Below are positions 1 to 64,000 of a DNA stretch of 64,000 nt, piece after piece. The notes under the pieces are model-generated. The model did no database searches. It was not told the origin of the DNA and was given only the letters and a program-made list of their open reading frames with translations. The stretch lies in the IMG/VR virus record IMGVR_UViG_3300017991_002758, positions 35,602 to 99,601 of that record. One strand, 5' to 3'. Numbering within the stretch: the stretch's first letter is position 1; every line of letters begins with the position of its first letter. The DNA comes from a virus. The position numbers and the translations under genes are program-made.

Positions 1-2
1 AT

Positions 3-257
3 CGGACTAACCGCCAACGGGCAGGCAGGGGAGTGACCCAGTTCCTCATCAATGAGATGGGCAAGGGAGCGTTTCGCTCAACGAATCCCGCGGACGCATT
101 TTTCGTCGACGCGTCCGACGCGCTCAATCCCGTGGCCAACGAATTCGCGGGCATCATGACCATTCGCATAGGCTTGGCGACGAACAAGCCAACAGACTGG
201 ATCATCCTGCTCATAACTCAGGATACCAGGGCGCTCGAGGAAAGCCTCGCGGCCTAA
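3..257 (+). CDS. Contractile tail sheath protein, C-terminal fragment (5' end outside window)
   Basis: The frame is open from the first bases of the window to the stop at 257, giving 84 residues of a longer protein. The segment with AFRSTNPADAFFVDAS followed by a stretch ending TDWIILLITQDT matches the C-terminal domain of phage tail sheath proteins, where sheath subunits interlock. It is followed 12 bases later by the tube gene, the standard sheath-tube order of contractile tails. A GTG at 33 could be read as a start but is almost certainly internal. The family call rests on sequence pattern plus synteny; the N-terminal two thirds are not visible. Confidence 0.8.
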   Translation, partial: RTNRQRAGRGVTQFLINEMGKGAFRSTNPADAFFVDASDALNPVANEFAGIMTIRIGLATNKPTDWIILLITQDTRALEESLAA

Positions 258-269
258 TAGGAGGAGACC

Positions 270-725
270 ATGGGAACACCGACCAATTGGGATAAAAAGT
301 TCTCCTTCGTAGTGGAGATTGACGGTGTGGCGCGTGCAGCTTTCGCTCGTTGCAGCGAGATTGCCGGCGAAGCCGCAAACGTCGCCTACAAAGAAGGCGG
401 ACGGCTGCACCCGCACAATGCGCCCGGAACCGTCACCTTCCCCGAGGTCACACTCGAAAGGGGAGCGACGGACGACTACGACATGTACAACTGGTTCCGC
501 GACACATACGATGCCGCGGCCGGGACGGGTATGGTGCCACCGGATCTGTTCAGAACGCTGGACGTAGTTCAACGCGACAGGGCCGGCGAGGAGCTGAAGC
601 GATTCAGGCTGTACAAATGCTACTGCCGCAGATGGTCGGGAGGCGATTGGGATAACGACGCTGACGAGGTCAGGATCGAAACTTCCATCATCGTCTACGA
701 TTATTTCGAGCAGCTGCCAGTTTAG
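270..725 (+). CDS. Tail tube protein (gp19-like)
   Basis: A 151-residue protein starting at ATG 270 behind AGGAGGAG. The opening NWDKKFSFVVEIDGVARAAF and the C-terminal EVRIETSIIVYDYFEQL fit the T4 gp19-like tube family, which is usually about 140-170 residues. Subunits form stacked hexameric rings through which DNA passes, inside the sheath encoded just upstream. It is followed by an unusual 122-base gap with three consecutive stem-loops, which may set the ratio of tube mRNA to downstream chaperone mRNA. Confidence 0.85.
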   Translation: MGTPTNWDKKFSFVVEIDGVARAAFARCSEIAGEAANVAYKEGGRLHPHNAPGTVTFPEVTLERGATDDYDMYNWFRDTYDAAAGTGMVPPDLFRTLDVVQRDRAGEELKRFRLYKCYCRRWSGGDWDNDADEVRIETSIIVYDYFEQLPV

Positions 726-735
726 AAGAAGTAAT

Positions 736-821
736 GGCCGTGCTGGTGCGGCCGTGGGAATAGGCAACGCCGAGGACGGAGCGCATCGCGCTCCTACTCG
801 GCCGGTCCCCAAAATTGGGAC
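736..821 (+). other. Three tandem stem-loops after the tube gene
   Basis: The gap between tube and chaperone genes holds three inverted repeats in a row. GGCCG (736-740) pairs with CGGCC (749-753). A two-part stem pairs GCCGAG (769-774) with CTCGGC (797-802) and GGAGCGC (778-784) with GCGCTCC (788-794) around a 3-base loop. GTCCC (805-809) pairs with GGGAC (817-821). None is followed by a T-run, so they look like partial terminators, RNA-processing or mRNA-stabilising structures rather than a classical terminator. Confidence 0.6.
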
Positions 822-847
822 AGAAAAGGAAAGGCAAGGAGGGGTAT

Positions 848-1678
848 ATGCATACCGAGACCGTGAAATTGCCCTCTAGGGCAGTGATTACAATCCGCAA
901 AATGTCTCTAAACGATCAGAGCAACCTGGCTTCAGTGATGCGTTCGCAACGCGCCAAGCAAGACCAGGTGCTAGTCGACATGGTAGCCAGATGCGCTTTG
1001 GGATTCGAGGATACCGGGCCTTACCCGTGGGCCGAAGAAAGCAACAAGATCATTTGGAAGGACATGCTGCAAGGCGACTTTCTCGCGGCGCTGATCGCGC
1101 TGAGAAAATTCTCCTACCGAGAGGGCAAGGAGTACGAGGTTGACCTGAAATGCCCGGACAGAAGTTGCAATAACAGGTTCCAATGGAAGGTGGATCTCGA
1201 TGATGATCTGTACTACCAGGAACTGCCCGAAGAGTCGTTCGAGAAAATAAAGAACGGCGAGCCATTTATCACGGAGGTAGATGGCAAAAAGGTCACGTTC
1301 GATCTCTCGTATGTTCGGGACAATGACATGATGGAAAAACTGGCGAAGCGATTCCCGGGCCGTGACATGGCCATCATGTTCAGATCTCGGATCAAGAGTG
1401 TCGAAACAGTTGATCCCAAGGACTTGATGAATTGGCTCGACGGAGAGGGCAAAGGCCCATACGAGGGATTGCTCGCCGACGATGCCGAGGATATGAGAGC
1501 GACGTTTCAGAAGGTCGATTGCGGAATAGATACGGAGGTCGAAGCCGAATGCCCACGGTTTAGCTGTGGCAACGTCTTCACATTTGACCTCCCTTTTGCC
1601 GGCATGCTGACCCCTGGCCGCGGAGCAATGAGGAAGAAGAAGCTCCGTCGCGATGGAGCGGATTCCTCGGAGGATTAA
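848..1678 (+). CDS. Tail assembly chaperone / gp26-like protein
   Basis: A 276-residue protein. The start is taken at ATG 848 because AAGGAGGGG lies just before it; upstream in-frame ATG 815 has no comparable RBS. It begins with a stretch of the type LPSRAVITIRKMSLNDQ, then a helical region, and has two Cys-x4-Cys pairs (CPDRSC near residue 108 and CPRFSC near 238) that could bind a metal. Proteins of this kind (T4 gp26 and tail-chaperone-like families) lie between tube and tape measure genes in contractile-tail phages and help load the tape measure. The C-terminus is Lys/Arg-rich and is followed in the -1 frame by an open frame without a start codon. Confidence 0.6.
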   Translation: MHTETVKLPSRAVITIRKMSLNDQSNLASVMRSQRAKQDQVLVDMVARCALGFEDTGPYPWAEESNKIIWKDMLQGDFLAALIALRKFSYREGKEYEVDLKCPDRSCNNRFQWKVDLDDDLYYQELPEESFEKIKNGEPFITEVDGKKVTFDLSYVRDNDMMEKLAKRFPGRDMAIMFRSRIKSVETVDPKDLMNWLDGEGKGPYEGLLADDAEDMRATFQKVDCGIDTEVEAECPRFSCGNVFTFDLPFAGMLTPGRGAMRKKKLRRDGADSSED

Positions 1679-1863
1679 CCTCTGAGGAAGTCAGGAAGAT
1701 CCGATTCGAGCTATCCTGGCTGCCGCTCTTTGGTTCGGGCCTCCATATGGGCTGGGAGGAAACGCTGGGCCTGGAAATGGAGGAAGTTGCTGACTTGCTA
1801 GAGTGGTCGGCAGAAGAGAGAGAGCGGGAATTCAGGGCTGCTTTTAAGCCCAAGAGAGGATAG
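1588..1863 (+). CDS. Probable frameshift-expressed C-terminal extension of the tail chaperone
   Basis: The -1 frame is open from 1588 to the TAG at 1861-1863, overlapping the end of the preceding gene. The first ATG in this frame is at 1747, without an RBS, and no ATG, GTG or TTG lies before it. Yet protein-like sequence (SEEVRKIRFELSWLPLFGSG, then helices rich in Glu and Leu) begins upstream, at about 1681. Tail chaperone genes directly before the tape measure commonly make a fused longer product by programmed frameshifting. I see no canonical X-XXY-YYZ heptamer; the AAGAAGAAG tract (1633-1641) and GGAGGATTAA at the stop are the nearest candidates. A sequencing error would give the same picture. 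Confidence 0.5.
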   Translation, partial: PPFCRHADPWPRSNEEEEAPSRWSGFLGGLTSEEVRKIRFELSWLPLFGSGLHMGWEETLGLEMEEVADLLEWSAEEREREFRAAFKPKRG

Positions 1864-1865
1864 CG

Positions 1866-4544
1866 ATGGCCCTCAATCAGTTCGGAGCTGGATTCCTACT
1901 GCAAGGCCGTGACATGGCCAGCCCGGTAATCAAGCGGGTTGGCGCGTCGTTCATGGGCCTGAATAAGACCGTTCAAACCGGAGCAATGGGCATGGGCAAA
2001 GCTCTGGGCTCGCTTGCAATAGGATTCGGCGCGCTGAAGATCGGGCAGGGCATGATGGGCATGGCCAAGGCCACGGCCGATGCTGCGGGTAAATTCGAGC
2101 AGGGCTTGGCCGGCGTCGCCGCGGTTTCGCGCGCCACGGTCGAAGAGCAGTTGATGCTGCACGACAAGGCCCTGGCATCGGCGATGAAATCCCAATACAG
2201 TCCCGATCAGGCGATTGAAGGCCTCACGAATTTGGCCACCGCCGGCCTGAAAGCCAAAGAGCAGATCGAAGTGCTGGACCCTGTGCTCAACTTGGCCGCG
2301 GGTTCCATGGGACAGCTCGGTCTGGGTGATGCGGCCAACGCCGTCGTCGGTACCGTTAAATCTATGGGGTATGAAGTTGGGCGAGCAACGGAAGTCACTG
2401 ACAAGCTGCTGAAAATAACGCAGCTCACCAACTTCCAAACTCGTGATTTTTCAATTGGATTGTCGAGGGCGACGGCAACGGCCAAGATCTACGGACAGTC
2501 GCTAGATGATGCTCTGATCCAGATGGGTCTTTTGCGTAATATGAACATCGAGGCATCGGTAGCATCAACCTCATTGCGCGAGGCCTGGCGTAGACTGGCC
2601 ACAGATCAGAAAGGCCAGCAGGCATTACAAAAGCAAGGCGTGCAGGTATTCGACGAGCAAACGAAGAAAGTTCGGCCAATGCTGGATGTGATGAGTGAGC
2701 TCGCGGTGAAGACCAAAGATCTCGACGACAAGGAACGCATGCGCCTGGCTACAGTGGCATTCGGTATTCGAGGAATGGCCGCTTACAATGCCGTGGCCGA
2801 GGCCAGTCAAACAATCATGGTGGACGGAATTGCAGTAAATCTGAAGGGCATCGACGCCATCAATGCCATGAGAATGGAGCTGATGGAGCAAGGCAAAGTG
2901 CTGGACGAAAATACTCAGGCCTCATTGAAAGCCTCGCTTGGCATAGAAGATCTCAGCGCGGTAATGAAATCGTCCACTGGCACAGCCGAAGCGTTCAGGA
3001 AAAAACTGCTCGACACGTACGAAGGTCAGAAGCAATTAATTACCGGCGCGAAGGAGGCCGTGGCAGTAGTAACTGGCGAGGCCGCGGCGAAACTATTCAA
3101 GCCAATCGCCGCCGGCGTCTTTATGGTGCTGTCCAAGCTGGCGGAATTCTTAAATTCAATACCTCCGGAGGCAAGGCAGGTGCTGATTGGCGTCGTGTCT
3201 GCCCTCGGTTCATTAATAGCGATGGCCGGTGGCATCCTTCTCCTACAAGGCGTTATGAACATGCTCGGCCTTTCCTTCGGGGGTATTGCAATAACCCTGG
3301 GCAAGTTCCTTTTGGTGGCGGCGCCGGTGATGGTGTCGATGACCGGGCTCGGCATTGGGATCTATGCGCTGTACCGCGCTTTCAATTCCAATGCACAGGG
3401 CATCGGCCTCAGTTGGAAGGATATGGTCGACCGAATAAAAACCGGCTGGCAAGTGATTACTGCTGTGGTCAAGGGAGAGGATTTCAGCAAGGCACTCAAG
3501 AAAAATATAGAGAAGCTTGGCATGGAAGGTTTCGTCAAGAAGTTCGAGAACTTTTGGGGCCGAATGCAAGCTCTGTGGAAGGGAATAAAACAGGGGTTCG
3601 AAGTAGGCGTAGCGGCATTGGCCGACTCTCCGGCATTTGCTCGTTTGCGGCAGACCATGAGCGGAGTGATCAGCCTGTTCACGGGCACGGAGATGACGGA
3701 CAGTCAAGCTGCTCTCAAGGGCTGGGAGGAACGCGGCAAGGCCGCGGGTATGAAGTTGGCTAGCCTGGGCGAGATCGCAGCCGACGTGCTGAACAAAATG
3801 ATCGAGCTGGGTCAGGGCTTCATGACCTTTATGAAGAACGTAGATGCCTCGGACATCGAATCCGGAATACACAATTTGGTCGACGCTTTCCGTACGCTTT
3901 GGGACATACTGAACGTGGTGAAAACGGCGTTCATGGGCATCTACAATACGGTAAAGCTCGTCGTTTCAGTCGTATGGGAATCCTTCCGCTGGATTATTCG
4001 CCTAATAGAAGCAGTTGGTGACCTTTGGGCATTGCCGGGCTCGAAGCATACTCTGGATGAATGGCGCGACTTTTACAAAGACAAGCTCGTTGGTGGCCAG
4101 GCATTCAACTGGACGACTGCTGCCGCCGGCGACCTGGCCGATACCTTCACCTCGGAAGCTGACAGATTGGCACAGCGCGACGAGAGCGCACGCACCAGGG
4201 GTAACCGCGAAGTACAAGCCCAACAAAGGCTCATCAACCTTGATAGATTGCGCGGCCGGAAGCGCGAGATCGAGGAATGGGTAAACATGTCCGCCGAGAA
4301 ATTCCACGAGAAGTACAAGGGAACAGCGGCGGAGGGCAACCTGGCATTCGGCGAGGCGCCGCTTGAAATGCAGCGGCAATTCTTGAAGGAGCTCGAGAAT
4401 GTAAGCAAGTCAATAGAAAAGCTGGCGAAGTCGCCGGTTACGGTAAATATCGATGGAGAGAAAGCGGCGGAGATCCTGGGCAGGCAACCGTCATTCAGCG
4501 GCGAGGATTCGCTGGACGATTCTGCTCCGGTATTTGTGCCGTAA
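1866..4544 (+). CDS. Tail tape measure protein
   Basis: An 892-residue protein starting 2 bases after the chaperone extension. It has the Ala/Gly/Met-rich N-terminus, long helical stretches and central hydrophobic segments (around residues 425-510) typical of TP901-type tape measure proteins, whose length sets tail length and which are released with DNA on infection. The region near residues 90-330 carries the AVGTVKSMGY...REAWRRLA style core of the family. If about 0.15 nm of tail corresponds to each residue, the tail would be roughly 130 nm long; this is a rule of thumb, not a measurement. Confidence 0.88.
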   Translation: MALNQFGAGFLLQGRDMASPVIKRVGASFMGLNKTVQTGAMGMGKALGSLAIGFGALKIGQGMMGMAKATADAAGKFEQGLAGVAAVSRATVEEQLMLHDKALASAMKSQYSPDQAIEGLTNLATAGLKAKEQIEVLDPVLNLAAGSMGQLGLGDAANAVVGTVKSMGYEVGRATEVTDKLLKITQLTNFQTRDFSIGLSRATATAKIYGQSLDDALIQMGLLRNMNIEASVASTSLREAWRRLATDQKGQQALQKQGVQVFDEQTKKVRPMLDVMSELAVKTKDLDDKERMRLATVAFGIRGMAAYNAVAEASQTIMVDGIAVNLKGIDAINAMRMELMEQGKVLDENTQASLKASLGIEDLSAVMKSSTGTAEAFRKKLLDTYEGQKQLITGAKEAVAVVTGEAAAKLFKPIAAGVFMVLSKLAEFLNSIPPEARQVLIGVVSALGSLIAMAGGILLLQGVMNMLGLSFGGIAITLGKFLLVAAPVMVSMTGLGIGIYALYRAFNSNAQGIGLSWKDMVDRIKTGWQVITAVVKGEDFSKALKKNIEKLGMEGFVKKFENFWGRMQALWKGIKQGFEVGVAALADSPAFARLRQTMSGVISLFTGTEMTDSQAALKGWEERGKAAGMKLASLGEIAADVLNKMIELGQGFMTFMKNVDASDIESGIHNLVDAFRTLWDILNVVKTAFMGIYNTVKLVVSVVWESFRWIIRLIEAVGDLWALPGSKHTLDEWRDFYKDKLVGGQAFNWTTAAAGDLADTFTSEADRLAQRDESARTRGNREVQAQQRLINLDRLRGRKREIEEWVNMSAEKFHEKYKGTAAEGNLAFGEAPLEMQRQFLKELENVSKSIEKLAKSPVTVNIDGEKAAEILGRQPSFSGEDSLDDSAPVFVP

Positions 4545-4559
4545 TAGGAGGAATGTAGA

Positions 4560-5213
4560 GTGCCACCGCAGCAATCAGGAAGTCCTGCAGTAACCTCCGA
4601 GCCCAATCTCGGCGCAAGTGCTGGAGAGCGTCCGGCCGAGGGCGCGCGAGGCTGGGTGAAGAACTTGCTCCTGGAAGAGACTGGCAACCCGGACAACCCG
4701 GATATGATTGGGTTTCCCTTTAGACCCACTACCGTCAGCGTAAATACCGCAGTGAACGACGAGAGCATGGACGTCATTGGCATGAGCCACCAATACGACA
4801 CTTACGTGAACACCAGCAATGTCATTGTGACTTTTGAGATTTACATGAACGCGCTGATGATGATCAAGGAGGGCATGGCTGAGGGCTACAATAAGGAAGG
4901 CGGCAAAACAGACCTCGTTGCGGCCTCGAATGAGATAGAAAAAGTCAGGAGATTTTTACAGTCCATTTGTTACCCGGGACTGACGTCAGCCGCGATCATC
5001 GGCAGTCAGCAACCGCCGGTTATTCTGTGCATTCCAGGAATTTGTTGCATTCGTACAAAGCTCAAGCAGCTCGAGGAATTGCATGAGCGATGCGATATAG
5101 ATGGCTATCCGGTAGAACTGCGCCTCCGATGCGTGTTCAAGGAAAACCCAATGTCGCGAATAACGATGGAAGACGTTGCGAGCAACGGCCTCTATAGAAC
5201 GTGGGGAGTGTAA
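4560..5213 (+). CDS. Baseplate/tube-initiator-like protein (XkdP N-terminal-like)
   Basis: A 217-residue protein with a GTG start behind TAGGAGG. It contains GWVKNLLLEETGNPDNP, then a beta-rich stretch with VNTSNVIVTFEIYMNALMM, and several Cys residues near 175-185 and 197. In PBSX-like tails the protein after the tape measure (XkdP) has a tube-like N-terminal domain followed by LysM. Here the next, overlapping gene supplies the LysM part, so the two may be a split XkdP. That reading is inference from order; similarity is weak. Confidence 0.45.
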   Translation: MPPQQSGSPAVTSEPNLGASAGERPAEGARGWVKNLLLEETGNPDNPDMIGFPFRPTTVSVNTAVNDESMDVIGMSHQYDTYVNTSNVIVTFEIYMNALMMIKEGMAEGYNKEGGKTDLVAASNEIEKVRRFLQSICYPGLTSAAIIGSQQPPVILCIPGICCIRTKLKQLEELHERCDIDGYPVELRLRCVFKENPMSRITMEDVASNGLYRTWGV

Positions 5214-5566
5214 TGGCTTCAAGCGAATACAGCAGATACCGATATTGCACGATCTTGGACGCTGGCGATATTGGCGGGACTCCGGGTACCAAGCTGTTGG
5301 ATGAACGAGAGCCGTTCCGTTTTCGGGATGAGTCGGACAATCGCTTTCACACGGTCGTCGAAGGCGACACTTGGTGGGGCTTGGCATGGAGGTATTTCCC
5401 GTCATTCCCCAATAAATCATTGCTTTGGTTTATCCTTTGTGAATTTCAGCCCGAGCCTGTGGTGGATCCAACTATCAGGCTGGAAAAAGGTACGCAGATA
5501 ATAATTCCCAGCGAGAGGCTGGTCAGGACGAAGGCGTTCAATAGGGAACAGCGGAAGTTCCACTAG
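5213..5566 (+). CDS. LysM-domain baseplate protein
   Basis: A 117-residue protein whose ATG (5213) overlaps the previous stop as TAATG. The segment from about residue 42 (HTVVEGDTWWGLAWRYF) to about 100 (ILCEFQPEPVVDP...LEKGTQIIIPS) is a LysM fold pattern: a DT-W-x-LA-R motif, a W-x-I-x-x-x-N-like helix and a terminal L-x-x-G-x-x-x-IP strand. LysM proteins in contractile baseplates (gp53/XkdP class) sit at the tube base and may touch peptidoglycan. It lies between tape measure and hub genes, as expected. Confidence 0.7.
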   Translation: MASSEYSRYRYCTILDAGDIGGTPGTKLLDEREPFRFRDESDNRFHTVVEGDTWWGLAWRYFPSFPNKSLLWFILCEFQPEPVVDPTIRLEKGTQIIIPSERLVRTKAFNREQRKFH

Positions 5567-5574
5567 GAGATACG

Positions 5575-6960
5575 ATGCCATTTGGCGGAGCACAGGTCAT
5601 CATTCAGCTCATCGACTACGACTCGGGAGATGAGAATTTTTATGGCGACCCAGGCATGATGGCTCAAGCTCTGCAAGAACGGCTGATTATGTTCAAGGTA
5701 ATCGACAAAGACAGGGGTAAGGATCGATTGGAAATCTCGCTCAGGAATGACGATTTTAAAATGATCGATTCACCTGTTTTCGCCAAGGGTCAGAAATTGC
5801 TAGTCGCCTGGGGCTGGCCCGGCGAATTGAAACCGCCTCGGCGTTTCGTAGTGCAAAAGGTAAAGGGCTCCAATCCGATAACCGTCGTTGCTCATTGCAG
5901 GCTTTCACTGCTGGATAAAGAGAAAAAGTCGCGATTGTTTGAGAACATGACGGACTCCGAAATAGCAACGCAGGTCTGTGAGGAATATGGTTACTGCGGA
6001 GGGTTTCAGTGGATCCAGAAGACCGACGTGCGGCGCGATGTGAATCAGGGCCGGCGAACGGATGCCCGGTTCCTCAATTGGCTGTCGCGGAGGAACGGAT
6101 TTGTTTTTTACGAGGACGCCAGCGGCATACATTGGCATGAGAGAAATACTGGGATCGATGCCGCGTACTGGTACATCTATCGCCAAGATCCTGGCCGTGG
6201 AGATGTACTCAGCGAGCCACGGTTCGACATAGATATGAGCCGTGGCATTTCCAAGGTACAGGTGATGTTCCGCGATCCGCGGACAAAGGAATACGGCGAG
6301 GTTTACGGAGGCCCTGACGATACAGAGATAAACTCCCTGGGCGAAGAAGATGAAATGGGGAATCCTGACGATTCCAATCAGGGTAAACGCGCCGACCGTG
6401 TCACGCGAATTGATACGCGATACGAAGGTGTCATCACCAGGGAGGAAGCTCAGTCAATAGCCAATGCCCGGTACAGAATTACAGCGGAAAAGAAATACAA
6501 AATGACCGTTCAGGTCATAGGCAACAAGGTAGTTGGTGCGAAGACGATAGTTGGTTGGGCTGGCATCAGTGATGTGCTCGACGGCCTTTATTACGTCAAG
6601 GAATGCGAAGATATTATCGCCGGCGGCAAATTCGTTCAGAACCTCAAATGCCAAAAGAACGCGCTGAATAAAATCAAAACAGCGAAAAAGGCCAGGCTGG
6701 GAACAAAGGAGAAAAAGAACCCGGCGGTCGGCGCAGACGTTCCGGTGGAGAACATTCCGAAGTTGGTTCAAACTCTGACGTGGACCACCGACCCGGCCGG
6801 CAATGTAATCCCGGCGTACACATTGGTCGATGAGGCTGGCTACTCGCCCGGCGCACTCACGACCTTGAACCAGGATGAAATTGATGCATTAAATGATCAG
6901 CAACTAGAGGCGCTTTACCAGGCCGGCTCGCAATCGGCCGAGCCGGATTCGGCAACGTAG
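5575..6960 (+). CDS. Baseplate hub protein, gpD/gp27-like (late control D family)
   Basis: A 461-residue protein starting behind AGGAGATACG. It shows the family layout: an N-terminal beta domain, the stretch LSLLDKEKKSRLFENMTDSEIATQV near residues 108-130 (family proteins have a similar 'sds.i...ia..yGl' region), then RRTDARFLNWLSRRNGFVFYED near 160-182. The hub trimer connects the tail tube to the spike, and the next gene is the spike, reached with an identical RBS. The C-terminal 100 residues after about 360 are Lys-rich then acidic and may be phage-specific. Confidence 0.75.
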   Translation: MPFGGAQVIIQLIDYDSGDENFYGDPGMMAQALQERLIMFKVIDKDRGKDRLEISLRNDDFKMIDSPVFAKGQKLLVAWGWPGELKPPRRFVVQKVKGSNPITVVAHCRLSLLDKEKKSRLFENMTDSEIATQVCEEYGYCGGFQWIQKTDVRRDVNQGRRTDARFLNWLSRRNGFVFYEDASGIHWHERNTGIDAAYWYIYRQDPGRGDVLSEPRFDIDMSRGISKVQVMFRDPRTKEYGEVYGGPDDTEINSLGEEDEMGNPDDSNQGKRADRVTRIDTRYEGVITREEAQSIANARYRITAEKKYKMTVQVIGNKVVGAKTIVGWAGISDVLDGLYYVKECEDIIAGGKFVQNLKCQKNALNKIKTAKKARLGTKEKKNPAVGADVPVENIPKLVQTLTWTTDPAGNVIPAYTLVDEAGYSPGALTTLNQDEIDALNDQQLEALYQAGSQSAEPDSAT

Positions 6961-6968
6961 GAGATACG

Positions 6969-7583
6969 ATGGGCGGAGGAACAGGATTTGAAGGTGATGA
7001 TCATGGCGGCCAAAAGTACCACGGCCTGTACATGGGCAGTGTGGTCGACCGCAATGATCCCAATGGTGACGGCCGGGTGCGAGTGAAAATACCCGGCCTC
7101 ATCGACGACAAGTCCGCCTGGGCCAGGCCCAAGGGCATGGGCTACACCTTGTGGGGAATGATCAGGGTTCCTCCGCAGGATGCCGATGTGTACGTTCAGT
7201 TCATCAATGGAGAGCTGGACCAGCCGGTTTATGAGCCGGCCGACGCCGGTACTCGAGGACCGGATGGCGAGCGGGAGATGTTCAAGGAATTTGAAGATCC
7301 GGACGTCATCGTCGCCGGCTTCGGTCCATTTCGCCTGGTAATAGACCTGAGGGAGGACGAGGAGGCCGGAGTCAAGCCCACGTGTAGGCTTAAACAGATC
7401 GCTACAGTAAACGGCGAGGAAACCGATGTCGCGTGGTTCCAGTTGGGCGAGAATTCGGCTCAGATATACGCAGATTCAGCGGTGCAGGCCAAAGCCGGCG
7501 CGATGCTGGACCTGGACAGCGATGGAGACGTCCAGGTGAAGCGGCGCAAGGTTATGCCCTCGAGCAAACCGCTGTCAGGATAG
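6969..7583 (+). CDS. Baseplate central spike, OB-fold (gpV/gp45/gp5 N-terminal-like)
   Basis: A 204-residue protein. Residues about 18-85 (YHGLYMGSVVDRNDPNGDGR, then VRVKIPGL, then WGMIRVPPQDADVYVQFINGE) are the OB-fold signature of phage and type VI spike proteins (GxVxxNxDPxxxGRVxVxxP). The rest is acidic and beta-rich. No lysozyme insertion and no long VgrG-like beta helix are present, so the tip is short. It follows the hub gene it should sit on. Confidence 0.75.
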   Translation: MGGGTGFEGDDHGGQKYHGLYMGSVVDRNDPNGDGRVRVKIPGLIDDKSAWARPKGMGYTLWGMIRVPPQDADVYVQFINGELDQPVYEPADAGTRGPDGEREMFKEFEDPDVIVAGFGPFRLVIDLREDEEAGVKPTCRLKQIATVNGEETDVAWFQLGENSAQIYADSAVQAKAGAMLDLDSDGDVQVKRRKVMPSSKPLSG

Positions 7584-7622
7584 AGGCGCAACAGGAGGCT
7601 GCTCAGGGCCTCATGGATTTGG

Positions 7623-7649
7623 CCCGGCCCAGGGCTTGACCCGGCCGGG
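7623..7649 (+). other. GC-rich stem-loop between spike gene and next gene
   Basis: CCCGGCC (7623-7629) and GGCCGGG (7643-7649) form a perfect 7-bp inverted repeat with a 13-base loop, inside a 108-base gap that otherwise holds only the RBS GGAGG of the following gene. No T-run follows, so an mRNA-stability or processing role is as likely as termination. Confidence 0.45.
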
Positions 7650-7691
7650 AAACAGGAGAGAGGGGACGGCCTGTGCGTCCCTGGAGGTGAA

Positions 7692-8468
7692 ATGGCATTC
7701 CCACCCGAAGACCTTTGTATACCGCTGCCGGATATACCGTCGCTGGATGATATTTGCTTCCCGGGAGGGTTCTGTCTGAGCTACATTTGGGACGCCATCG
7801 ATAAGATCCCTCACATGGCCGATGTGAGCCTCGACTTTTTTAGCCAGATCGGGCCGGCCATGGCTCCTCTGCAACCGCTGTTCAATATCCTCGACACGGT
7901 ACTCGCTATTTACCGCTGCGTTGCCGCCATTCCCGATGTGATAACCAGCCTCGATCCCAGCGAGCTGCTGAATTGCCTTCCGGCGCTCGCCGCGCTCATC
8001 GACAAGCTCCTGAAACTGATTCCGCAACTATCTATACCCAAGATGATTATCGCGGCGCTGAAGAACCTGGCGACGCTTCTCAGGGCAATCGCCGCGGATC
8101 TGGAATACATCAAGAGTCAGATACAGCGAATTGCGGACATGATTGACCGCGGCGCCGAGCTCAATGACGTAAAAATGAATGGGTTCTTGGTTTGTGCCCA
8201 GGACACTGTCGAAGGCAGCGTGATGTCAACGGCCGAGGCGCTCAGGGGAATAGGCCGGATTGTGCTGCTGATCAATATCTTCATCGGCATGTTTGGAGGC
8301 CAGGAGATACCGTGCTTCGGAACCCTGTTCTCAGAGCATCTCGCTGACGGCCTGGACGTCATCATCGATTTGCTGTTGGCGATTGCAGAGGTGATTTGGG
8401 AAATAGCGTCGGCGATACCAGATCCGGATTTGGTCCTGACTCTTTTGTTGGGAGACACGAAGTGCTAG
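7692..8468 (+). CDS. Unrecognised helical hydrophobic protein in baseplate cluster
   Basis: A 258-residue protein between the spike and gp25-like genes, starting behind CTGGAGGTGAA. It is dominated by long Leu/Ile/Ala-rich helices (for example about 85-150 and 185-250) interrupted by Pro and acidic residues, with scattered Cys near the N-terminus (residues 8, 22, 28). Helices carry charges, so it may be an amphipathic bundle rather than a polytopic membrane protein. Position suggests a baseplate or injected protein; I do not recognise a family. Confidence 0.6.
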   Translation: MAFPPEDLCIPLPDIPSLDDICFPGGFCLSYIWDAIDKIPHMADVSLDFFSQIGPAMAPLQPLFNILDTVLAIYRCVAAIPDVITSLDPSELLNCLPALAALIDKLLKLIPQLSIPKMIIAALKNLATLLRAIAADLEYIKSQIQRIADMIDRGAELNDVKMNGFLVCAQDTVEGSVMSTAEALRGIGRIVLLINIFIGMFGGQEIPCFGTLFSEHLADGLDVIIDLLLAIAEVIWEIASAIPDPDLVLTLLLGDTKC

Positions 8469-8480
8469 GATGGAGATGAT

Positions 8481-8894
8481 ATGGTTCAATTAAAAGAACA
8501 GTTCGGCAAAGGTATTGTCACGCCATTCCAGCGAGACGGTAAAGGCGATTTTGCCAACGACTCTGGCATGCGACTCCTGAAGGACGACATTGGCGAGTTG
8601 CTTGGCATTATTGGTCCGACACCGACCAAGCCGGGTGAGCTCCCGTGGGATCCAGATAGAGGCAGCGCAATTCGCTCCTTGCGCCACCGTCGCATGCACT
8701 TGGACATGACGAAGGCCCTGGCCGAGCAATACACTGCGCGCACAGTCAGGATTTACGAGAAACGTGTGATTGTAGGACCGGCGAAGGTGACCGTGGAAGA
8801 CGACAATAAATTGCGGGTCGATTTCGGTTTTTATCCGAAGGGAACCCAAACCGGCGAGATGGAAACCGTGCCGGTCTACCCGGAGGATCTGTAA
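8481..8894 (+). CDS. Baseplate wedge protein, gp25-like
   Basis: A 137-residue protein of normal gp25/GPW length. It carries the early IVTPFQRDGKGDFANDSG, where family members bind the sheath and wedge, and the C-terminal beta region from about residue 90 (VRIYEKRVIVGPAKV...) ending in acidic residues. In contractile tails this subunit is the nucleus for sheath assembly. Its stop overlaps the start of the gpJ-like gene as TAATG, the usual gp25-J pair. No lysozyme activity is implied by this family. Confidence 0.75.
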   Translation: MVQLKEQFGKGIVTPFQRDGKGDFANDSGMRLLKDDIGELLGIIGPTPTKPGELPWDPDRGSAIRSLRHRRMHLDMTKALAEQYTARTVRIYEKRVIVGPAKVTVEDDNKLRVDFGFYPKGTQTGEMETVPVYPEDL

Positions 8895-10426
8895 TGACTC
8901 AAATTCTTCCGACTAGTTACGATTACACGGACAAAGATTTCCTTGCCATCAGGGAACGGGTTTTCGATTTAATTCGCTCAGTATTTCCCGATTGGAGCGA
9001 CGAAGCCGTTGCGAACTTCGGCAATGTGCTGGTCGAATCGTTCAGTTGGATACTAGAGGTTCTGACATTTTATCAGGATCAGCAGGCCAGGGAAGGGCGC
9101 ATCGCATTTGTACAGCTTCGGCGGAATATGATCGCTCTGGCAAAGCTGGTGGGCTACGAGCTGGCATCGGCTGAGGCCGCAACCGCCGATGTTACATTGA
9201 CCATCTCCAATGCTTCCGCACTTGTTGGCACGGTGACGCCGGCGGCGACTCCTGTTGTGGTGCAAACCCAGGAGGTAACTGATCCGATAAAAGGCGAATT
9301 GCAGGGCACCGTTTCTTTTGACCTTTCCGCCGGCGAGACTTCCAAGGATTTCACCTGGGAGCATTCACAGACTCAGACTCCGTACGTGCAGGCTTCGAAC
9401 AATCGAGCAGACCAGGAGATAAACCTCCCGTTTGGCCCATTCCTCGACCGCAGCGAGCAACCTTCAACGCCAACCCAGGGAGATTTCACGAGGGTTGATT
9501 CTTTCTTTAATAGCGGACCCACTGATTGCCATTACCGCGTACAGATTGATCAGAACGACAAGGCCACTGTCATCTTCGGCGACGGCAAGAACGGCGCAAT
9601 ACCAGTGGGAAATATCACCACCACGTACAAAACTGGTGGAGGGATCTTTGGCAATGTCGAGCCCAATTCCCTGGTGAAGGTAGTTGGGAAATTCGTCGAC
9701 TCCGTTGGCACCGAGGCGTACATCACAGCAACGAACGCCAACGCCGCAGCAGGTGGCGTTCCACGCGAGGAGGTGGACGCTGCTCGAGTAAACGTGCCGG
9801 AGTCAACCCGTGTGCTTAACAGAACCGTGGCCCGAGAGGACTTCGAGATCAATGCCAAGCGAGTAGCCGGAGTCGGCCGCGCTCTGATGCTGACGTCCAA
9901 CGAGGACACCGTCATTGGCGAGAATAGGGGCAAGTTGTTCATCGTGCCATCGACCGGCGGAGTGCCGAGCTCGGCGTTGCTCCAGGCCGTGCGCGACATC
10001 CTGACATTGCCGCCACCGGACGGTTATCCGCACACGCTGACCTTTCAACTGGAAGTATTGGCCGCGGTTTACAGGAACGTCGATGTGAACTGCACCATTT
10101 GGCTCAAGGAGGGCTACCTGCCCAGCGCGGTAAAGCAATCGATCTCCAACAACTTGGCCGACTACTTCGAGCCCATGCTCGCAAGCGGCGCGCCAAATCC
10201 CAATGTGGACTTCGGGTACTACTACAAGGATTCCGAAGGCAACCCGGCCGGCGAGATTCCCTGGTCGGACATCTTTGATATAATTCGCGATACGACCGGC
10301 GTCAGAAAGCTCGAACATACCATGCAACTGAACGGCGTAACTGACGACGTGCAGATAAACAACTGGGAATTTCCAGCGATGGGCCTGCTCACGGTAATAA
10401 ACGGCGCAACGGCCGGAGCTATTTAG
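8894..10426 (+). CDS. Baseplate wedge protein, gpJ/gp6-like
   Basis: A 510-residue protein. The start DYTDKDFLAIRERVFDLI, the W-x-D-x-x-x-x-NFG-x-x-x-x-E motif near residues 35-48 and the long beta-rich middle with RVLNRTVAREDFEINAKRVAGV near 300-322 are hallmarks of baseplate J-like proteins, which form the wedge ring controlling sheath contraction. The region 205-235 (NDKATVIFGDGKNGAIPVG) is also typical. It is overlapped by the gp25 gene upstream and followed by a TTG-start gene with a strong RBS. Confidence 0.85.
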   Translation: MTQILPTSYDYTDKDFLAIRERVFDLIRSVFPDWSDEAVANFGNVLVESFSWILEVLTFYQDQQAREGRIAFVQLRRNMIALAKLVGYELASAEAATADVTLTISNASALVGTVTPAATPVVVQTQEVTDPIKGELQGTVSFDLSAGETSKDFTWEHSQTQTPYVQASNNRADQEINLPFGPFLDRSEQPSTPTQGDFTRVDSFFNSGPTDCHYRVQIDQNDKATVIFGDGKNGAIPVGNITTTYKTGGGIFGNVEPNSLVKVVGKFVDSVGTEAYITATNANAAAGGVPREEVDAARVNVPESTRVLNRTVAREDFEINAKRVAGVGRALMLTSNEDTVIGENRGKLFIVPSTGGVPSSALLQAVRDILTLPPPDGYPHTLTFQLEVLAAVYRNVDVNCTIWLKEGYLPSAVKQSISNNLADYFEPMLASGAPNPNVDFGYYYKDSEGNPAGEIPWSDIFDIIRDTTGVRKLEHTMQLNGVTDDVQINNWEFPAMGLLTVINGATAGAI

Positions 10427-10435
10427 GAGGCAGCC

Positions 10436-13400
10436 TTGGCGAAGGCGTACAACAAATGGGACCCGGGAGCCAATGCGAGCCTGGTAATCCCTCCATCGGA
10501 AGGACCGCTGGTAATAAGCGGTGGCGATTCGCGCTGGCCTCTGTTGGTTCGCAATGAAATCGAACCGGCGCTTTATCGCAACGATGATTGGATTGGATTC
10601 CAGCAGGAGCTTCTCTTCGAGGATGGCGCGGCGCCGGCGACAGGCGCAAGGGTCAGGGGATTCCAATACATGCCGGCCAATGTCTCCTTCACATGGTTAG
10701 ATCCCGTCAATGGCGAGCCCAGGCCGGACGATTCCGCTGACGGTTGGTGGAGTCGCTTTTACCGATATGTGAACATGGGCTTTAGGATGCCATTGCGCGG
10801 CCTGATAGGTTCCGTTGTCGACGGCGTGCTGAACGTGGACTTCCAGGTGAAATGGGGAGATCCCGTGACACGGGCAGTGGCCGCTACTCGAGGAGCATGG
10901 ACCGGAGCGTTGCTTGCGGTATTGAATGGCGAGTCGGCCGAGGCGGATTTCCTTGCCTATGCATTGCATGGAAAACGCCAAGGCGATGCCTCGTGGGAGC
11001 ACAGGGGAAGTCTGGTGGATGCGCCAATAGCAGGGTACACGCCGGCGACAGTTACCGACACTCCCTGGGATGGAGTTTCTGAGGGCCAAGTTCGAGTGCT
11101 CATAACTGGCGGACCTTCGACATGGGAAGTGAAGACGCAATACTGGGATACTGGCATACCGGACTGGAAAGATCTTTCCAGTAATGTGGTCGATCTCAAG
11201 CAATACGCTGTTCCCGGCCATGAAGATCTGTTCGCTCTCATGGGATTTTTATTTCACGGGGCAACGAAAGTTTTCCCCGGCTCAATGCCGGCAGATCCTC
11301 CTGTGCAGGACACGTACTTTCAGGAGGTTTCTATTTCGCAATTCACGCCGTTCGTGCTCGACGTCGCCGATTGGTCGCTGCGTGAGCGCCAAGAGAAACT
11401 GTGGCAACCGGATTGGTGGCTGGCTCCGCTGGAAACCAAGACGCCGGCGCTCGACATCATCACCTGGCCCGAGGGATCTGAAAAAGGGCCAACGACTCTG
11501 CGCGAATTCGACACCGACGAAGAGCTATGGGGAGTGCGCTGTGCACCAACCACGGAATTGCTGATGACTTCCATTCACGAGCGCAAATTCCTGGCCGAGG
11601 AAAACACCGAATGGAAGTATATGATCCCAACCTGGCTTGCCGACAACGAAGCTCCCAATGGAGCCGATCTGCCATTCGCCTATGTTGGGCGCTACAAGTT
11701 GAGCGACCTGGCGTCATGGACAGGCGAGCGCACGCTGGCTTCGTTTGGGTATGCCGGGTGGCGAGCAACGCCGGCGGCGACCGAGGCCGGCCTGGGCTTG
11801 ACGTGGCGGCCGGACAATGGCGGAGAGCTCGTCTTGCGGTATTGGGATTGGTCTGCTCCGGATTGGTTGACACTCGTAGCCCCATTAAAGGCTGAGGACT
11901 ACGACGGCCGCATGGTCAGCATTGGCTTCGCCTGGAGCGGTTCACCACCTGTTCCGACGGAAGAACTGATACTGCCGCGCCAGCAGTTGAGAATCGTTGT
12001 CGATGGAATAACGGTAGCGACCGCAGACGATTGCGTCGTGTGTTTCACTGGAGGCTGGTACTCATCCATAGGATCTGGTGACACTTCGGCGCGCGAAACC
12101 TTTGAAGGTCTGTGGTTTGGCGGAGTAACTTTCATTGAACAGGTAACTGACACCGATCTGTTGAATGCGTTCGACACCGACGACGAAACGGTATTTGATA
12201 ACCCGTCTTTTGAGGTGGCAGATCCCGGCGGCCGGCCCGGTGAAGCGGACAAGTGGACATGGAATTCATTTCAATCGCAGGGAGGCTGGGCTGATTTCAG
12301 CGCATACCGCCAGGATCTCGCGCCATACAGATATGGCCGCGAAGGTTTCGAGGGTGGCTGGCTCGTTGGGTATTCATGGGAATACGCCGATGAAACAGCA
12401 CGGTTGGCGGCAACGGGATTCACTGAAGACGACGTTGGGCGAATGGCCTGGCAAGTTGACATCAACAAGAACTTCATCTTAACGAATTACTCGCCAATCA
12501 CATGGGTAGAATCCGAGGCCGGCGAGAACCAGGGTGCGGTTTTCAATCTCGAAGACGCCGAAATATCGGCCGGAGTATTCAACGCAGGCATACCCAACTT
12601 CGAGAGTACGATGGAGATCTTCGCCATTTGGGGTCGCACCTGGGATGCAATGACCTGGAGCGGCGCTCCGTGGTTGGATTCGTACAATCTAATCGCTCCG
12701 TGCAATGACGTCCTCGGCCCATACTCTGGGCCCACTGGCTTCGATGGCTGGTACGATTACCTGTACGCTACCAACGATGATCCGCTGTGCGTTGAATCGT
12801 TCGACGAGGCATGGGGTAACGATCCACTCTCGACCGCCGGCGGACAGACTTGGATTCCCGTAACGGCACCAGGCGCGAAGTTGAGCGGCACGGCCATCAA
12901 CTTTCCCCTGGAGATCGCTCCGAATAAAAACAAACTGGTTCTAACTTCGGATCTTTTTGGCGCTGTTTTCTTTTCCTTACCCACCCTGGAATATGCCGAC
13001 ATCGCTTCGTTGGTCAGCGATTTGAATGCCGAGCTTTCAACGCATATCCCGGTCGCGGCTGGCTTGACTTTTGGTTATTGGCAAAAGAACGGCGAACAGG
13101 GATTGACCTTCGGGTGGGATGGCGCAACCTTCAGTGCGCTGTGGGTTGCTTTCGCGGTGCTGGAATCAGAGGCTACAACCGATCTCAGAGAACCGCTTGG
13201 ACTTTCATCGTTCAGTCCGGGTGGCAATTATACCGGCGTTGGAATACCTGTTTGGTCTTACCCTTCGCCACCGTCAGGCATTGATCCTGACGACCGAGTA
13301 CTGATGGACTCCTGGTCATACATGGAATTTTTCATAACCGTGGATTCAGTGCTCGGAATAATTCCCATTGAGTACAGCATGGTAGGGGCGGTATTCGATA

Positions 13401-13582
13401 CTGCCGTTCCCGATCCTACATTGCTCGAGCGTTTCACATTGCAAGGCTGGGTATCACCATCGGCACAATGGGCCGACGATCTGTCCGCGCTTTCAATTAC
13501 GCCGGCGATGTTCGACTTGGGAATTAAATCAATAGAGATGTTCGACGCTGCGAACTGGCCCGACGAGCCGTTCCCGGCATAG
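10436..13582 (+). CDS. Large baseplate/adhesin-like structural protein of unknown family
   Basis: A 1,048-residue protein with a TTG start (10436) behind TTTAGGAGG. It is beta-rich, acidic and Trp-rich, which suits carbohydrate-binding or adhesin folds, but no domain is certain. Near residue 648 it contains YADETARLAATGF followed by EDDVG, a motif shared with the gpI-like protein at 17313 (near residue 240). It sits directly after the gpJ-like gene, where some phages place host-contact components. Structural role is inferred from position and composition. Confidence 0.6.
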   Translation: MAKAYNKWDPGANASLVIPPSEGPLVISGGDSRWPLLVRNEIEPALYRNDDWIGFQQELLFEDGAAPATGARVRGFQYMPANVSFTWLDPVNGEPRPDDSADGWWSRFYRYVNMGFRMPLRGLIGSVVDGVLNVDFQVKWGDPVTRAVAATRGAWTGALLAVLNGESAEADFLAYALHGKRQGDASWEHRGSLVDAPIAGYTPATVTDTPWDGVSEGQVRVLITGGPSTWEVKTQYWDTGIPDWKDLSSNVVDLKQYAVPGHEDLFALMGFLFHGATKVFPGSMPADPPVQDTYFQEVSISQFTPFVLDVADWSLRERQEKLWQPDWWLAPLETKTPALDIITWPEGSEKGPTTLREFDTDEELWGVRCAPTTELLMTSIHERKFLAEENTEWKYMIPTWLADNEAPNGADLPFAYVGRYKLSDLASWTGERTLASFGYAGWRATPAATEAGLGLTWRPDNGGELVLRYWDWSAPDWLTLVAPLKAEDYDGRMVSIGFAWSGSPPVPTEELILPRQQLRIVVDGITVATADDCVVCFTGGWYSSIGSGDTSARETFEGLWFGGVTFIEQVTDTDLLNAFDTDDETVFDNPSFEVADPGGRPGEADKWTWNSFQSQGGWADFSAYRQDLAPYRYGREGFEGGWLVGYSWEYADETARLAATGFTEDDVGRMAWQVDINKNFILTNYSPITWVESEAGENQGAVFNLEDAEISAGVFNAGIPNFESTMEIFAIWGRTWDAMTWSGAPWLDSYNLIAPCNDVLGPYSGPTGFDGWYDYLYATNDDPLCVESFDEAWGNDPLSTAGGQTWIPVTAPGAKLSGTAINFPLEIAPNKNKLVLTSDLFGAVFFSLPTLEYADIASLVSDLNAELSTHIPVAAGLTFGYWQKNGEQGLTFGWDGATFSALWVAFAVLESEATTDLREPLGLSSFSPGGNYTGVGIPVWSYPSPPSGIDPDDRVLMDSWSYMEFFITVDSVLGIIPIEYSMVGAVFDTAVPDPTLLERFTLQGWVSPSAQWADDLSALSITPAMFDLGIKSIEMFDAANWPDEPFPA

Positions 13583-13591
13583 GAGGATCAT

Positions 13592-14347
13592 ATGGGTCAA
13601 CTTGATTGGAAAGATATAGGCGGTGCATTGAACGAAGCGAGCCTGGCCCGAGGAGTGACCAACGGCATAGACCGGCCACCTTCGGCAATCACCAATGACT
13701 TTGTCTTCGGCTATAATTCGCTGGACGGCACGGTCACTGGCGCGCACGGAAAGTACGTTGACCTCGCCGGCTTCACGCCCACGGGTTCATTACTTTCCGA
13801 TCCTGACGGCGGAGGATCGATCCGTGGTTGCGTGAAACGGGTTTCCTCGCCGAACAATACCGGCATGAGTCCCATGCTGTTCTTCTGTGCCCAGGGAGCT
13901 CCAGTTTCGGCCAACGATTACTGCTACATTCTCGGTCTTTCCGACGCCGATCCGTATGAGATCGTGCTCGCGAAGGCACAGTTGGTGAGCGGCCTGGTTG
14001 CCGATGCGGAGAACGTAACGATCCTGGCCAGGTCTTCGAGCCAATATGCCATGGGTGATGGCCTGTGGCATCACCTGAGATTGGATGCCATCGTTGAGCC
14101 CAACGGCGACGTTCTTCTCAAGTGCTACGAGAACAACCTGACCACGCATCCAATTGGCACGCCTGGAGGACCGGATTGGCAGAACATCCCGGGTTTTCCT
14201 TCGGGAGGCGTGGTGGACGACGTGCTTCAGATCCTGACGAGCTCGCCTCCATTGTGGGGTGGGTACGCCGGCTTCGCATTTCAGGTTGCGGAATCGCTGA
14301 ATAGGCGCGGAGCCTTCGATGCAATAGAGGTTTACAGGGTAACCTAA
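13592..14347 (+). CDS. Probable concanavalin-like (LamG-type) tail protein
   Basis: A 251-residue beta-rich protein starting behind AGGAGGATCAT. Features reminiscent of jelly-roll lectin domains are GDGLWHHLRLDAIVEPNGDVLLKCY near residues 150-175 and a final GYAGFAFQVAESLNRRGAFDAIEVY, which resembles the closing strand of LamG-like folds. Its stop overlaps the next start (TAATG), and that neighbour also looks lectin-like. A role in surface sugar recognition is plausible; the assignment is by pattern only. Confidence 0.5.
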   Translation: MGQLDWKDIGGALNEASLARGVTNGIDRPPSAITNDFVFGYNSLDGTVTGAHGKYVDLAGFTPTGSLLSDPDGGGSIRGCVKRVSSPNNTGMSPMLFFCAQGAPVSANDYCYILGLSDADPYEIVLAKAQLVSGLVADAENVTILARSSSQYAMGDGLWHHLRLDAIVEPNGDVLLKCYENNLTTHPIGTPGGPDWQNIPGFPSGGVVDDVLQILTSSPPLWGGYAGFAFQVAESLNRRGAFDAIEVYRVT

Positions 14348-15486
14348 TGAAAACGACTTGGCTTGACAGACTGCGTGGTGAGGGCCAGGGACGCACGATC
14401 CCAAATGGGTTCGTTGCGCCAGATGGCCAGCACGTGTTCGTATTGGGCGGCGACGGAGTACTCGAGTCGGCAATTCTCACAGGAGGAGATTACACAGAAG
14501 TCAAGCAAGTCGTGGACCTCACCAATTGGGATCTGGTTGCGGCGACCATGAATACAATCGGCAAGGTCATGGGCCAGGCCCAAGCCCAACCCGGTCTGCT
14601 CGTCTACCATACTCCGCTCTGGCATTTTAATTACAATATCGGAACTGCGCTCGAGCGCAATTTGATCGACGGAGCCTTCGACCTGGAAAACCAGGGCAAC
14701 ATGGAAGTTGATAACGAAGATTACTCACCAGTTCTGACGCGCTGCAGAAAGATTCCAGTTGGGAGCACGACGGCCTATATGCTGGGAGAGAATACTCCGC
14801 AATGGTGTTCGCTGACCTGGCTTGACCACTACACTTTTCAAATGTGGCTGAACTTCGATGCCGAATCGCACGCTGCTTCGTGGGGAATAAACCCGACATT
14901 ATTCAAATGCGTCGACGGCGTTCCTCAGGGAATCGACATCAGTCTGGAAGGTGTCGTTGGGCCTCCCAATAAATGGCGCGTAAAAGTGACACATCACGAA
15001 GGAGGCGGATCTGCCTCTGCGCTGTTCACTCCATTTGTGTTCGAGACTCCGAATAGGGGATGGACGCTGATCACTATTTGCTTCGATTGGACTTTACCAA
15101 TAGCACAGCGCATCAGGATGTACATCGATAATAATCTCGGCCCTTATTGGCCGGTAGTAAATATGACCAGAGTACCAAAGCAACCAGCGGTGGGAACACC
15201 AGTGGAAGTGGCCCATCCCGATCTGTGGGGCATGTTCGATGAGATGCTATTGATCCCGCACATGCTGTCGTACAGCGAGATGCTGGACACGTACGATGCT
15301 GCAACCATTATGCCGACGCCTGTCGACTACGAGTGGCTGATGCAGATCCGTGTCAATGGCGAAGTTTATGGAGAGCGCGTCGTCAGGCCTGGCGAGGAGC
15401 GGCGCTGGACGGATTTCAAGGCGCCTGTGCGTCATATAAATGGAGAGGCTGAGGTGGCGTTCAGATTAACGCTACAGGAGATTTGA
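14347..15486 (+). CDS. Probable LamG-domain tail protein
   Basis: A 379-residue protein. Around residues 155-310 it shows LamG features: FQMWLNFDAESH, then GWTLITICFDWTLPIAQRIR, YIDNNLGPYW and DLWGMFDEMLLIPHMLSYSE, equivalent to the family's W-x-H-V-A...Y-x-D-G...ID-E-V-R-I-x-N-R-x-L-S-x-x-E pattern. Such domains usually bind glycans. It overlaps the upstream gene by one base and is 1 base from the next, so the set is likely co-translated. Function as an adhesin is inference. Confidence 0.55.
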   Translation: MKTTWLDRLRGEGQGRTIPNGFVAPDGQHVFVLGGDGVLESAILTGGDYTEVKQVVDLTNWDLVAATMNTIGKVMGQAQAQPGLLVYHTPLWHFNYNIGTALERNLIDGAFDLENQGNMEVDNEDYSPVLTRCRKIPVGSTTAYMLGENTPQWCSLTWLDHYTFQMWLNFDAESHAASWGINPTLFKCVDGVPQGIDISLEGVVGPPNKWRVKVTHHEGGGSASALFTPFVFETPNRGWTLITICFDWTLPIAQRIRMYIDNNLGPYWPVVNMTRVPKQPAVGTPVEVAHPDLWGMFDEMLLIPHMLSYSEMLDTYDAATIMPTPVDYEWLMQIRVNGEVYGERVVRPGEERRWTDFKAPVRHINGEAEVAFRLTLQEI

Positions 15487-15487
15487 A

Positions 15488-15943
15488 ATGTCGGATACAC
15501 CTTTAAAAACGACCCGGCTCGAAATTCCATACCCACCAGAAAATGGCGAGGATTGGTGGACTATAGAGAACGCCGCCGGCGGTCGCATGGACATGCTCGA
15601 CAAATGCATCTATGCCGCAATGGAAAATCCCAATTTGTGGGTGACGCAAAGCGGATATTGGACCTATTCCGGAGGAGAATTCACGGTCCAGGCTGGGCCA
15701 GTGACGGTTAACTCTCCTGCTGGCGGCACAATAGTTTTCGAGGACGAGCTCTCGGTCACAGTAGAGGATGGCGATTACGTTTATTTTGAAGTTCCCCAGC
15801 GGCCGGTTGCGAGTACTGGGCTAACTGGCGTACTTGGTGCGTCGTCTACTTATTTGGAACGGCCCGATAGATGTCTAATAGGACATCGCCGCGGTAGCAA
15901 TTTTGATTGGCTACATCCGCACATGCGCATCAACGCACTTTAG
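15488..15943 (+). CDS. Small structural protein, unrecognised
   Basis: A 151-residue protein with an N-terminal PYPPENGEDWWTIENAAGGRMDMLDKCIYA and a beta-rich C-terminal half. The N-terminal phrase resembles short linker segments found in phage fibre and baseplate proteins. It is embedded between lectin-like and fibre-like genes with an 8-base spacing to the next RBS-preceded gene. No specific family is recognised. Confidence 0.6.
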   Translation: MSDTPLKTTRLEIPYPPENGEDWWTIENAAGGRMDMLDKCIYAAMENPNLWVTQSGYWTYSGGEFTVQAGPVTVNSPAGGTIVFEDELSVTVEDGDYVYFEVPQRPVASTGLTGVLGASSTYLERPDRCLIGHRRGSNFDWLHPHMRINAL

Positions 15944-15952
15944 GAGGACGAT

Positions 15953-17302
15953 ATGGCAACAATGCCCAAAACAGGACTGAGGACGCCGGCGGAATATACC
16001 GATCCGTTTATGCCCCAATTCGATGACGAGTTTGCCACCGACCTCGATAATTGGATTGATGCCAATGCCGCGGATCTCAAGCAGGTTCTGAGGGCCGATT
16101 CCTACGATCAACTCCCGTGGTACGACCAACAGTCCGGCAAGGTGAAATGGGGTGAATTCACAATAGGTTCGCCCAGGTATGCCAATGTAATGACGGTGGC
16201 CGCGGCTGGCGAAGCGGCAATGACCGGCGACAAGGTGCTGTACGTTGATGTGCCTTCGACCAGACCCTACGGAGGAACAGTGGTGCCAGCCGTTGGTACG
16301 CTGCCGCAGAACGGTCGCGACCGGGTAATCATAGGAGTGCTTCTTGGCGGTGAAAAATTCCATTTAATTGGCCGCGTTCAGCAGGATCTTCTTGGATATG
16401 GCCCAGGCCCGGCCATGGTAATACACATTGACAACAGCACTACTACTCTAAGGCATTCCGAAAGTGGACGATTGTTCATAGTGGATGAGGGCAAGACATT
16501 GACATTGCCCGATCCGACCAGCAGAAAGCAAAGCTACTTCATAAAATGCAACGGAACCCCAGCCCAATACTGCATTCTTGCCGGCGGCCTTGGCACGCTT
16601 GGCTTCCTAGGTCCGCATGAAGAATCGTATGGGGCTTTCAATAGCTCGATCAGAGTATTTGGTGGCGGAGGCCTACTGAGGGTTGTTGCCCACGAGCCGG
16701 TACCAGGCAGTGGTGATTGGGGGTGGCTTGTGCGCGGGGAAACCGCACACTACTCCAATGATTCGACACCAACTGAAGAATGGTTTCTCAGTGGATTATC
16801 TACCTCTTCCACTCATTATTCAGTTGGATCCACGCCACCAGCTTCGCCGTCTACGGGTTCGCTGTGGTTCAATACTGCGGCTAACTGGAACATTCTGATG
16901 TACTGGGATACCGCGCGAAGCAAATGGCTGTCGGTGGAAACCGAGATCTTATCCTGGGCTCACGACTCGGCCGATGGTAATGCGCTGTCCGGGTTCGGCA
17001 TCTCCGTGGCCGGCATTGGAACGGGATACCTCGTCGACCGTGACGCATGCATAGTCGAGGCCGCAGCCAGGGGCAGAGGTGGCAACCTTACGAAAGCATT
17101 TCGGCTGGACAAGGACAATGCAGGTACGCCAGTAAACCTTCACTCCTTCAGCTTGGCGGCTGGAGTGTACAAAGCCAAAGGCCTGGACATCGATCTGGCG
17201 GAGGACGACGACATTTGGGCATATGCCGCAGCAGCCGGCGCCGCAGCCGAGGACGTGACCGTGAGCTACACAATTCGCAGAAGGGTAACGCCGACCCCAT
17301 AG
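15953..17302 (+). CDS. Fibre-like structural protein
   Basis: A 449-residue protein starting behind AGGAGGACGAT. The N-terminal part (about 1-60) has PFMPQFDDEFATDLDNWIDANAADL, resembling attachment segments. Around residues 290-325, STHYSVGSTPPASPSTGSLWFNTA leads to MYWDTARSKWLSVET, a pattern found in many tail fibre and appendage proteins. The end is a small beta domain. A peripheral tail or fibre role is likely; the exact family is unknown. Confidence 0.55.
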   Translation: MATMPKTGLRTPAEYTDPFMPQFDDEFATDLDNWIDANAADLKQVLRADSYDQLPWYDQQSGKVKWGEFTIGSPRYANVMTVAAAGEAAMTGDKVLYVDVPSTRPYGGTVVPAVGTLPQNGRDRVIIGVLLGGEKFHLIGRVQQDLLGYGPGPAMVIHIDNSTTTLRHSESGRLFIVDEGKTLTLPDPTSRKQSYFIKCNGTPAQYCILAGGLGTLGFLGPHEESYGAFNSSIRVFGGGGLLRVVAHEPVPGSGDWGWLVRGETAHYSNDSTPTEEWFLSGLSTSSTHYSVGSTPPASPSTGSLWFNTAANWNILMYWDTARSKWLSVETEILSWAHDSADGNALSGFGISVAGIGTGYLVDRDACIVEAAARGRGGNLTKAFRLDKDNAGTPVNLHSFSLAAGVYKAKGLDIDLAEDDDIWAYAAAAGAAAEDVTVSYTIRRRVTPTP

Positions 17303-17312
17303 GAGGTGACAC

Positions 17313-19694
17313 TTGTCACTGACGGTTGAACAACTGCTCGCAACACTTGGCATTGACCTTGCCGCGGTCGAGGTTTCAACGTCGGGTCGCTACGTCCTGA
17401 TACAGCGAGATCCGCAACCGGATGAAACGGGCATAGATATTGACACCGATGTCGTTTTCACGCTGGTTGATTTAGACGGAGATCCCACGGACGCTTCATT
17501 GCTTCCGCCCAATTTCGACGTGGATGTCGAGGGCAACAGTGTGCTCTCGTATTCCGGCGGTTCAGCTACATGGACCTCTCCATGGACGGGCACAGTTGAA
17601 ACCCACACGGCTTCTTCGCCGTTTGCGTTTTGGAAAGTAATAGCGCAGCAAACTGGATTGTTTGAGTCCGAGCAAGTTGTCCAGGTCCAGATCGATCTTT
17701 ATACCACTGGCGGTTGGGGCCATGGATCATGGGGGCATTTCCCCTGGGGCCATCCTCCGGTTGCCCCGGTTTCAATAACTTTCCAGTACGAATTCACCAT
17801 TCAGGATCTCACGCCTCCGAAGCTGATTGCTGCCGAAGGCATGGACCCATTTACACTCCGCGTCACATTCGACGAGGACATGGCATTGGCCGGCGACGGT
17901 TCGCCATTGAACATCGATAATTGGCTGGATTCTATATTGCGCTGGAATGTAGATCCCGAGCCCGGCGTTAACTTGTCAGTGGTGGCCTCCGAGGTTGCGG
18001 ATTCGGTATCTCCCAATCCAATTCCCATTGAATGGACTTACGCCGATGAAGCTGAGAGATTGGCGGCCACTGGATTTCAGCCCGAGGATGTTGGCAAAAT
18101 TGCTCTGCAGGAAAGCGATTCAACCTATTGGATGCTCATTGATTACGCATACGCCTCGGGAGCCTACGGTTATGCCACCTACGGACATTTTCCCTATGGA
18201 CATACCCTGGGCTTGACCGGCCCACTGTGGTTGCAGGTTCAGATCGGAACGCAATTCGACCTGACTTTGAATTGGGAGATGACTCCCGGTTGTTCTTACC
18301 AGATAACTGCTGGGCCCAACACCGAAGACGATGTCGGTAACCTAATCGACACTACCTATAACACTACCTTTTTTACAGGCTTCATGCCGGAATATCCCGA
18401 AGGCCGGGCATTCTCGCATTGGAAGCACATGGTGCCGTTGAAGAACAGGCTGGAGGATGCAACTCAGGATCTGAAGCGAACCAGTAATTGCATCCAAGAA
18501 GTTCTCAACTGGATGATGTATTACATCGACCACTTCACTGATCAATGGGACCCGGACAAGGCAACGCCAGAGCAGATCGATGCTATGCTTTATGACATGG
18601 GCAACCCGTTTGCATCGTGGACCGAGCTGGAGCTCACCGACATTGAAAAGAAAAAGCTCCTGCGGATACTGATTGACATTTACAAAAGCAAAGGTACCGC
18701 ATGGGGCATCGAGCAAACTGTATACTTCCTATTGGGCGAAATCGTCGACTGCGTTGAATACCTGACCGGCGGTTGGGTGCTTGGCGTGGATGAGCTCGGC
18801 AGCGGTTCCATTGCCGAAGTTATGAACGACGCTCCGGAAACTTGGGATTTCACGGCCATTGCAGCGCCGTGGGAATTGGAAGTGAAACTGAACGGCGACC
18901 CGGCCCAGGTGATTACCTTCACGCCAGGTGATTTTGCCAACACCAGTGCGGCAAAGGCCGACGAGGTAATTGCTGTGATAGCTGCCCAGCTGGTAGGCGG
19001 GTCGGCATACAAGCTGTTCCCTGGACAGCCAGCGGTCGCCGCGGGAACCAACCTTGGGACCTTTGCCATTTCGCCTGGCGATTCGCTCGGAATGATTATC
19101 GGCGATGATCCCACGGTGCATACTGTGATCTTCACGGCCGATGACATCGCCACGCCTGGGGCAGCCACAGTTGAAGAGATTGTCAGCGCCCTGAATTCGG
19201 CCCTGGCGGACCTCATCTTGGCCCTGGTAGTTTCATCCAAGGTGTCTATTGAAACCGTCGTCAGAGGAGATATGGCGAGCCTGGAGATTCAATCCGGATC
19301 TGTCCAGGCCGCTCTAGGATTGCCAACGGCCGAACAGCAGGGAACCGACCTGGCTCAATTGTCTATTTACAGCAACAAGGCCGGCGTCGAGGCCTCGGTA
19401 GAAATAAGTGGGGGCTCGGTAAATGATGCCCTGGAATTCGATACGCAAATGGTGGGATCAACCGGCGGAGCAATATTGGCTCCGGACGACTCGTACACCA
19501 TGTACTCGTTCGACATCGAGACTCAGAACGTGCTAACATCTGAGGAGACGTCAATAGTGCGAAAGGTGGCCGAGTACATGAAGCCGGCGCATACCCATTT
19601 AATCGAAATAAGAACGGCGCAAACGCTGCCATGGCCAGATGGCTGGGTACTTGGCGTTGATGCACTAGACGAAACCGCTGAACTGGCGGAGTGA
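17313..19694 (+). CDS. Baseplate protein with gpI-like (P2 I) domain
   Basis: A 793-residue protein with a TTG start at 17313 behind GGAGGTGAC. The middle (about residues 355-480) is gpI-like: HWKHMVPLKNRLEDATQDLK, a DQWDPDKATPEQIDAMLYDM segment and KLLRILIDIYKSKGTAWGIE. P2 gpI links the J ring to the fibres. The N-terminal third has Ig/beta domains and His/aromatic repeats (WGHGSWGHFPWGH near 131; YGHFPYGH near 291). The region after 480 is beta-rich and likely holds phage-specific appendage domains. The YADEAERLAATGF motif near 241 recurs in the 10436 protein. Confidence 0.72.
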   Translation: MSLTVEQLLATLGIDLAAVEVSTSGRYVLIQRDPQPDETGIDIDTDVVFTLVDLDGDPTDASLLPPNFDVDVEGNSVLSYSGGSATWTSPWTGTVETHTASSPFAFWKVIAQQTGLFESEQVVQVQIDLYTTGGWGHGSWGHFPWGHPPVAPVSITFQYEFTIQDLTPPKLIAAEGMDPFTLRVTFDEDMALAGDGSPLNIDNWLDSILRWNVDPEPGVNLSVVASEVADSVSPNPIPIEWTYADEAERLAATGFQPEDVGKIALQESDSTYWMLIDYAYASGAYGYATYGHFPYGHTLGLTGPLWLQVQIGTQFDLTLNWEMTPGCSYQITAGPNTEDDVGNLIDTTYNTTFFTGFMPEYPEGRAFSHWKHMVPLKNRLEDATQDLKRTSNCIQEVLNWMMYYIDHFTDQWDPDKATPEQIDAMLYDMGNPFASWTELELTDIEKKKLLRILIDIYKSKGTAWGIEQTVYFLLGEIVDCVEYLTGGWVLGVDELGSGSIAEVMNDAPETWDFTAIAAPWELEVKLNGDPAQVITFTPGDFANTSAAKADEVIAVIAAQLVGGSAYKLFPGQPAVAAGTNLGTFAISPGDSLGMIIGDDPTVHTVIFTADDIATPGAATVEEIVSALNSALADLILALVVSSKVSIETVVRGDMASLEIQSGSVQAALGLPTAEQQGTDLAQLSIYSNKAGVEASVEISGGSVNDALEFDTQMVGSTGGAILAPDDSYTMYSFDIETQNVLTSEETSIVRKVAEYMKPAHTHLIEIRTAQTLPWPDGWVLGVDALDETAELAE

Positions 19695-19706
19695 TCAGGA
19701 GAGAAC

Positions 19707-21566
19707 ATGGACATTTTTGACTGGTATTTCAAGCAAATCGTGACGCAGGGTCAGATGGACTGGGCGTTTGACCGCGTCCAGTCGGCAATGTATGGAATCT
19801 CCGTCGACAACGACATGGTCGGAATCGTCGATGGTCTAACCGTTACCCAACATGCGCCAACACCGGACAAGAACGTGGATATTGCCGGGCCTGGAACGGC
19901 GTTCGATAAATCAGGCCAGCGATGCTACGTTCCAGATCTCCTGAGCGTAGTCGATTGCTCGCAAGATGAATTTGGAACCGACTCGAATCCGCCCACGGCC
20001 ACCTATCAGCGGTACATTTCGGTATTCCTCAGATTCAACCGCAACTTGACGGACCCGGCGCTGGACGGCAATAATATCCAGGTTTACACCAAGCAGCTCG
20101 AGTCATTCGAGCTGTTCGTCAGGCTCGGCGCCGAGGCCGCCCCAGCTTCGGCCGTACCACCGCCTTTGATGGACGATGCCATACTACTCGTGGACATTCT
20201 GGTGACCAACGGCTTCACCGCGATAGTCAACGGCGACATGGACTTCAGCCGGCGCGAGGACTGGGTTCGTTTCTTGGGCAGTGTATTGGGCAGCCGAGTA
20301 TACGGCACGGCTAAGGAGGGCCTCGAGGACGTGCTCGCGCTGATCGAGAGCTGGGGTGGCGCACTGCCGTTCTCATTCGGAGCTACCTGGTTTGGATCGG
20401 TCGCCGTAGCGGGATCTTCACCGCCACCGGCAACCATGCAGGACGCGCTGAACGCGATAGTGTTCGATCTCGCGAAGGCGGGAGCGACGCCGGCTGGGAC
20501 GGAGCACATCGGCGCGCTCGACTCGCCAGCGTGGACCTACGTCACGAACTGGGCAAGCGCGAGCCTCGCGGCTGTCCTCGCAAGCCTCGGCGGAGATCTC
20601 AACTCCCATATCGGAGGAGCGGCGCCGTACCACCCGGCGAGTGCGATAACCTTCGCCGCATATTCGTTCCTGACTTCTACCGATGTACAAGCCGCGATGC
20701 AGGAGATGATCGATGACCTTGCGCTAACCACCGGAACACCGGGAGCTACCAGAATCGGAGGAGGAGCGATTTCGGATTCGCCAACGGGTCTCGCTGGTGG
20801 AACATTGACCGCGCAGATCACCGCACTTCTCGCGGCAATAAATGACCGCGCAAGAATAGCGAGCGCGGAGACCATCACCGCCAACTGGATATTCGACGCG
20901 ATCATCAGGCTCGCCGACGAGGGCGCCTATGTCCGCGGCGAGGAGACGACGTCCGGCCACTACTTCCCGATCTTCAGGCATAGCTCGCTTCGCGGCGGGA
21001 TATGGTATTCGGGATCTAGCGGAGCCATCGCCATTGCGTACAACTGCTACTGGGATTCAGGCAGCTCGGTCTGGAAATACATTCTCAGCAACGAGCACTC
21101 GTACGTCCTGATGCTGTCCAGTTCAGGGCTCTACCTGGAGAAAATGGACAAGGATGATCCCAACCATATTTCTGGTGGTTGGACGGATCTCGATTGGACT
21201 GGCAATATCAGCCTGGGCAGCGATACGAGTGGCACAATCGCAATGAACGTATTCGCCTTGGCCGGAAGCACCAGCGGTTTCCAATTCTACGACCGCGTCA
21301 GATATGCACTGCACGTTTACAATACTGGAACTGCATCGCATGTCATGACGAATCATTGTGCCTGCACCTGGCACGCCAAGATGCCCTCCGCATTGGTGAG
21401 TGGTGACATTACCGTCAGTCCAGACAGCCAAACCAACTGGTCTGGTACTCCGTCGGTTGTTGGCGTTGATTCATACGGATGCACGGTGTCGGATTCCTGC
21501 GACGCCATAGCCCAATACGGCCAGGCATGGAACTACGGCTCGCTTGAGCTGGACATGACGGTATAG
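19707..21566 (+). CDS. Tail fibre-like protein
   Basis: A 619-residue protein starting behind AGGAGAGAAC. The first 60 residues (FDWYFKQIVTQGQMDWAFDRVQ, then DNDMVGIVDGLTV) resemble a conserved phage appendage attachment segment. The middle has ALDSPAWTYVTNW and LNSHIGGAAPYHPASAITF, repeat-like collagen/fibre linker phrases seen in tail fibres. The C-terminal 200 residues form a distinct beta-rich domain that could be the receptor-binding tip. Confidence 0.65.
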   Translation: MDIFDWYFKQIVTQGQMDWAFDRVQSAMYGISVDNDMVGIVDGLTVTQHAPTPDKNVDIAGPGTAFDKSGQRCYVPDLLSVVDCSQDEFGTDSNPPTATYQRYISVFLRFNRNLTDPALDGNNIQVYTKQLESFELFVRLGAEAAPASAVPPPLMDDAILLVDILVTNGFTAIVNGDMDFSRREDWVRFLGSVLGSRVYGTAKEGLEDVLALIESWGGALPFSFGATWFGSVAVAGSSPPPATMQDALNAIVFDLAKAGATPAGTEHIGALDSPAWTYVTNWASASLAAVLASLGGDLNSHIGGAAPYHPASAITFAAYSFLTSTDVQAAMQEMIDDLALTTGTPGATRIGGGAISDSPTGLAGGTLTAQITALLAAINDRARIASAETITANWIFDAIIRLADEGAYVRGEETTSGHYFPIFRHSSLRGGIWYSGSSGAIAIAYNCYWDSGSSVWKYILSNEHSYVLMLSSSGLYLEKMDKDDPNHISGGWTDLDWTGNISLGSDTSGTIAMNVFALAGSTSGFQFYDRVRYALHVYNTGTASHVMTNHCACTWHAKMPSALVSGDITVSPDSQTNWSGTPSVVGVDSYGCTVSDSCDAIAQYGQAWNYGSLELDMTV

Positions 21567-21578
21567 GAGGAGGACCCC

Positions 21579-22061
21579 ATGGGATTAGTATCATATAACG
21601 GCGAAGAGAAAACCATCACCTTTCGATGCAAAAGATGCGAAGAGCTTGGGCATGAGCCAACAAGGGCTATTCAGGAAAACGACATCATACTGGCAGAAGG
21701 AGCCGGATTTGTCGGCGTCGAATTGCCCCTCTGTCCCAACTGCAAATCGAGGAGTTACATTTTACCAGGCCAAGAATTAAAAGGCCCCATGACTCATCTT
21801 CGCGCCATTCTGCACAGGAGAATATACGAGGCGGCCGGAGGCGACGCCAATCTGGATCTGGCAAAGCACAAGGAATTCATCGACTCCATGAAGACCTCGT
21901 ATTCCAATGTCGCAACCAAGGATGCCAAGGACGAGTTTGACGGCAAAAAGAACTTCAGCAGCGCCGATAAAACCGGCAAGCCGTTGAAGGAAATGGCCAA
22001 TCCGGTGCAGCCGATTGAAAAAGAAAAAGAGAAAGAGAAAAAGGAGTCCGCTTCCCAGTAG
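21579..22061 (+). CDS. Small zinc-ribbon-like protein between fibre genes
   Basis: A 160-residue protein with CKRC near residue 14 and CPNC near residue 51, a likely zinc-binding pair. The C-terminal tail is highly charged and ends in a run of Lys/Glu (EKEKEKEKK). It starts behind TAGGAGGAGG and sits between two fibre genes, so it may be a fibre chaperone or accessory protein. I do not recognise a family. Confidence 0.6.
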   Translation: MGLVSYNGEEKTITFRCKRCEELGHEPTRAIQENDIILAEGAGFVGVELPLCPNCKSRSYILPGQELKGPMTHLRAILHRRIYEAAGGDANLDLAKHKEFIDSMKTSYSNVATKDAKDEFDGKKNFSSADKTGKPLKEMANPVQPIEKEKEKEKKESASQ

Positions 22062-22076
22062 GACAAGGAGGAGCCA

Positions 22077-25000
22077 ATGGCTGCTGAGTTTTGGATTAGA
22101 CGAACGCCGGCCGGCGATTTCACTATCGATGACCTCGGCCTGACGGTTGAAGGCAGTGGCGACGAAATAGATCTGCTGACAATGTTCGATACCGAGCAGA
22201 TCGTGAACAGTGCGGATCTGGCAGCGGCAATAGTGGCCGATGATGTTACGCGGATCGACGGTCCTGCCGGTAGTCCAATAGCCGCGGCCGATGCGTTCAA
22301 GGACATCCAGCCGCAGCTGCCGCTAACCGGCAACGAGCACCAGTTCCTGAACGGAAAGGGTGAATACTCAGCGCCGGTCAGCTTCATCATGGCGAAGAAC
22401 ATGAGGTTCGGCTGGAACGATCAGTATGAGTATGACCTGACTTTCACCGACGGCACGCGCCAGCTCGACATCACGCCCACAGGAGCCTCCTTCACTTGGT
22501 ATCAAGGAATCTGGGAATACCAGAAGACCTCGGACAGCATAATAATCTCCACCGCCGAGGGTCTGCACATGGTGTTCTACAACGGCAACACCTTGACCGA
22601 GACGGTGAACCCCACCGGCGATCAGATTGCCTCGGTGCTGAGGGATAATACGCTGGTGGCCTTCATCTACTGGGATGCCACCAACTCGAAGGCAATCTAC
22701 CTAGGCTACGAGTCGCACTCATTTGTGATGCCGCCCGAGACGCACATCAACCTGCACCTGACGCGAGGTGCGCAGTACATATCAGGGAACGGGGCGACCA
22801 ACGTCGTGGCCGACGGCAACGGAGATCTGGACGTCCATGCACAGTTCGGAATCAGCTCGGGTAGAATGGCCGACGAGGATGTGTACACGGATTCCGCCGG
22901 CGTTGGTTCCACGACCGGATTGCCCATATATCATCTCGAAGGCTCAGAGGCTTCGCCAAATATCAGGCAGGTAATCAACTCTGGATTTTCTGTGAGGACA
23001 ACTGGCAGTGGAAGATTGGCATACAATCTGCTTTCGGGAGGATCGTGGTCGGTTGCCGAGGTAACGAACAACAACTTTGTTCTATGCCATGTTCTGGCGT
23101 CCAATGATTCGGTTGAAAGCCGTAAACTGATTGCCTTCATGGGACAGGCCCAATATGCAAACATTGCAGCAGCTAGGGCAGCGGCAGAAGAAGAAATCAA
23201 TCGGCTGGTTCTGGGCCGCTGGGCCTCACAAGAAATGGTCAAGCTGTTCACTTTCATTTTCCAGACCGCAGACGGTTACGCCAACAGTGTAAAAGGTCGC
23301 ATTAGAACTACAGATACCGGAGCAGATTACATTGATTGGCGTGGCACTTCTGCATTCGCGGCAGCCGGTGATGCCGCGGGAACAACTTTCAGTGATAATG
23401 ACTTTGGCCTATTCAATGACGCCGATCCGACCAAGCAGGCCGATTTCGATCTTTCGGGCATTTCCTCTGGCTATAAAAGGACGGTGACACTGCCCGATAA
23501 AAATATAGAGGTAGACGACAAGAATGATTCGCGGCCGCCAACCAGCCATGCCTCAACTCACCAATCCGGTGGTGCTGATTCCATCAAGCTCGATGACTTG
23601 GCCGCACCAGACGACAACACGGATCTCGACGCGACGACCGGGCAACACGGCCTGTTGCCGAAACTCGGAGGCGGCACGGCAAATTTCCTCCGCGCCGACG
23701 GAACCTGGGCAACACCTTCCGGAGGAACTCCTGGAGCTCACGCATCGACTCACGAGAATGGTGGTTCGGATGAGATCTCTGTGGCCGGCTTGAGCGGAGC
23801 ATTGGCCGATCCCCAGACGCCAAGTTCGCACGCTTCCACTCACGACGCCGGCGGCGCCGATGCTATGGCAATCGATGCCGCGGCCGGCACGGGTAGTTTG
23901 CGAACGCTGGGAACAGGATCTCAGCAGGCATGCGCCGGCGATGATGCAAGGCTTTCCGATGATCGAAATGATCCCGATGCAATTCACGACAATGTAGCGT
24001 CCGAGATCTATCCCATCACCGAAAAGGGAACGCCGGTCACGACCGACGTGCTACTCATCGAGGACGCAGCAGATTCTTACAATAAAAAGAAGATTCGCAT
24101 TGGAAGTCTGCCGGCCGCGCAGCCAGCGGCGCACCATACCAGCCATGAGTCGGGAGGTTCCGATTCCATCAAGCTCGACGACTTGGCCACGCCGGACGAC
24201 AATACCGACCTCGATGCCACGACCGGGCAACACGGCCTGTTGCCGAAACTCGGAGGCGGCACAGCGAACTTCCTGCGCGCCGACGGAACCTGGGCAGCTC
24301 CCGATGGAGGCACGCCGGCCTCGCACGCTTCCAGCCATGAAAATGGTGGCTCTGACGAGATCTCTGTAGCCGGGCTCAGTGGCGCACTGGCCGATCCGCA
24401 AACGCCTGAGTCCCATGCATCATCTCACGAGAATGGCGGTGCTGATGAAATGAGTGTAGCCGGGCTCAGTGGCGCACTGGCCGATCCGCAAACACCAAGC
24501 TCTCATGCCTCAACTCACCAATCCGGTGGTGCTGATTCCATCAAGCTCGACGACTTGGCCGCACCAGACGACAATACCGATCTCGACGCGACGACCGGGC
24601 AACACGGCCTGTTGCCGAAGCTAGGAGGCGGCACGGCTAACTTCCTCCGTGCTGACGGCAGTTGGGCTTCACCAGATGGAGGAACGCCGGCGGCGCATGC
24701 TTCAACGCATGAGAACGGTGGTGCTGATGAAATGAGTGTCGCTGGGTTGAGCGGCGCACTGGCCGATCCCCAAACTCCGTCTTCTCACGCATCGACGCAT
24801 GAGAACGGAGGAGCTGATGAGATGTCAGTCGCCGGCCTTAGCGGAGCATTGGCCGATCCTCAGACTCCTTCTTCGCACGCTTCGAGTCACCAATCTGGCG
24901 GAGCTGATTCTATCAAGTTGGATGACTTGGCCACGCCGGACGACAATACCGACCTCGACGCGACGACCGGGCAACACGGCCTGTTGCCGAAGCTTGGTGG

Positions 25001-26030
25001 CGGGACCACCAATTTCTTGCGTGCTGACGGCACCTGGGCGGCGCCTCCCGGCGGTACCCCTGATCCGCACGCATCTACACACGAGAACGGTGGATCCGAT
25101 GAGATTTCCGTAGCCGGCCTCAGCGGAACACTGGCCGACCCGCAAACACCAAGCTCTCATGCCTCAACTCACCAATCTGGCGGCGCCGATGCAATAAAAC
25201 TCGACGACCTAGCAGCGCCAGACGACAATACGGATTTGAACGCAACCACTGGGCAACACGGCTTGTTGCCCAAGCTTGGAGGCGGAACCTCAAACTTCCT
25301 CCGCGCTGACGGCAGTTGGGCCTCTCCCGACGGAGGAACGCCGGCCTACCATGCATCAAGTCACCAGTCCGGTGGAGGAGATTCGATAAAACTCGACGAC
25401 CTGGCAACGCCGGACGACAACACCGATCTCAACGCGACCACCAGCCAGCACGGCCTGCTGCCGAAATTGGGCGGCGGAACCACGAACTTCCTGCGCGCCG
25501 ACGGGACCTGGGCGGCGCCTGGGGCCAGCTCTTCGTTCCCCACGAAATACTACGACGCCGACATGCTGGACTTGCCGCTGAGCTCAGATTGGGCCGTAAC
25601 TGACAATGCGGCACTCGCTGCGGACAGCAACAATTCGGCCCTTTCCGTTCTGAATTTCGATGACACTGATGAGGAAGGATGTGGTCTGTTGGTGCAGCCG
25701 CCAAGTGGCGCTACAAATATTGTTATCACGATTCGTTCTCGCGCCGATACGGCACCGGGAGGGACGAGTGGCGTGGCTCTGCTTCTGTACAAGCGCGACC
25801 TGCCCGACAACTCGGCTGTCGGCTCTTGGTCGGGCGGATACCAAATGACGGACCTGTCATTCCCAACCAACGAATATTGGCAGTACGACTCGCAGACCAT
25901 CGCGCTGTCGACGCTGGGCATCACTGCCGGGAGGCTGACCCAGCTAGAGCTGGTGCGCGACACCATCGACGGCGGAGACACGCTGTCGGGCGACTGGGTG
26001 CTGTCCAGGCTGCAGATTGGGTGGACCTAA
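22077..26030 (+). CDS. Long modular tail fibre protein
   Basis: A 1,317-residue protein starting behind AAGGAGGAGCC. Residues about 1-490 are a unique N-terminal region. Residues about 495-1145 are a mosaic of two repeat modules: a ~64-residue unit containing KLDDLAAPDDNTDLDATTGQ and ending NFLRADGTWA (six copies), and a ~30-residue unit with HASTHENGG...VAGLSGALADP (six copies). Near residue 620, DARLSDDRND leads into ITEKGTPVTTDVLLIEDAAD, a linker found in many phage fibres. The last ~170 residues are unique and could be the tip. The S/T-H-x-x-x-H spacing in the short module could coordinate metal along the shaft (inference). Confidence 0.82.
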   Translation: MAAEFWIRRTPAGDFTIDDLGLTVEGSGDEIDLLTMFDTEQIVNSADLAAAIVADDVTRIDGPAGSPIAAADAFKDIQPQLPLTGNEHQFLNGKGEYSAPVSFIMAKNMRFGWNDQYEYDLTFTDGTRQLDITPTGASFTWYQGIWEYQKTSDSIIISTAEGLHMVFYNGNTLTETVNPTGDQIASVLRDNTLVAFIYWDATNSKAIYLGYESHSFVMPPETHINLHLTRGAQYISGNGATNVVADGNGDLDVHAQFGISSGRMADEDVYTDSAGVGSTTGLPIYHLEGSEASPNIRQVINSGFSVRTTGSGRLAYNLLSGGSWSVAEVTNNNFVLCHVLASNDSVESRKLIAFMGQAQYANIAAARAAAEEEINRLVLGRWASQEMVKLFTFIFQTADGYANSVKGRIRTTDTGADYIDWRGTSAFAAAGDAAGTTFSDNDFGLFNDADPTKQADFDLSGISSGYKRTVTLPDKNIEVDDKNDSRPPTSHASTHQSGGADSIKLDDLAAPDDNTDLDATTGQHGLLPKLGGGTANFLRADGTWATPSGGTPGAHASTHENGGSDEISVAGLSGALADPQTPSSHASTHDAGGADAMAIDAAAGTGSLRTLGTGSQQACAGDDARLSDDRNDPDAIHDNVASEIYPITEKGTPVTTDVLLIEDAADSYNKKKIRIGSLPAAQPAAHHTSHESGGSDSIKLDDLATPDDNTDLDATTGQHGLLPKLGGGTANFLRADGTWAAPDGGTPASHASSHENGGSDEISVAGLSGALADPQTPESHASSHENGGADEMSVAGLSGALADPQTPSSHASTHQSGGADSIKLDDLAAPDDNTDLDATTGQHGLLPKLGGGTANFLRADGSWASPDGGTPAAHASTHENGGADEMSVAGLSGALADPQTPSSHASTHENGGADEMSVAGLSGALADPQTPSSHASSHQSGGADSIKLDDLATPDDNTDLDATTGQHGLLPKLGGGTTNFLRADGTWAAPPGGTPDPHASTHENGGSDEISVAGLSGTLADPQTPSSHASTHQSGGADAIKLDDLAAPDDNTDLNATTGQHGLLPKLGGGTSNFLRADGSWASPDGGTPAYHASSHQSGGGDSIKLDDLATPDDNTDLNATTSQHGLLPKLGGGTTNFLRADGTWAAPGASSSFPTKYYDADMLDLPLSSDWAVTDNAALAADSNNSALSVLNFDDTDEEGCGLLVQPPSGATNIVITIRSRADTAPGGTSGVALLLYKRDLPDNSAVGSWSGGYQMTDLSFPTNEYWQYDSQTIALSTLGITAGRLTQLELVRDTIDGGDTLSGDWVLSRLQIGWT
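23580..25520 (+). repeat. Tandem modular repeats inside the long fibre gene
   Basis: Six near-identical long modules begin at 23580, 24165, 24537, 24909, 25191 and 25383. The spacings (585, 372, 372, 282, 192) fall by 90-base steps after the first, showing that zero, one or two 90-base short modules are inserted between 192-base long modules. The repeats are in frame and very similar at DNA level, so recombination could lengthen or shorten the fibre without frameshift. Confidence 0.85.
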
Positions 26031-26752
26031 TGGCTTGCTATTTCAACGGAACATCATATCCCGGCGACGGCGCCAATTTTTACGATCCTACAACGCTGAG
26101 GAATATAACCACCAAAACGCTCTCGGCATGGATTCTTCCGTTCGGATGGGGTGAGGGTAACTACGGACGAATAATATCCAAGAGCTATACCACATTCAGT
26201 GAAGGATGGCTTTTATTTCTCGCAAATGGCGGAGGTCCAAACGGAACGCAAACGCTGGCATTCAGCCAATTCCGAAGCATTATTGATTGTGATGTGCGAG
26301 GCGCCAACTATGCAATAACACTTAATGAATGGCAGCATGTCGCGGTCACGTACCAGTCGAGCGGAACAGTGCTGTATGTCAATGGCCAGGCAATAGGCAC
26401 CGTCAACTACAATGCCGGCAGCGGAGGTGAATCCGATGACACCGACAGCTGGCTCTTGGTCGGCCAACAGGATTGGAGTTACGACCGGGAATTCGATGGC
26501 CTGATCGAGGACGTCAGAATTTGGAACAGGGTTCTCAGCGCCAGCGAGATCTCCGCGCTATGGAAGGCGCGTGGTGGCGACTCAATACATTACGGAGAGA
26601 TAGCACGCTGGCCATTGAATGAATTGCCGCCGGCGACGGTAATTGGAACCGGAACACTCCGCGACATTTCCAACAACAAGAACGATGGCGATTCCCTGCA
26701 AGAGGATTTCCCATACGCAGCGGGAATAGTCGGTAGAAGGAAGGTGGCATAA
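26030..26752 (+). CDS. LamG/concanavalin-like fibre-associated protein
   Basis: A 240-residue protein. The start is ATG 26030, overlapping the fibre stop as TAATG; an upstream in-frame extension is a shadow of the fibre gene. It is a clear LamG-like jelly roll: LSAWILPFGWGEGNYGRIIS, GGWLLFLA-type strand, NEWQHVAVTYQSSGTVLYVN near residues 99-118, and FDGLIEDVRIWNRVLSASEI near 156-175. Such domains bind glycans; here translational coupling to the fibre suggests it decorates or caps it. Confidence 0.8.
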   Translation: MACYFNGTSYPGDGANFYDPTTLRNITTKTLSAWILPFGWGEGNYGRIISKSYTTFSEGWLLFLANGGGPNGTQTLAFSQFRSIIDCDVRGANYAITLNEWQHVAVTYQSSGTVLYVNGQAIGTVNYNAGSGGESDDTDSWLLVGQQDWSYDREFDGLIEDVRIWNRVLSASEISALWKARGGDSIHYGEIARWPLNELPPATVIGTGTLRDISNNKNDGDSLQEDFPYAAGIVGRRKVA

Positions 26753-27159
26753 TGGCAAACGTGATAAACAGAACGACCTACGAGTATCTAGAAAGCGTCA
26801 ATACACCGGATTACTCGGAGGTCGATTGGCTTCACGATCCTGACGTCAGCGCATTGGAATCAGTGGAGAGAAAATATTGGAAGGTTGTCGACGACGAAGT
26901 GCTCGAGATGAGCCAGGCAGAAAAAGACGCAGTCGATGCCGCGATCTATGCCGCTCAGTTGGCAGCGGCCGTTTCCGAAGCCAAGGATCTGGTGGATGCC
27001 GCACAAAAATGGAAAGGGGTTTTCGAGCGAGCATACAGAGCTCTAGTCATGGTAACGCTGTCGGAAATAAATATTCTGCGCGTTGAGGCAGGGCTCTCTG
27101 AGCGAACAGTGGCGCAGGTAAAGGCGGCAATAAAAGCACAGATTGACGGCGAAGGTTAA
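26752..27159 (+). CDS. Small protein downstream of fibre (possible fibre-assembly factor)
   Basis: A 135-residue protein overlapping the LamG gene by one base (TAATG). It opens with RTTYEYLESVNTPDYSEVDWLHDPDVS, then KYWKVVDDEVLEMSQAEKDAVDAA and an Ala-rich helical C-terminus. The phrase 'YWKV.....V.EMs.aEkdavDa' is found in small proteins beside phage fibre genes. Location suits a chaperone or fibre-associated role, which remains inference. Confidence 0.65.
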   Translation: MANVINRTTYEYLESVNTPDYSEVDWLHDPDVSALESVERKYWKVVDDEVLEMSQAEKDAVDAAIYAAQLAAAVSEAKDLVDAAQKWKGVFERAYRALVMVTLSEINILRVEAGLSERTVAQVKAAIKAQIDGEG

Positions 27160-27178
27160 CCGGGCACAGGAGGATCTC

Positions 27179-27730
27179 ATGGCTGGCAGAAGCGATTCAC
27201 CACCACCATTTCATGCACCCAAAGCAAGCCCCATCAGTGAACATTCATTGCTGCCTTCTTGTAGTGCGGCATTTGCCGGGCTCGAAGTCACACTTAAAAC
27301 CATTACCAGTGAGATGAAAGGTATGCGTAGAGATGTGCAGGAGATGGGGCGAGTCCAATCGGGTCAGGCCGAATCTATCAAAGGAGTATGGCACGAGATC
27401 CGCGATGAGATAAATCCAGCGGTGAAAGAAATACCTGGAAAAATTGCCCAAGATTTTAAAGAACATGAAGGTAATTGCCCAGCTCGCCGGCGCGCGATGA
27501 GGAAAGCTGAAAGTGGTGGCTCCAGCGATCAGATTAACGCACGTGCGCTGATCGGTCAGCACCTCGAAGAACACACCGGAACCATCGTCACTCAGCGTCG
27601 TGGAATCATCAGAAACAGTGCGAATGGCCACTATGAAATTCCCCGGCCGATCCTCTGGATAGGAGGCCTGATTGGAGCTGCGGTTGCCGCTTCAGGCTAC
27701 GTCTATCACCTCCTGACTATGTCCCAGTAG
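27179..27730 (+). CDS. C-terminally anchored membrane protein with helical domain
   Basis: A 183-residue protein. ATG 27179 follows CAGGAGGATCTC. The N-terminal 30 residues are Pro/Ser-rich, residues about 35-100 are helical and charged (coiled-coil-like), and one clear membrane segment lies near the C-terminus (LWIGGLIGAAVAASGYVYHLL, about 157-177). This resembles small phage membrane proteins with a cytoplasmic coiled coil. It is the last gene of the late tail block. A holin-like or membrane-associated role is possible but unproven. Confidence 0.6.
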   Translation: MAGRSDSPPPFHAPKASPISEHSLLPSCSAAFAGLEVTLKTITSEMKGMRRDVQEMGRVQSGQAESIKGVWHEIRDEINPAVKEIPGKIAQDFKEHEGNCPARRRAMRKAESGGSSDQINARALIGQHLEEHTGTIVTQRRGIIRNSANGHYEIPRPILWIGGLIGAAVAASGYVYHLLTMSQ

Positions 27731-27797
27731 TCCCCCAAAGAACACCAAAAAAACCCCCAATTTAGGCCCGGCTCGCATTTTTTTGGAGCCCTGTTTC

Positions 27798-27827
27798 GGC
27801 CTGCCGTTGAAGGCCCTCGCGTTTTTT
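27798..27827 (+). terminator. Candidate terminator at end of late tail block
   Basis: GGCCT (27798-27802) pairs with AGGCC (27811-27815), followed after CTCGCG by a six-T run (27822-27827). The stem is short and the T-run is six bases away, so efficiency is uncertain. The position, between the tail block and the accessory block, fits a transcription boundary. Confidence 0.45.
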
Positions 27828-27851
27828 ATAGGTTATAAAAAACTATACCGT

Positions 27852-27885
27852 GTAAAAAAATACTTTATGAGGGTTAAAAAAGGGG
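27852..27885 (+). promoter_or_regulatory. AT-rich promoter/operator-like element, copy 1
   Basis: A 34-base element starting GTAAAAAAATACTTTA and ending AGGGTTAAAAAAGGGG matches 29 of 34 bases of the element at 31997-32030. Just upstream (27831-27849) is an imperfect inverted repeat, GGTTATA...TATACC. The AT content contrasts sharply with flanking genes, and both copies precede the first gene of a cluster. A phage-specific promoter or repressor site is the simplest reading. Confidence 0.6.
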
Positions 27886-27934
27886 CTACTAATTAGTCAT
27901 GAAAAGAAATTCAGACAAAAAAAGGAGCGGAAAA

Positions 27935-28405
27935 ATGGCAAGACGTAAAATTTTCATCCCGGAAAATCTACGCTTAGCAACCATTAAAACCACCGGCCGG
28001 CGCTTCATTGTTTTGCGGATCGATTTTCGCGAGCGCATTGTTTTCACCTACGGCCGAGTGACCGGGTTCGTCTACAACGAAGGCGCCAAAACAGCAGGCC
28101 TACAAGTTGAAGAGAAGGGCCTGAAGTTGAAGCTTGACGAGGTGACAATTTCTGAAGCCTGGAAGAGCCCAACGCTGGCGGCCGAGCTAGCAGAGCAGAC
28201 CCGAGATGACGAAGCTGACAAGGGTTATTATTGGGACCGCGAAGTGAGCGGAGGACGGCGAACCCGATCAACTTATTGGATAAGGCGAGAGGCCACCAGC
28301 GAACAGGCTTTGAACCACGCAGCACGGATGGAGAGCATGGGGCACACCGATTCCGCCAAGCTTTGGATGAGGATCGCAGAAGGCGCAGCAAACGCAGGGA
28401 GATAA
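27935..28405 (+). CDS. Hypothetical protein, first gene of accessory block
   Basis: A 156-residue basic protein. ATG 27935 is chosen because AAAGGAG lies directly upstream; in-frame ATG 27899 is closer to the promoter element but has no RBS. A beta-rich N-terminal half (GRRFIVLRIDFRERIVFTYGRVTGF) is followed by an Arg-rich helical C-terminus (TSEQALNHAARMESMGHTD). No family recognised. Confidence 0.6.
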   Translation: MARRKIFIPENLRLATIKTTGRRFIVLRIDFRERIVFTYGRVTGFVYNEGAKTAGLQVEEKGLKLKLDEVTISEAWKSPTLAAELAEQTRDDEADKGYYWDREVSGGRRTRSTYWIRREATSEQALNHAARMESMGHTDSAKLWMRIAEGAANAGR

Positions 28406-28412
28406 AACAACC

Positions 28413-28429
28413 GGCGGCCACGCGCCGCC
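28413..28429 (+). promoter_or_regulatory. Stem-loop upstream of RBS
   Basis: GGCGGC (28413-28418) and GCCGCC (28424-28429) form a 6-bp stem with a 5-base loop, directly before the AAGGAGAG RBS of the gene at 28445. Confidence 0.5.
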
Positions 28430-28444
28430 ACAAGGAGAGCAGCC

Positions 28445-28639
28445 ATGAAAAATTTTATTAGAAAAACAGCGAGGAACTTGGGCGGAAGAATTGTTAATTT
28501 TTCCGACAGCGGCATTGAGGTTTCGTTCCGCTCGCGAGAGCAGGCCGACGATTTTATGGACGCAGTGATGATGAAGTTTCCGAACATCGCGTATGCGGTA
28601 CCGGAGGACAACCAGTTTGCGTTTGATACGAGCAATTAA
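28445..28639 (+). CDS. Small hypothetical protein
   Basis: A 64-residue protein with RBS AAGGAGAG before ATG 28445. Pattern RIVNFSDSGIEVSFRSREQADDF followed by PNIAYAVPEDNQFAF suggests a compact alpha/beta fold. Neighbouring genes are small and independent, each with its own RBS. Function unknown. Confidence 0.6.
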   Translation: MKNFIRKTARNLGGRIVNFSDSGIEVSFRSREQADDFMDAVMMKFPNIAYAVPEDNQFAFDTSN

Positions 28640-28646
28640 AACCCCT

Positions 28647-28683
28647 GCCGGCAACGCCGGCTTAACCGGCGCCGAGGGCGCCG
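28647..28683 (+). promoter_or_regulatory. Double stem-loop upstream of next gene
   Basis: Two perfect stems: GCCGGC (28647-28652)/GCCGGC (28656-28661), and CGGCGCC (28667-28673)/GGCGCCG (28677-28683) with loop GAG. The second stem recurs inverted at 31501-31517. Confidence 0.55.
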
Positions 28684-28700
28684 ACGGAAAGGCAAGAAAG

Positions 28701-29588
28701 ATGACAAACCAAATTTCAGTAAAAGCAAATCAGTTCACCAACAGGCTTGGAACCCCGGAGGTTCGTGACTTCATGCACAGGGTTTTGGTGTTCGCCGAAA
28801 TTAACCCCGAGGGAATGAAGTTCAGCTTGACTGAGCGAGAGATTGTTCCCGAGGCCAGCGGCAACACGATAAAGCTCTCCTTGGAAACAGGCGTTTTCAG
28901 CTTCTGCAAATCGCTTGTTCGCATGGCGCGCTGGGTGGAGCTGGTTCACAGCGGGGAAGCCGACAGCCTGAACGCGAAGCAAATGGACGCTGTGGTTGAT
29001 GCCCACGAAAAGCACTACCTGGGCGACGTTTGGTATGGACTCGACACCGATGAGCAGGACGCCTGGGACAGGGAAGTGGAATCCATAGAGCGGTTCAAAG
29101 TTGAAGTGCAACGGAAGCGCGAGGCCGAGATTTATAGCCGGCCGGTCAGAATATTGGGTGAGATTGAGCGCGAGTTGAATAAAACGAAAAAGTATCTGGC
29201 CGAGCAGATGGAACGGCTCAGCAAGAACCCATCCTACGAATTCTCCTGGGTAGTTGAAAGCATCGGCATTAACGCTCACTTGCAGCGGTCGTATGAGATG
29301 CTGTTCAATAACCTGCAGCCGGCAAACAACGAGCACATGAGAGGCGGACCAGTGGGAAGGCTGGAAGAGATCGAGAGGTTCGTCACCGCAATGCGTGACG
29401 AAGCTGTTCGTGAGATAGTGCGGCGCAAAGATTGGGCCGATGGCGGCAAGCCGGGCACCACGCTGGACAATATTTGCAAGTCCAGGTCCCACGCCGAATT
29501 CATAGAATTCGTTGAGCGGTTGCTCTTGGAGATCAGTTGGATGACAGGGCGCGACGGCAAAAACGTAAAACGCTACGGAAGCTACTAG
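28701..29588 (+). CDS. Hypothetical helical protein
   Basis: A 295-residue protein. ATG 28701 follows GGAAAGGCAAGAAAG; the open frame upstream is GC-rich stem-loop sequence and is unlikely to be translated. The protein is mainly helical and charged, with a long predicted coiled region near residues 125-185 (KVEVQRKREAEI, then EIERELNKTKKYLAEQMERL). No catalytic motif stands out. Followed closely by AGGAGG and the next gene, so probably co-transcribed. Confidence 0.6.
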   Translation: MTNQISVKANQFTNRLGTPEVRDFMHRVLVFAEINPEGMKFSLTEREIVPEASGNTIKLSLETGVFSFCKSLVRMARWVELVHSGEADSLNAKQMDAVVDAHEKHYLGDVWYGLDTDEQDAWDREVESIERFKVEVQRKREAEIYSRPVRILGEIERELNKTKKYLAEQMERLSKNPSYEFSWVVESIGINAHLQRSYEMLFNNLQPANNEHMRGGPVGRLEEIERFVTAMRDEAVREIVRRKDWADGGKPGTTLDNICKSRSHAEFIEFVERLLLEISWMTGRDGKNVKRYGSY

Positions 29589-29599
29589 GAGGCACTGAG

Positions 29600-30193
29600 A
29601 TGAACACCACAAAAATACAACCTAAGGTAGGTGGAGTTTACGAAATCCGCGGACGCCGAGGAACAGTGACAGGCACGGTGGTCAGCACGCGCCGGGTTCA
29701 GCGCGGACGGTTCGCTGGCATGACCGAGTATACGCTGGCGCCGATGGAAGACATGGGCAAAGTGTTTGGCTTCACAGCGATTGGCGAGAGCTTGTTCCTC
29801 CGCGATGTGACGGAAAAGTTTAAGCAAGGCCAGGTGAAGGCCGCCGGCGGCGAGCTGCACACCAGGAAGGCCGAGAAGGAGAAGGTCATAGCGGACAAGG
29901 CGGACGCTGGCTACGAGGCCATCACTACCACGGATGTTTCGGTCGGCGACGAAGTGCTGATCGGATACCGGAACGGAACCTACTGGGAAAAGGTGATAAA
30001 GATAAACTACCGCACGGGCAAGATCGGGATCGAGCGAGAGGACGCGGACAGGCGGAAGGCGCGCAACGCAAAGCGCGAACAGGACGGCATGGGGCTCTAC
30101 CTGGTGGCCGGAATCAAACCGAAGAAGGAGAGGCTGGTACGCTGGATACCGGCGACGCTAATAAAGGAAGTGAAGAAGGGAGGGAACAAATGA
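29600..30193 (+). CDS. Hypothetical protein with two SH3/KOW-like beta segments
   Basis: A 197-residue basic protein starting behind TAGGAGGCACTGAG. Two segments look like small beta barrels: VGGVYEIRGRRGTVTGTVVS near residue 10 and VSVGDEVLIGYRNGTYWEKV near 115, separated by a Lys/Glu-rich linker. Such barrels often bind nucleic acid, but there is no firm match. Its stop overlaps the next start (ATGA). Confidence 0.55.
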   Translation: MNTTKIQPKVGGVYEIRGRRGTVTGTVVSTRRVQRGRFAGMTEYTLAPMEDMGKVFGFTAIGESLFLRDVTEKFKQGQVKAAGGELHTRKAEKEKVIADKADAGYEAITTTDVSVGDEVLIGYRNGTYWEKVIKINYRTGKIGIEREDADRRKARNAKREQDGMGLYLVAGIKPKKERLVRWIPATLIKEVKKGGNK

Positions 30194-30870
30194 AAAGGGA
30201 CCCCAACACCACTATTGAAGTGAGGTTCATGGACGTGCCTATGACGGCCGATCAAAAGGAGGCATGCCAATTCGCGGATGCCAGCAAGCGAGCGGCCGGC
30301 ACGCTGTGCAAGGCAATTAAGATACTGACGCCAAAAGACGGGCTCGACGCCGGCATGGACGGCATGAACGATTTCGAGCTGAACGTAGTGGACCGAGCGG
30401 TCGACATTCTGCGCTCAGTTTGGGCCTCTGTGACAGCACGCTCCGATTCCGAGAAAAAGATGGAAAGCAGGAGCTTGTCGCGTGGCGAAAAGGTTAAGCT
30501 GGCTTCAGATGTCGGAAACTCCGACGACGACTTTCTCGAGACGCGCATGGTCGATGCCAAGGTCATTGCCGTCGACGGCGCCACTGCCCTGGTTGCATTT
30601 CTGCACAAGGAGGATCTCGGAGACCTGATGTACTACGTTTTGGTGCCGCAGTACTACTTAATCCCAAAGTTCTATTCGCAGGCCACCCAAAAGCACATCG
30701 AAGTGATTGTGCACTGCGCTCCTGATGCAATCATCTGGGCCCTGGATGTCGGAATAAGCTGGATGCACGGCATGACCAAGGCTGACCAAAACAACTACCA
30801 AAAGGCCTGTGAAACTTGCGAGCAGATTCTGGCAAAAAGCAGAGAAACAAGGACCGACAATGGCAGATAA
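30190..30870 (+). CDS. Hypothetical protein
   Basis: A 226-residue protein translationally coupled (ATGA) to the upstream gene. N-terminal half helical (DRAVDILRSVWASVTARSDSEKK); a beta segment with MVDAKVIAVDGATALVAFLHK lies near 120-140; the C-terminal half is aromatic-rich. It overlaps the next gene by 11 bases. Family not recognised. Confidence 0.55.
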   Translation: MKRDPNTTIEVRFMDVPMTADQKEACQFADASKRAAGTLCKAIKILTPKDGLDAGMDGMNDFELNVVDRAVDILRSVWASVTARSDSEKKMESRSLSRGEKVKLASDVGNSDDDFLETRMVDAKVIAVDGATALVAFLHKEDLGDLMYYVLVPQYYLIPKFYSQATQKHIEVIVHCAPDAIIWALDVGISWMHGMTKADQNNYQKACETCEQILAKSRETRTDNGR

Positions 30871-31108
30871 ACTGACACCAAGGAAGGCATGGGAACAGCG
30901 GTGGTATCTGGTGATGAAAGCTTGGATAGCCAACCACCCCAGGCCGCGAAGCCGAAAGGATCGCGAGAAGCTCAAGGCATGGGAATTGGCTAAAGCCGAG
31001 TACGGTCAGAAGTGGCAGCGAGAAAACCCGGCTCCACCTCTGACTGCGGAAGAACAGGCCAAAGCCGACAGGTTGCGTGCGCTAAACAAAATGTTAGGAG
31101 GCGGATAA
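30860..31108 (+). CDS. Small basic hypothetical protein
   Basis: An 82-residue protein. ATG 30860 lies inside the end of the upstream gene; the longer open frame from 30809 lacks an RBS. Sequence is Lys/Arg/Trp-rich and helical (RKDREKLKAWELAKAEYGQK), which could suit nucleic acid binding. Stop and next start share a base (TAATG). Confidence 0.5.
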   Translation: MADKLTPRKAWEQRWYLVMKAWIANHPRPRSRKDREKLKAWELAKAEYGQKWQRENPAPPLTAEEQAKADRLRALNKMLGGG

Positions 31109-31500
31109 TGCCCGGTGATTGCTACGCCAGCGCAGGCCGGCATTTGATGGACGCCTGGATTGCCGACCGGGAACAGGGGATGACCCTTGTGCACGGCCGG
31201 CCTACGCTTACGGTTGAGCCGTTCGCTGAGTACGGTCATGCCTGGATAGAATTTCTGGTTCCAATGGAGAAGCTCGGCGAGCTCACCGGCAAGAAGTGTG
31301 AGCTGGTGATGGTGTACGACACCGAAAGCGAGGGAGTTTTCCCCAGGGAGCTGTATTACCGGGTGGGCCAAATCGATCCGGAAAAGTGCTTCCGGTACGA
31401 CATTGACCAGATGCGCCACTGGGTACTCTCCACCGGTCACTGGGGACCGTGGGAGGGACCGGAGGCCTGTGGCCCGGTCGATGACAGAAACAAGGCCTAG
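31108..31500 (+). CDS. Hypothetical protein
   Basis: A 130-residue protein with ATG 31108 behind TTAGGAGGCGGATA. Sequence includes HGRPTLTVEPFAEYGHAWIEF and ESEGVFPRELYYRVGQID, suggesting a small alpha/beta fold with conserved aromatic and His residues. Similar small proteins occur in phage accessory regions but I cannot name a family. Confidence 0.6.
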   Translation: MPGDCYASAGRHLMDAWIADREQGMTLVHGRPTLTVEPFAEYGHAWIEFLVPMEKLGELTGKKCELVMVYDTESEGVFPRELYYRVGQIDPEKCFRYDIDQMRHWVLSTGHWGPWEGPEACGPVDDRNKA

Positions 31501-31517
31501 CGGCGCCCTCGGCGCCG
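31501..31517 (+). promoter_or_regulatory. Stem-loop overlapping end of gene, upstream of RBS
   Basis: CGGCGCC (31501-31507), loop CTC, GGCGCCG (31511-31517). It is the exact reverse complement of the stem-loop at 28667-28683 and immediately precedes AAGGAG of the gene at 31538. Confidence 0.55.
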
Positions 31518-31537
31518 AGGAAGGAGATTGGTAAAAG

Positions 31538-31933
31538 ATGGACAACGAGAACAAACTGGAGATTGGGATCAAGGCCGGCGACGTACTGTGGCTGGTGCTT
31601 TCAAACTACAAGATCCGGAAGTGCGTAGTCGAGTCGCTCAAGGAGGATGAACACTGGGATTATCATCTGCATATCACGCTGCTGCCGTACGACGAGAACG
31701 GTAAGAAAAAACCCAGGCGGAAAGTCACGATCAACAAAGACAACTGGGGCAAGGGCTGGGCCTGCGAAAAGAAGCAACTCGACTACAATCTGTACTTCGA
31801 ACTGGCCGACGCCATTCATAACATAGACAGGTCAACTCGAGCCAACGTGACAATAGCTACCAGAGCGTTACAGCGAACAAGGCAAATCAGGTCCGAGGCC
31901 GTGAAGGTAGCTCAGGTCTGGGCCGGCAAGTAG
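31538..31933 (+). CDS. Hypothetical protein, last gene before AT-rich island 2
   Basis: A 131-residue protein. N-terminal beta region with KAGDVLWLVLSNYKIRKCVVESL and LHITLLPYDENGKKKPRRKV, then a helical C-terminus with several Arg. No family recognised. The gene is followed by 209 bases that hold a promoter-like element and two hairpins but no other gene. Confidence 0.6.
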   Translation: MDNENKLEIGIKAGDVLWLVLSNYKIRKCVVESLKEDEHWDYHLHITLLPYDENGKKKPRRKVTINKDNWGKGWACEKKQLDYNLYFELADAIHNIDRSTRANVTIATRALQRTRQIRSEAVKVAQVWAGK

Positions 31934-31973
31934 GAGGCCGGCTCAAGCGACGGGGATTAATAAGGTTTTTAAC

Positions 31974-32030
31974 CTGTATAAAAAAAATGTTATTTAGTAA
32001 AAAAATATTTTACAAGGGTTAAAAAATGAG
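31974..32030 (+). promoter_or_regulatory. AT-rich promoter/operator-like element, copy 2
   Basis: Contains CTGTATAAAAAAA (31974-31986), identical to 37748-37760, and a 34-base stretch (31997-32030) matching 29 of 34 bases of the element at 27852. A small inverted repeat AGGTT/AACCT (31963-31975) precedes it. It heads the cluster with the 530-aa protein, ribozyme, AAA+ and VWA genes. Confidence 0.6.
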
Positions 32031-32080
32031 GTAAGAATATATCGTTATGAATTATTATAACAAAACAAAAAACGCAGACG

Positions 32081-32124
32081 GCCGGGACGGAAGCCCGGCA
32101 ACAACCAACGCAGGCCAACCCTGC
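32081..32124 (+). promoter_or_regulatory. Two stem-loops in the leader of the 530-aa gene
   Basis: GCCGGG (32081-32086)/CCCGGC (32094-32099) and GCAGG (32110-32114)/CCTGC (32120-32124) lie between the promoter-like island and the AAAAGGAGACAG RBS of the gene at 32143. Confidence 0.55.
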
Positions 32125-32142
32125 AAGAAAAAGGAGACAGCT

Positions 32143-33735
32143 ATGACAAACCAGACAGAGAACACCAGGCCCGAGAGCAAGACCGACATCGTTGAGATCA
32201 TGATGGCCATCGCCCGAGTGATCTACAAGGACAGCATGGCCCACCCCAAAACCCGGAAGGTGGCCCGGAATTTCCTGAAGCGCAAACGCGATCAGCGCGA
32301 GAGCGTGGCGCCGAAATTTTTGGCCGAGATGATTGAGGCCTACGGCCTGGCGAAAGACGCGACACCGTTTCACCTGATGGCCGCGATAACCAACGAAGAG
32401 CCGAAGCCCGAGCCCAAACCCGCACCGGACCACGAGAAAGCATCGAAAAAGGCGAGAGCAGCCAAGAAAGCCGAGCCGAAGCCGGCCGAAGAGCCCAAGG
32501 CGAAGAAGCAGGCAGAGAAAAAAGCCCAGGCGCCAGCGCCGAAGGCGGAGGAGCCGAAGGCGGAGGAGCCCGGTAGCGACGAGCCGGTTCCGACTTTTTG
32601 CGAGGAGCTGGGCATAACGCCGGCGACGGTGGCCAAACCCCAAGCGACGATCAGAGTGAAGTCCGTTGCCGAAGCCATCGCTCAAGCCGAAGGCAAGCAC
32701 CTTGGAGATCTGTGCGGCTGGTCGATAGCAGGATCGCGACCGAAGGCCCAGGTTGAGGCAGCCGCGCTGAAGCACGGCCTGGTGGACGACCTGGCGCTGC
32801 CGAGGCTCACGCCCAACGCCTGTTACCGAAAAGCGATCAGCGAGGTTTTCAACCGAGGCGGCAAGAACGAGCGCAAGTGGATCGCGGTCCTGGTCGAGGA
32901 CAGCGCCGAGAAGATCGTTCACTCCATTGTGGCGCGCGAAGTTGTGGACGACGAGAACGACGCGGTTTCCAGCAAGGACGCAGCGTTCAAGACCGAGATC
33001 AAGGTCGGCTTCGACAAGGAAGCCTACCGAAACGGCGCCAGCGCCGCCGGCTGTTTCGTGACCGAGGACTTCAGCCACCCGGCCGCGATCAAGTTCAAGG
33101 ACACGTACCTGGAACTGGCGGAAACCTACCTGGCCTACGACATTCGCAACAGCTTTCAGCAGGCCTTCAGGAGCTGGTCGGCCTGTCCGCTGCTCCCCCA
33201 CGGTGGCCTGTGGTACATCCCTTCGGTTTTCGCCGACAAGGTACGCGCCTGGAACGACTTCATGATCGACCTGGGCATGACCACGGTTGTCATCCCGGCG
33301 TTCGACACCAAAGAGACCATCGAGTCCTTGAAGGCCGCCACGCGCAACGGCCTGGAAGCCCAGCTCGCCTCGGTGCTCGAGCTTCTGGATTTCTACTCGC
33401 AACAGGGATGGAGCCGAATACGCACCAACACCTTGGAGACGAGAGTGGCGGAATTCGAGGAGCTGAGAAACAAGGCCGAGCTTTACACCAACATTCTCGG
33501 CACCTTCACCGACGACCTGACCAGCAAGGTTAAAATGGCAGCCGACCGCTTGACCGCGGACATAACGACCCGGCGCGAGCAAGAGGAGCGCGAGGCCAAG
33601 GAGGCCGCCGAGCAGAAGGAGGCCGCGAAGAAGGCAAAAGCCGAGGAGAGGGCCGCAGCTAGGAAGGCCAAGAAAGAGGCCGAGACAGAGACGGACGACG
33701 CCGGCCAGACCGACGGGAAAGCGAGGGTAGCGTAA
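32143..33735 (+). CDS. Large coiled-coil protein linked to AAA+/VWA pair (DUF6744-like?)
   Basis: A 530-residue protein. ATG 32143 is preferred because AAAAGGAG precedes it; the upstream in-frame ATG 32047 would translate the hairpin leader. Residues about 80-150 are a Lys/Glu/Pro/Ala linker. The middle (about 180-400) is globular, with WYIPSVFADKVRAWNDFMIDL and a following VIPAFDTKETIESLKAATRN phrase that I recall from phage proteins of the DUF6744 type. The end (about 440-530) is a very charged coiled coil. It is the first of three genes with the MoxR-like and VWA proteins. A substrate-adaptor role is inference. Confidence 0.6.
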   Translation: MTNQTENTRPESKTDIVEIMMAIARVIYKDSMAHPKTRKVARNFLKRKRDQRESVAPKFLAEMIEAYGLAKDATPFHLMAAITNEEPKPEPKPAPDHEKASKKARAAKKAEPKPAEEPKAKKQAEKKAQAPAPKAEEPKAEEPGSDEPVPTFCEELGITPATVAKPQATIRVKSVAEAIAQAEGKHLGDLCGWSIAGSRPKAQVEAAALKHGLVDDLALPRLTPNACYRKAISEVFNRGGKNERKWIAVLVEDSAEKIVHSIVAREVVDDENDAVSSKDAAFKTEIKVGFDKEAYRNGASAAGCFVTEDFSHPAAIKFKDTYLELAETYLAYDIRNSFQQAFRSWSACPLLPHGGLWYIPSVFADKVRAWNDFMIDLGMTTVVIPAFDTKETIESLKAATRNGLEAQLASVLELLDFYSQQGWSRIRTNTLETRVAEFEELRNKAELYTNILGTFTDDLTSKVKMAADRLTADITTRREQEEREAKEAAEQKEAAKKAKAEERAAARKAKKEAETETDDAGQTDGKARVA

Positions 33736-33792
33736 CCCGCTGATGAGCCCTGGGCACAGGGCGAAACCGGGCTCCGGCCCGGTCCGGGATGC
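33730..33792 (+). ncRNA. Type-I hammerhead self-cleaving ribozyme
   Basis: All conserved elements are present in order. The core is CUGAUGA (33740-33746). Stem II is GCCCUG/CAGGGC (33747-33752, 33757-33762) with loop GGCA. GAAA follows (33763-33766). Stem III is CCGGGC/GCCCGG (33767-33772, 33777-33782) with loop UCCG. U-C (33783-33784) is the expected cleavage site, after C33784. Stem I is CCCG/CGGG (33736-33739, 33785-33788), extendable by GCGU/AUGC (33730-33733, 33789-33792) around an AA bulge. Ends open through stem I, hence type I. The upstream gene's stop codon lies in stem I, so terminating ribosomes could block folding. Confidence 0.92.
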
Positions 33793-33826
33793 AATAAAGC
33801 ACCCATAAAAACAGGAGGCACCCCAG

Positions 33827-35227
33827 ATGACAAAAAAAGAGAAGATGGAAAAAACAATGATGGCGCTGGCCGACGTAGTCGTCAACGAGGAACAGTTTCC
33901 TGCCGTGAAGCTACTCAAGGAGCTTCAGCTCAAGGAGCTGGTCAAGGAGTACGGGAAGGTGACCAAGCGCGATGAGCTGGCCCAGCGCCGGAAGGACGCG
34001 GAGAAGGAGCGCAAGGCGGAGACAGCAAACAGGTTGAAGGCGGCCGAGCAAGTCGCTGACACGGACGCCAAGGGCCTCTCCAAGAGGCTGAGCAAACTGC
34101 GCCGGGAGATGAAGGCGCGCTTCATCGAAAGAGGGCCGCTGGTGGACGGTGCGCTGACCGCTACCATCGCCAACGACCACCTGCTCATGTTGGGCCCTCC
34201 GGGTACCGCGAAAACGGATTTCGCTGAGATGCTCGCCGAGTGCTTGGGCCGAACTTATTTCAGCCACCAGGTGGCGAAGGACACCACACCGGAGGAGATC
34301 CTGGGCATGTTCAGCGCAACGGCCATGATCGAAGAGGATGAGTACAGGCGAAACACCGAAGGCGTCGCACCGCAGATGGAAGTGTGGTTCTTGGATGAGA
34401 TTTTCAAGTCGAGCAGCGCGCTGCTCAACGCCTTCTTGCGCGGCATGGAACAGCGGATAATGAGGAACGGCCCGGAGGTGGTTGAGCTTCCGCTCGAGTC
34501 GGTTTTCGCTGCTTCCAACGAGTACCCGGAGGACAAGGATCTGGACGCACTCTACGACAGGTTCGCGATGAAATTCTGGCTGGACTACATTGGCGACCAG
34601 GATAAGCTCGAAAAGCTTATCGCAAACGGCGCTCCGAAAGTTACCGCGAGATTGAACCGCGAGGATCTGGACGCGCTCCGCATACTCTCGCAACGGGTGG
34701 CCTGGGGCAAAGACGAGGCCTCCATCCTGATGAAGATCAAGCGAGCAGTTGAGGAAGTCGGGTTCATTGCCAGCGACCGAACATGGATAGGCAAGGCGCC
34801 GAAGTTGGTAAAGGCACGCGCCGCAATGAACGGCCGCGATTACATTACCACAAGCGACTGGCTGGTTCTGGTTGATGCCCTCTGGAAAAAGCACACTGAT
34901 CGTCCTGCTCTACTGAAAGCCGTTGGCAACGCAGCGGACCCCTACGGCGCCAGAGCAACAAGCATCATCGACGGCGTGAGGATCGCGATGAGGGAAATGC
35001 CGACGTTGGACGATGTGAAAGCCGGGACGCTCACCAAGGCGGCCGCGATGAAGAAAATGGGCGAGGTCAACGCACAGCTTGCCGGCCGGCGCGACGCCAT
35101 CATGGAGGTTCAGGAAAAGGCAGCGGACAACGAGGCGGTCAAAGAGGCGGTCGAAGCAGTGGACGCGGCATTGAACAAACTGACGGCAGTGGGCCGCGAG
35201 ATCACCATGTACAGGCCGGTGGTTTAG
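33827..35227 (+). CDS. MoxR/CobS-like AAA+ ATPase
   Basis: A 466-residue protein starting behind ACAGGAGGCACC. An N-terminal charged helix (about 1-90) precedes the AAA+ core: Walker A GPPGTAKT at 123-130, Walker B FLDEIF at 188-193, a sensor-like FAASNEYPED and an arginine-rich lid. The NTEGVAPQMEVWFLDEIF arrangement is characteristic of the MoxR/RavA/CobS class, which acts as a hexamer with VWA-domain partners in metal insertion or complex assembly. The VWA partner is the next gene, and the mRNA leader carries the hammerhead ribozyme. The target is unknown. Confidence 0.85.
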   Translation: MTKKEKMEKTMMALADVVVNEEQFPAVKLLKELQLKELVKEYGKVTKRDELAQRRKDAEKERKAETANRLKAAEQVADTDAKGLSKRLSKLRREMKARFIERGPLVDGALTATIANDHLLMLGPPGTAKTDFAEMLAECLGRTYFSHQVAKDTTPEEILGMFSATAMIEEDEYRRNTEGVAPQMEVWFLDEIFKSSSALLNAFLRGMEQRIMRNGPEVVELPLESVFAASNEYPEDKDLDALYDRFAMKFWLDYIGDQDKLEKLIANGAPKVTARLNREDLDALRILSQRVAWGKDEASILMKIKRAVEEVGFIASDRTWIGKAPKLVKARAAMNGRDYITTSDWLVLVDALWKKHTDRPALLKAVGNAADPYGARATSIIDGVRIAMREMPTLDDVKAGTLTKAAAMKKMGEVNAQLAGRRDAIMEVQEKAADNEAVKEAVEAVDAALNKLTAVGREITMYRPVV

Positions 35228-35233
35228 GAGGGC

Positions 35234-36700
35234 ATGATGACTGGACTCATCTACAACGCAAGCGACTTTCAGCGCCATCTCTGGGACGACCATAAGATGG
35301 CTGACGAGGCCGCAGACGGGGCAGAAAAAGTCGCGGCGAAAAGGTACGAGGCGTTCCCGGAATTCGCCGGCGAGATGTTTCACTACTTTCACGCTGAAGA
35401 ACCAGAGACCCTGGAAGAGCCGGCCTCGGGCAGCGAGGTTTTTCAGAAGCTGGACGCAGCCATGAGACAAGTTCCCGAGGTTGAGGATCTTCGGGCCCAG
35501 ACCATTGGCAACGACCGCTGGGCCGGCGTCGTCACCGCAAGCATGATTGATACCTTGCTGCACAAGGTGCCAGCGCCAGATAAAAAGGTAGAGGATGTAC
35601 GAAACGACGAAGACGCCATTGAGTATTTAGAGAGGCTGCTCGAGCAGGCGGAAGAGGACGGCGACAGTGAACAGGCCGCGGGAATTGAAGAGGCGCTCAA
35701 CGAGCTGATAGACGGCCTGGAGGAGAAGCGGGATGCAGCGGAAGCCGCAGCCGACCAGATGGACCCGACCGACGTGAGACAGGCCATTCGCAAAGCGGTT
35801 AAACAGGCGTCCAAGGATATCGAAGACGCACAGGCCATGCTTGACGCTTTTGGCATTGGCACCGATCAGCACTCAGGGCGAAAGGCTCAGATGGCGACCG
35901 GCGCGAAACTGGCCAAGCTTGTTCAGGGCAACGACCGACTCAGGCGCATCGCGGAATTCGCCGGCCGCCTTCGCAGGATCGCAAACGAGGAACAGCGCAA
36001 GAAGCCACGCTTCGGTTGCGGCGAGCGCGTTGGGCGGAAACCCGACAACGATCTGGCCAAGCTCTGCCACCGAGAGCTGATTTACGGAGCCGAGCCCTTG
36101 CGTCACATCTTCGGTATGAAGTACGCCGACCGCTCGCTCGTGTGCGTCGAAAAGGCCGACCGGAAGAAGCAACAGAAAGGTCCGGTGGTCATGGTTCTGG
36201 ACAGTAGCGGATCAATGAGTACCGGCGACGCCGATGTTTGGGCAGCCGCTGTTTGCTTGGCGTACATGGACGTGGCCCGGCAGCAGAACCGCGACTTTGC
36301 GATAGTTCATTTCGGCTCTGCTGTTTTGAGGATCGACAAGTTTGTGGGCAAGGATTCGATGACGCCGGAGGCAATAACCGAGGCGGTCAACTTTTTCGCC
36401 GCCGATGGCGGAACCAATTTTGAGGATAGCCTAATGGCAGCGGTGAAGATAATCCGGGAGACCGGCGAATTCAAGAACGCGGACATCGTGATGGTAACCG
36501 ACGGTTGCGCCAGCGTGAGCAACGCTTGGCTCGATTCGTATGAACAGGCCAAGGCCGAGCTGGACTTCAGTTGCTATTCGGTGCTGGTTGGATCCTACTG
36601 CAAAGGCGAAGTAAACGAGAAGTTCAGCGACGAAGTTGAGCACCTGGCCAATGCGATCAGGGATGAAGAGCAAATGCATCACCTGTTTGGGAAGGTTTGA
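35234..36700 (+). CDS. VWA-domain protein, CobT/ViaA-like
   Basis: A 488-residue protein starting 7 bases after the AAA+ gene. The N-terminal 310 residues are helical and acidic. A von Willebrand A domain follows with an intact MIDAS signature: DSSGS at 323-327 (DxSxS), then TNF and a later MVTDGCASV that provides the Asp. This layout matches the partner of MoxR/CobS-type ATPases (ViaA, CobT). Together with the upstream ATPase it forms a complete two-part machine encoded by the phage. Confidence 0.85.
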   Translation: MMTGLIYNASDFQRHLWDDHKMADEAADGAEKVAAKRYEAFPEFAGEMFHYFHAEEPETLEEPASGSEVFQKLDAAMRQVPEVEDLRAQTIGNDRWAGVVTASMIDTLLHKVPAPDKKVEDVRNDEDAIEYLERLLEQAEEDGDSEQAAGIEEALNELIDGLEEKRDAAEAAADQMDPTDVRQAIRKAVKQASKDIEDAQAMLDAFGIGTDQHSGRKAQMATGAKLAKLVQGNDRLRRIAEFAGRLRRIANEEQRKKPRFGCGERVGRKPDNDLAKLCHRELIYGAEPLRHIFGMKYADRSLVCVEKADRKKQQKGPVVMVLDSSGSMSTGDADVWAAAVCLAYMDVARQQNRDFAIVHFGSAVLRIDKFVGKDSMTPEAITEAVNFFAADGGTNFEDSLMAAVKIIRETGEFKNADIVMVTDGCASVSNAWLDSYEQAKAELDFSCYSVLVGSYCKGEVNEKFSDEVEHLANAIRDEEQMHHLFGKV

Positions 36701-36703
36701 GAA

Positions 36704-37045
36704 ATGGCGAAGAAAAAGTTACCACCAATTGACCAATTCGCTGTCGGCAATGAAGTGACCCACATGGTGGCGCTCGCCGACCTCGTCATCGATAACCAAA
36801 TTACCGCCAAAGACGGCGCAAAGCGGATCAGTAAATCGTTCGACCGGCTCCATGAGGTCGTGATGAAAGGAGGTCAGATAGATCGGGACGAGGCCGCACA
36901 GGTTATTTACGCTCTGGCCACAGGGCTCAAGGGAGCGGTCCTGGCCCTGGGTAAAAAAGGCCCGGTCATGGTCCGATACATCGACGGAGAGGCTCTAGTA
37001 ACTCTGCTCATGCCCGACGGCCCACCGCCGGGTATGGGCGGATAA
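36704..37045 (+). CDS. Small protein at end of AAA+/VWA operon
   Basis: A 113-residue protein, 4 bases after the VWA gene. Helical N-terminal half (VTHMVALADLVIDNQITAKDGAKRI), then a beta segment PVMVRYIDGEALVTLLMP ending Pro/Gly-rich. It has no recognised family; its tight spacing suggests a fourth member of the same operon. A strong RNA structure follows the stop. Confidence 0.6.
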   Translation: MAKKKLPPIDQFAVGNEVTHMVALADLVIDNQITAKDGAKRISKSFDRLHEVVMKGGQIDRDEAAQVIYALATGLKGAVLALGKKGPVMVRYIDGEALVTLLMPDGPPPGMGG

Positions 37046-37054
37046 ACAGGCCTC

Positions 37055-37151
37055 AGCTCGGGCTACCTAGCAGGCTCCTGAGTCCCCTTTTACCGGCAGG
37101 GGTGCCCTTTGTAGGAGAGCCGGCTCAGGAGCCTACTCGGAGGCCCGAGCT
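37055..37151 (+). ncRNA. Candidate structured RNA (nested long stems)
   Basis: A 97-base structure fills the gap between genes. The outer stem AGCTCGGGC (37055-37063)/GCCCGAGCT (37143-37151) is 9 bp and perfect. After 8-base internal loops on both sides, AGGCTCCTGAG (37072-37082)/CTCAGGAGCCT (37124-37134) makes a perfect 11-bp stem. A third stem CCGGC/GCCGG (37093-37097, 37119-37123) closes the apex. There is no T-run afterwards, so it is not a standard terminator. It does not match a tRNA or the hammerhead consensus. It could be a processed small RNA or a riboregulator. Confidence 0.65.
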
Positions 37152-37179
37152 AAACGAGAACGAACTTTAAGAAGGAATC

Positions 37180-37195
37180 GACCGTTCGCGCGGTC
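37180..37195 (+). promoter_or_regulatory. Stem-loop before RBS
   Basis: GACCG (37180-37184) and CGGTC (37191-37195), 6-base loop, followed by AAAGAAAGGATC and the gene at 37215. Confidence 0.45.
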
Positions 37196-37214
37196 AATAA
37201 AGAAAGGATCTGTT

Positions 37215-37709
37215 ATGAGTGAAACACAATTCTTCCAAACTGTAATGGGTAATAGGTTCTACGAGGGAACCATGCCGGCGCTGGTCAAGGCCGTTACCAG
37301 GGTGGCGGATCGGCTGGAAGCTCTAAACCCACCCGAGCCGGCCGAGGACGCCTCCGAGGGCGCCGCCGGCGACGACCCGGCCATCCGGGCAGGGAAGCTG
37401 ATAAACAAGCTGAGAGCCGTAGTACGCAGCACGTACGCTGACCTCGTGGACACCAGCGGACGACAGGAGGCGGAGGCCTGGATAGCCCTTGTCCATGCCC
37501 GGCTGAATGAGGCTCTGGGCCTACCGGCCGAAAACGCCGGCGAAGCGGTGAAGGTTCTCGCTGTTCGCCGTGGGTTTAAAAAGGCAGCTCATCTTGCGGA
37601 ACATTTTTTCGATGACGGCCTGGATGTTTCGACAACAAGTCAGCGAGCAACACTCGATTCGTTTGCTTTTTATCTGGCTCAGCACGCTGAAACCTACGCC
37701 GGCGAATAG
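37215..37709 (+). CDS. Hypothetical helical protein
   Basis: A 164-residue Ala-rich protein. Helices alternate with an acidic linker (PEPAEDASEGAAGDD near 44-58). The C-terminal half includes VRRGFKKAAHLAEHFFDDG. The gene lies between the structured RNA and the AT-rich island 3, so it is the last gene of the accessory block. Function unknown. Confidence 0.6.
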   Translation: MSETQFFQTVMGNRFYEGTMPALVKAVTRVADRLEALNPPEPAEDASEGAAGDDPAIRAGKLINKLRAVVRSTYADLVDTSGRQEAEAWIALVHARLNEALGLPAENAGEAVKVLAVRRGFKKAAHLAEHFFDDGLDVSTTSQRATLDSFAFYLAQHAETYAGE

Positions 37710-37735
37710 CATTTCAGCAAGTTGTTTATACCAAC

Positions 37736-37771
37736 AAAAAATATTTGCTGTATAAAAAAATATTTGCTATG
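37736..37771 (+). promoter_or_regulatory. AT-rich direct repeats upstream of XRE regulator (island 3)
   Basis: AAAAAATATTTGCT occurs twice (37736-37749 and 37755-37768), with a period of 19 bases, close to two helical turns. The second copy overlaps CTGTATAAAAAAA, which also occurs in island 2. A weak promoter can be drawn: TTGCTG (37745) and TATGTT (37768) with a 17-base spacer. Position before an HTH regulator suggests an autoregulatory operator. Confidence 0.6.
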
Positions 37772-37809
37772 TTCAACGCAACTGTATTGCATAAAAAATA
37801 GGAGGTGTC

Positions 37810-38082
37810 ATGAGCAAAGACAAGGAAAAGGATAGTGCCCAGATAAACCACTTCAGGGCACGAATCGAAATCTATCTCAGGCAAAAGGGCTGGTCATTCC
37901 GAGATTTGGCCAAAGCCATGGGCAGAAGTCCTCAATCCCTGAGATACATCATCAATGCCGGAGATCCCAAAGTCTCCGTGCTGGAGTCTATGGCCGGAGC
38001 ATTGGACGTGACTCCCGATGATCTACTTGAGGAGGTTACGACCGAGGAATACGGCGAAGCTTTTTTGCCGACGTCAATCTGA
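37810..38082 (+). CDS. XRE/Cro-type helix-turn-helix regulator
   Basis: A 90-residue protein starting behind ATAGGAGGTGTC. The HTH core spans about residues 15-68: RIEIYLRQKGWSFRDLAKAM (helices 1-2), then GRSPQSLRYIINAG (recognition helix) and VLESMAGALDVTPDDLL (helices 4-5). This is a typical XRE/Cro domain. It opens the replication block and sits right after the AT-rich direct repeats, which are its most likely binding sites. Could be the early repressor/activator; no lysogeny genes are visible. Confidence 0.85.
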   Translation: MSKDKEKDSAQINHFRARIEIYLRQKGWSFRDLAKAMGRSPQSLRYIINAGDPKVSVLESMAGALDVTPDDLLEEVTTEEYGEAFLPTSI

Positions 38083-38088
38083 CCGAAC

Positions 38089-38105
38089 GGCCGCAGCCAA
38101 CGGCC
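38089..38105 (+). promoter_or_regulatory. Stem-loop before RBS
   Basis: GGCCG (38089-38093)/CGGCC (38101-38105), 7-base loop, directly before AAGGAGGAGG of the gene at 38118. Confidence 0.5.
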
Positions 38106-38117
38106 AAGGAGGAGGCA

Positions 38118-39344
38118 ATGATCGAAGTGAAAAAAGTGAGGCCGCCTAACCTATTCACGCGACGGATGTTAGAAACTTTCAGTACATGCCGCGCCAGGTA
38201 CCACACTGAATACGAGATGGACTACAGGCTGAAGCGCCGGCGTCCGTGGCCCTGGCCACCGACAATGAAGTTTGCGCTGCATGCCGCATTGCGTGAGCGA
38301 GATTTTGCATTGACCCGCGGCATTGGGAAGCTGAGAGTACTAAGCGCCGGTGATGCTGTACTGGACACCTATGCCAGGCAGCTAATGAAGAGCGCGTTCC
38401 TGCCACCAGTTGAAAATAAAAATGTTAAAAAGGTCGAGGAGTTGCTCGAGCAAACTAAGCGAATCATCGCGCACTACAATGATGTTCACGAAGCTGATAT
38501 CGCCGGCGAGGGAATGAAGTTTCTAACTACATCCGATGGCCGGCCTATGGTGGACTATTTGTCCACCGATAGTCTGTGGATTCCAGAAGGCGAACCGGCG
38601 TATAATACCACACCGTACAAAAGGACCGCGCCGTGGCAATTCGCCGAGAGGATCGATGGTATAATTAAGCGCGATGGTTTGCCGCCGGCCGTGTTGATCA
38701 GGAGGTTGACTTCATCAACTGACCCGGTCGAAGTAGAGCGCGAGCTCGCTTTGGACCTGACGATTCCTGGCATGATGTGGGCCGCTTCCCGTCTCATTGG
38801 TGATTTTGTTTTATCCGCAGTAGTCGATGTTGTCAGAATTAAACCGCCATCGGTGCCCGAGACGGTCAAATGCCGCTCATGTAAGGGCAATGGGCAAGGT
38901 AAGTATGGAGATGATGGCGGGTCGGGAACGACAGCCTGTCAAAAATGCGGAGGAACAGGCGTGGGCGGCATGAGCAAAAAACCGTGCGACACCACTTTGG
39001 ATATTTGGGAAGCTGAGGTAAGAAAGCACGGATTGGATGTTACAACGGAATGGCAAAGATGTAAGCCGGTCGTTGAGAGGATAAGGGAAAAAGGAGAATC
39101 GTTCGCATATCGTATTCATGTTGAAACGTCTGAGCAGGCGCTTAGAAAGTGGAATTCCGATGCGTACATGACAGCAGATGAAATAGCAATCGCCAGGAAG
39201 AGCGGTCATTGGCCGCGGAACCCGGCAGCGTGCGTTGGTGTCTCAGGGCCATGCCCATATAGACGAGCGTGCAGCCAAACTGCCGACAGCGACCTGGCGT
39301 GGTTTACCCGGGAAGTTGAACCCTACCCAGGGCTCGACAACTAG
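38118..39344 (+). CDS. PD-(D/E)XK-like protein with Fe-S-type cysteines and altered active site
   Basis: A 408-residue protein starting behind AAGGAGGAGG. Layout resembles Cas4/AddB-like phage nucleases: FSTCRARYH with Cys24 near the N-terminus, Asp180 in ERIDG, and C-terminal Cys372, Cys379 and Cys385 (GPCPYRRAC), which would hold an iron-sulphur cluster with Cys24. Where the family has E-x-K (like 'LVEHKTTS'), this protein reads LIRRLTSS (193-200), so the catalytic Glu and Lys appear lost. An insertion at 252-283 has two DnaJ-like CxxCxGxG units. It neighbours an intact YqaJ exonuclease, so it may be a structural or regulatory paralogue. Confidence 0.6.
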   Translation: MIEVKKVRPPNLFTRRMLETFSTCRARYHTEYEMDYRLKRRRPWPWPPTMKFALHAALRERDFALTRGIGKLRVLSAGDAVLDTYARQLMKSAFLPPVENKNVKKVEELLEQTKRIIAHYNDVHEADIAGEGMKFLTTSDGRPMVDYLSTDSLWIPEGEPAYNTTPYKRTAPWQFAERIDGIIKRDGLPPAVLIRRLTSSTDPVEVERELALDLTIPGMMWAASRLIGDFVLSAVVDVVRIKPPSVPETVKCRSCKGNGQGKYGDDGGSGTTACQKCGGTGVGGMSKKPCDTTLDIWEAEVRKHGLDVTTEWQRCKPVVERIREKGESFAYRIHVETSEQALRKWNSDAYMTADEIAIARKSGHWPRNPAACVGVSGPCPYRRACSQTADSDLAWFTREVEPYPGLDN

Positions 39345-39356
39345 AAAGGAAGAGGC

Positions 39357-40604
39357 ATGGGACTAAGCAAACAAGAACATTTGAAGTGGTTGCAAGGTAG
39401 ACAGAATGGCGTTGGTTCGTCCGATTCGCCAGTGCTGGCATTGCCACCTGAAAAGGTATTCAAGAAGACGGCCGTCGATTTATACATCAGCAAAATCAGA
39501 GACATAAAGATGGAAGATGTCGAGGACGAAGGCGAAAATCCCAACTTCCGCCGCGGCCACACGTACGAGCCATTGGCGGTCGCAATGTTCCAGGCGCAAA
39601 CAGGAATTAAGGTATACGCGCCGGTCACCGACGAGGAGAGGTTCAAGACATTTCAGGTTCAAGATCCTGATTCACCGCTATTTGCCGACTTCGATGGCTT
39701 TTGCGAGGACGGGTGGGTTTATGAAGGCAAAGCGCCAGTGCAGCGAGTATGCGATTCATTCAAGACCCAGGGCATTAAAGAATACTACATGGTACAGGCC
39801 CAACACCTTGCTCACCTGGCCAACGTCTGCGAGCTTCCCTTTCTAGGAAAGGACTCTAAGAAATGGCTTGGTAAAATAAAAGGCACGCGCCTGGTAGTGT
39901 ACGAGCCGGAGAATGTTCAGTTGCAGATCGTCGAGCTGCCAATCGACCAGGGTATGATCGGCGCCATAATCAAGAATGCCAAGACGTTTTGGGCCGACTA
40001 TGTAATGAAGAGGGTTCCGCCGGCGGATACCATTTACGAACAGCCTGTTTCGCAAAAAGCTACCAAGGGCCGATACAAGGAGATGACGCAGAAGGAATGG
40101 CAGGACGCTGTCAATCTGTTCAAACTGGCCAAAGAGCAGGCAGCAGTTGCCGAGGCCAAACTCGACCAGGCCAAGGACGGAATGGCCCACAGAATGCAGG
40201 AAGCCGGCGAGGAAGCGGTCAATGTAGGGCCGCATAAGTTTCTCTACCGTATGGTCGCCGGCCGGAGATCATTCGACAAAAAAGCATTGCAAGCGGACTT
40301 CCCCAATCTCGACTTGGATAAGTACATGAAACAGGGGAAGCCCATAAAGCAATTCAACTATTACGGTCCAAGGAACGACGCGAATCCCTACCTCGAGAAC
40401 GATGATTCGACCACAATGACCATTCATTCTGAGTTAGAAGCTTTCGCTAAGCAAAACAATATTGATCCCGAGGAGGCGGTTGATATTTTTGATGAGTTGA
40501 GAGCCCGTGCGGATCTCTATGCCTCGGTGCTCGAGATGGAGCTCGGGGCAATACGCATGGGAGTGGATAAAGCAGCCGAAGCAGTCACCAAAAAACTTGG
40601 CTAG
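39357..40604 (+). CDS. YqaJ-family viral recombinase (5'-3' exonuclease)
   Basis: A 415-residue protein starting behind GGAAGAGGC. The lambda-exonuclease-like fold is intact: GVGSSDSP near 18-25, RRGHTYEPLAVAMF with Glu71, Asp113 in FADFDG, and E-G-K at 123-125 in VYEGKAP, then a C-terminal helical domain. YqaJ enzymes resect DNA ends to make 3' single strands for an annealing protein, and RecT is the next gene. Residues after about 250 include an internal coiled region (KLAKEQAAVAEAKLDQAKDG). Confidence 0.82.
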   Translation: MGLSKQEHLKWLQGRQNGVGSSDSPVLALPPEKVFKKTAVDLYISKIRDIKMEDVEDEGENPNFRRGHTYEPLAVAMFQAQTGIKVYAPVTDEERFKTFQVQDPDSPLFADFDGFCEDGWVYEGKAPVQRVCDSFKTQGIKEYYMVQAQHLAHLANVCELPFLGKDSKKWLGKIKGTRLVVYEPENVQLQIVELPIDQGMIGAIIKNAKTFWADYVMKRVPPADTIYEQPVSQKATKGRYKEMTQKEWQDAVNLFKLAKEQAAVAEAKLDQAKDGMAHRMQEAGEEAVNVGPHKFLYRMVAGRRSFDKKALQADFPNLDLDKYMKQGKPIKQFNYYGPRNDANPYLENDDSTTMTIHSELEAFAKQNNIDPEEAVDIFDELRARADLYASVLEMELGAIRMGVDKAAEAVTKKLG

Positions 40605-40628
40605 GCCAAAGAAAGGAAGAGGCAGAAT

Positions 40629-41852
40629 ATGGGAAATGAGAATTACGAAAAAATTAAAGCTCGCCTGGAGAGCGACAGCCTGAAGGAAATGATCGAAGGC
40701 TCGCTACCTTCGTCAATCGATGCCACGTCGTGGATTAATTCCGCACTGACGCATGTTGGATCCGACAAGGATCTGCTCATCGCAACACCAACGTCGACCA
40801 TCGCGGCCATACTGGAAGCTGCAACGCTCGGCGTGCGTTTTGAGGGACCGCTCGGTGAGGCTTACCTCGAGGCGCGCAACAATAAAAAGAAGGATGAGCG
40901 CGGTAAAGAGTACTGGGAGAAAATAACCCAGCTGCAGGTTCAATACCGCGGCCTGATGAAACTCGCGCGGCGCGACCCATCGGTCAGGAAGATCGAAGCA
41001 ATCATCGTGCACGAGCACGACTACTTCAAGCACCAGCTGGGTACGAACCTATTTCTCGACCACACATGGGATGTTCGCCAGCCCAGGGGAAAGATGGTTG
41101 CCGTCTATGCCGCCATTCGTTATCACGACGGCTTTTATGACTTCGGGCAGCCCTACCCAATCGAAGCTGTTTATAACCACCGCAACAATGTTCTCGCCGA
41201 CAAGAACATCCGGGTCGAAATTGCCAAGGACGGCACGGAGATATTCTGGAAGCGATGGAAAAACGATGAGCCAGAGAAAGTACTTTCGCCGGCGAGCATG
41301 AGGCGCACACCTTGGATTACCTACTTCCCGGCGATGGCCCAGAAGACGGCCATCAGATGGTCCGCTAAATTTTGGGAGCTGAGTCCCGATTTCGAGCGCG
41401 CCGCCGGCCTGGTTTCCCTTGCCGAGTCTGGACACCAGCAGGACCTGGAGAAGCGGTTTGAGAGGCTGCTTGCGGAGAGGGAGGCCCAGGGCGAAGGCGA
41501 TGGCGATATGAAGAAGGAGGCGGCCGCTCAGGGAGTGCAGAACGTGAGCCTGGCAACAATGCATGGCCTCCGCGAGCAGATGCTGGCCGAAACCGGCGTT
41601 ACTGGCCAGGGCGCGATGGAAGGTCCACCGGAGGAACAGGGCAACGAAGGCGCCGAGAACGCCGAGTCTGGGCCCGAGCCCGAGGATCAATCCAGTAAGG
41701 AGCAAGAGCCCGAATCGAAGGAGCCAACGCCAGAGGAGCAAGAGGAGATTCGGGAGCGCGAACTTCAAGAGGCGGCAGAATTTCAACGCGAACAGAAACA
41801 GGGCAGTGCCAAAGGAACGGGTCGGAAGGGCAGCGGCAAGAAAGGCAGGTGA
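40629..41852 (+). CDS. recT: RecT-family single-strand annealing protein
   Basis: A 407-residue protein starting behind GAAAGGAAGAGG. The RecT core is about residues 40-260: VGSDKDLLIATPTSTIAAIL, LGVRFEG, LQVQYRGLMKLARRDPSVR, GKMVAVYAAIRYHDG. It promotes annealing of single strands made by the adjacent YqaJ exonuclease. The C-terminal 100 residues are a Glu/Pro/Gln-rich disordered tail ending in a basic patch (GRKGSGKKGR), longer than usual and perhaps a docking site for SSB or replication proteins. Confidence 0.88.
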   Translation: MGNENYEKIKARLESDSLKEMIEGSLPSSIDATSWINSALTHVGSDKDLLIATPTSTIAAILEAATLGVRFEGPLGEAYLEARNNKKKDERGKEYWEKITQLQVQYRGLMKLARRDPSVRKIEAIIVHEHDYFKHQLGTNLFLDHTWDVRQPRGKMVAVYAAIRYHDGFYDFGQPYPIEAVYNHRNNVLADKNIRVEIAKDGTEIFWKRWKNDEPEKVLSPASMRRTPWITYFPAMAQKTAIRWSAKFWELSPDFERAAGLVSLAESGHQQDLEKRFERLLAEREAQGEGDGDMKKEAAAQGVQNVSLATMHGLREQMLAETGVTGQGAMEGPPEEQGNEGAENAESGPEPEDQSSKEQEPESKEPTPEEQEEIRERELQEAAEFQREQKQGSAKGTGRKGSGKKGR

Positions 41853-41856
41853 GCCT

Positions 41857-42141
41857 ATGGCCGACGGAAAAGTACCCGAAAGGATTCGCAAGCAAGTTTT
41901 TCGAGAGGATGGACTCATATGCGCCGTCTGCGGATTGACGGGATTTGAAGTTCCACGGCCTAGTGGTGGTGTGGGTTATTACACTCCCATTGAAGGAGTG
42001 TACATGAGCATAGACCATATTATTCCTATGGCGAAAGGCGGAACCAACAACAGAAAAAATCTGAGAGTATTGTGTACAACATGCAACACCATCAAAGGAA
42101 CTAAGATTGAAGATGGCAGGAAGCGAGCTGGCAATGCGTGA
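41857..42141 (+). CDS. HNH endonuclease
   Basis: A 94-residue protein. ATG 41857 lies 4 bases past the RecT stop; an open frame upstream is a shadow of recT. It has the HNH layout: CAVC (22-25), SIDHIIPMAKGGTNNRKNLR (51-70) giving the His and Asn, and CTTC (73-76) completing the zinc site. Small stand-alone HNH enzymes in phages may be homing, packaging or repair nucleases; its place inside the recombination block favours DNA processing. It overlaps the next gene slightly. Confidence 0.82.
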   Translation: MADGKVPERIRKQVFREDGLICAVCGLTGFEVPRPSGGVGYYTPIEGVYMSIDHIIPMAKGGTNNRKNLRVLCTTCNTIKGTKIEDGRKRAGNA

Positions 42142-43066
42142 TTATGGAACGGTTTCCGCCAAGTTCTGGATTGGAAATACCGGTAAAATTCTCAGAGGTG
42201 ATTGCCAAGCTCAGGTGTTAGCTCTTTATCTAATAACTTCGCCGCATTCATCGATGTCGGGATTGTATTATTGCCCAACTACCTACATGGCTCAAGATAC
42301 AGGCATCCCCTTGGAAGGGGCTTCGAAGGCCCTTCGCAAGTTAATTAATGTTGGGTTTTGCGAGTATGATGAAAAGATGGAGATGATTTTTGTCATACGC
42401 ATGGCCCAATATCAAATTGGTGGCAATTTATCGACAAAGGACAAGCGCAGAATTGGTCTAATAAAGGAGCTGAAAAAGATTCCTAACACTGTGCTTTTAA
42501 AATCATTTCTCAAGGAATATTCTGAATTGTTTAATTTGAATCCGGCTGAATTTGGGGTTGATATACATAGCCCCTTCGAAGGGGCTCAGATGCCCCTCTT
42601 GAGCCAGGATCAGGATCAGGATCAGGATCAAGAACAAGATAGGGAGTTAGGGCGGAGGCGTGAACCGCCTCCTCCCCAGCAGCCGGATTTTAAAGACCGT
42701 GTGCCGCCTGAAGGTAGCTCATATAGACTCAAGACGATCTATGCCGCAATGCAGAATGTCGACTTCAATGTGCCCGGCGTCGGTGACCAGACCATGTGGG
42801 ACAATGTGACCAAACCAAGAAAGGTCGCCGAGAATCTGGATAAGAGCGCGCCGGCGATTGACATACCCAAGCTGATAACGAAGCTCGCTGGTTGGACATA
42901 TGCGAACCCCAAAAAGGCGAAGAAGGATCTCGGACGTTTCGTTTGGAATGCCGCGATTAAAGACCAGGACATACCACGACCGACCGGCCACAATGGAGAT
43001 GATTACGCGCACGGATCTGATTTGGCGGCGAAGGTGAACAAGGCAAAACAGGGAGGTGGTCGATGA
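42134..43066 (+). CDS. Replication initiation / helicase-loader-like protein
   Basis: A 310-residue protein counted from ATG 42134, which follows CAGGAAGCGAG; earlier in-frame starts at 42107 (TTG) and 42113 are possible. Residues about 1-95 resemble the winged-helix N-terminal domain of phage replisome organisers (KFWIGNTGKILRGDCQAQVL, TTYMAQDTGIPLEGASKALR). A hinge follows with DQDQDQDQEQD encoded by repeated CAGGAT, then a C-terminal domain from about 200. It directly precedes and overlaps the DnaB gene, matching an initiator/loader-helicase pair. Confidence 0.65.
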   Translation: MRDYGTVSAKFWIGNTGKILRGDCQAQVLALYLITSPHSSMSGLYYCPTTYMAQDTGIPLEGASKALRKLINVGFCEYDEKMEMIFVIRMAQYQIGGNLSTKDKRRIGLIKELKKIPNTVLLKSFLKEYSELFNLNPAEFGVDIHSPFEGAQMPLLSQDQDQDQDQEQDRELGRRREPPPPQQPDFKDRVPPEGSSYRLKTIYAAMQNVDFNVPGVGDQTMWDNVTKPRKVAENLDKSAPAIDIPKLITKLAGWTYANPKKAKKDLGRFVWNAAIKDQDIPRPTGHNGDDYAHGSDLAAKVNKAKQGGGR

Positions 43067-44526
43067 GCACGGACAGGGTTCCACCATATGACCAACAGGC
43101 CGAGGCCGCATGCCTCGGTTCGGTGCTGTTGAACAACGAGGCAATGGCCCAAATCCGTTCGGTAATTTCAGGCTGCGAGGACTTTTATGTTGAGGCCCAC
43201 CGCAGAATATTCGAGGCTATGCTCGAGCTTTCTTCTCATGGGAAGCCAATCGATCCGGTGACGCTGGGTAATGTGCTAAAGGAGAGGGGAGATCTTGAGA
43301 AAGTAGGAGGAGCAGCTATCTTCTCTGGCTTATTGGACAGCGTTGCTACGGTGGCCAATGTCGATCACTACGCCGGCATTGTCCGCGACAAGGCCGCCAC
43401 CCGAAAAATGATTTACACTGCTCAAGAGATTTTCGCTAGAGGTTTTTCGGAGGGCATCAATATATCCGAATACTTGGCCGAATCGCGCAAGGCAATAACC
43501 CTGGCATCGGCTTTCGATGTCGCCGAAGGTCCGCGATTGGTTGGAACGGACATTAAGGAGATCTTCGCGGAGCTGGAAACAGGCAAGGCGCCAGAGGGTA
43601 TGGTGAAGACCGGAGTCGGTGTAATCGACGAGCTCACCGGAGGTCTGTGGCCAAAGCTGATGACCGTCATTGGCGGCCGGCCTGGAATGGGCAAGTCAGC
43701 TCTAGTTCTAAACATCGCCACCAATGCCGCGAAGCAGGGCAAAAAGGTGATGTACACCACCTTGGAAGACGACCGTCGCATGGTAGTTCTGCGAATGTTG
43801 GCTCGCTTTGGTGACGTCGACCTGAACAACTTGATGCTCAGGTCTGTGCCCGATAATTCATGGCCCGGATTGATCAAAGCAGCCAACACCATAAGCCAAG
43901 TACCACTGTACGTCGACGACTCGGCCGCGCTTTCTTCGGATCAAATACACCAGCGCGCCGCTTTGCTTCACCAAATGCATGGCCTGGACCTGCTCATTGT
44001 AGACCACCTGGGCGAAGTCGCCGACAAAGGCGAGAGCCTGACGGCTATTACCGAGGCCGCGGCCAAGGGCCTGCGAAATATCGCCAAGGAATTGAACATT
44101 CCAGTTTTGCTTGCTGTTCAGCTCAATAGGGAGGTAGAGCGCCGCAACGACAAGCGACCCACGCTACACGATTTGAGGCAGAGCGGAGCAATAGAACAAG
44201 TAGCGCGATTCATCTGGTTCCTGTACCGTCGAGGCTATTACATCAAAGGGTGCGAAGACGATCCTGACACGCAGCTCATCGTGGCCAAATCCAGCCATGG
44301 AAAAACAGGCATGATCAGGCTATGGTCAGATCTCTCGCGAATGTTCATGCGTGGCTGGGAAATAGATCGCGATGGGCCGTTTCCCGAGGATAATGCCAAG
44401 CACTATGAAAAGCCGGAGAGTTTCAGCGGAGAAGAGGATCGGCAGAGAAAGTTTTTTGAGAACACTGGGCCAGAGTCCAGTACAGCAAAGTCCAAGCAGT
44501 ATGATGATTGGACGAATAAATACTGA
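43063..44526 (+). CDS. dnaB: DnaB-type replicative helicase
   Basis: A 487-residue protein coupled by ATGA to the loader-like gene. N-terminal DnaB domain begins PPYDQQAEAACLGSVLLNN. The ATPase domain has Walker A GRPGMGKS at 205-212, Walker B LLIVDHLGE at 310-318, and a C-terminal QLNREVERRNDKRPTLHDLR signature with arginine finger region. It would form the hexameric 5'-3' helicase at the phage fork. Length and domains are normal for the family. Confidence 0.92.
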   Translation: MSTDRVPPYDQQAEAACLGSVLLNNEAMAQIRSVISGCEDFYVEAHRRIFEAMLELSSHGKPIDPVTLGNVLKERGDLEKVGGAAIFSGLLDSVATVANVDHYAGIVRDKAATRKMIYTAQEIFARGFSEGINISEYLAESRKAITLASAFDVAEGPRLVGTDIKEIFAELETGKAPEGMVKTGVGVIDELTGGLWPKLMTVIGGRPGMGKSALVLNIATNAAKQGKKVMYTTLEDDRRMVVLRMLARFGDVDLNNLMLRSVPDNSWPGLIKAANTISQVPLYVDDSAALSSDQIHQRAALLHQMHGLDLLIVDHLGEVADKGESLTAITEAAAKGLRNIAKELNIPVLLAVQLNREVERRNDKRPTLHDLRQSGAIEQVARFIWFLYRRGYYIKGCEDDPDTQLIVAKSSHGKTGMIRLWSDLSRMFMRGWEIDRDGPFPEDNAKHYEKPESFSGEEDRQRKFFENTGPESSTAKSKQYDDWTNKY

Positions 44527-44537
44527 GGAGGAAATTC

Positions 44538-45830
44538 ATGAATGAGAAAAATGGTAACGGCGGAGGCATCCCAACTGACGAGACCAGGATACTCGCCTGC
44601 CAGTGCGGTTCTACTGGGTTCGATGTAAAGAAGCGAACTAAAACATCGATCTCGCTCGTTTGCGGCAAGTGTGGCCTTCGCTGTTCAGTGAAGGGCAACC
44701 TGGCAACCGTCCGTGTTCGGCAACAGGAAATTCAATATGCGTTGGAGCACACCATAGTAACTCCCGACGACTCGCCGGATGACGACGAAGGCGGAGATGC
44801 TCCGGGCGAAAAGGTCGGCGATGGCAACGGACCGGTAGGAAACCAGTACATCACGTTGCGCTTCCGAATAATGAAGGGCGACCAGAAGGACGTCATCGAC
44901 AGGGCAATGGAGGCGTGCCGGGTTCTGAATTGCTCCGCTGACAAGTTCAGGGAGCAGACCTGGCAAGGGCATGCGCTGGAATTCATCTGCGCCGATTTTC
45001 TTTCGGGATGCGATCCCAATGTGCTGCAGATAGTTGATGCCATGGACGATGCGGTTGAAGACGCCGAGCGGATCGCTGAGGATGGTGGAAAGAAGGCGCC
45101 AACGGCGAGAAAAATACGAGACCTGCGCTCGAAGGTTCGCGACAAGCTGGCGTTGGAGTCTGGTATACTGCCCAAGGATTTCTTTGGCGACGATCCCGAC
45201 GCGCCAGATCCCAGGCAACTTAGCTTGCTCGATGGCGGTAAGGATGAGGAGGAAGAAGATGGCGAGGAGGCCAGCCTCGTTTGCCCCGAGTGCGGAGCTG
45301 ACGTCGAAGCCGACGACGAGCAGTGCGGTGCCTGTGGCGTTCAGTTTTCCAAGGAAGATGATGCCGACACCGACACTGACAGCGACACTGAAGAAGAGGA
45401 GGAAACCTTCACGCCGGTACCGGATGAGGGACGCCTGCTCACCGCGGTAACCAACACCTTGGCCCAGTACATGGAAGATGCAGAAGAGGCCGGACTCGCC
45501 AATTCTGACCTTCCTCATCATCACATCGTGGACGGATCGAAACCGCCAAAGAAAATACTTGAGAAATGGGCACAGGAAGGAGGCTACCTGGTAAGGGTTC
45601 TTGGAGATCCTCGAACGGTTGATGCCAAAGGCAACAGACCAAGCGTTACAGTGCTGATCGAGTCCGAGCCGGCCGGCCTCGCGTTGGACTTCTCGGTTGA
45701 TTACGATGAACAGACCGACGAAATACTCGGCGACGGATCTGTTGAAGTCGTGGAGCTCATTCCTCCGGATTACGATCAGGTAGGACCCTGGGCGCAACCG
45801 CATTTCGCAGACAGAAGGGAACAGCTATGA
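44538..45830 (+). CDS. Zinc-ribbon protein of unknown function in replication block
   Basis: A 430-residue acidic protein starting behind GAGGAGGAAATTC. It carries an N-terminal zinc ribbon (CQC near residue 16, CGKC near 42) and a second one near 255 (CPECGADVEADDEQCGACG). A DADTDTDSDTEEEEE linker follows. The middle (about 95-200) is helical with DQKDVIDRAMEACRVLNCS. The C-terminal 130 residues form a separate domain. No family recognised; the linker style resembles the terminal lipoprotein's Asp-Thr tracts. Confidence 0.6.
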   Translation: MNEKNGNGGGIPTDETRILACQCGSTGFDVKKRTKTSISLVCGKCGLRCSVKGNLATVRVRQQEIQYALEHTIVTPDDSPDDDEGGDAPGEKVGDGNGPVGNQYITLRFRIMKGDQKDVIDRAMEACRVLNCSADKFREQTWQGHALEFICADFLSGCDPNVLQIVDAMDDAVEDAERIAEDGGKKAPTARKIRDLRSKVRDKLALESGILPKDFFGDDPDAPDPRQLSLLDGGKDEEEEDGEEASLVCPECGADVEADDEQCGACGVQFSKEDDADTDTDSDTEEEEETFTPVPDEGRLLTAVTNTLAQYMEDAEEAGLANSDLPHHHIVDGSKPPKKILEKWAQEGGYLVRVLGDPRTVDAKGNRPSVTVLIESEPAGLALDFSVDYDEQTDEILGDGSVEVVELIPPDYDQVGPWAQPHFADRREQL

Positions 45831-46255
45831 ACGACGAAAAACAGCAACAGGTTAAGGCGCCCGAGGGTAGACCACTCCCAAGGGCAAAGCCAATCGAAGA
45901 GGTGGTCAAGGAGCGCGTAAGGGGTGCGGTTGCCGGAGAGTTGAGCAGACTAGAAGTTGTCGCGGCCAAGGCAATGACCGACAACGACATGGAGAGCTAC
46001 TGCCGAGCATTGGAGGCGATGGCGGCAATAAAGGGCCGGTCCGAAACCTATTGCATACAAATTGAGATGGCGGCCAAGACAGCGGCAATGGCCAGCGTTG
46101 CAATGCAGAGACCGGCTGGTGGGCCAGATGAAGGTGGTCTGAAAAATCTCAGCGAATTAATAAATAAAGCACGCGGTGGCCGCGGTAAGCCGGCCGAACT
46201 TACGGAGGATCAGCAGGCCGAAGCACCTAAAGATGACCAGAAAGCGTCTGAGTGA
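45827..46255 (+). CDS. Hypothetical helical protein
   Basis: A 142-residue protein coupled by ATGA to the previous gene. It is helical, Ala-rich, with disordered charged ends. The central MESYCRALEAMAAIKGRSETY phrase is the only distinctive part. Location at the end of the replication block, before the endolysin, is the only functional clue. Confidence 0.55.
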   Translation: MNDEKQQQVKAPEGRPLPRAKPIEEVVKERVRGAVAGELSRLEVVAAKAMTDNDMESYCRALEAMAAIKGRSETYCIQIEMAAKTAAMASVAMQRPAGGPDEGGLKNLSELINKARGGRGKPAELTEDQQAEAPKDDQKASE

Positions 46256-46291
46256 TATTATATCCTGAGACGCAGGAGAGGAGATCGGGTA

Positions 46292-47182
46292 ATGGCGATT
46301 AGAAAAAGAGTTTCGCTAACTGGCTTTCCCTTCAGCGGGGAAAATGCTCTGGTGCTGGACGGTGTCGCGTTCGACATTGGCAGCAGGGTTATCAAATGGT
46401 GGGAGGATGAAGGCTTCAGCCAGTACGGTACCGACCGTGTTGTTGTCCAAGAGGAGGACAATGCAACAGGTAAGGTAAAGAAGAAGATCATTCAGGGCAA
46501 GCGGTATTACGAGAGGAAGAAAGGCGTTCCCAGCATACGCCAGGTATTCATACATCACGCCGGCGCAGATCGGGAGAGCCCGAAGATCATGCATGATGTG
46601 CTGCACAATCAGCGCGGCCTTTCTGTTCAGTTTGCAATAGAGGACGACGGTCGCATATATCAATTCCTCGACGCTGAAAAGGCGGCAAAGCACGGGGGTA
46701 CCCACAACCAGATCAGCATTGGCGCCGAGTGCTGTCTATTTCCTGATGCCGGCAAACGTCCTAACTATTACTCTGTGAGCAATAGACGCAGGACAGGCAA
46801 TCTGCCCCACACCACAAAAGTCGAAACCCTACAGGGCATGAAGAAGAAAGTGTTCTGTTTTACTGATGAACAGGTAGAGGCCGTGTGCCGTTGGGCCGCC
46901 GGCCTGTGGGTCGCCATTGGTTATTTGAGGAAGGAGGTCAATGAGTTAGACCCAAACACGGAGATCGGGAAGCTATTCAACGAGCCACCAGTATTCCCGA
47001 AAAACAAAGAAGGACGGATTCCTCGAAAGGTATTCAAGAAGCACATGGAGCACGTTGGCCTGATTGGTCATCTCCAGTGTTCACCTCGCAAATGGGACCC
47101 GGCCGGCTTTCCCTGGGAATATGCCGAAGAGAGGACCGGCGAGTATTTCTGGGAATTTTTCAGAAGGCTCACTGTCACATAG
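46292..47182 (+). CDS. Endolysin: N-acetylmuramoyl-L-alanine amidase (Amidase_2 type)
   Basis: A 296-residue protein starting behind GGAGAGGAGATC. The amidase core begins RQVFIHHAGADRE with a zinc-ligand His at 88/89, continues DDGRIYQFLDAEKAAKHGGTH and GAECC, and closes with GHLQCSPRKWDPAGFPW near 261-277, where the His and the Lys-x-Asp-Pro motif complete the zinc site. It cleaves the amide between muramic acid and the stem peptide. Residues 1-80 form an extra N-terminal region. It is adjacent to a membrane-anchored transglycosylase, so both bond types would be cut at lysis. Confidence 0.82.
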   Translation: MAIRKRVSLTGFPFSGENALVLDGVAFDIGSRVIKWWEDEGFSQYGTDRVVVQEEDNATGKVKKKIIQGKRYYERKKGVPSIRQVFIHHAGADRESPKIMHDVLHNQRGLSVQFAIEDDGRIYQFLDAEKAAKHGGTHNQISIGAECCLFPDAGKRPNYYSVSNRRRTGNLPHTTKVETLQGMKKKVFCFTDEQVEAVCRWAAGLWVAIGYLRKEVNELDPNTEIGKLFNEPPVFPKNKEGRIPRKVFKKHMEHVGLIGHLQCSPRKWDPAGFPWEYAEERTGEYFWEFFRRLTVT

Positions 47183-47191
47183 GAGGATTGA

Positions 47192-48037
47192 ATGAAGAGT
47201 CTGATAGCATTGCTGACTATCGGTGTCGTGCTGTTGCTCATCTTGGGCGCAGCGGTAGTTCCCGGTAGTCATAAAGCGGAGGCCAGGGAAAAACCATGGT
47301 TGGAACCTGGGGAGCAGACCACTGAACCTGTATTCTACGAGCATTGCTGCGAATGCGACTACCTTGAGCAGAAAGATCAAGCTGCAAATGATTGTCAGGA
47401 AATAGTCGAAACGGCCGACATTGCCGAATATCAAATGAGCCAGGAGAGGATGGTTGCCGAAGTTGAGATGCTGTGGAACATGTGGTTCGACGACGAAGGC
47501 GCGAGCCCAGCAGATCCGCGCAGAGATAGATTCACAGAATTTGCGGAATATCTGGTGGACGCGGCACTAATGTACCGCGATAAACCGACCGACATAGGAG
47601 GCCAATTTCCTGGGGCCAAGAATGATCACTTGGTATTGGCGTACATAGCGGCAAAGGAATCTTCCGTAACACCGGACGTGGTAAACAAGAATGGAAAAGG
47701 CGAAGTATGTCTGATGCAATTGCATGGAGCGGCGCTCGCCGGGTACGCCTCGGATAAAGTACTGCACAACCCGAGACTATGCCTGCTTCTGGGAGCTCGT
47801 TGGCTTGCAGCGCAGATCCCTAAATGCGAACAGGATGGAGCCGGTGGAATTTATGGCGACGAATTCTCATGGGAGGATTCAGATTGGGTCGGACCTCTGT
47901 CGGTGTACGCCGGCGGCGAGCGTGGCATTCGCAAAGACGGACGTTGCGCCAGATTCAAGGTTATGAAGGAAAGGATCTCAGCAGTGAGGTTATATCGAAT
48001 ACGGATAGACCACGCGATGGAAAATTGGGTAGATTGA
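47192..48037 (+). CDS. Membrane-anchored SLT-type lytic transglycosylase
   Basis: A 281-residue protein starting behind TAGGAGGATTGA. Residues 1-23 are a hydrophobic signal anchor (LLTIGVVLLLILGAAVV). A Cys cluster follows at about 52-54 and 68. The SLT-like core runs from about 145: YIAAKESSVTPDVVNKNGKG with Glu156 as likely catalytic acid, then VCLMQLHG, NPRLCLLLGARWLA and YAGGERG. Export to the periplasm would let it act on glycan strands. It could be a SAR-type lysis enzyme or a virion-associated one; the lysis context favours the former. Confidence 0.72.
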   Translation: MKSLIALLTIGVVLLLILGAAVVPGSHKAEAREKPWLEPGEQTTEPVFYEHCCECDYLEQKDQAANDCQEIVETADIAEYQMSQERMVAEVEMLWNMWFDDEGASPADPRRDRFTEFAEYLVDAALMYRDKPTDIGGQFPGAKNDHLVLAYIAAKESSVTPDVVNKNGKGEVCLMQLHGAALAGYASDKVLHNPRLCLLLGARWLAAQIPKCEQDGAGGIYGDEFSWEDSDWVGPLSVYAGGERGIRKDGRCARFKVMKERISAVRLYRIRIDHAMENWVD

Positions 48038-48038
48038 A

Positions 48039-48353
48039 TTGGAACGCGATCTACTCGAAATAATAAGCGAGCTGCTCGAGTTTGCTCGCCCAGGAGGAAC
48101 GGCGCATAAGCGTCTTATGAAATACCGAGACCAGGTGGCCCGGAATGTTATGCTCGGGCCATCTGTGTTGAAATATATTGAGAGATTAAGGCTGACTGTA
48201 TTGGATGATATCGAATGCAAGCATCTCACTGAAAGGGGTATTTGCAAACATAAGAAGAGACTATGCGACCACGTGGAAAACAATAAAGCGTGCAGCCTTT
48301 ACGAGGGCAATCGTCCTGTGCTGAAAGGCGACCCGCTAGGGAGGATTCGATGA
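48039..48353 (+). CDS. Small Cys/His-rich hypothetical protein
   Basis: A 104-residue protein with a TTG start (48039) one base after the previous stop; the RBS is weak, so coupling to upstream translation is likely. N-terminal half is helical. The C-terminal part has Cys/His-rich CKHLTERGICKHKKRLCDHV that could bind zinc. It overlaps the next start (ATGA). Confidence 0.5.
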   Translation: MERDLLEIISELLEFARPGGTAHKRLMKYRDQVARNVMLGPSVLKYIERLRLTVLDDIECKHLTERGICKHKKRLCDHVENNKACSLYEGNRPVLKGDPLGRIR

Positions 48354-48724
48354 GCAACAAAAAAACAATCGTCGGTATCTACAGGCGTAATAAAAAGGCC
48401 AAGGAAAACGAGCCGGCCTCTGAGCTGATGAAGAAGATCGAGGTCGAGGGCGGACTCAAGGAACTGATGAGAATCGGGTCATGGAAACAGACATTAACAC
48501 GACGGGTGCAGGTCGAAGTCGGAGAGAACGCCGAGGTACTGTCGGTCAGCGCAGTGCATGACGATGGCGGCCAGGGCATTCACGTAGCGGTAACTATCGA
48601 ATACCGACCGCCTAAATTCGGGCAACGCAAGAAGCCGGTGAAATTGGGCAACAGGGCACTGGGCAATGGCCCGGTGAAGACCGGCAAAACTATGGCGGCC
48701 AAGCGCAGAAGCTCCAATCGATGA
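48350..48724 (+). CDS. Hypothetical basic protein
   Basis: A 124-residue protein. ATG 48350 has RBS AGGGAGG; the longer frame is not needed. A central beta segment (QVEVGENAEVLSVSAVHDDG, VAVTIEYRP) is followed by a very basic tail rich in Lys, Arg and Gly. ATGA-coupled to the genes on both sides. Family unknown. Confidence 0.55.
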   Translation: MSNKKTIVGIYRRNKKAKENEPASELMKKIEVEGGLKELMRIGSWKQTLTRRVQVEVGENAEVLSVSAVHDDGGQGIHVAVTIEYRPPKFGQRKKPVKLGNRALGNGPVKTGKTMAAKRRSSNR

Positions 48725-49593
48725 GCGATTGGGCAAAGCTACTTGGAGCTCCCGATAGTCCATACGAATTCGCGCTGGGATTGGAGGTGGGATCTGTATT
48801 TAAAGTTCCACCTCCGTACCCTGATCTCTACGTGAAGTCGGTGGCCGAGCGTTATCCGCGCAGAATAGTTGTCCAGAAGATCGACGTTGAGGCAAGCGCC
48901 GAGGAACATGGCAAGTCAGAAAACATCAGGGTATTAGTCGTTGTGCTGGAAACAGAGGACGGCGAGCAGATAGAGCTCACCAGGTATGCGGCGCCGGTAG
49001 AAGAACTTGATGCACCAGTGATCGACCTGACCATATGCGAAGCCTGCGGCGGAGAAATACCAGAGGGACAGGCTCGGGTATTCGAGAACAAGGCATATCA
49101 CCCAAGATGCATGACGGAGGAGAGCGATGAAGATCGTGCTATTCGTGCTGCTCGGAGCAGCAATCTCGTTGGTGGTGGTGTGGGCGGTACTGGCAGTGGC
49201 GTCGGAGGATCTGAAAAAAAGCAGACAGAATCCGAGGATGGAGCTGCACCAAAGGCTTCGCCGAAGACGGTAAGTAAAACTCGCGGCATTGGCAGCAGTA
49301 TTTCCCACATGGTGACAGTGACTGACCTTGGCGACGACAAGCACATGGTGACACTGTGGTCGATGGACAATGGAGGAATCAGCGGAACTGCCAGTGGGCG
49401 ATGGATGACCGGCCTGTGCGAAAGGGAGATTCCCAGGGAAAGCGATGTGCAGTACATCAACTACAAATTTTTCAAGGGCGCGTGGATTGCAAAGGCAGAT
49501 GACCTTCGGGTATGGAACCGACTGTACACCAGTGCAATGAGAGAAATGGGATATGCCCGTTTCCCGTCCGGATCAGACTGGGAGGAAATATGA
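48721..49593 (+). CDS. Two-part hypothetical protein with LIM-like zinc pair
   Basis: A 290-residue protein. Residues about 1-95 form a beta-rich domain. CEACGGEIPEGQ and YHPRCM near 104-131 make a LIM/zinc-knuckle-like site. A Gly/Ser-rich linker of low complexity (about 143-195) follows, whose DNA encodes a separate 48-residue membrane protein in another frame. The C-terminal domain (about 197-290) has VTVTDLGDDKHMVTLWSMDN. The flexible linker fits overprinting by the nested gene. No family assigned. Confidence 0.55.
   Translation: MSDWAKLLGAPDSPYEFALGLEVGSVFKVPPPYPDLYVKSVAERYPRRIVVQKIDVEASAEEHGKSENIRVLVVVLETEDGEQIELTRYAAPVEELDAPVIDLTICEACGGEIPEGQARVFENKAYHPRCMTEESDEDRAIRAARSSNLVGGGVGGTGSGVGGSEKKQTESEDGAAPKASPKTVSKTRGIGSSISHMVTVTDLGDDKHMVTLWSMDNGGISGTASGRWMTGLCEREIPRESDVQYINYKFFKGAWIAKADDLRVWNRLYTSAMREMGYARFPSGSDWEEI
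49127..49273 (+). CDS. Nested 48-aa membrane protein (possible holin or spanin-like)
   Basis: Entirely inside the preceding gene, in the +1 frame. ATG 49127 has a strong RBS, GGAGGAG (49116-49122). The product is 48 residues: MKIVLFVLLGAAISLVVVW leads a 25-residue membrane segment or signal anchor, followed by a polar helix and a C-terminal RLRRRR basic cluster. The host frame is low-complexity here, which is what overprinting produces. Short single-span proteins with a basic tail occur as class II/III-like holins or antiholins; a lysis role is suggested by the nearby endolysins but unproven. Confidence 0.55.
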   Translation: MKIVLFVLLGAAISLVVVWAVLAVASEDLKKSRQNPRMELHQRLRRRR

Positions 49594-49916
49594 CAACCAA
49601 GACTGACATCATCGATGCAATAAAGGCGGCTGCAGATGCCACTGGTGACAATAACATCCGGATCTCGCTGGGTGCCACAGGCAATCACCTGAAGAACACC
49701 ATTGGCGAAACCAAACCTACGGGAGCAGCGTGGAATCCAGAACCGAAAACCTGGCCAGTGATATGCGAAGGCCTGGCGAATTGGGCTGACTCGCTTGGCA
49801 TCTCAGGCGTGAAGGATAAGTTGAACGATCTGATCGGCCAGTACAATCAACTGCTCGAAGATTACAACAACAGCACGGTGCCGTCATCGGCGTCGGAAGT
49901 TGATCCGCTGCCATGA
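49590..49916 (+). CDS. Hypothetical protein
   Basis: A 108-residue protein, ATG 49590 behind GGGAGGAAAT. Contains a predicted N-terminal helix (DIIDAIKAAADATGDNN), a middle turn region rich in Gly/Asn/Pro, and a C-terminal helix. Its stop overlaps the next start (ATGA). No family recognised. Confidence 0.55.
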   Translation: MTTKTDIIDAIKAAADATGDNNIRISLGATGNHLKNTIGETKPTGAAWNPEPKTWPVICEGLANWADSLGISGVKDKLNDLIGQYNQLLEDYNNSTVPSSASEVDPLP

Positions 49917-50440
49917 TGCTGGACAAGCGAAAGCCCTGGAGATCTCCCGCGTTCATGAAGTTCTGTCACGAGCGCATGCGTGGCGCTATGTGCTGTACGT
50001 GTGGTGAAAAGCCATGGGTCCAGCTCCACCATTGGGGCGACGACGGAGGCATGGGGCTGAAGCCTACCGATCTGAAACTGGCGAGGGTTTGCCGAAAGTG
50101 CCATGATAAGTATGGGTACAAGGAGCGCGCATTGATGTCGCCTCGGTGCGGCCTCGGCCTGGAAACGGCGAGATTGATATTGTCCAATTTCAGGCGCGAC
50201 GCGATAAAGCTCCTCGAGGCATACGTTCAGTACCTCGAAGGAGACGAAGGGCAAAGGCATGATGATTGTTCTGTCGATGAGCTGAACGAGTGGCTCGCGA
50301 CAGAGGCCCACAGTGTTGGGCCGGACAAGCAAAGGAACTGGCTTCTCGCGTGGGCGGACAGGCGCGCCGCTGAAATTGTGGAAGCCTATGAGGAAAGGGT
50401 TGAAGGACATGGGCAAGACGAAGATCGAGTGGTGCGATGA
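49913..50440 (+). CDS. HNH-like zinc-binding nuclease candidate
   Basis: A 175-residue protein. The N-terminal 70 residues have CCTC (27-30), a VQLHHWG motif with His39/His40, and CRKCH (60-64), which match a degenerate HNH/DUF968-type fold: Cys pair, double His, Cys pair. The remainder is helical. Similar proteins in phages are recombination or repair nucleases; the call is pattern-based. Confidence 0.55.
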   Translation: MMLDKRKPWRSPAFMKFCHERMRGAMCCTCGEKPWVQLHHWGDDGGMGLKPTDLKLARVCRKCHDKYGYKERALMSPRCGLGLETARLILSNFRRDAIKLLEAYVQYLEGDEGQRHDDCSVDELNEWLATEAHSVGPDKQRNWLLAWADRRAAEIVEAYEERVEGHGQDEDRVVR

Positions 50441-51269
50441 AACCGTAAATTTCATCACCGGATGTCGCAATAACTGCGCTTACTGTTACGCCAGGGGAAC
50501 CGCGGAGCGCAATGCGCGCATGGGCGTCGAGCGGTACATGGCCGTGAAATCTATAACGGGTCACGCCTTTTCGCCGGCCTACCACGACAATGTGATGAGG
50601 AAGGAGCGAGAGCGTCTGTCGCGCGTCACCAGACCGCGAGTAATATTCATTGGGTCGATGTCCGACCCGGCCACAGAAGGCCGCTGGCTTTATCTGGACG
50701 GAACTGAGCGCGGCAAGGGTCGAGTCGCCGGGGACAGCTGGGTCCAGGATATGATCTCCGACTTTTGTCGGAACCTACCTCAGCATAGGTTCATACTTCT
50801 GACGAAGAAGCCTCAGAACCTGATCAACGACTGGCCTCCTAACGTATGGATTGGAGTTTCCGTTGCTGACCACGCCGGCGCCAGGTACCGGATTCCGATG
50901 CTGCTCACCGACAGGCAAACCACGGTTCTGGAGTCTGACCCGGTTCTCAGATGTGGCGGTCTACTGATCAGCGCAGAGCCGTTGCAGGGAGGACCTGACC
51001 CTGGAGATTTCGTCGATCCTGATTGGCTGAACGGTGTCGCGGTTAAACCCGGTTGGCTCATCATAGGATCTCAGACCCGGCCGGCGCTTCCGCCGGACAA
51101 GGTTCCTCACGTGGTCGAAAACGGCCGTCAGCTCGTTGCCTGGGCCGCGGAGAACGAGGTTCCGTGTTTCACCAAGCACAATATGGTGCAGCTCGCTCCG
51201 GAGATGTCGTGGCCGATGGAATTTCCCGAGGATATTAAACAGGTGAAGAAACCCAACAAGGAGGTTTGA
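50409..51269 (+). CDS. Phage Gp37/Gp68-like radical-SAM-type protein (DUF5131)
   Basis: A 286-residue protein. ATG 50409 follows GAAGGAC, inside the end of the upstream gene. The opening KIEWCDETVNFITGCRNNCA and Cys19, Cys23 and Cys26 (CxxxCxxC) match the widespread phage Gp37/Gp68 family with a radical-SAM-type iron-sulphur site. RFILLTKKP near 125 and VWIGVSV near 142 are typical of it. The biochemical reaction of this family is not established to my knowledge; it may modify a tRNA, nucleotide or protein. Confidence 0.75.
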   Translation: MGKTKIEWCDETVNFITGCRNNCAYCYARGTAERNARMGVERYMAVKSITGHAFSPAYHDNVMRKERERLSRVTRPRVIFIGSMSDPATEGRWLYLDGTERGKGRVAGDSWVQDMISDFCRNLPQHRFILLTKKPQNLINDWPPNVWIGVSVADHAGARYRIPMLLTDRQTTVLESDPVLRCGGLLISAEPLQGGPDPGDFVDPDWLNGVAVKPGWLIIGSQTRPALPPDKVPHVVENGRQLVAWAAENEVPCFTKHNMVQLAPEMSWPMEFPEDIKQVKKPNKEV

Positions 51270-51270
51270 T

Positions 51271-51639
51271 ATGACCGATGAGGACAGGAAATACTTGGCG
51301 TTCGCGTACGAGAAGTCGTGGTATCAGAGCAAGAAGTTTATTGCCTTTTTGCTCATGGAGCTACTGCTGGCGGCGATGGCGATGGTCGCGCTGTTCACAC
51401 AGAAGGAGCTGGGCTGGCCGCTGGCGTCGTTCATGACGGGCATAGTCACGGTAATGGGCGTCATCGCTCTGGTCTTCAACGGATACCAGGCGAAGACCGA
51501 CATGCTGGTCCGCGCCTTGGCGTTGACCGGGCAAGCGCCGAGGAGCGTAATGGAAAAGCTGTTCGGAGCAATAAAGAAACCCAGTAAACCAGATTCGTCT
51601 GAACCCGGCGAAGGCGAAGAGGACGAGGAGGAGATATGA
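51271..51639 (+). CDS. Two-helix membrane protein, holin candidate
   Basis: A 122-residue protein starting behind AAGGAGGTTTG. Two membrane helices (about 24-43 and 50-68) are joined by a short charged loop. The N-terminus is charged and the C-terminus (about 100-122) is very acidic (EGEEDEEE). Topology and size fit a class II-like holin or a small inner-membrane protein. It is followed by the overlapping spanin-like pair, so these three may form the lysis cassette. Confidence 0.55.
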   Translation: MTDEDRKYLAFAYEKSWYQSKKFIAFLLMELLLAAMAMVALFTQKELGWPLASFMTGIVTVMGVIALVFNGYQAKTDMLVRALALTGQAPRSVMEKLFGAIKKPSKPDSSEPGEGEEDEEEI

Positions 51640-52031
51640 TGTGGTTCGCGCCAAGCTGGAAGTTGCTAAAGGACGCATGGCCGGCCTTCGTATTGATGGC
51701 TCTCGTGGTGCTGATCTTCCTGGCCGCGACGATGTTCGCGTTCAGCCGGTGCTCGCCTGAGCCACCAGACCACATGGAAGAGCAGCGGGACATGGTGCTC
51801 GAGCAACTTAAAATCGACAGGGAAAAAAACGATAAACGCCTGCTTGAGCTCGAAGGCGAAATGAATTCCCTTAAATTCCAGGTTGAGATCCTGGACGAGG
51901 AAATTGCCGAGAGTGCACAGGAGAGAGAGGAGATACAAGATGCGATTAGCAACGCTGGTAGCATTGATGCTATTGACCGCATCCTCAAGAGCGGTATCCC
52001 AGGAGCAACCGGCGGACGCCGGCGTAAGTGA
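51636..52031 (+). CDS. Spanin-like inner-membrane protein with coiled coil
   Basis: A 131-residue protein coupled by ATGA to the previous gene. One N-terminal membrane helix (about 15-38, AFVLMALVVLIFLAATMFAF) is followed by a long coiled coil (about 47-100) and a basic end (GGRRRK). This is the layout of an inner-membrane spanin subunit (Rz-like). The following gene starts inside it and has a signal peptide, as outer subunits often do. A spanin pair is the simplest reading but no lipoprotein signal is seen in the partner. Confidence 0.55.
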   Translation: MMWFAPSWKLLKDAWPAFVLMALVVLIFLAATMFAFSRCSPEPPDHMEEQRDMVLEQLKIDREKNDKRLLELEGEMNSLKFQVEILDEEIAESAQEREEIQDAISNAGSIDAIDRILKSGIPGATGGRRRK

Positions 52032-52488
52032 GCCGGCGAAGGTCGAGCGCGTCAGGCCTCCGGAATTGATCGACGTGCCTGAGGGTATGGTGCTGAGGCC
52101 CAGGGACGACGAAGGGCGCCGTACGCTATTTAAGCCGGACCAAGAATACAAGTGTTTCGCAACGCCGGGCTGGGGGCAGATGGGGCAGTTGATTGTAGAC
52201 TACCGCTGGTTGTTCTATTACGCGATACGCATGGAGGCCAAGGTCGCCGCGCTGGAGCAGCAGATTGGCAACCTCGAACTTCAGTTAGAGATCTGGAATG
52301 ACAACACGGATAAAACCGAGCGCGCATTAAACAGTATGACCGGACTGTTTAATAAGGAACATGACTGGCGACTCAAGGCGGAGAAGAACGAGAACATTGA
52401 ACTATGGGCGTGGCGAGCCGGCACGGTGGTTGGCCTGGTATTGGCAGGAGCGTTCGCCGGCGCCTGGGGAGCACAGAGATCAAAATGA
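51940..52488 (+). CDS. Secreted/anchored coiled-coil protein overlapping spanin-like gene
   Basis: A 182-residue protein. ATG 51940 follows GAGAGGAGATACA, 92 bases inside the previous gene. Residues 1-18 look like a signal peptide (MRLATLVALMLLTASSRA). The middle has a coiled coil (about 85-125, KVAALEQQIGNLELQLEIW). A membrane helix lies at the C-terminus (about 155-175). There is no lipobox Cys, so it differs from classical Rz1. It may span the periplasm from the inner membrane. Confidence 0.5.
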   Translation: MRLATLVALMLLTASSRAVSQEQPADAGVSEPAKVERVRPPELIDVPEGMVLRPRDDEGRRTLFKPDQEYKCFATPGWGQMGQLIVDYRWLFYYAIRMEAKVAALEQQIGNLELQLEIWNDNTDKTERALNSMTGLFNKEHDWRLKAEKNENIELWAWRAGTVVGLVLAGAFAGAWGAQRSK

Positions 52489-53156
52489 AATACTGGCAGA
52501 GAATAGAAGACCGCATGGCGACGCAGGGCATTGAGACTATAACGCACAAGGCGACCATTGAAGACGGTCAGCGGGACAACGATTTTTATATCAAGATTGG
52601 CTGGTGGCGCGGCCGGCCGGTTTCTATTGATGTAACGATGGCCAGGCATGGCGAGAAAATGAATAATGACACGCTGGACATTCACAAGTCCGCGTTGCCT
52701 TTGGTTGTCGATTTGCGTCAGCGCATATTGGAAAACACCAGAGCCTCGCTGGAGCTGATATGCCGAGAGGCCTCGTTGCTTCTATCATCGAGGCGTTGCA
52801 AGTTGGACGATCTGGCGGAACTTTGGAGGGTCACGCAGATGGAACCCAAGGGTCACTGTAAACAGGTAGAGGACGAGCTGGGCGATAGAGTTAATGGGCC
52901 ACTGGACGCCGCGGCGAAGCTGTTCAAATTAAAAGAGGCCCAATGGGAGAAGGACATGGCCTACAATTACAGCGAAGATGAAATAGAAGGTATGATTAGA
53001 GATTGCCAGGAGGCACTCGAAGAGCGACCGGACGACTTCACTGGCTGGGAGCGTAGCTTTATTGAGGATATTGAGGATAATAATGAGACAACTCATCTCA
53101 GCGAGGGCCAGATCGAAAAGCTCGAGCAGATATGGGAGGAGCGGAACTGTGGGTGA
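52485..53156 (+). CDS. Hypothetical protein with possible TSCPD-like N-terminal part
   Basis: A 223-residue protein. ATG 52485 overlaps the previous stop. The segment DNDFYIKIGWWRGRPVSIDV to about residue 95 has the beta-beta-then-helix layout of TSCPD domains found with ribonucleotide reductases; this is weak. The C-terminal 70 residues are acidic and helical (YSEDEIEGMIRDCQEALEER). Coupled closely to the next GTG-start gene. Confidence 0.4.
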   Translation: MKYWQRIEDRMATQGIETITHKATIEDGQRDNDFYIKIGWWRGRPVSIDVTMARHGEKMNNDTLDIHKSALPLVVDLRQRILENTRASLELICREASLLLSSRRCKLDDLAELWRVTQMEPKGHCKQVEDELGDRVNGPLDAAAKLFKLKEAQWEKDMAYNYSEDEIEGMIRDCQEALEERPDDFTGWERSFIEDIEDNNETTHLSEGQIEKLEQIWEERNCG

Positions 53157-53703
53157 GGATCTGCCAGATGTGATACTGATCGAGCCCGAGATGATTCCCG
53201 AGTATCTCACCGGAGAGGGTCACGCCGGCAGTGGTGTCTTTGTTGTCAAATGCGAGGACATCGACGTTTGCCGGTACACTGACGGGAAGCTTACGCATGT
53301 TGCATGCGATCATCCCAGGCATGGCTCTCATCCCAAGTTTGCAAGCAACTATGCTAAAATTAAAATGTTATCGGAACGGCTCAAGTTCATTGGCTACAAT
53401 GATGACGGGCCTTGTCCCAAATGCGATGGGAAGTATTGGCTTGACCTCAGTAGCCCTGCTGCACAGCAGCAGGTGGTGATGTCGCTGGCGTTCGGAATGT
53501 GGCGAGGAATTGCTTACACTGCGCGCCAGTTGAAACCCGAAGACACAAGTGCTATGATCAGCGCATTCCTCAAGATCTCCGGATCTGAGGGTGCCTCTTC
53601 CAGCTCGGTCGGGATGGCTGCTCCCGGCCGGGCTAATTTTTCAACCGACGCAGTCACCGTGGGCAAAGAACCAGGCAAAGGAGAAGATGATGAGCAAGGA
53701 TGA
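53149..53703 (+). CDS. Hypothetical protein with zinc-like Cys pair
   Basis: A 184-residue protein with a GTG start (53149) behind GGGAGGAGCGG, overlapping the upstream gene by 8 bases. Contains CEDIDVC near residues 35-41 and CPKC near 90, which could bind zinc. The C-terminal part is Ser/Gly-rich. No family recognised. Confidence 0.5.
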   Translation: MGEDLPDVILIEPEMIPEYLTGEGHAGSGVFVVKCEDIDVCRYTDGKLTHVACDHPRHGSHPKFASNYAKIKMLSERLKFIGYNDDGPCPKCDGKYWLDLSSPAAQQQVVMSLAFGMWRGIAYTARQLKPEDTSAMISAFLKISGSEGASSSSVGMAAPGRANFSTDAVTVGKEPGKGEDDEQG

Positions 53704-54100
53704 TGTGAGTGTAGAAATATTGTGCAGGAACGAAAGCAAGGTGGTGGGCATTATTGCAGTGCCAGTAGAAACAGGCAAAAGGGGATACTTGCTTTCGTCA
53801 CGGGTAATCTGGGGTGGCTTCCGACCTGTAACTGAGGAATACAGGTTGCCACGAAAGATGCAAGGCGATGGACAGGTACTGAGCTGCCCTAGGTGCATGG
53901 GTATGCTTTGTATCAAAGGCGACAATCCCACGAAAAAGGCAGAGACCGATAAGGTCATAGCTGCCAGGGAGGAGGCGCGTAAGCGCATATTGGAACAGGC
54001 GAAAAACGACGGCGAGGTGCACGAGCATCTGCCCAGCCACGGCGTTGATGCAGACATGGCCCCAATCATATTGGGCAAAACCAGGATCAGCGCGCGATGA
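53687..54100 (+). CDS. Hypothetical protein with Cys-pair
   Basis: A 137-residue protein. ATG 53687 (or 53690) follows AAAGGAGAAG and overlaps the upstream gene by 17 bases. Beta-rich N-terminal half, then CPRCMGMLC near 67-75 as a possible metal site, and a helical, charged C-terminal half with several His. ATGA-coupled to the next gene. Confidence 0.5.
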   Translation: MMSKDDVSVEILCRNESKVVGIIAVPVETGKRGYLLSSRVIWGGFRPVTEEYRLPRKMQGDGQVLSCPRCMGMLCIKGDNPTKKAETDKVIAAREEARKRILEQAKNDGEVHEHLPSHGVDADMAPIILGKTRISAR

Positions 54101-54492
54101 GTGGGGCAACGCCGGAGGAAGGCGGGAATAAAATGAGCCCTGAAGAATTGCAAGCGGAAAACAGGAGGTTAGAGGAAGAGATCCGCAAAGCCCACAATTA
54201 CGTGGACCAATTGAAACGAGAACACGGCGAACAAATGGCAGCGCGCAAATCTGAAATAGAACTGCTTAAGAAGCAAGTAGCACTATTGGAAAGTTCACCA
54301 TTGCCGTTTCCCGGAGAAGAGCCGGCCGAGATAGAAATAGAATTCCCGGGTCTGATGAGAATCAAGCTGACCGGCCAGGCCGCTGCTCGTTCCTGTGTAA
54401 CGGAGGATTTAATTGAGGGAAAGCATCGAGAGAATAAAAAAGACGCGGGGAAAAAGGCTCGAGAGAGTGGCAAGGTCGTGGCGTTTGAGTAA
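54097..54492 (+). CDS. Coiled-coil hypothetical protein
   Basis: A 131-residue protein. Residues about 14-65 form a heptad-like coiled coil (EELQAENRRLEEEIRKAHNY, ...EIELLKKQVALLE), followed by an acidic beta segment and a basic tail. It overlaps the next gene by 80 bases in a different frame. Role unknown. Confidence 0.55.
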   Translation: MSGATPEEGGNKMSPEELQAENRRLEEEIRKAHNYVDQLKREHGEQMAARKSEIELLKKQVALLESSPLPFPGEEPAEIEIEFPGLMRIKLTGQAAARSCVTEDLIEGKHRENKKDAGKKARESGKVVAFE

Positions 54493-55081
54493 AATAAAAG
54501 GCGAGACTGATGAGAGTTTACAAGATCGGATTGCGGCGAGGATGTTTGGCAAGGAAATGCCTGACCCTGTAATCGAAGAAGGAGCGATAGAAGGTAAGCC
54601 CAGGCGTTGGTGGCTGACCTTGATCTGGACATGGCAAGCCGATCTGGTTTCCATCCTTGTAGCATTGGTATTCCGAGTGCTTTGGGGTCGCGATCTATTT
54701 TGGGCCGACGGCATTTGGGCCGAGCTGAAGGAGCATTCATGGCCGGCGCGCACATGGTACAAGCGATGGAACGGCACCACTCTCTGCCATGGAGGATTTA
54801 TCTCGTTCGGAAAGCACAAGTGTATTCCCCATGAGCTACACCACGTTGAACAATGCGAAGCTCGTATGCTCGCCGGGTTTATTATCGGCCTGGCGTCTGC
54901 TGCAGTGACCTTGTTTTTCGACAGAAATCCTTGGCATGCACTCATTGCACTGGAGCTCCCGTGGTTCGGAGTATGGCCATTAGGCTACCTGGCGAGCCTT
55001 GCGCAGGCATATCTTCGTGGTGAAGATCCCTATTATGGTAGTCACCTTGAAGAAGCTGCGTACGCATTGGAAGACGACTAA
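54413..55081 (+). CDS. Multi-span membrane protein with HExHH motif
   Basis: A 222-residue protein with a TTG start (54413) behind CGGAGGATT. The N-terminal LERVARSWRLSKIKGETDES looks like the 'GESDE' region found in some phage structural proteins. Hydrophobic segments lie near 70-88, 150-166 and 175-195. IPHELHHVEQ near 138-147 is a zincin-like H-E-x-H-H pattern, with a following Glu-rich context. It might be a membrane metalloprotease-like protein or merely a His-rich loop. It is the last gene before a regulatory gap. Confidence 0.5.
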   Translation: MRESIERIKKTRGKRLERVARSWRLSKIKGETDESLQDRIAARMFGKEMPDPVIEEGAIEGKPRRWWLTLIWTWQADLVSILVALVFRVLWGRDLFWADGIWAELKEHSWPARTWYKRWNGTTLCHGGFISFGKHKCIPHELHHVEQCEARMLAGFIIGLASAAVTLFFDRNPWHALIALELPWFGVWPLGYLASLAQAYLRGEDPYYGSHLEEAAYALEDD

Positions 55082-55111
55082 CTCATCGACCTTTCTATTG
55101 ACCAAAAAAAC

Positions 55112-55140
55112 TTGCTTTTTTGTGTCCACAAATACACAAT
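55112..55140 (+). promoter_or_regulatory. Promoter/operator upstream of ssb
   Basis: TTGCTT (55112-55117) could serve as -35, with CACAAT (55135-55140) as -10 and a 17-base spacer. Within it lies the near-palindrome TTGTGTCCACAA (55120-55131), the exact reverse complement of the element before the RuvC-like gene. The gap of 178 bases from 55082 to 55259 otherwise holds no gene. Confidence 0.6.
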
Positions 55141-55259
55141 AAAAATTAGTTAAAGCAACCGTTCCTGGGTGGGGCGGAATGTCCTGAGTCGCTAATTTTG
55201 AACAACCCCCACCAATGGAAAAATGAGAGCATCGGATGATGCAATTCAAGGAGGAAAAT

Positions 55260-55751
55260 ATGTTGAACAAAGTATTCCTAATGGGTCGGCTCGGAAAAGA
55301 TCCTGAGTTATCCTACACTCAAGCCGGGACAGCTCGTTGCCGCTTTTCACTCGCTACTTCCGAGGTCTATTACGATAAACAGACCAATGAGAAGAAGGAG
55401 GAAACTGAGTGGCATAACATAATAGTATGGGGCAACCAGGCGGAGAGCTGCGGTAAGTACTTGGCCAAGGGTCGCATGGCTCACATTGAAGGCAAGATAA
55501 CGAATCGAAGCTGGGACGATCAGCAGACCGGTCAGAAAAAGTACATCACCGAAATAAAAGCCAACCGCGTCACCTTCCTGGGAGGAGGGGAACAGCAGGG
55601 CGGAGGCGGACAGCAGGGCGGAGGCGGCCGCGGAGGAGGCGGAAGCGGACGTGACAATAACAGTGGCCGCGGAGATCATGGAGGCGGATACGACGGAGGA
55701 GGAGGCGGCGGATACCAAGGTCCTCCCGAAGACGACGACATACCGTTCTAG
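55260..55751 (+). CDS. ssb: Single-stranded DNA-binding protein
   Basis: A 163-residue protein; ATG 55260 follows AAGGAGGAAAAT (an upstream in-frame ATG at 55236 is less likely). OB-fold core at 1-110: MLNKVFLMGRLGKDPEL, ETEWHNIIVWGNQAE, YITEIKANRVTFLG. A long Gly/Gln-rich linker ends in the canonical acidic tip DDDIPF, the docking peptide for partner proteins. It would coat single strands for RecT and DnaB. Its operator-like upstream element is shared with the RuvC gene. Confidence 0.94.
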   Translation: MLNKVFLMGRLGKDPELSYTQAGTARCRFSLATSEVYYDKQTNEKKEETEWHNIIVWGNQAESCGKYLAKGRMAHIEGKITNRSWDDQQTGQKKYITEIKANRVTFLGGGEQQGGGGQQGGGGRGGGGSGRDNNSGRGDHGGGYDGGGGGGYQGPPEDDDIPF

Positions 55752-55759
55752 GAGGCTAC

Positions 55760-56185
55760 ATGGGAAGAGGAATTTATTTATCAAAAAAGCACGGAGTGAA
55801 TCCAGCGATTCCGCTCTGCTTCTATTGCCTGGAGCCCAAGAACGAGATCGTCCTACCTGGCCGAATGAAGGGCGATGCCCAGGCTCCTCAACATGCCGTT
55901 TGGGATGACTTGCCATGCGACAAGTGTCGCGAGCACATGAAGAACGGCATCATCCTGATCAGCGTCGATGAAAAACTTTCCGGCGGCGAAACGACCAATC
56001 CATACCGTACGGGAGGTTGGGTGGTAATAAAGGAGGACGCCATTCGCAGGATGATCGATCCAGAATCGGCCGAGCGAATACTGAGGCTTAGGTTCTCATT
56101 TGTTACCGATGAAACCTGGGACATGCTGGGTTTACCCAGGCCCGAGCCGTTGCCGGCCGCGGCCAACGGAGATACCGATGGCTGA
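55760..56185 (+). CDS. Conserved phage-type hypothetical protein
   Basis: A 141-residue protein starting behind TAGGAGGCTAC. Pattern CFYCLEPKNEIVLPGRMKGD and CDKCREHM gives two Cys pairs (zinc). The phrase GIILISVDEKLSGGETTNPYRTGGWVVI and the later RFSFVTDETWDMLGLP occur in a widespread phage protein of unknown role. ATG of the next gene overlaps its end. Confidence 0.7.
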   Translation: MGRGIYLSKKHGVNPAIPLCFYCLEPKNEIVLPGRMKGDAQAPQHAVWDDLPCDKCREHMKNGIILISVDEKLSGGETTNPYRTGGWVVIKEDAIRRMIDPESAERILRLRFSFVTDETWDMLGLPRPEPLPAAANGDTDG

Positions 56186-56498
56186 GCAAATGAAATATCC
56201 TCATAGGTGTAGTCGGTGCGGGTTCTGTTGCCTGTCCTGTACTTGCCCGGCGGGAATGGCTCATCACGGTATTGGAAAGTTCGAGCCCTGCCCGAGTCTG
56301 GAGTTTGATGACAAGGGCATCGCGAAATGTAATCTGGTTGAGCCCGGCCTCGTCCCTGTTGGTGACGGTTGTTGCATAAAAGCGAGAGCCTACAAAGACG
56401 GAAAGGAATTCGACTTCGCTGGCCTTCGGCCTGCAATGAAAAGCCGGGCCGTGGCTGACCTCAGAAGATCGCGCATGATGCGCATGGTAAAAAGGTAG
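56178..56498 (+). CDS. Cys-rich YkgJ-like metal-binding protein
   Basis: A 106-residue protein. CSRCGFCCLSCTC near residues 11-23 has the C-x2-C-x2-CC arrangement of YkgJ-like proteins (putative zinc or iron cluster), and further Cys lie at about 38, 50 and 65-66. The last 30 residues are basic. Overlaps the previous gene by 8 bases. Function unknown. Confidence 0.6.
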   Translation: MAEQMKYPHRCSRCGFCCLSCTCPAGMAHHGIGKFEPCPSLEFDDKGIAKCNLVEPGLVPVGDGCCIKARAYKDGKEFDFAGLRPAMKSRAVADLRRSRMMRMVKR

Positions 56499-56505
56499 GT
56501 GAAAT

Positions 56506-56856
56506 ATGAGCGAACCAATAGTGATAAAAAAGATAGAAGTGGATCGAAATATTTGCCGAGGCACCATCGATATCTACGTGAAAGGTAGCGTCGTTTCGGG
56601 CAACGGTCCCACGAAATATCTATCCGATGATGGACAATGGAAAGATTTCGAGCCTTACGCCAAACCAATGCTTTCTTTGTCATATAATAGAGATGGATGC
56701 GAAGTAGCCCAAATGTTGGCAGATGGTTTATGGGATGCTCGCATCAGACCGGCGGGAGCAAGAGGTTCTGCTGGTCAACTGACTGCGGTTCAATACCACC
56801 TTGAGGATATGAGGAAGATAGCCTTCGGGCTACTGAAAGAAGACAAGGAGAAGTAG
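56506..56856 (+). CDS. Hypothetical protein
   Basis: A 116-residue protein, ATG 56506 behind AGGTGAAAT. Beta-rich N-terminal half, helical C-terminal half (AVQYHLEDMRKIAFGLLKED). No family recognised. Next gene follows directly. Confidence 0.55.
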   Translation: MSEPIVIKKIEVDRNICRGTIDIYVKGSVVSGNGPTKYLSDDGQWKDFEPYAKPMLSLSYNRDGCEVAQMLADGLWDARIRPAGARGSAGQLTAVQYHLEDMRKIAFGLLKEDKEK

Positions 56857-57528
56857 ATGACCAGGAGAGAAAACGACAATTACACCACGAACCTCGGCCT
56901 GGCGCGCTGGGCCGTGAAGCACGCCGCAAAAATGGCGCTGTTTAAACCGGGGGAAGGTCGCATGCTGGAGCCCTGCTGCGGAGATGACGCGCCGTTCGCA
57001 ACGGCCGCTAAGGAGATCGGCATGGAGCCTTTCGGGTTCGATATTCGAGATGTGAAACCAAAGCTTTGGGAGGGCACCGAAGGATTCGGCAACGGAGGCG
57101 CCTGCTGTACTCAAATCGATATAACTAAGTATGACCCCAAAGCGGTTCTGTATGACGTCATCGCCACTAATCCGCCGTTCACCATCGGAGAGGAGGTGGT
57201 CAGAAAATCGCTGGACATGCTCGAGCCGCATGGCGCTGCCGTGTTTCTGGTGAAGATGGCCTTTCTCGGTACGCAGGCCCGGTCCAAGCTGTTCAGGGAG
57301 AGGCCGCCGGCCGAGGTATGGATTCTCACGGCACGGCCGTCGTTTACCGGAGACGGCAACACCGACATAGCCCAGGAGTATGCCTTCGTATTCTGGAATG
57401 GAGCCCACACGGACGCTCTCATTGACTCCATCAGAATGAGAACAACAAAGCTGTACTGGCTGAACAGCAAACTACACATGACCAGCCTCGATAAACCTCG
57501 CGTGCGAATAGAGAAGGGAGGTAGTTAG
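56857..57528 (+). CDS. N6-adenine-type DNA methyltransferase-like protein
   Basis: A 223-residue protein. A SAM-binding motif I-like segment (MLEPCCGDDAPF, 36-47) and the catalytic IATNPPF (102-108) match an N6-adenine methyltransferase core. A PPAEVWILTARPSFTGDGNT segment near 150 follows. It may protect phage DNA from host restriction or modify nucleotides. It lacks an obvious target recognition domain, so specificity is unknown. The NPPF motif is strong; the exact class is less certain. Confidence 0.78.
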   Translation: MTRRENDNYTTNLGLARWAVKHAAKMALFKPGEGRMLEPCCGDDAPFATAAKEIGMEPFGFDIRDVKPKLWEGTEGFGNGGACCTQIDITKYDPKAVLYDVIATNPPFTIGEEVVRKSLDMLEPHGAAVFLVKMAFLGTQARSKLFRERPPAEVWILTARPSFTGDGNTDIAQEYAFVFWNGAHTDALIDSIRMRTTKLYWLNSKLHMTSLDKPRVRIEKGGS

Positions 57529-57530
57529 AC

Positions 57531-57782
57531 ATGAGCGGCAAAGTGTCATTGGGCGACGTAATATTCCCATTGTTGGTGACTCAATGGGATGATGGTTGCC
57601 TATGGTATCCAGTGCCGGAAATAGATAAACAGGTCACCAAGTTGCGCGCCGAACTGAAGGCGTCAAATGAATTTGTCGACAAACTGGCAACAGTGCTCGA
57701 AGAGGAAGAATGGAATTCTGATTTTCGCCAGGTTCTTGTCGATATGGTCGCCGCGGAAAAGGCGAGAAGGGAGGGTATATGA
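57531..57782 (+). CDS. Small hypothetical protein
   Basis: An 83-residue protein starting behind GGGAGGTAGTTAG. Short beta start (VSLGDVIFPLLVTQWDDGCLW) then a long helix with heptad character (EIDKQVTKLRAELKASNEFV). ATGA-coupled to the next gene. Confidence 0.5.
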   Translation: MSGKVSLGDVIFPLLVTQWDDGCLWYPVPEIDKQVTKLRAELKASNEFVDKLATVLEEEEWNSDFRQVLVDMVAAEKARREGI

Positions 57783-58054
57783 CTAAGAGAGTACATGAGG
57801 AGTGGGATACATTTAAAGAAATGGTGATAGATTCGGAAGCTCCAATGATTCAAAAAAATTCCATGAAGCTCGCCTTCTATTCTGGAGCGTTATCGATGAT
57901 GACCATGCTCTTTACGCTGGCTGATGAAGTTACTGACCCAGATGTAGCTGAGAAAATAGTGGAAGAATGGAAAAAGGAATTTTCAATTACCAAAGATACT
58001 TTGTTGGCTAACACGGATTTATGGAAAGCGCCTCCCAATGGAGAAGGACAATGA
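57779..58054 (+). CDS. Small hypothetical helical protein
   Basis: A 91-residue protein. Hydrophobic central helix (MKLAFYSGALSMMTMLFTLA) flanked by acidic regions. Single short hydrophobic stretch, but the Tyr/Met/Ser mix makes a membrane assignment uncertain. ATGA-coupled with neighbours. Confidence 0.5.
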   Translation: MTKRVHEEWDTFKEMVIDSEAPMIQKNSMKLAFYSGALSMMTMLFTLADEVTDPDVAEKIVEEWKKEFSITKDTLLANTDLWKAPPNGEGQ

Positions 58055-58554
58055 GCGGCGAGCAATTGCCACTGCCGACCTCAGCGGCCAGGGGGATCTC
58101 TCTGGCACAGGCGAAGCGCGAGATGCTGGCCAAAGTAGAGGACGGTGCGCCATGCCCATGTTGTGGCCGCTTGGTGAAGTTATACAAGAGAAAACTTCAT
58201 TCGGAGATGGCCGCCTTCCTCTGCCGCCTAGTTCGCAAATACCAACATGAGCAGAGATATTATTCAACGCGAGAGCTTTGCCCTGCGTTGACCAAATCGG
58301 CTACTGACGGATCATACCTTGTGCTTTGGGACCTGATCGAAAAGGAGCCTTCGGAGAATCACGCCGGCGGCAAAGCCGGGATGTACAGGCCAACAATTCA
58401 CGGCCAGGAATTCGTCCTTGGGTACACTACCGTTAAGTCTCATGTACATCTGCTTTGCGGAGAGGTCATCGGATTTTCCGACGACTACATTCACATCAAA
58501 GAAGCCCTGGGCAGTCGCTTCAATTACGAAGAGCTCATGGGCAGAAAGGATTAA
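58051..58554 (+). CDS. Conserved phage-type hypothetical protein
   Basis: A 167-residue protein. CPCC near residue 35 plus a distal Cys at about 58 suggests a metal site. RLVRKYQHEQRYYSTRELCP and SYLVLWDLIEKEPSENHAGG occur in small proteins of many phages whose role is not known. Overlaps the previous stop (ATGA). Confidence 0.65.
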   Translation: MSGEQLPLPTSAARGISLAQAKREMLAKVEDGAPCPCCGRLVKLYKRKLHSEMAAFLCRLVRKYQHEQRYYSTRELCPALTKSATDGSYLVLWDLIEKEPSENHAGGKAGMYRPTIHGQEFVLGYTTVKSHVHLLCGEVIGFSDDYIHIKEALGSRFNYEELMGRKD

Positions 58555-58559
58555 GGGAG

Positions 58560-58907
58560 ATGGAAGATCAAAAGAAAGAAGAGCAAAAAATTTACAAGGT
58601 CGGAGAGTATTATGTTCCTGCCCAGATGATGGCCGCCATCCAGCGGTACATCAAACACAAATATCCAGTGGGCGATTTTCTTACCGCTGTCATCACCAAC
58701 AATTTAAAGGAGTCCATAAACAGGGCAGATGATAATAATCTGAAAAACCTACCGGCGTTCGTGCACTTCTTTTACAACGAAGCGCCACCTCAATGCTGGG
58801 GCTCAGTTGAGAATATGAAAAACTGGTTGGAATCCGGCGTTGCCGAGAGGGAGAAAAGACAGAATGAGTCGCAAAAAGATCAAACTGCCCAAGGCCCGGA
58901 AAGGTAA
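58560..58907 (+). CDS. Small hypothetical protein
   Basis: A 115-residue protein. ATG 58560 is the first with RBS (AAGGGAG). Central PAQMMAAIQRYIKHKYPVGD and NLPAFVHFFYNEAPPQCWGS are distinctive but unassigned. It overlaps the next gene by about 44 bases. Confidence 0.55.
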   Translation: MEDQKKEEQKIYKVGEYYVPAQMMAAIQRYIKHKYPVGDFLTAVITNNLKESINRADDNNLKNLPAFVHFFYNEAPPQCWGSVENMKNWLESGVAEREKRQNESQKDQTAQGPER

Positions 58908-59292
58908 AGTACGCGGCCGTCGGCAAACAGAAAGATTGGGCCAACTCGAACGAAACTTAGCACGGCAAAACATTCAGGATAATGCTCGCCGTCGTCGGCT
59001 GACGAAAAGGGATTTGATTACTGGGGAGATCTATGTGCTATCACTCCTGGCGCTGAAGGACAAGAAGTGGGTAACCGAATACAAGAAAGGGCTCGACGAG
59101 GCCTTGGCAGCAGCACCAATTACAGCAGAGGATCAGGCGGAAGCGATTCGTGGATATCTCCAGGGATGCGTCGATGCCGGACACATGGTGACCTTGGAAT
59201 GCGGCCGCGGTGATATTCCTTCATGTCGTGTTTATCAGGGCGAGAATGCCAGGGTAGTGGTCATTCGCCAAGACGATCCGGACCTTCAGTAG
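58864..59292 (+). CDS. Basic hypothetical protein
   Basis: A 142-residue protein starting at ATG 58864 behind GAGAGGGAG. The N-terminal 45 residues are strongly basic (MSRKKIKLPKARKGKVRGRR), a likely nucleic-acid contact. The remainder is mixed. No family found. Confidence 0.5.
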   Translation: MSRKKIKLPKARKGKVRGRRQTERLGQLERNLARQNIQDNARRRRLTKRDLITGEIYVLSLLALKDKKWVTEYKKGLDEALAAAPITAEDQAEAIRGYLQGCVDAGHMVTLECGRGDIPSCRVYQGENARVVVIRQDDPDLQ

Positions 59293-59293
59293 C

Positions 59294-60325
59294 ATGGTAG
59301 ACCTGCGGACAAAAATAGCAGCCTTGCAGCGACTCGCTGATAATCCCGGGGCAACATCTCATGAAAAAGAGAATGCCCTTCGAAGGATCAAGCAGATCGA
59401 GGAACGTCACGGTATAAATCACAAGAAAGATGAACAGCAGCAGTTTGGCCGTCAGCCTGGATTCGGCTATTCAAACATGTCCTTCGTGGATTTAATGCGC
59501 GCAATGGCCAGAGATCTCGGAATAGATTTCGACGATCAGATGAGGCCCATCTATTCAGGCAGGAATGGCCCCGCGTCGAGGCCAAGGAGGTCGGAGCAGT
59601 GCTACGATGTGGGAGAGACCCCCAGGGCCTCCTGGGACGACTTCGCGGTGGGCGCCGACGGCGAGCGTCCGCCAGTGCATCCTAATTGCCGATGCCATCA
59701 CCATCCACATCCATTTCCAGGAGAATTATTCAACAGCGGCTGGCTGGAATATCAGTTGATTAATAGTCCAGGTAGATACGGCAGGGTAAAGACTTTTTCT
59801 ATGGACCGCGATCTGCGTACCATGGATACAATATTCTCCTGGGCATGTCCAAAGTGCGGAAAGCTTGCGTCTCTGCGTATTAGCGAAGATGTTTTTATTG
59901 ACGCTTACAATACCAGCGAAGCCATGAGATCAATAGGAACGGATTTATTTCAGAGGCTCAACGGCGAGCGAGACAATATGTGCGAAGCATGCAGCGCTCG
60001 CTATTCGAAGATTAGATTTGACGGCCGAAGGCTCAGCGAATTCGCCGACTTCGTAATGGCCAGATGGGAGGAATTCAAGAACCTCGGAAATCAGGGACCA
60101 TATGGATATGTGGAACACCTTGCCAGGCATCCTGTTACCGACGAGCACGTGGATTTCCAGTGGAAATGCCGTGGGTGCGGCCAGATCTGCCGGTACCGGA
60201 TAGACTGGAGGGAGGTGAGTAAGTTGGTCAAGAACGGCCTGGTCGAGGAGTTCCTGGGCCATAGGCTGTTTAGAATTTTCAGCGGATACGACGACAATCG
60301 CTGCGATAATTGCAGCGGGAAATAG
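59294..60325 (+). CDS. DUF2786-like protein with two zinc ribbons
   Basis: A 343-residue protein, ATG 59294 one base after the previous stop. The first 45 residues (KIAALQRLADNPGATSHEKE, RIKQIEERHGI) resemble the DUF2786 helical hairpin. Two zinc ribbons lie further on: CPKC near 180 with CEAC near 230, and CRGC near 295 with CDNC near 338. Many His residues sit near 130. A nucleic-acid-related role is inferred from domain types only. Confidence 0.6.
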   Translation: MVDLRTKIAALQRLADNPGATSHEKENALRRIKQIEERHGINHKKDEQQQFGRQPGFGYSNMSFVDLMRAMARDLGIDFDDQMRPIYSGRNGPASRPRRSEQCYDVGETPRASWDDFAVGADGERPPVHPNCRCHHHPHPFPGELFNSGWLEYQLINSPGRYGRVKTFSMDRDLRTMDTIFSWACPKCGKLASLRISEDVFIDAYNTSEAMRSIGTDLFQRLNGERDNMCEACSARYSKIRFDGRRLSEFADFVMARWEEFKNLGNQGPYGYVEHLARHPVTDEHVDFQWKCRGCGQICRYRIDWREVSKLVKNGLVEEFLGHRLFRIFSGYDDNRCDNCSGK

Positions 60326-60334
60326 GAGGAGGAT

Positions 60335-60550
60335 ATGAAAATAAAAATAGAGATAGCGATTGCAATGCTGATCGGGATCTTGCTTGGGGTTCTAATCTGC
60401 ATTGGTGATGACCGTGTTTCCCCGGCACAGGCGCAGCAGTTCGAGCAAACGCCGGCGCATGACCAATTCCTACGAGCCCAGGACCGACAGGCGCGAGCAT
60501 TGGAGAGCATCGCGAGCTCGCTAAATAACCTGGAAAGGAAAACACGATGA
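60335..60550 (+). CDS. Small secreted or anchored membrane protein
   Basis: A 71-residue protein starting behind TAGGAGGAGGAT. Residues about 6-25 are hydrophobic (IAIAMLIGILLGVLICIG), followed by SPAQAQ, a possible signal-peptidase site, and a helical C-terminus (FLRAQDRQARALESIASSLN). ATGA-coupled to the next gene. Confidence 0.55.
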   Translation: MKIKIEIAIAMLIGILLGVLICIGDDRVSPAQAQQFEQTPAHDQFLRAQDRQARALESIASSLNNLERKTR

Positions 60551-61059
60551 AGGCCATTACACTGTGGCCCGAGTGGGCATGGGCCGTTTGCCGCCTGGGT
60601 AAAAATGTTGAGAATCGAACATGGGATTCGAGCTTGTACATGGGTGAACAGTTTGCCATCCACGCCGGCATGGCATTCGGTGGGGCTAAAGGTGAGCGAC
60701 TCACATGGAGAGAAACCTTTGAGCCTTTGGTAATAATGGCCACACGAGCCGGCTGGCGAATGTCCTACGATCCGAAGCGTCATGCGCTTGAAGGGTACAG
60801 TACAAATAAGAGTGCCACGTTCAGCCAAAGCGTAGTCGGTATTCCGACAGGTTCAATCGTAGCCGTTGCGACGTTCATTGGAGCATTGCGGGTTCCCGGA
60901 GATGCACCAGGGGAATGGCCGTGGTGGGCTGAGGATCAGTTTGGATGGACATTCGACGATCTCCTGATATTGCCCGAACCTGTTAAATGCAGAGGCCGCC
61001 AACGCCTATGGAATATACCCGATGATGTTATGGCGAAAGTGGAATCTCAACTGGGCTGA
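60547..61059 (+). CDS. ASCH/PUA-like domain protein
   Basis: A 170-residue protein. The start KAITLWPEWAWAVCRLGKNV, then ENRTW, GEQFAIHAG, a GSIVAVATFIGAL strand and RQRLWNIPD at the end match ASCH-type proteins, whose PUA-like fold binds RNA or modified nucleotides. The family often has ENRtw and a W-x-I-P end. Possibly a regulator of translation or RNA modification. The next gap contains the second operator copy. Confidence 0.68.
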   Translation: MKAITLWPEWAWAVCRLGKNVENRTWDSSLYMGEQFAIHAGMAFGGAKGERLTWRETFEPLVIMATRAGWRMSYDPKRHALEGYSTNKSATFSQSVVGIPTGSIVAVATFIGALRVPGDAPGEWPWWAEDQFGWTFDDLLILPEPVKCRGRQRLWNIPDDVMAKVESQLG

Positions 61060-61085
61060 ACGATCTTCCTGATGCGATCATTATC

Positions 61086-61103
61086 TTGCTTTTGTGGACA
61101 CAA
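61086..61103 (+). promoter_or_regulatory. Operator-like near-palindrome upstream of RuvC-like gene
   Basis: TTGCTT (61086-61091) is followed by TTGTGGACACAA (61092-61103), the exact reverse complement of the site before ssb. No convincing -10 at 17-base spacing is seen. The same CTTGCTTTT lead occurs at both sites, so the shared unit is longer than the palindrome. Confidence 0.55.
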
Positions 61104-61121
61104 AATTGTAGCCTCCATAGC

Positions 61122-61637
61122 ATGGATGTTATCATTGGAATTGACCCAGGGGCTACGTCAGGGTGGGCAGTTTTGACTGTAGAAGTTCAACCAAGACTGT
61201 TGCTGTCCGACAGCATGAGTTGGCCGAAGACTGGAACGCCGAAGGACAATGCGGCGAACACTCCAACAGCTATTGTACGCTCAGTAATTGACGCCATGGT
61301 TCAGTCCGGACATACCGTCATCGGAGCGGCGATAGAGGATCAATACCTCAGCGTAAACCCGGATTCCATGAAGAAGCTGGCACGCAATGGAGGCAGATGG
61401 GAGGAGGCCTGTCGCAGCCTCGGCATCCCGGTTGAATGGATAAACACACAGACCTGGCAAACGAAGGAGCTCGGGACGTGTCGCATCGACAGCAAGGAAG
61501 TGAAACGGCGTTGCAATGCCAAGGCGCGTGGCCTATGGGGAACAAAGGTAAAGGACCACGAGGCCGATGCTTCGATCATCGGCCGGTACCACGCAATCCG
61601 AAAGGCGTTTGCTGACCTCAGGAGGCGCCGCAAATGA
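61122..61637 (+). CDS. RuvC-like Holliday junction resolvase
   Basis: A 171-residue protein from ATG 61122; an upstream in-frame start (61086) would be read from the operator. The RNase H-like triad is visible: Asp8 in IGIDPGATSGWA, Glu72 in AAIEDQY, and Asp145/Asp149 in KDHEADA. It would resolve branched DNA before packaging. No RBS is obvious, so start choice is moderate. ATGA-coupled to a zinc-ribbon gene. Confidence 0.8.
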   Translation: MDVIIGIDPGATSGWAVLTVEVQPRLLLSDSMSWPKTGTPKDNAANTPTAIVRSVIDAMVQSGHTVIGAAIEDQYLSVNPDSMKKLARNGGRWEEACRSLGIPVEWINTQTWQTKELGTCRIDSKEVKRRCNAKARGLWGTKVKDHEADASIIGRYHAIRKAFADLRRRRK

Positions 61638-61903
61638 CGATCCCATACCAAGTTGAATGTCCGTTTTGCGGCCGGACTCTGACCGTGGTGGAAACGACTA
61701 ACCGGGAACAGGCGCATGTCGGTTTGGTCTATGTGTCGACCAAGTGTACCGATTGCAACGCCAGGATCGACGGCGCCGGCGTCGGTGAAAACGCTGCTCG
61801 AGTAGCGATGAACGACAAGCTCAGAAAACGGATCGGTACACGGCCCGAACAGTGGAACATCAGACCCAGCGGAAGGACGCGAAGGCGAGGGCCCAGAAGA
61901 TGA
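61634..61903 (+). CDS. Lar-like zinc-ribbon protein
   Basis: An 89-residue protein. CPFCGRTL near residue 9 and CTDCNARI near 36 form a zinc ribbon like the Lar/restriction-alleviation family, which also has a trailing 'A...WN'-type segment (here ENAARVAMNDKLRKR). Possible anti-restriction function. The C-terminal tail is Arg-rich. ATGA-coupled to the following gene. Confidence 0.6.
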   Translation: MTIPYQVECPFCGRTLTVVETTNREQAHVGLVYVSTKCTDCNARIDGAGVGENAARVAMNDKLRKRIGTRPEQWNIRPSGRTRRRGPRR

Positions 61904-62061
61904 AGAGCAAGGACAACAAAACGAAACTGGTCAAGGTCAGGGTTACCGAGACTGACGAGGCCCGGCTCAAGGAACTGGCGGAAGAGCAGGGTTTGACCCT
62001 TTCCGAGTACATGCGAAGGCGTGGGCTCCGGAGGCGCAAATGCAGGGAAGAGGAGCAGTAG
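61900..62061 (+). CDS. Ribbon-helix-helix DNA-binding protein
   Basis: A 53-residue protein, start at ATG 61900 (ATGA with the previous stop). Residues 8-45 have the ribbon-helix-helix pattern: KLVKVRVTETDEARLKELAE, then LTLSEYMRRRGL. CopG/MetJ-like dimer binding is likely. Its nearness to ssb/RuvC regulon elements makes it a candidate binder of the TTGTG-CACAA sites, but that is speculative. Confidence 0.7.
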   Translation: MKSKDNKTKLVKVRVTETDEARLKELAEEQGLTLSEYMRRRGLRRRKCREEEQ

Positions 62062-62285
62062 TCCGTGAAGAGGCACAATGCCCCGTTTGCAATGAATGGT
62101 TCGAGCTTAAATGCGAGGACTTTATCGCGCCGTTCGTCGAGCGCGACGACCTGGGTAACGAGATTGTCTCGCCGGTCCACGTATGGGGTTGGTGGTGGAA
62201 GGACACCCACAATGGAGGTGGGTGCCCGGGATGTGGCGCTGTGGTTCTGGTCGAGAGCGAATGCAATATAAGGAGGGTCGTATGA
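62040..62285 (+). CDS. Small zinc-ribbon protein
   Basis: An 81-residue protein with ATG 62040 behind CGGAGG. CPVC near residue 14 and CPGC near 62 make a split zinc ribbon with a Trp-rich middle (VWGWWWKD). It overlaps the preceding gene by 22 bases and the next by 4. No family. Confidence 0.55.
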   Translation: MQGRGAVVREEAQCPVCNEWFELKCEDFIAPFVERDDLGNEIVSPVHVWGWWWKDTHNGGGCPGCGAVVLVESECNIRRVV

Positions 62286-62794
62286 ACGGTCAGTCACCAA
62301 AGTTGAATGGAAGAACGCCGGCCGTCGCGCTGGTGATTGCAATAACCAGTTTGATCCCGTCAGTGACCGGGTTGGTTACAGCAATCCGCGACAGCGGAGA
62401 GGACGACGCGGCAATGGCATATCAGCTACTCGCCCAACGCATTGATTTCCTTGAGAAACAAATAGCAAAAAGCGAGGAGGCATATGCCAGTGAAATTGCT
62501 GACCTAGAGGAGGATCTTGAGCAGGCGCGTGAGATGACACGTAAGATGGTCAACTGGGTCAAGGTGCTGGAAGATCAGATAGGGACAATGCCGACGGCCG
62601 TTGCATCGCGACCTCCATCCAGGAGACCGGCCGCGGCCTCGTTGCCGATTGAAAAACCAACGGCAGAGGATCTATTGATAGACTTGGATATTGAAGACGA
62701 GGAAGAGGCAGAGGAGCCGGAGTTGCCGGCGCCTCAAATTCAACAGCAGTCACCGCTTCCACCTTCGCTGGATAGTGCGAAGGCGAAACAGTGA
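62282..62794 (+). CDS. Membrane-anchored coiled-coil protein
   Basis: A 170-residue protein starting behind AAGGAGGGTC. Hydrophobic segment at about 13-33 (VALVIAITSLIPSVTGLVTA), coiled coil at about 44-95, then a Pro/Ala/Ser-rich, acidic C-terminal tail. Could be an inner-membrane spanin-like or phage-surface protein; nothing decides. Confidence 0.55.
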   Translation: MNGQSPKLNGRTPAVALVIAITSLIPSVTGLVTAIRDSGEDDAAMAYQLLAQRIDFLEKQIAKSEEAYASEIADLEEDLEQAREMTRKMVNWVKVLEDQIGTMPTAVASRPPSRRPAAASLPIEKPTAEDLLIDLDIEDEEEAEEPELPAPQIQQQSPLPPSLDSAKAKQ

Positions 62795-62812
62795 TGCATA
62801 TTTTTGGGCTTT

Positions 62813-62845
62813 AAAATCTGCATACTGGCGCGGAACGCAGATTTT
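62813..62845 (+). repeat. 9-bp perfect inverted repeat in small gap
   Basis: AAAATCTGC (62813-62821) and GCAGATTTT (62837-62845), 15-base loop. It lies after the coiled-coil gene and before a small zinc-finger gene. Might be a terminator-like hairpin or an operator; the flanking bases do not decide. Confidence 0.5.
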
Positions 62846-62888
62846 CGCGCCTGATAATTTGCGCATGCCCAAGGAAGGGGTTTCAATT

Positions 62889-63065
62889 ATGGACATGAAC
62901 AGGAACACGATGGAAAGCCAGGGCCAGAAGCCGGTTCTGAAAAAGCATCTCAGGGTAGTACAAGCACAGCCGTCGAAGAAGGAGATGGTATGGACCTGCA
63001 ATGAATGTCAGGCCGCGAATTCCATCAAGGACCAGCAATGCGCCACATGCGGAGCGCCGCGATGA
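62889..63065 (+). CDS. Small RanBP2-type zinc finger protein
   Basis: A 58-residue protein. ATG 62889 has RBS AAGGAAGGGG; an in-frame ATG at 62865 lies before that RBS. The C-terminus WTCNECQAANSIKDQQCATC (W-x-C-x2-C...C-x2-C) matches a RanBP2-type or zinc-ribbon finger, often RNA- or ubiquitin-binding in other systems. The rest is basic. ATGA-coupled to the next gene. Confidence 0.65.
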   Translation: MDMNRNTMESQGQKPVLKKHLRVVQAQPSKKEMVWTCNECQAANSIKDQQCATCGAPR

Positions 63066-63349
63066 TAAACTTCAGAGAAATACCGGAGGTCAAGGAGCGA
63101 TTAGAGATCAATCAAAGACAGGTCTTCGACCAACTGTTGCCAGCAATGGGGCAGAAGATTCTTTTGGAGGTTGAGGTTACCGATCCTTATTTGATGCAGA
63201 TTGTCTTGATCTCTGTGGTCACTGAGAAGTCACCGCTGGGCGTGCCTGGCGCTAAGATCCTTGTAGGCCATTTCGATGGAGACAAATCGATCATCAGGAG
63301 TTGGCTCGAGAAGAGAATTGTCGAGATAGATAACGGCAGCGGAGTTTAA
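63062..63349 (+). CDS. Hypothetical protein
   Basis: A 95-residue protein; ATG 63062 overlaps the previous stop. Beta-alpha pattern with ILLEVEVTDPYLMQIVLISV in the middle; no motif recognised. Precedes a 58-base gap with a stem-loop and the terminal lipoprotein gene. Confidence 0.55.
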   Translation: MINFREIPEVKERLEINQRQVFDQLLPAMGQKILLEVEVTDPYLMQIVLISVVTEKSPLGVPGAKILVGHFDGDKSIIRSWLEKRIVEIDNGSGV

Positions 63350-63374
63350 TGATGCGGAATAGAATATAAGTATC

Positions 63375-63394
63375 GGCGACGATTGCCTGTCGCC
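63375..63394 (+). promoter_or_regulatory. Stem-loop before lipoprotein RBS
   Basis: GGCGAC (63375-63380)/GTCGCC (63389-63394) with an 8-base loop, followed directly by AAAAGGAGGG. Confidence 0.5.
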
Positions 63395-63407
63395 AAAAGG
63401 AGGGATT

Positions 63408-64000
63408 ATGAAACGCATTATTATTGGACTTTTTTTCGTTGCATTTTTCGGATGCTCTGCCGAGGTTCCTAGGTTTGAAAACGACGAGCTGGATTCAAAC
63501 TTCGATGTTATTGACCAGTCAGATTCAGATGCTACTGAGGGGACTGACTCCGATGATGACACTTCAGTTGATACCGACACGGACACCGACACCGACACGG
63601 ACATCGACACGGACTCCGACTCGGATACGGACACCGACTCGGACGCGGACACCGACACTGATTCGGATACAAGCTCAGAAGATATAGATGAAGATGGAGA
63701 TGGGTGGGGTAGCGATCTGGATTGCGATGATGAAAATGAGGAGATAAACCCTGGTGCCGAAGAAATATACGATCCGCCAAATGGCATAGATGAAGATTGC
63801 GATGGGCTGACGGACGAGGAACCTTCAGGGGATTCCGACACCGACACCGACACTGACGCGGACACCGACACCGATACGGACACCGACACCGACACCGACA
63901 CCGACAACAAGACCAAGGCGTTCAAAATGGCGGGCGGCAACCTGGTCGGCGGCAGCGGCTCCGAAGCGCCGAAAGCCTGCTCCATCCTCGACCCTGAATG
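63408..64000 (+). CDS. Lipoprotein with Asp-Thr repeats and MopE-type motif (3' end outside window)
   Basis: Open from ATG 63408 (RBS AAAAGGAGGG) to the window end, at least 197 residues. Signal peptide MKRIIIGLFFVAFFGC, with Cys16 as likely lipidation site. Acidic low-complexity tracts of D-T/D-S (about 53-85 and 144-165) flank a MopE-like metal-binding motif beginning DLDCDDENEEINPGAEEI (residues 103-120) and closing GIDEDCDGLTDEE. From memory, this architecture is common in Myxococcota and related bacterial surface proteins. It is not a usual phage structural gene, so it is probably a host-derived moron. Confidence 0.8.
   Translation, partial: MKRIIIGLFFVAFFGCSAEVPRFENDELDSNFDVIDQSDSDATEGTDSDDDTSVDTDTDTDTDTDIDTDSDSDTDTDSDADTDTDSDTSSEDIDEDGDGWGSDLDCDDENEEINPGAEEIYDPPNGIDEDCDGLTDEEPSGDSDTDTDTDADTDTDTDTDTDTDTDNKTKAFKMAGGNLVGGSGSEAPKACSILDPE
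63837..63906 (+). repeat. GACACC microsatellite
   Basis: Near-perfect six-base repeats (GACACC and variants) encoding Asp-Thr pairs inside the lipoprotein. Expansion or contraction keeps the frame, so tract length could vary without loss of the protein. A first, more degenerate tract lies at about 63,560-63,672. Confidence 0.8.

Follow-up and report, generated by a model that had tools for sequence, protein, structure and literature searches.

Between two genes of a virus, a short stretch of RNA can be drawn as a self-cleaving ribozyme, raising the question of whether a genuine hammerhead is present there and what cleavage at this position would do to the transcript that carries it. The window, i.e., the whole stretch of DNA analysed (64,000 nt), comprises bases 35602-99601 of the 99.6-kb virus record IMGVR_UViG_3300017991_002758, which was assigned to a tailed phage on the basis of its tail tape measure and DnaB helicase genes. 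All genes called near the ribozyme are located on the + strand of the window. Gene 1 (32047-33735, +; 562 aa) is an open reading frame with a match to the Pfam domain DUF6744 (E=5e-11) and a charged, coiled-coil-like C-terminus. Gene 2 (33827-35227, +; 466 aa) encodes a bpMoxR AAA+ ATPase (Pfam bpMoxR, E=4e-43), and its ATG is preceded at a distance of 8 nt by the Shine-Dalgarno sequence AGGAGG (33813-33818, +). Gene 3 (35234-36700, +; 488 aa) encodes a vWA-domain protein (Pfam VWA_2, E=1.6e-8). 

Gene calls were made with a simple codon-usage caller, chosen over a longest-ORF caller because a spurious reverse-strand reading frame (31990-33918) that spans the ribozyme locus misled the latter. 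The ribozyme is thus located between the same-strand genes 32047-33735 and 33827-35227, and the 91-nt gap between them, together with the stop codon of gene 1, contains the entire hammerhead. A scan from the end of gene 1 to the start of gene 2 yielded no promoter-like site on the coding strand and no terminator-like site, and we infer that the two genes are co-transcribed.

Positions 33730-33792 read, part by part, GCGTAA-CCCG, CTGATGA, GCCCTG-GGCA-CAGGGC, GAAA, CCGGGC-TCCG-GCCCGG, TC^CGGG and ATGC, with the predicted cut at the caret. Within this stretch, 33736-33788 (+) forms a complete type I hammerhead with all core residues intact. The UAA stop codon of gene 1 lies directly 5' of stem I, its AA being unpaired in the model, and occupies the same position in most members of the subclass. 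Stem I consists of 4 bp between CCCG (33736-33739) and CGGG (33785-33788). It is followed by the core segment CUGAUGA (C3-A9, 33740-33746), by stem II (33747-33762; 6 bp, loop GGCA at 33753-33756) and by the second core segment GAAA (G12-A15.1, 33763-33766), both core segments being aligned to the Rfam model RF00163. Stem III (33767-33782) has 6 bp plus the A15.1-U16.1 pair and a UCCG loop, and leads into U16.1 and C17 (33783-33784). Hammerhead chemistry provides an established basis for placing cleavage after C17, and the cut is accordingly predicted after C33784, so that the downstream product would begin with CGGG and carry a 5'-OH. The hammerhead as drawn was also the minimum free energy fold: three helices surround the core, of which stem I is open and stems II and III each end in a loop (-35.4 kcal/mol, z -2.7, none of 200 shuffles as good). 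Sequence and fold therefore confirm the description in the earlier note of a complete type I hammerhead with CUGAUGA, GAAA, A15.1-U16.1, U-C at the cleavage site and 6-bp stems II and III, and the TAA of gene 1 was found where it had been placed, at 33733-33735.

A covariance-model search, which the earlier note had proposed as a check, gave a match to RF00163 (Hammerhead_1) across the whole model, but its 23.7 bits stayed below the gathering score of 34. The E value was 0.0013 when 301 bases were compared with all families and 1e-4 for the 99.6-kb record. A default scan at the gathering threshold came back blank because of this score. The gathering cutoff is a threshold set by curators and no structural feature, and at 26 loci with phage hammerheads positive for our descriptor (hammerhead core with stems of at least 4/4/4 bp) a single hammerhead passed it. 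Rfam cutoffs thus miss most phage hammerheads of this kind, which are badly under-annotated as a result. When 4669 first-order random windows were scanned, the descriptor matched 15 times (0.003 per 64 kb), and no match had stems that reached 4/6/6 bp, so that the expectation for a chance origin is negligible. In the window, 33736-33788 was the sole full hammerhead found by the descriptor, and neither RF00163 nor RF00008 detected a second ribozyme in the record. With one hammerhead found in a 99.6-kb record that is possibly incomplete, there is no array here. An identical copy occurs in the IMG/VR contig 3300017990_000486. No other copy with these neighbouring genes was found and, being identical, this one is uninformative on conservation in that setting.

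Relatives were collected by DNA-pattern searches of IMG/VR, which gave at least 200 phage hammerheads among the matches listed. The relatives nearest to the window in structure have in common UAA, a stem I of 4 bp with the sequence CCCR, a stem II of 6-7 bp with a GGCR loop, a stem III whose length varies freely, GUC or GUA ahead of the cleavage site and, past it, YGGG followed by (A/U)-YGC. For the covariation analysis, 28 relatives with a 6-bp stem II were aligned, as variable stem II length misplaces loop II. In this alignment 96.6% of the pair cells were standard, both partners had changed in 10 pairs, and covariation scored 0.461, compared with 0.136 for shuffled and at most 0.082 for slid alignments. 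Covariation was seen in all three helices: stem I was paired in 28/28 relatives, its core-adjacent pair switching from G-C to A-U, compensatory changes affected five of the six pairs of stem II, and they also occurred in stem III. The core was retained while the stems covaried. Such strong compensatory changes indicate selection for a working fold.

Among the type I hammerheads with a GGCR loop (e.g., L049, L066, L172, L186, L206, L207), the UAA-CCCR arrangement with a 4-bp stem I, the loop II, the 3' flank (A/U)-YGC and the closeness of the next start codon are as in the window. Their flanking genes differ from those of the window, and several of these contigs have 3-4 copies around successive genes, whereas the window has a single copy with a stem III longer than in most of them. 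Another type I family (L154, L160, L194, L203, L210, L227, L246, L258, L260, L266) has a 3-bp CCT stem I, mostly a TGCAAGT loop II and a stem III arm of about 60 nt. A planctomycete contig, perhaps a prophage (Gemmata sp. MAG, L287, 4704-4790), also holds a similarly arranged type I hammerhead in which UGA stands just ahead of stem I.

The earlier note had extended stem I by GCGU/AUGC. All four of these pairs were present in just 3/46 relatives, and in the 28 aligned relatives they were broken in 7, 21, 17 and 20 cases from the inside outwards; the extension is therefore no conserved part, and UGC (33790-33792) more probably touches loop II. The alternative pairing of UGC with GCA in loop II (33754-33756) was complete, with 3/3 pairs, in 38/46 relatives, and its pairs alternate between A-U, G-U and G-C among the aligned relatives. 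Where loop position 4 is A, the flank has U in 9 members and C in none; where it is G, the flank has C in 20 and U in 9; a flanking A leaves a mismatch in 4 members. The A/U association has a hypergeometric probability of about 3e-4 with kinship ignored. In the set with a short stem I, 42 of 169 loops had a 4-nt complement in the 3' flank, compared with 20 after shuffling (maximum 32), and pairing of loop II with the 5' flank showed no excess. A putative pseudoknot between loop II and the 3' flank would thus probably provide the tertiary contact for fast cleavage, as judged from these pairing patterns. Variant flanks (AGCATGTTGC) without a simple YGC pseudoknot occur in L193, L209 and L232, in which GCA/TGC could pair locally.

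The position of the stop codon was measured for every type I hammerhead among the matches listed for which an upstream gene had been called. In a set picked by the letters of stem II only, the stop ended within -15 to +4 of C3 in 52/91 cases, and in a second set, likewise among the matches listed, in 53/94. Random intergenic placement in the same contigs gave a mean of 10.4 and a maximum of 20 of 91 (1000 draws). After grouping by similarity over 300-nt stretches, the layout persisted in 34 of 65 groups. Most commonly the stop exactly abuts stem I, and in a second group the core's own UGA serves as the stop. Downstream start codons concentrate 20-49 nt past the cut; in the window the distance is 42 nt. 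The layout of the window is hence typical of phage type I hammerheads, and the suggestion that its genomic setting is unusual is not supported, given that most of them have the stop inside stem I or beside it (52/91 against about 10 at random). At 29 contig loci among the matches listed, at least three hammerheads lie on one strand, mostly with 0-2 called genes between neighbouring ribozymes. In metagenomic phages (L060, L069, L087, L111, L166, L186, L197 and L207), 3-6 hammerheads on one strand were observed between successive small genes.

In the same sample, the stop codons upstream of type III hammerheads mostly stand off from the ribozyme. The spacer between stop and cut folded better than its shuffles in all 26 cases tested (mean z -3.9, 85% below -2), compared with a mean z of -0.58 and 14% below -2 for 88 control stretches that follow other stop codons of these contigs. 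The last paired base lies 0-7 nt upstream of the cut. A few of the 26 hairpins are weak (two with 4 bp) or paired with the stem III strand. Usually they are strong, examples being L036, L055, L063, L079, L088, L093, L096, L104 and L106. As the body of a type III ribozyme lies downstream of the cut, it is unable to protect the upstream mRNA. With the ribozyme body in type I and the spacer hairpin in type III, the upstream product would end in a stop-proximal hairpin in both types, which, as a correlation at the sequence level, points to a shared purpose of the two layouts, namely a hairpin at the upstream mRNA end after cleavage.

Given the sequence, the fold, the covariation, the same-strand intergenic position and the recurring layout, all observed directly, we favour, with a probability of roughly 0.6, the reading that this cis-cleaving type I hammerhead serves to process a long phage transcript between two of its cistrons. 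Once RNA polymerase had passed 33792, the RNA would fold and be cut between C33784 and C33785. The upstream DUF6744 mRNA would then extend beyond its stop codon by the ribozyme body, which consists of two stable hairpins and ends in a 2',3'-cyclic phosphate, and such a 3' end should, from its structure, hinder 3'-to-5' decay. The downstream MoxR-vWA mRNA would begin with a 5'-OH and a 42-nt leader holding the Shine-Dalgarno sequence. Cleavage in the cell would thereby stabilise the upstream mRNA and allow the two mRNAs separate fates. The proposal of the earlier note that a genuine type I hammerhead separates gene 1 from the MoxR/vWA mRNA is thus well supported as a prediction. Relief of Shine-Dalgarno sequestration by cleavage was considered and rejected, as the change in the partition function was mixed: GG 33817-33818 opens and GG 33814-33815 partly closes.

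In a reading that goes back to the earlier note, a ribosome terminating at UAA 33733-33735 would block the fold, so that the rate at which gene 1 is translated would set how much MoxR mRNA is released. With UAA in its A site, a ribosome shields roughly the next 10 nt, here CCCG and part of CUGAUGA, and the stop exactly abuts stem I, with equal or deeper overlap in most phage type I hammerheads, including those that use the core UGA as the stop. Ribosome-coupled control of the predicted cleavage is therefore geometrically possible. However, close packing accounts equally well for the stop position, UAA also suits a structural preference for A 5' of stem I that is present even where no stop was called, and termination is short relative to the lifetime of an mRNA. 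In addition, type III stops are kept clear behind a hairpin, indicating that ribosome occlusion is no general need. We consider such coupling unlikely and favour packing combined with 3'-end protection, which needs fewer assumptions and also covers the type III layout.

Compact packing by itself, in which a neutral or selfish ribozyme rides along between genes and overlaps the stop because phage genomes are tight, appears rather improbable. It would fit the short intergenic spaces of phages and the lack of relation between the genes that neighbour the ribozyme relatives, which encode a RecE-like exonuclease, an ATPase, DUF6908 and unknowns, and in no case MoxR. It would also fit the survey of MoxR relatives, which included Moorella, Aphanizomenon and Campylobacter phages and 19 IMG/VR loci: in about 20 other phage or viral MoxR neighbourhoods, descriptor and Rfam found no credible hammerhead, the identical copy (L002) aside. 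A link between ribozyme and MoxR was rejected, as there are MoxR loci without a hammerhead and ribozyme relatives without MoxR; the ribozyme is independent of MoxR. Against a mere passenger, the compensatory base changes indicate selection for a working fold, and recurrent hairpins ahead of type III cleavage sites would be unexpected. The descriptor's one match among these loci, weak, long-range and of type II, lies in L023 and was taken as chance; Rfam found no hammerhead at them, and a MoxR protein search of bacterial genomes gave no matches. Neighbouring bpMoxR and vWA genes, preceded by a gene that is DUF6744-like or hypothetical, recur in unrelated phages, Moorella MTATph1 and Aphanizomenon CL131 (window 32047-36700; L004; L005).

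It is very improbable that the locus is a GC-rich pair of hairpins, decay-blocking or terminator-like, that matches the hammerhead core by accident: the Rfam score below gathering and the GC-rich stems would agree with this, but the core is intact and kept in relatives as the stems covary, stems of such length occurred in 0/4669 random windows, and the sequence has no U-tract after the hammerhead. A role in making circular RNA, in ligation or in a mobile RNA element, of the kind known from retrozymes and viroids, is hardly credible. Type I hammerheads do act so in animal retrozymes (PMC7761336), but here the ribozyme occurs once, in a linear coding setting, and neither a repeat unit nor a second ribozyme accompanies it; circles and ligation were sought for prophage arrays without detection (PMC3088659).

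Two regularities emerge over at least 200 phage hammerheads, the type I stop that abuts or overlaps stem I and the hairpin that precedes the type III cut. Together they turn a general idea of processing into a specific, testable one of protected mRNA 3' ends. More tentatively, and short of even odds, phage hammerheads may form a general system for making mRNA 3' ends, with the ribozyme body fused to the stop in type I and a dedicated hairpin in type III, in which termination may gate cleavage of type I.

Hammerheads between prophage genes were described earlier for Agrobacterium, Azorhizobium and Clostridium scindens; tandem copies were proposed to cut polycistronic RNA, cleavage was shown for several, and about 40% of hammerheads are reported to contain pseudoknots (Perreault et al., 2011; PMC3088659). 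What hammerheads do in phages and prokaryotes was still an open question for a 2017 review (PMC6155905), and according to a 2023 paper the reason for bacterial ribozyme gene associations is still unknown (PMC10085705). A literature search, mostly of papers outside subscription, found no report of stop-codon abutment or of the type III spacer hairpin. Prophage intergenic hammerheads, probable cutting of polycistronic RNA and pseudoknots are thus already known; it is the statistics of the layout that merit further work. The window resembles the prophage hammerheads in its position between phage genes; they form arrays, whereas one ribozyme was found in this record, and stop codons go unmentioned for them (PMC3088659), whereas here the upstream stop abuts stem I. 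With Hammerhead_1 (RF00163), the window shares the core, the type I stem order, A15.1-U16.1 and C17, but it scores below the cutoff and has a long, stable stem III. The loop and bulge contacts of animal type I hammerheads appear to be replaced by the putative pseudoknot between loop II and the 3' flank. RAGATH-1-hammerhead (RF03152) has the core in common with the window and gave a weak partial match (19.1 bits against a gathering score of 56.3). The hammerhead-like HHphage element of haloviruses HF1/HF2, 13 nt before a helicase start codon, is likewise located near a phage gene, but it is a structural variant (PMC3088659), whereas the hammerhead of the window has the full consensus core.
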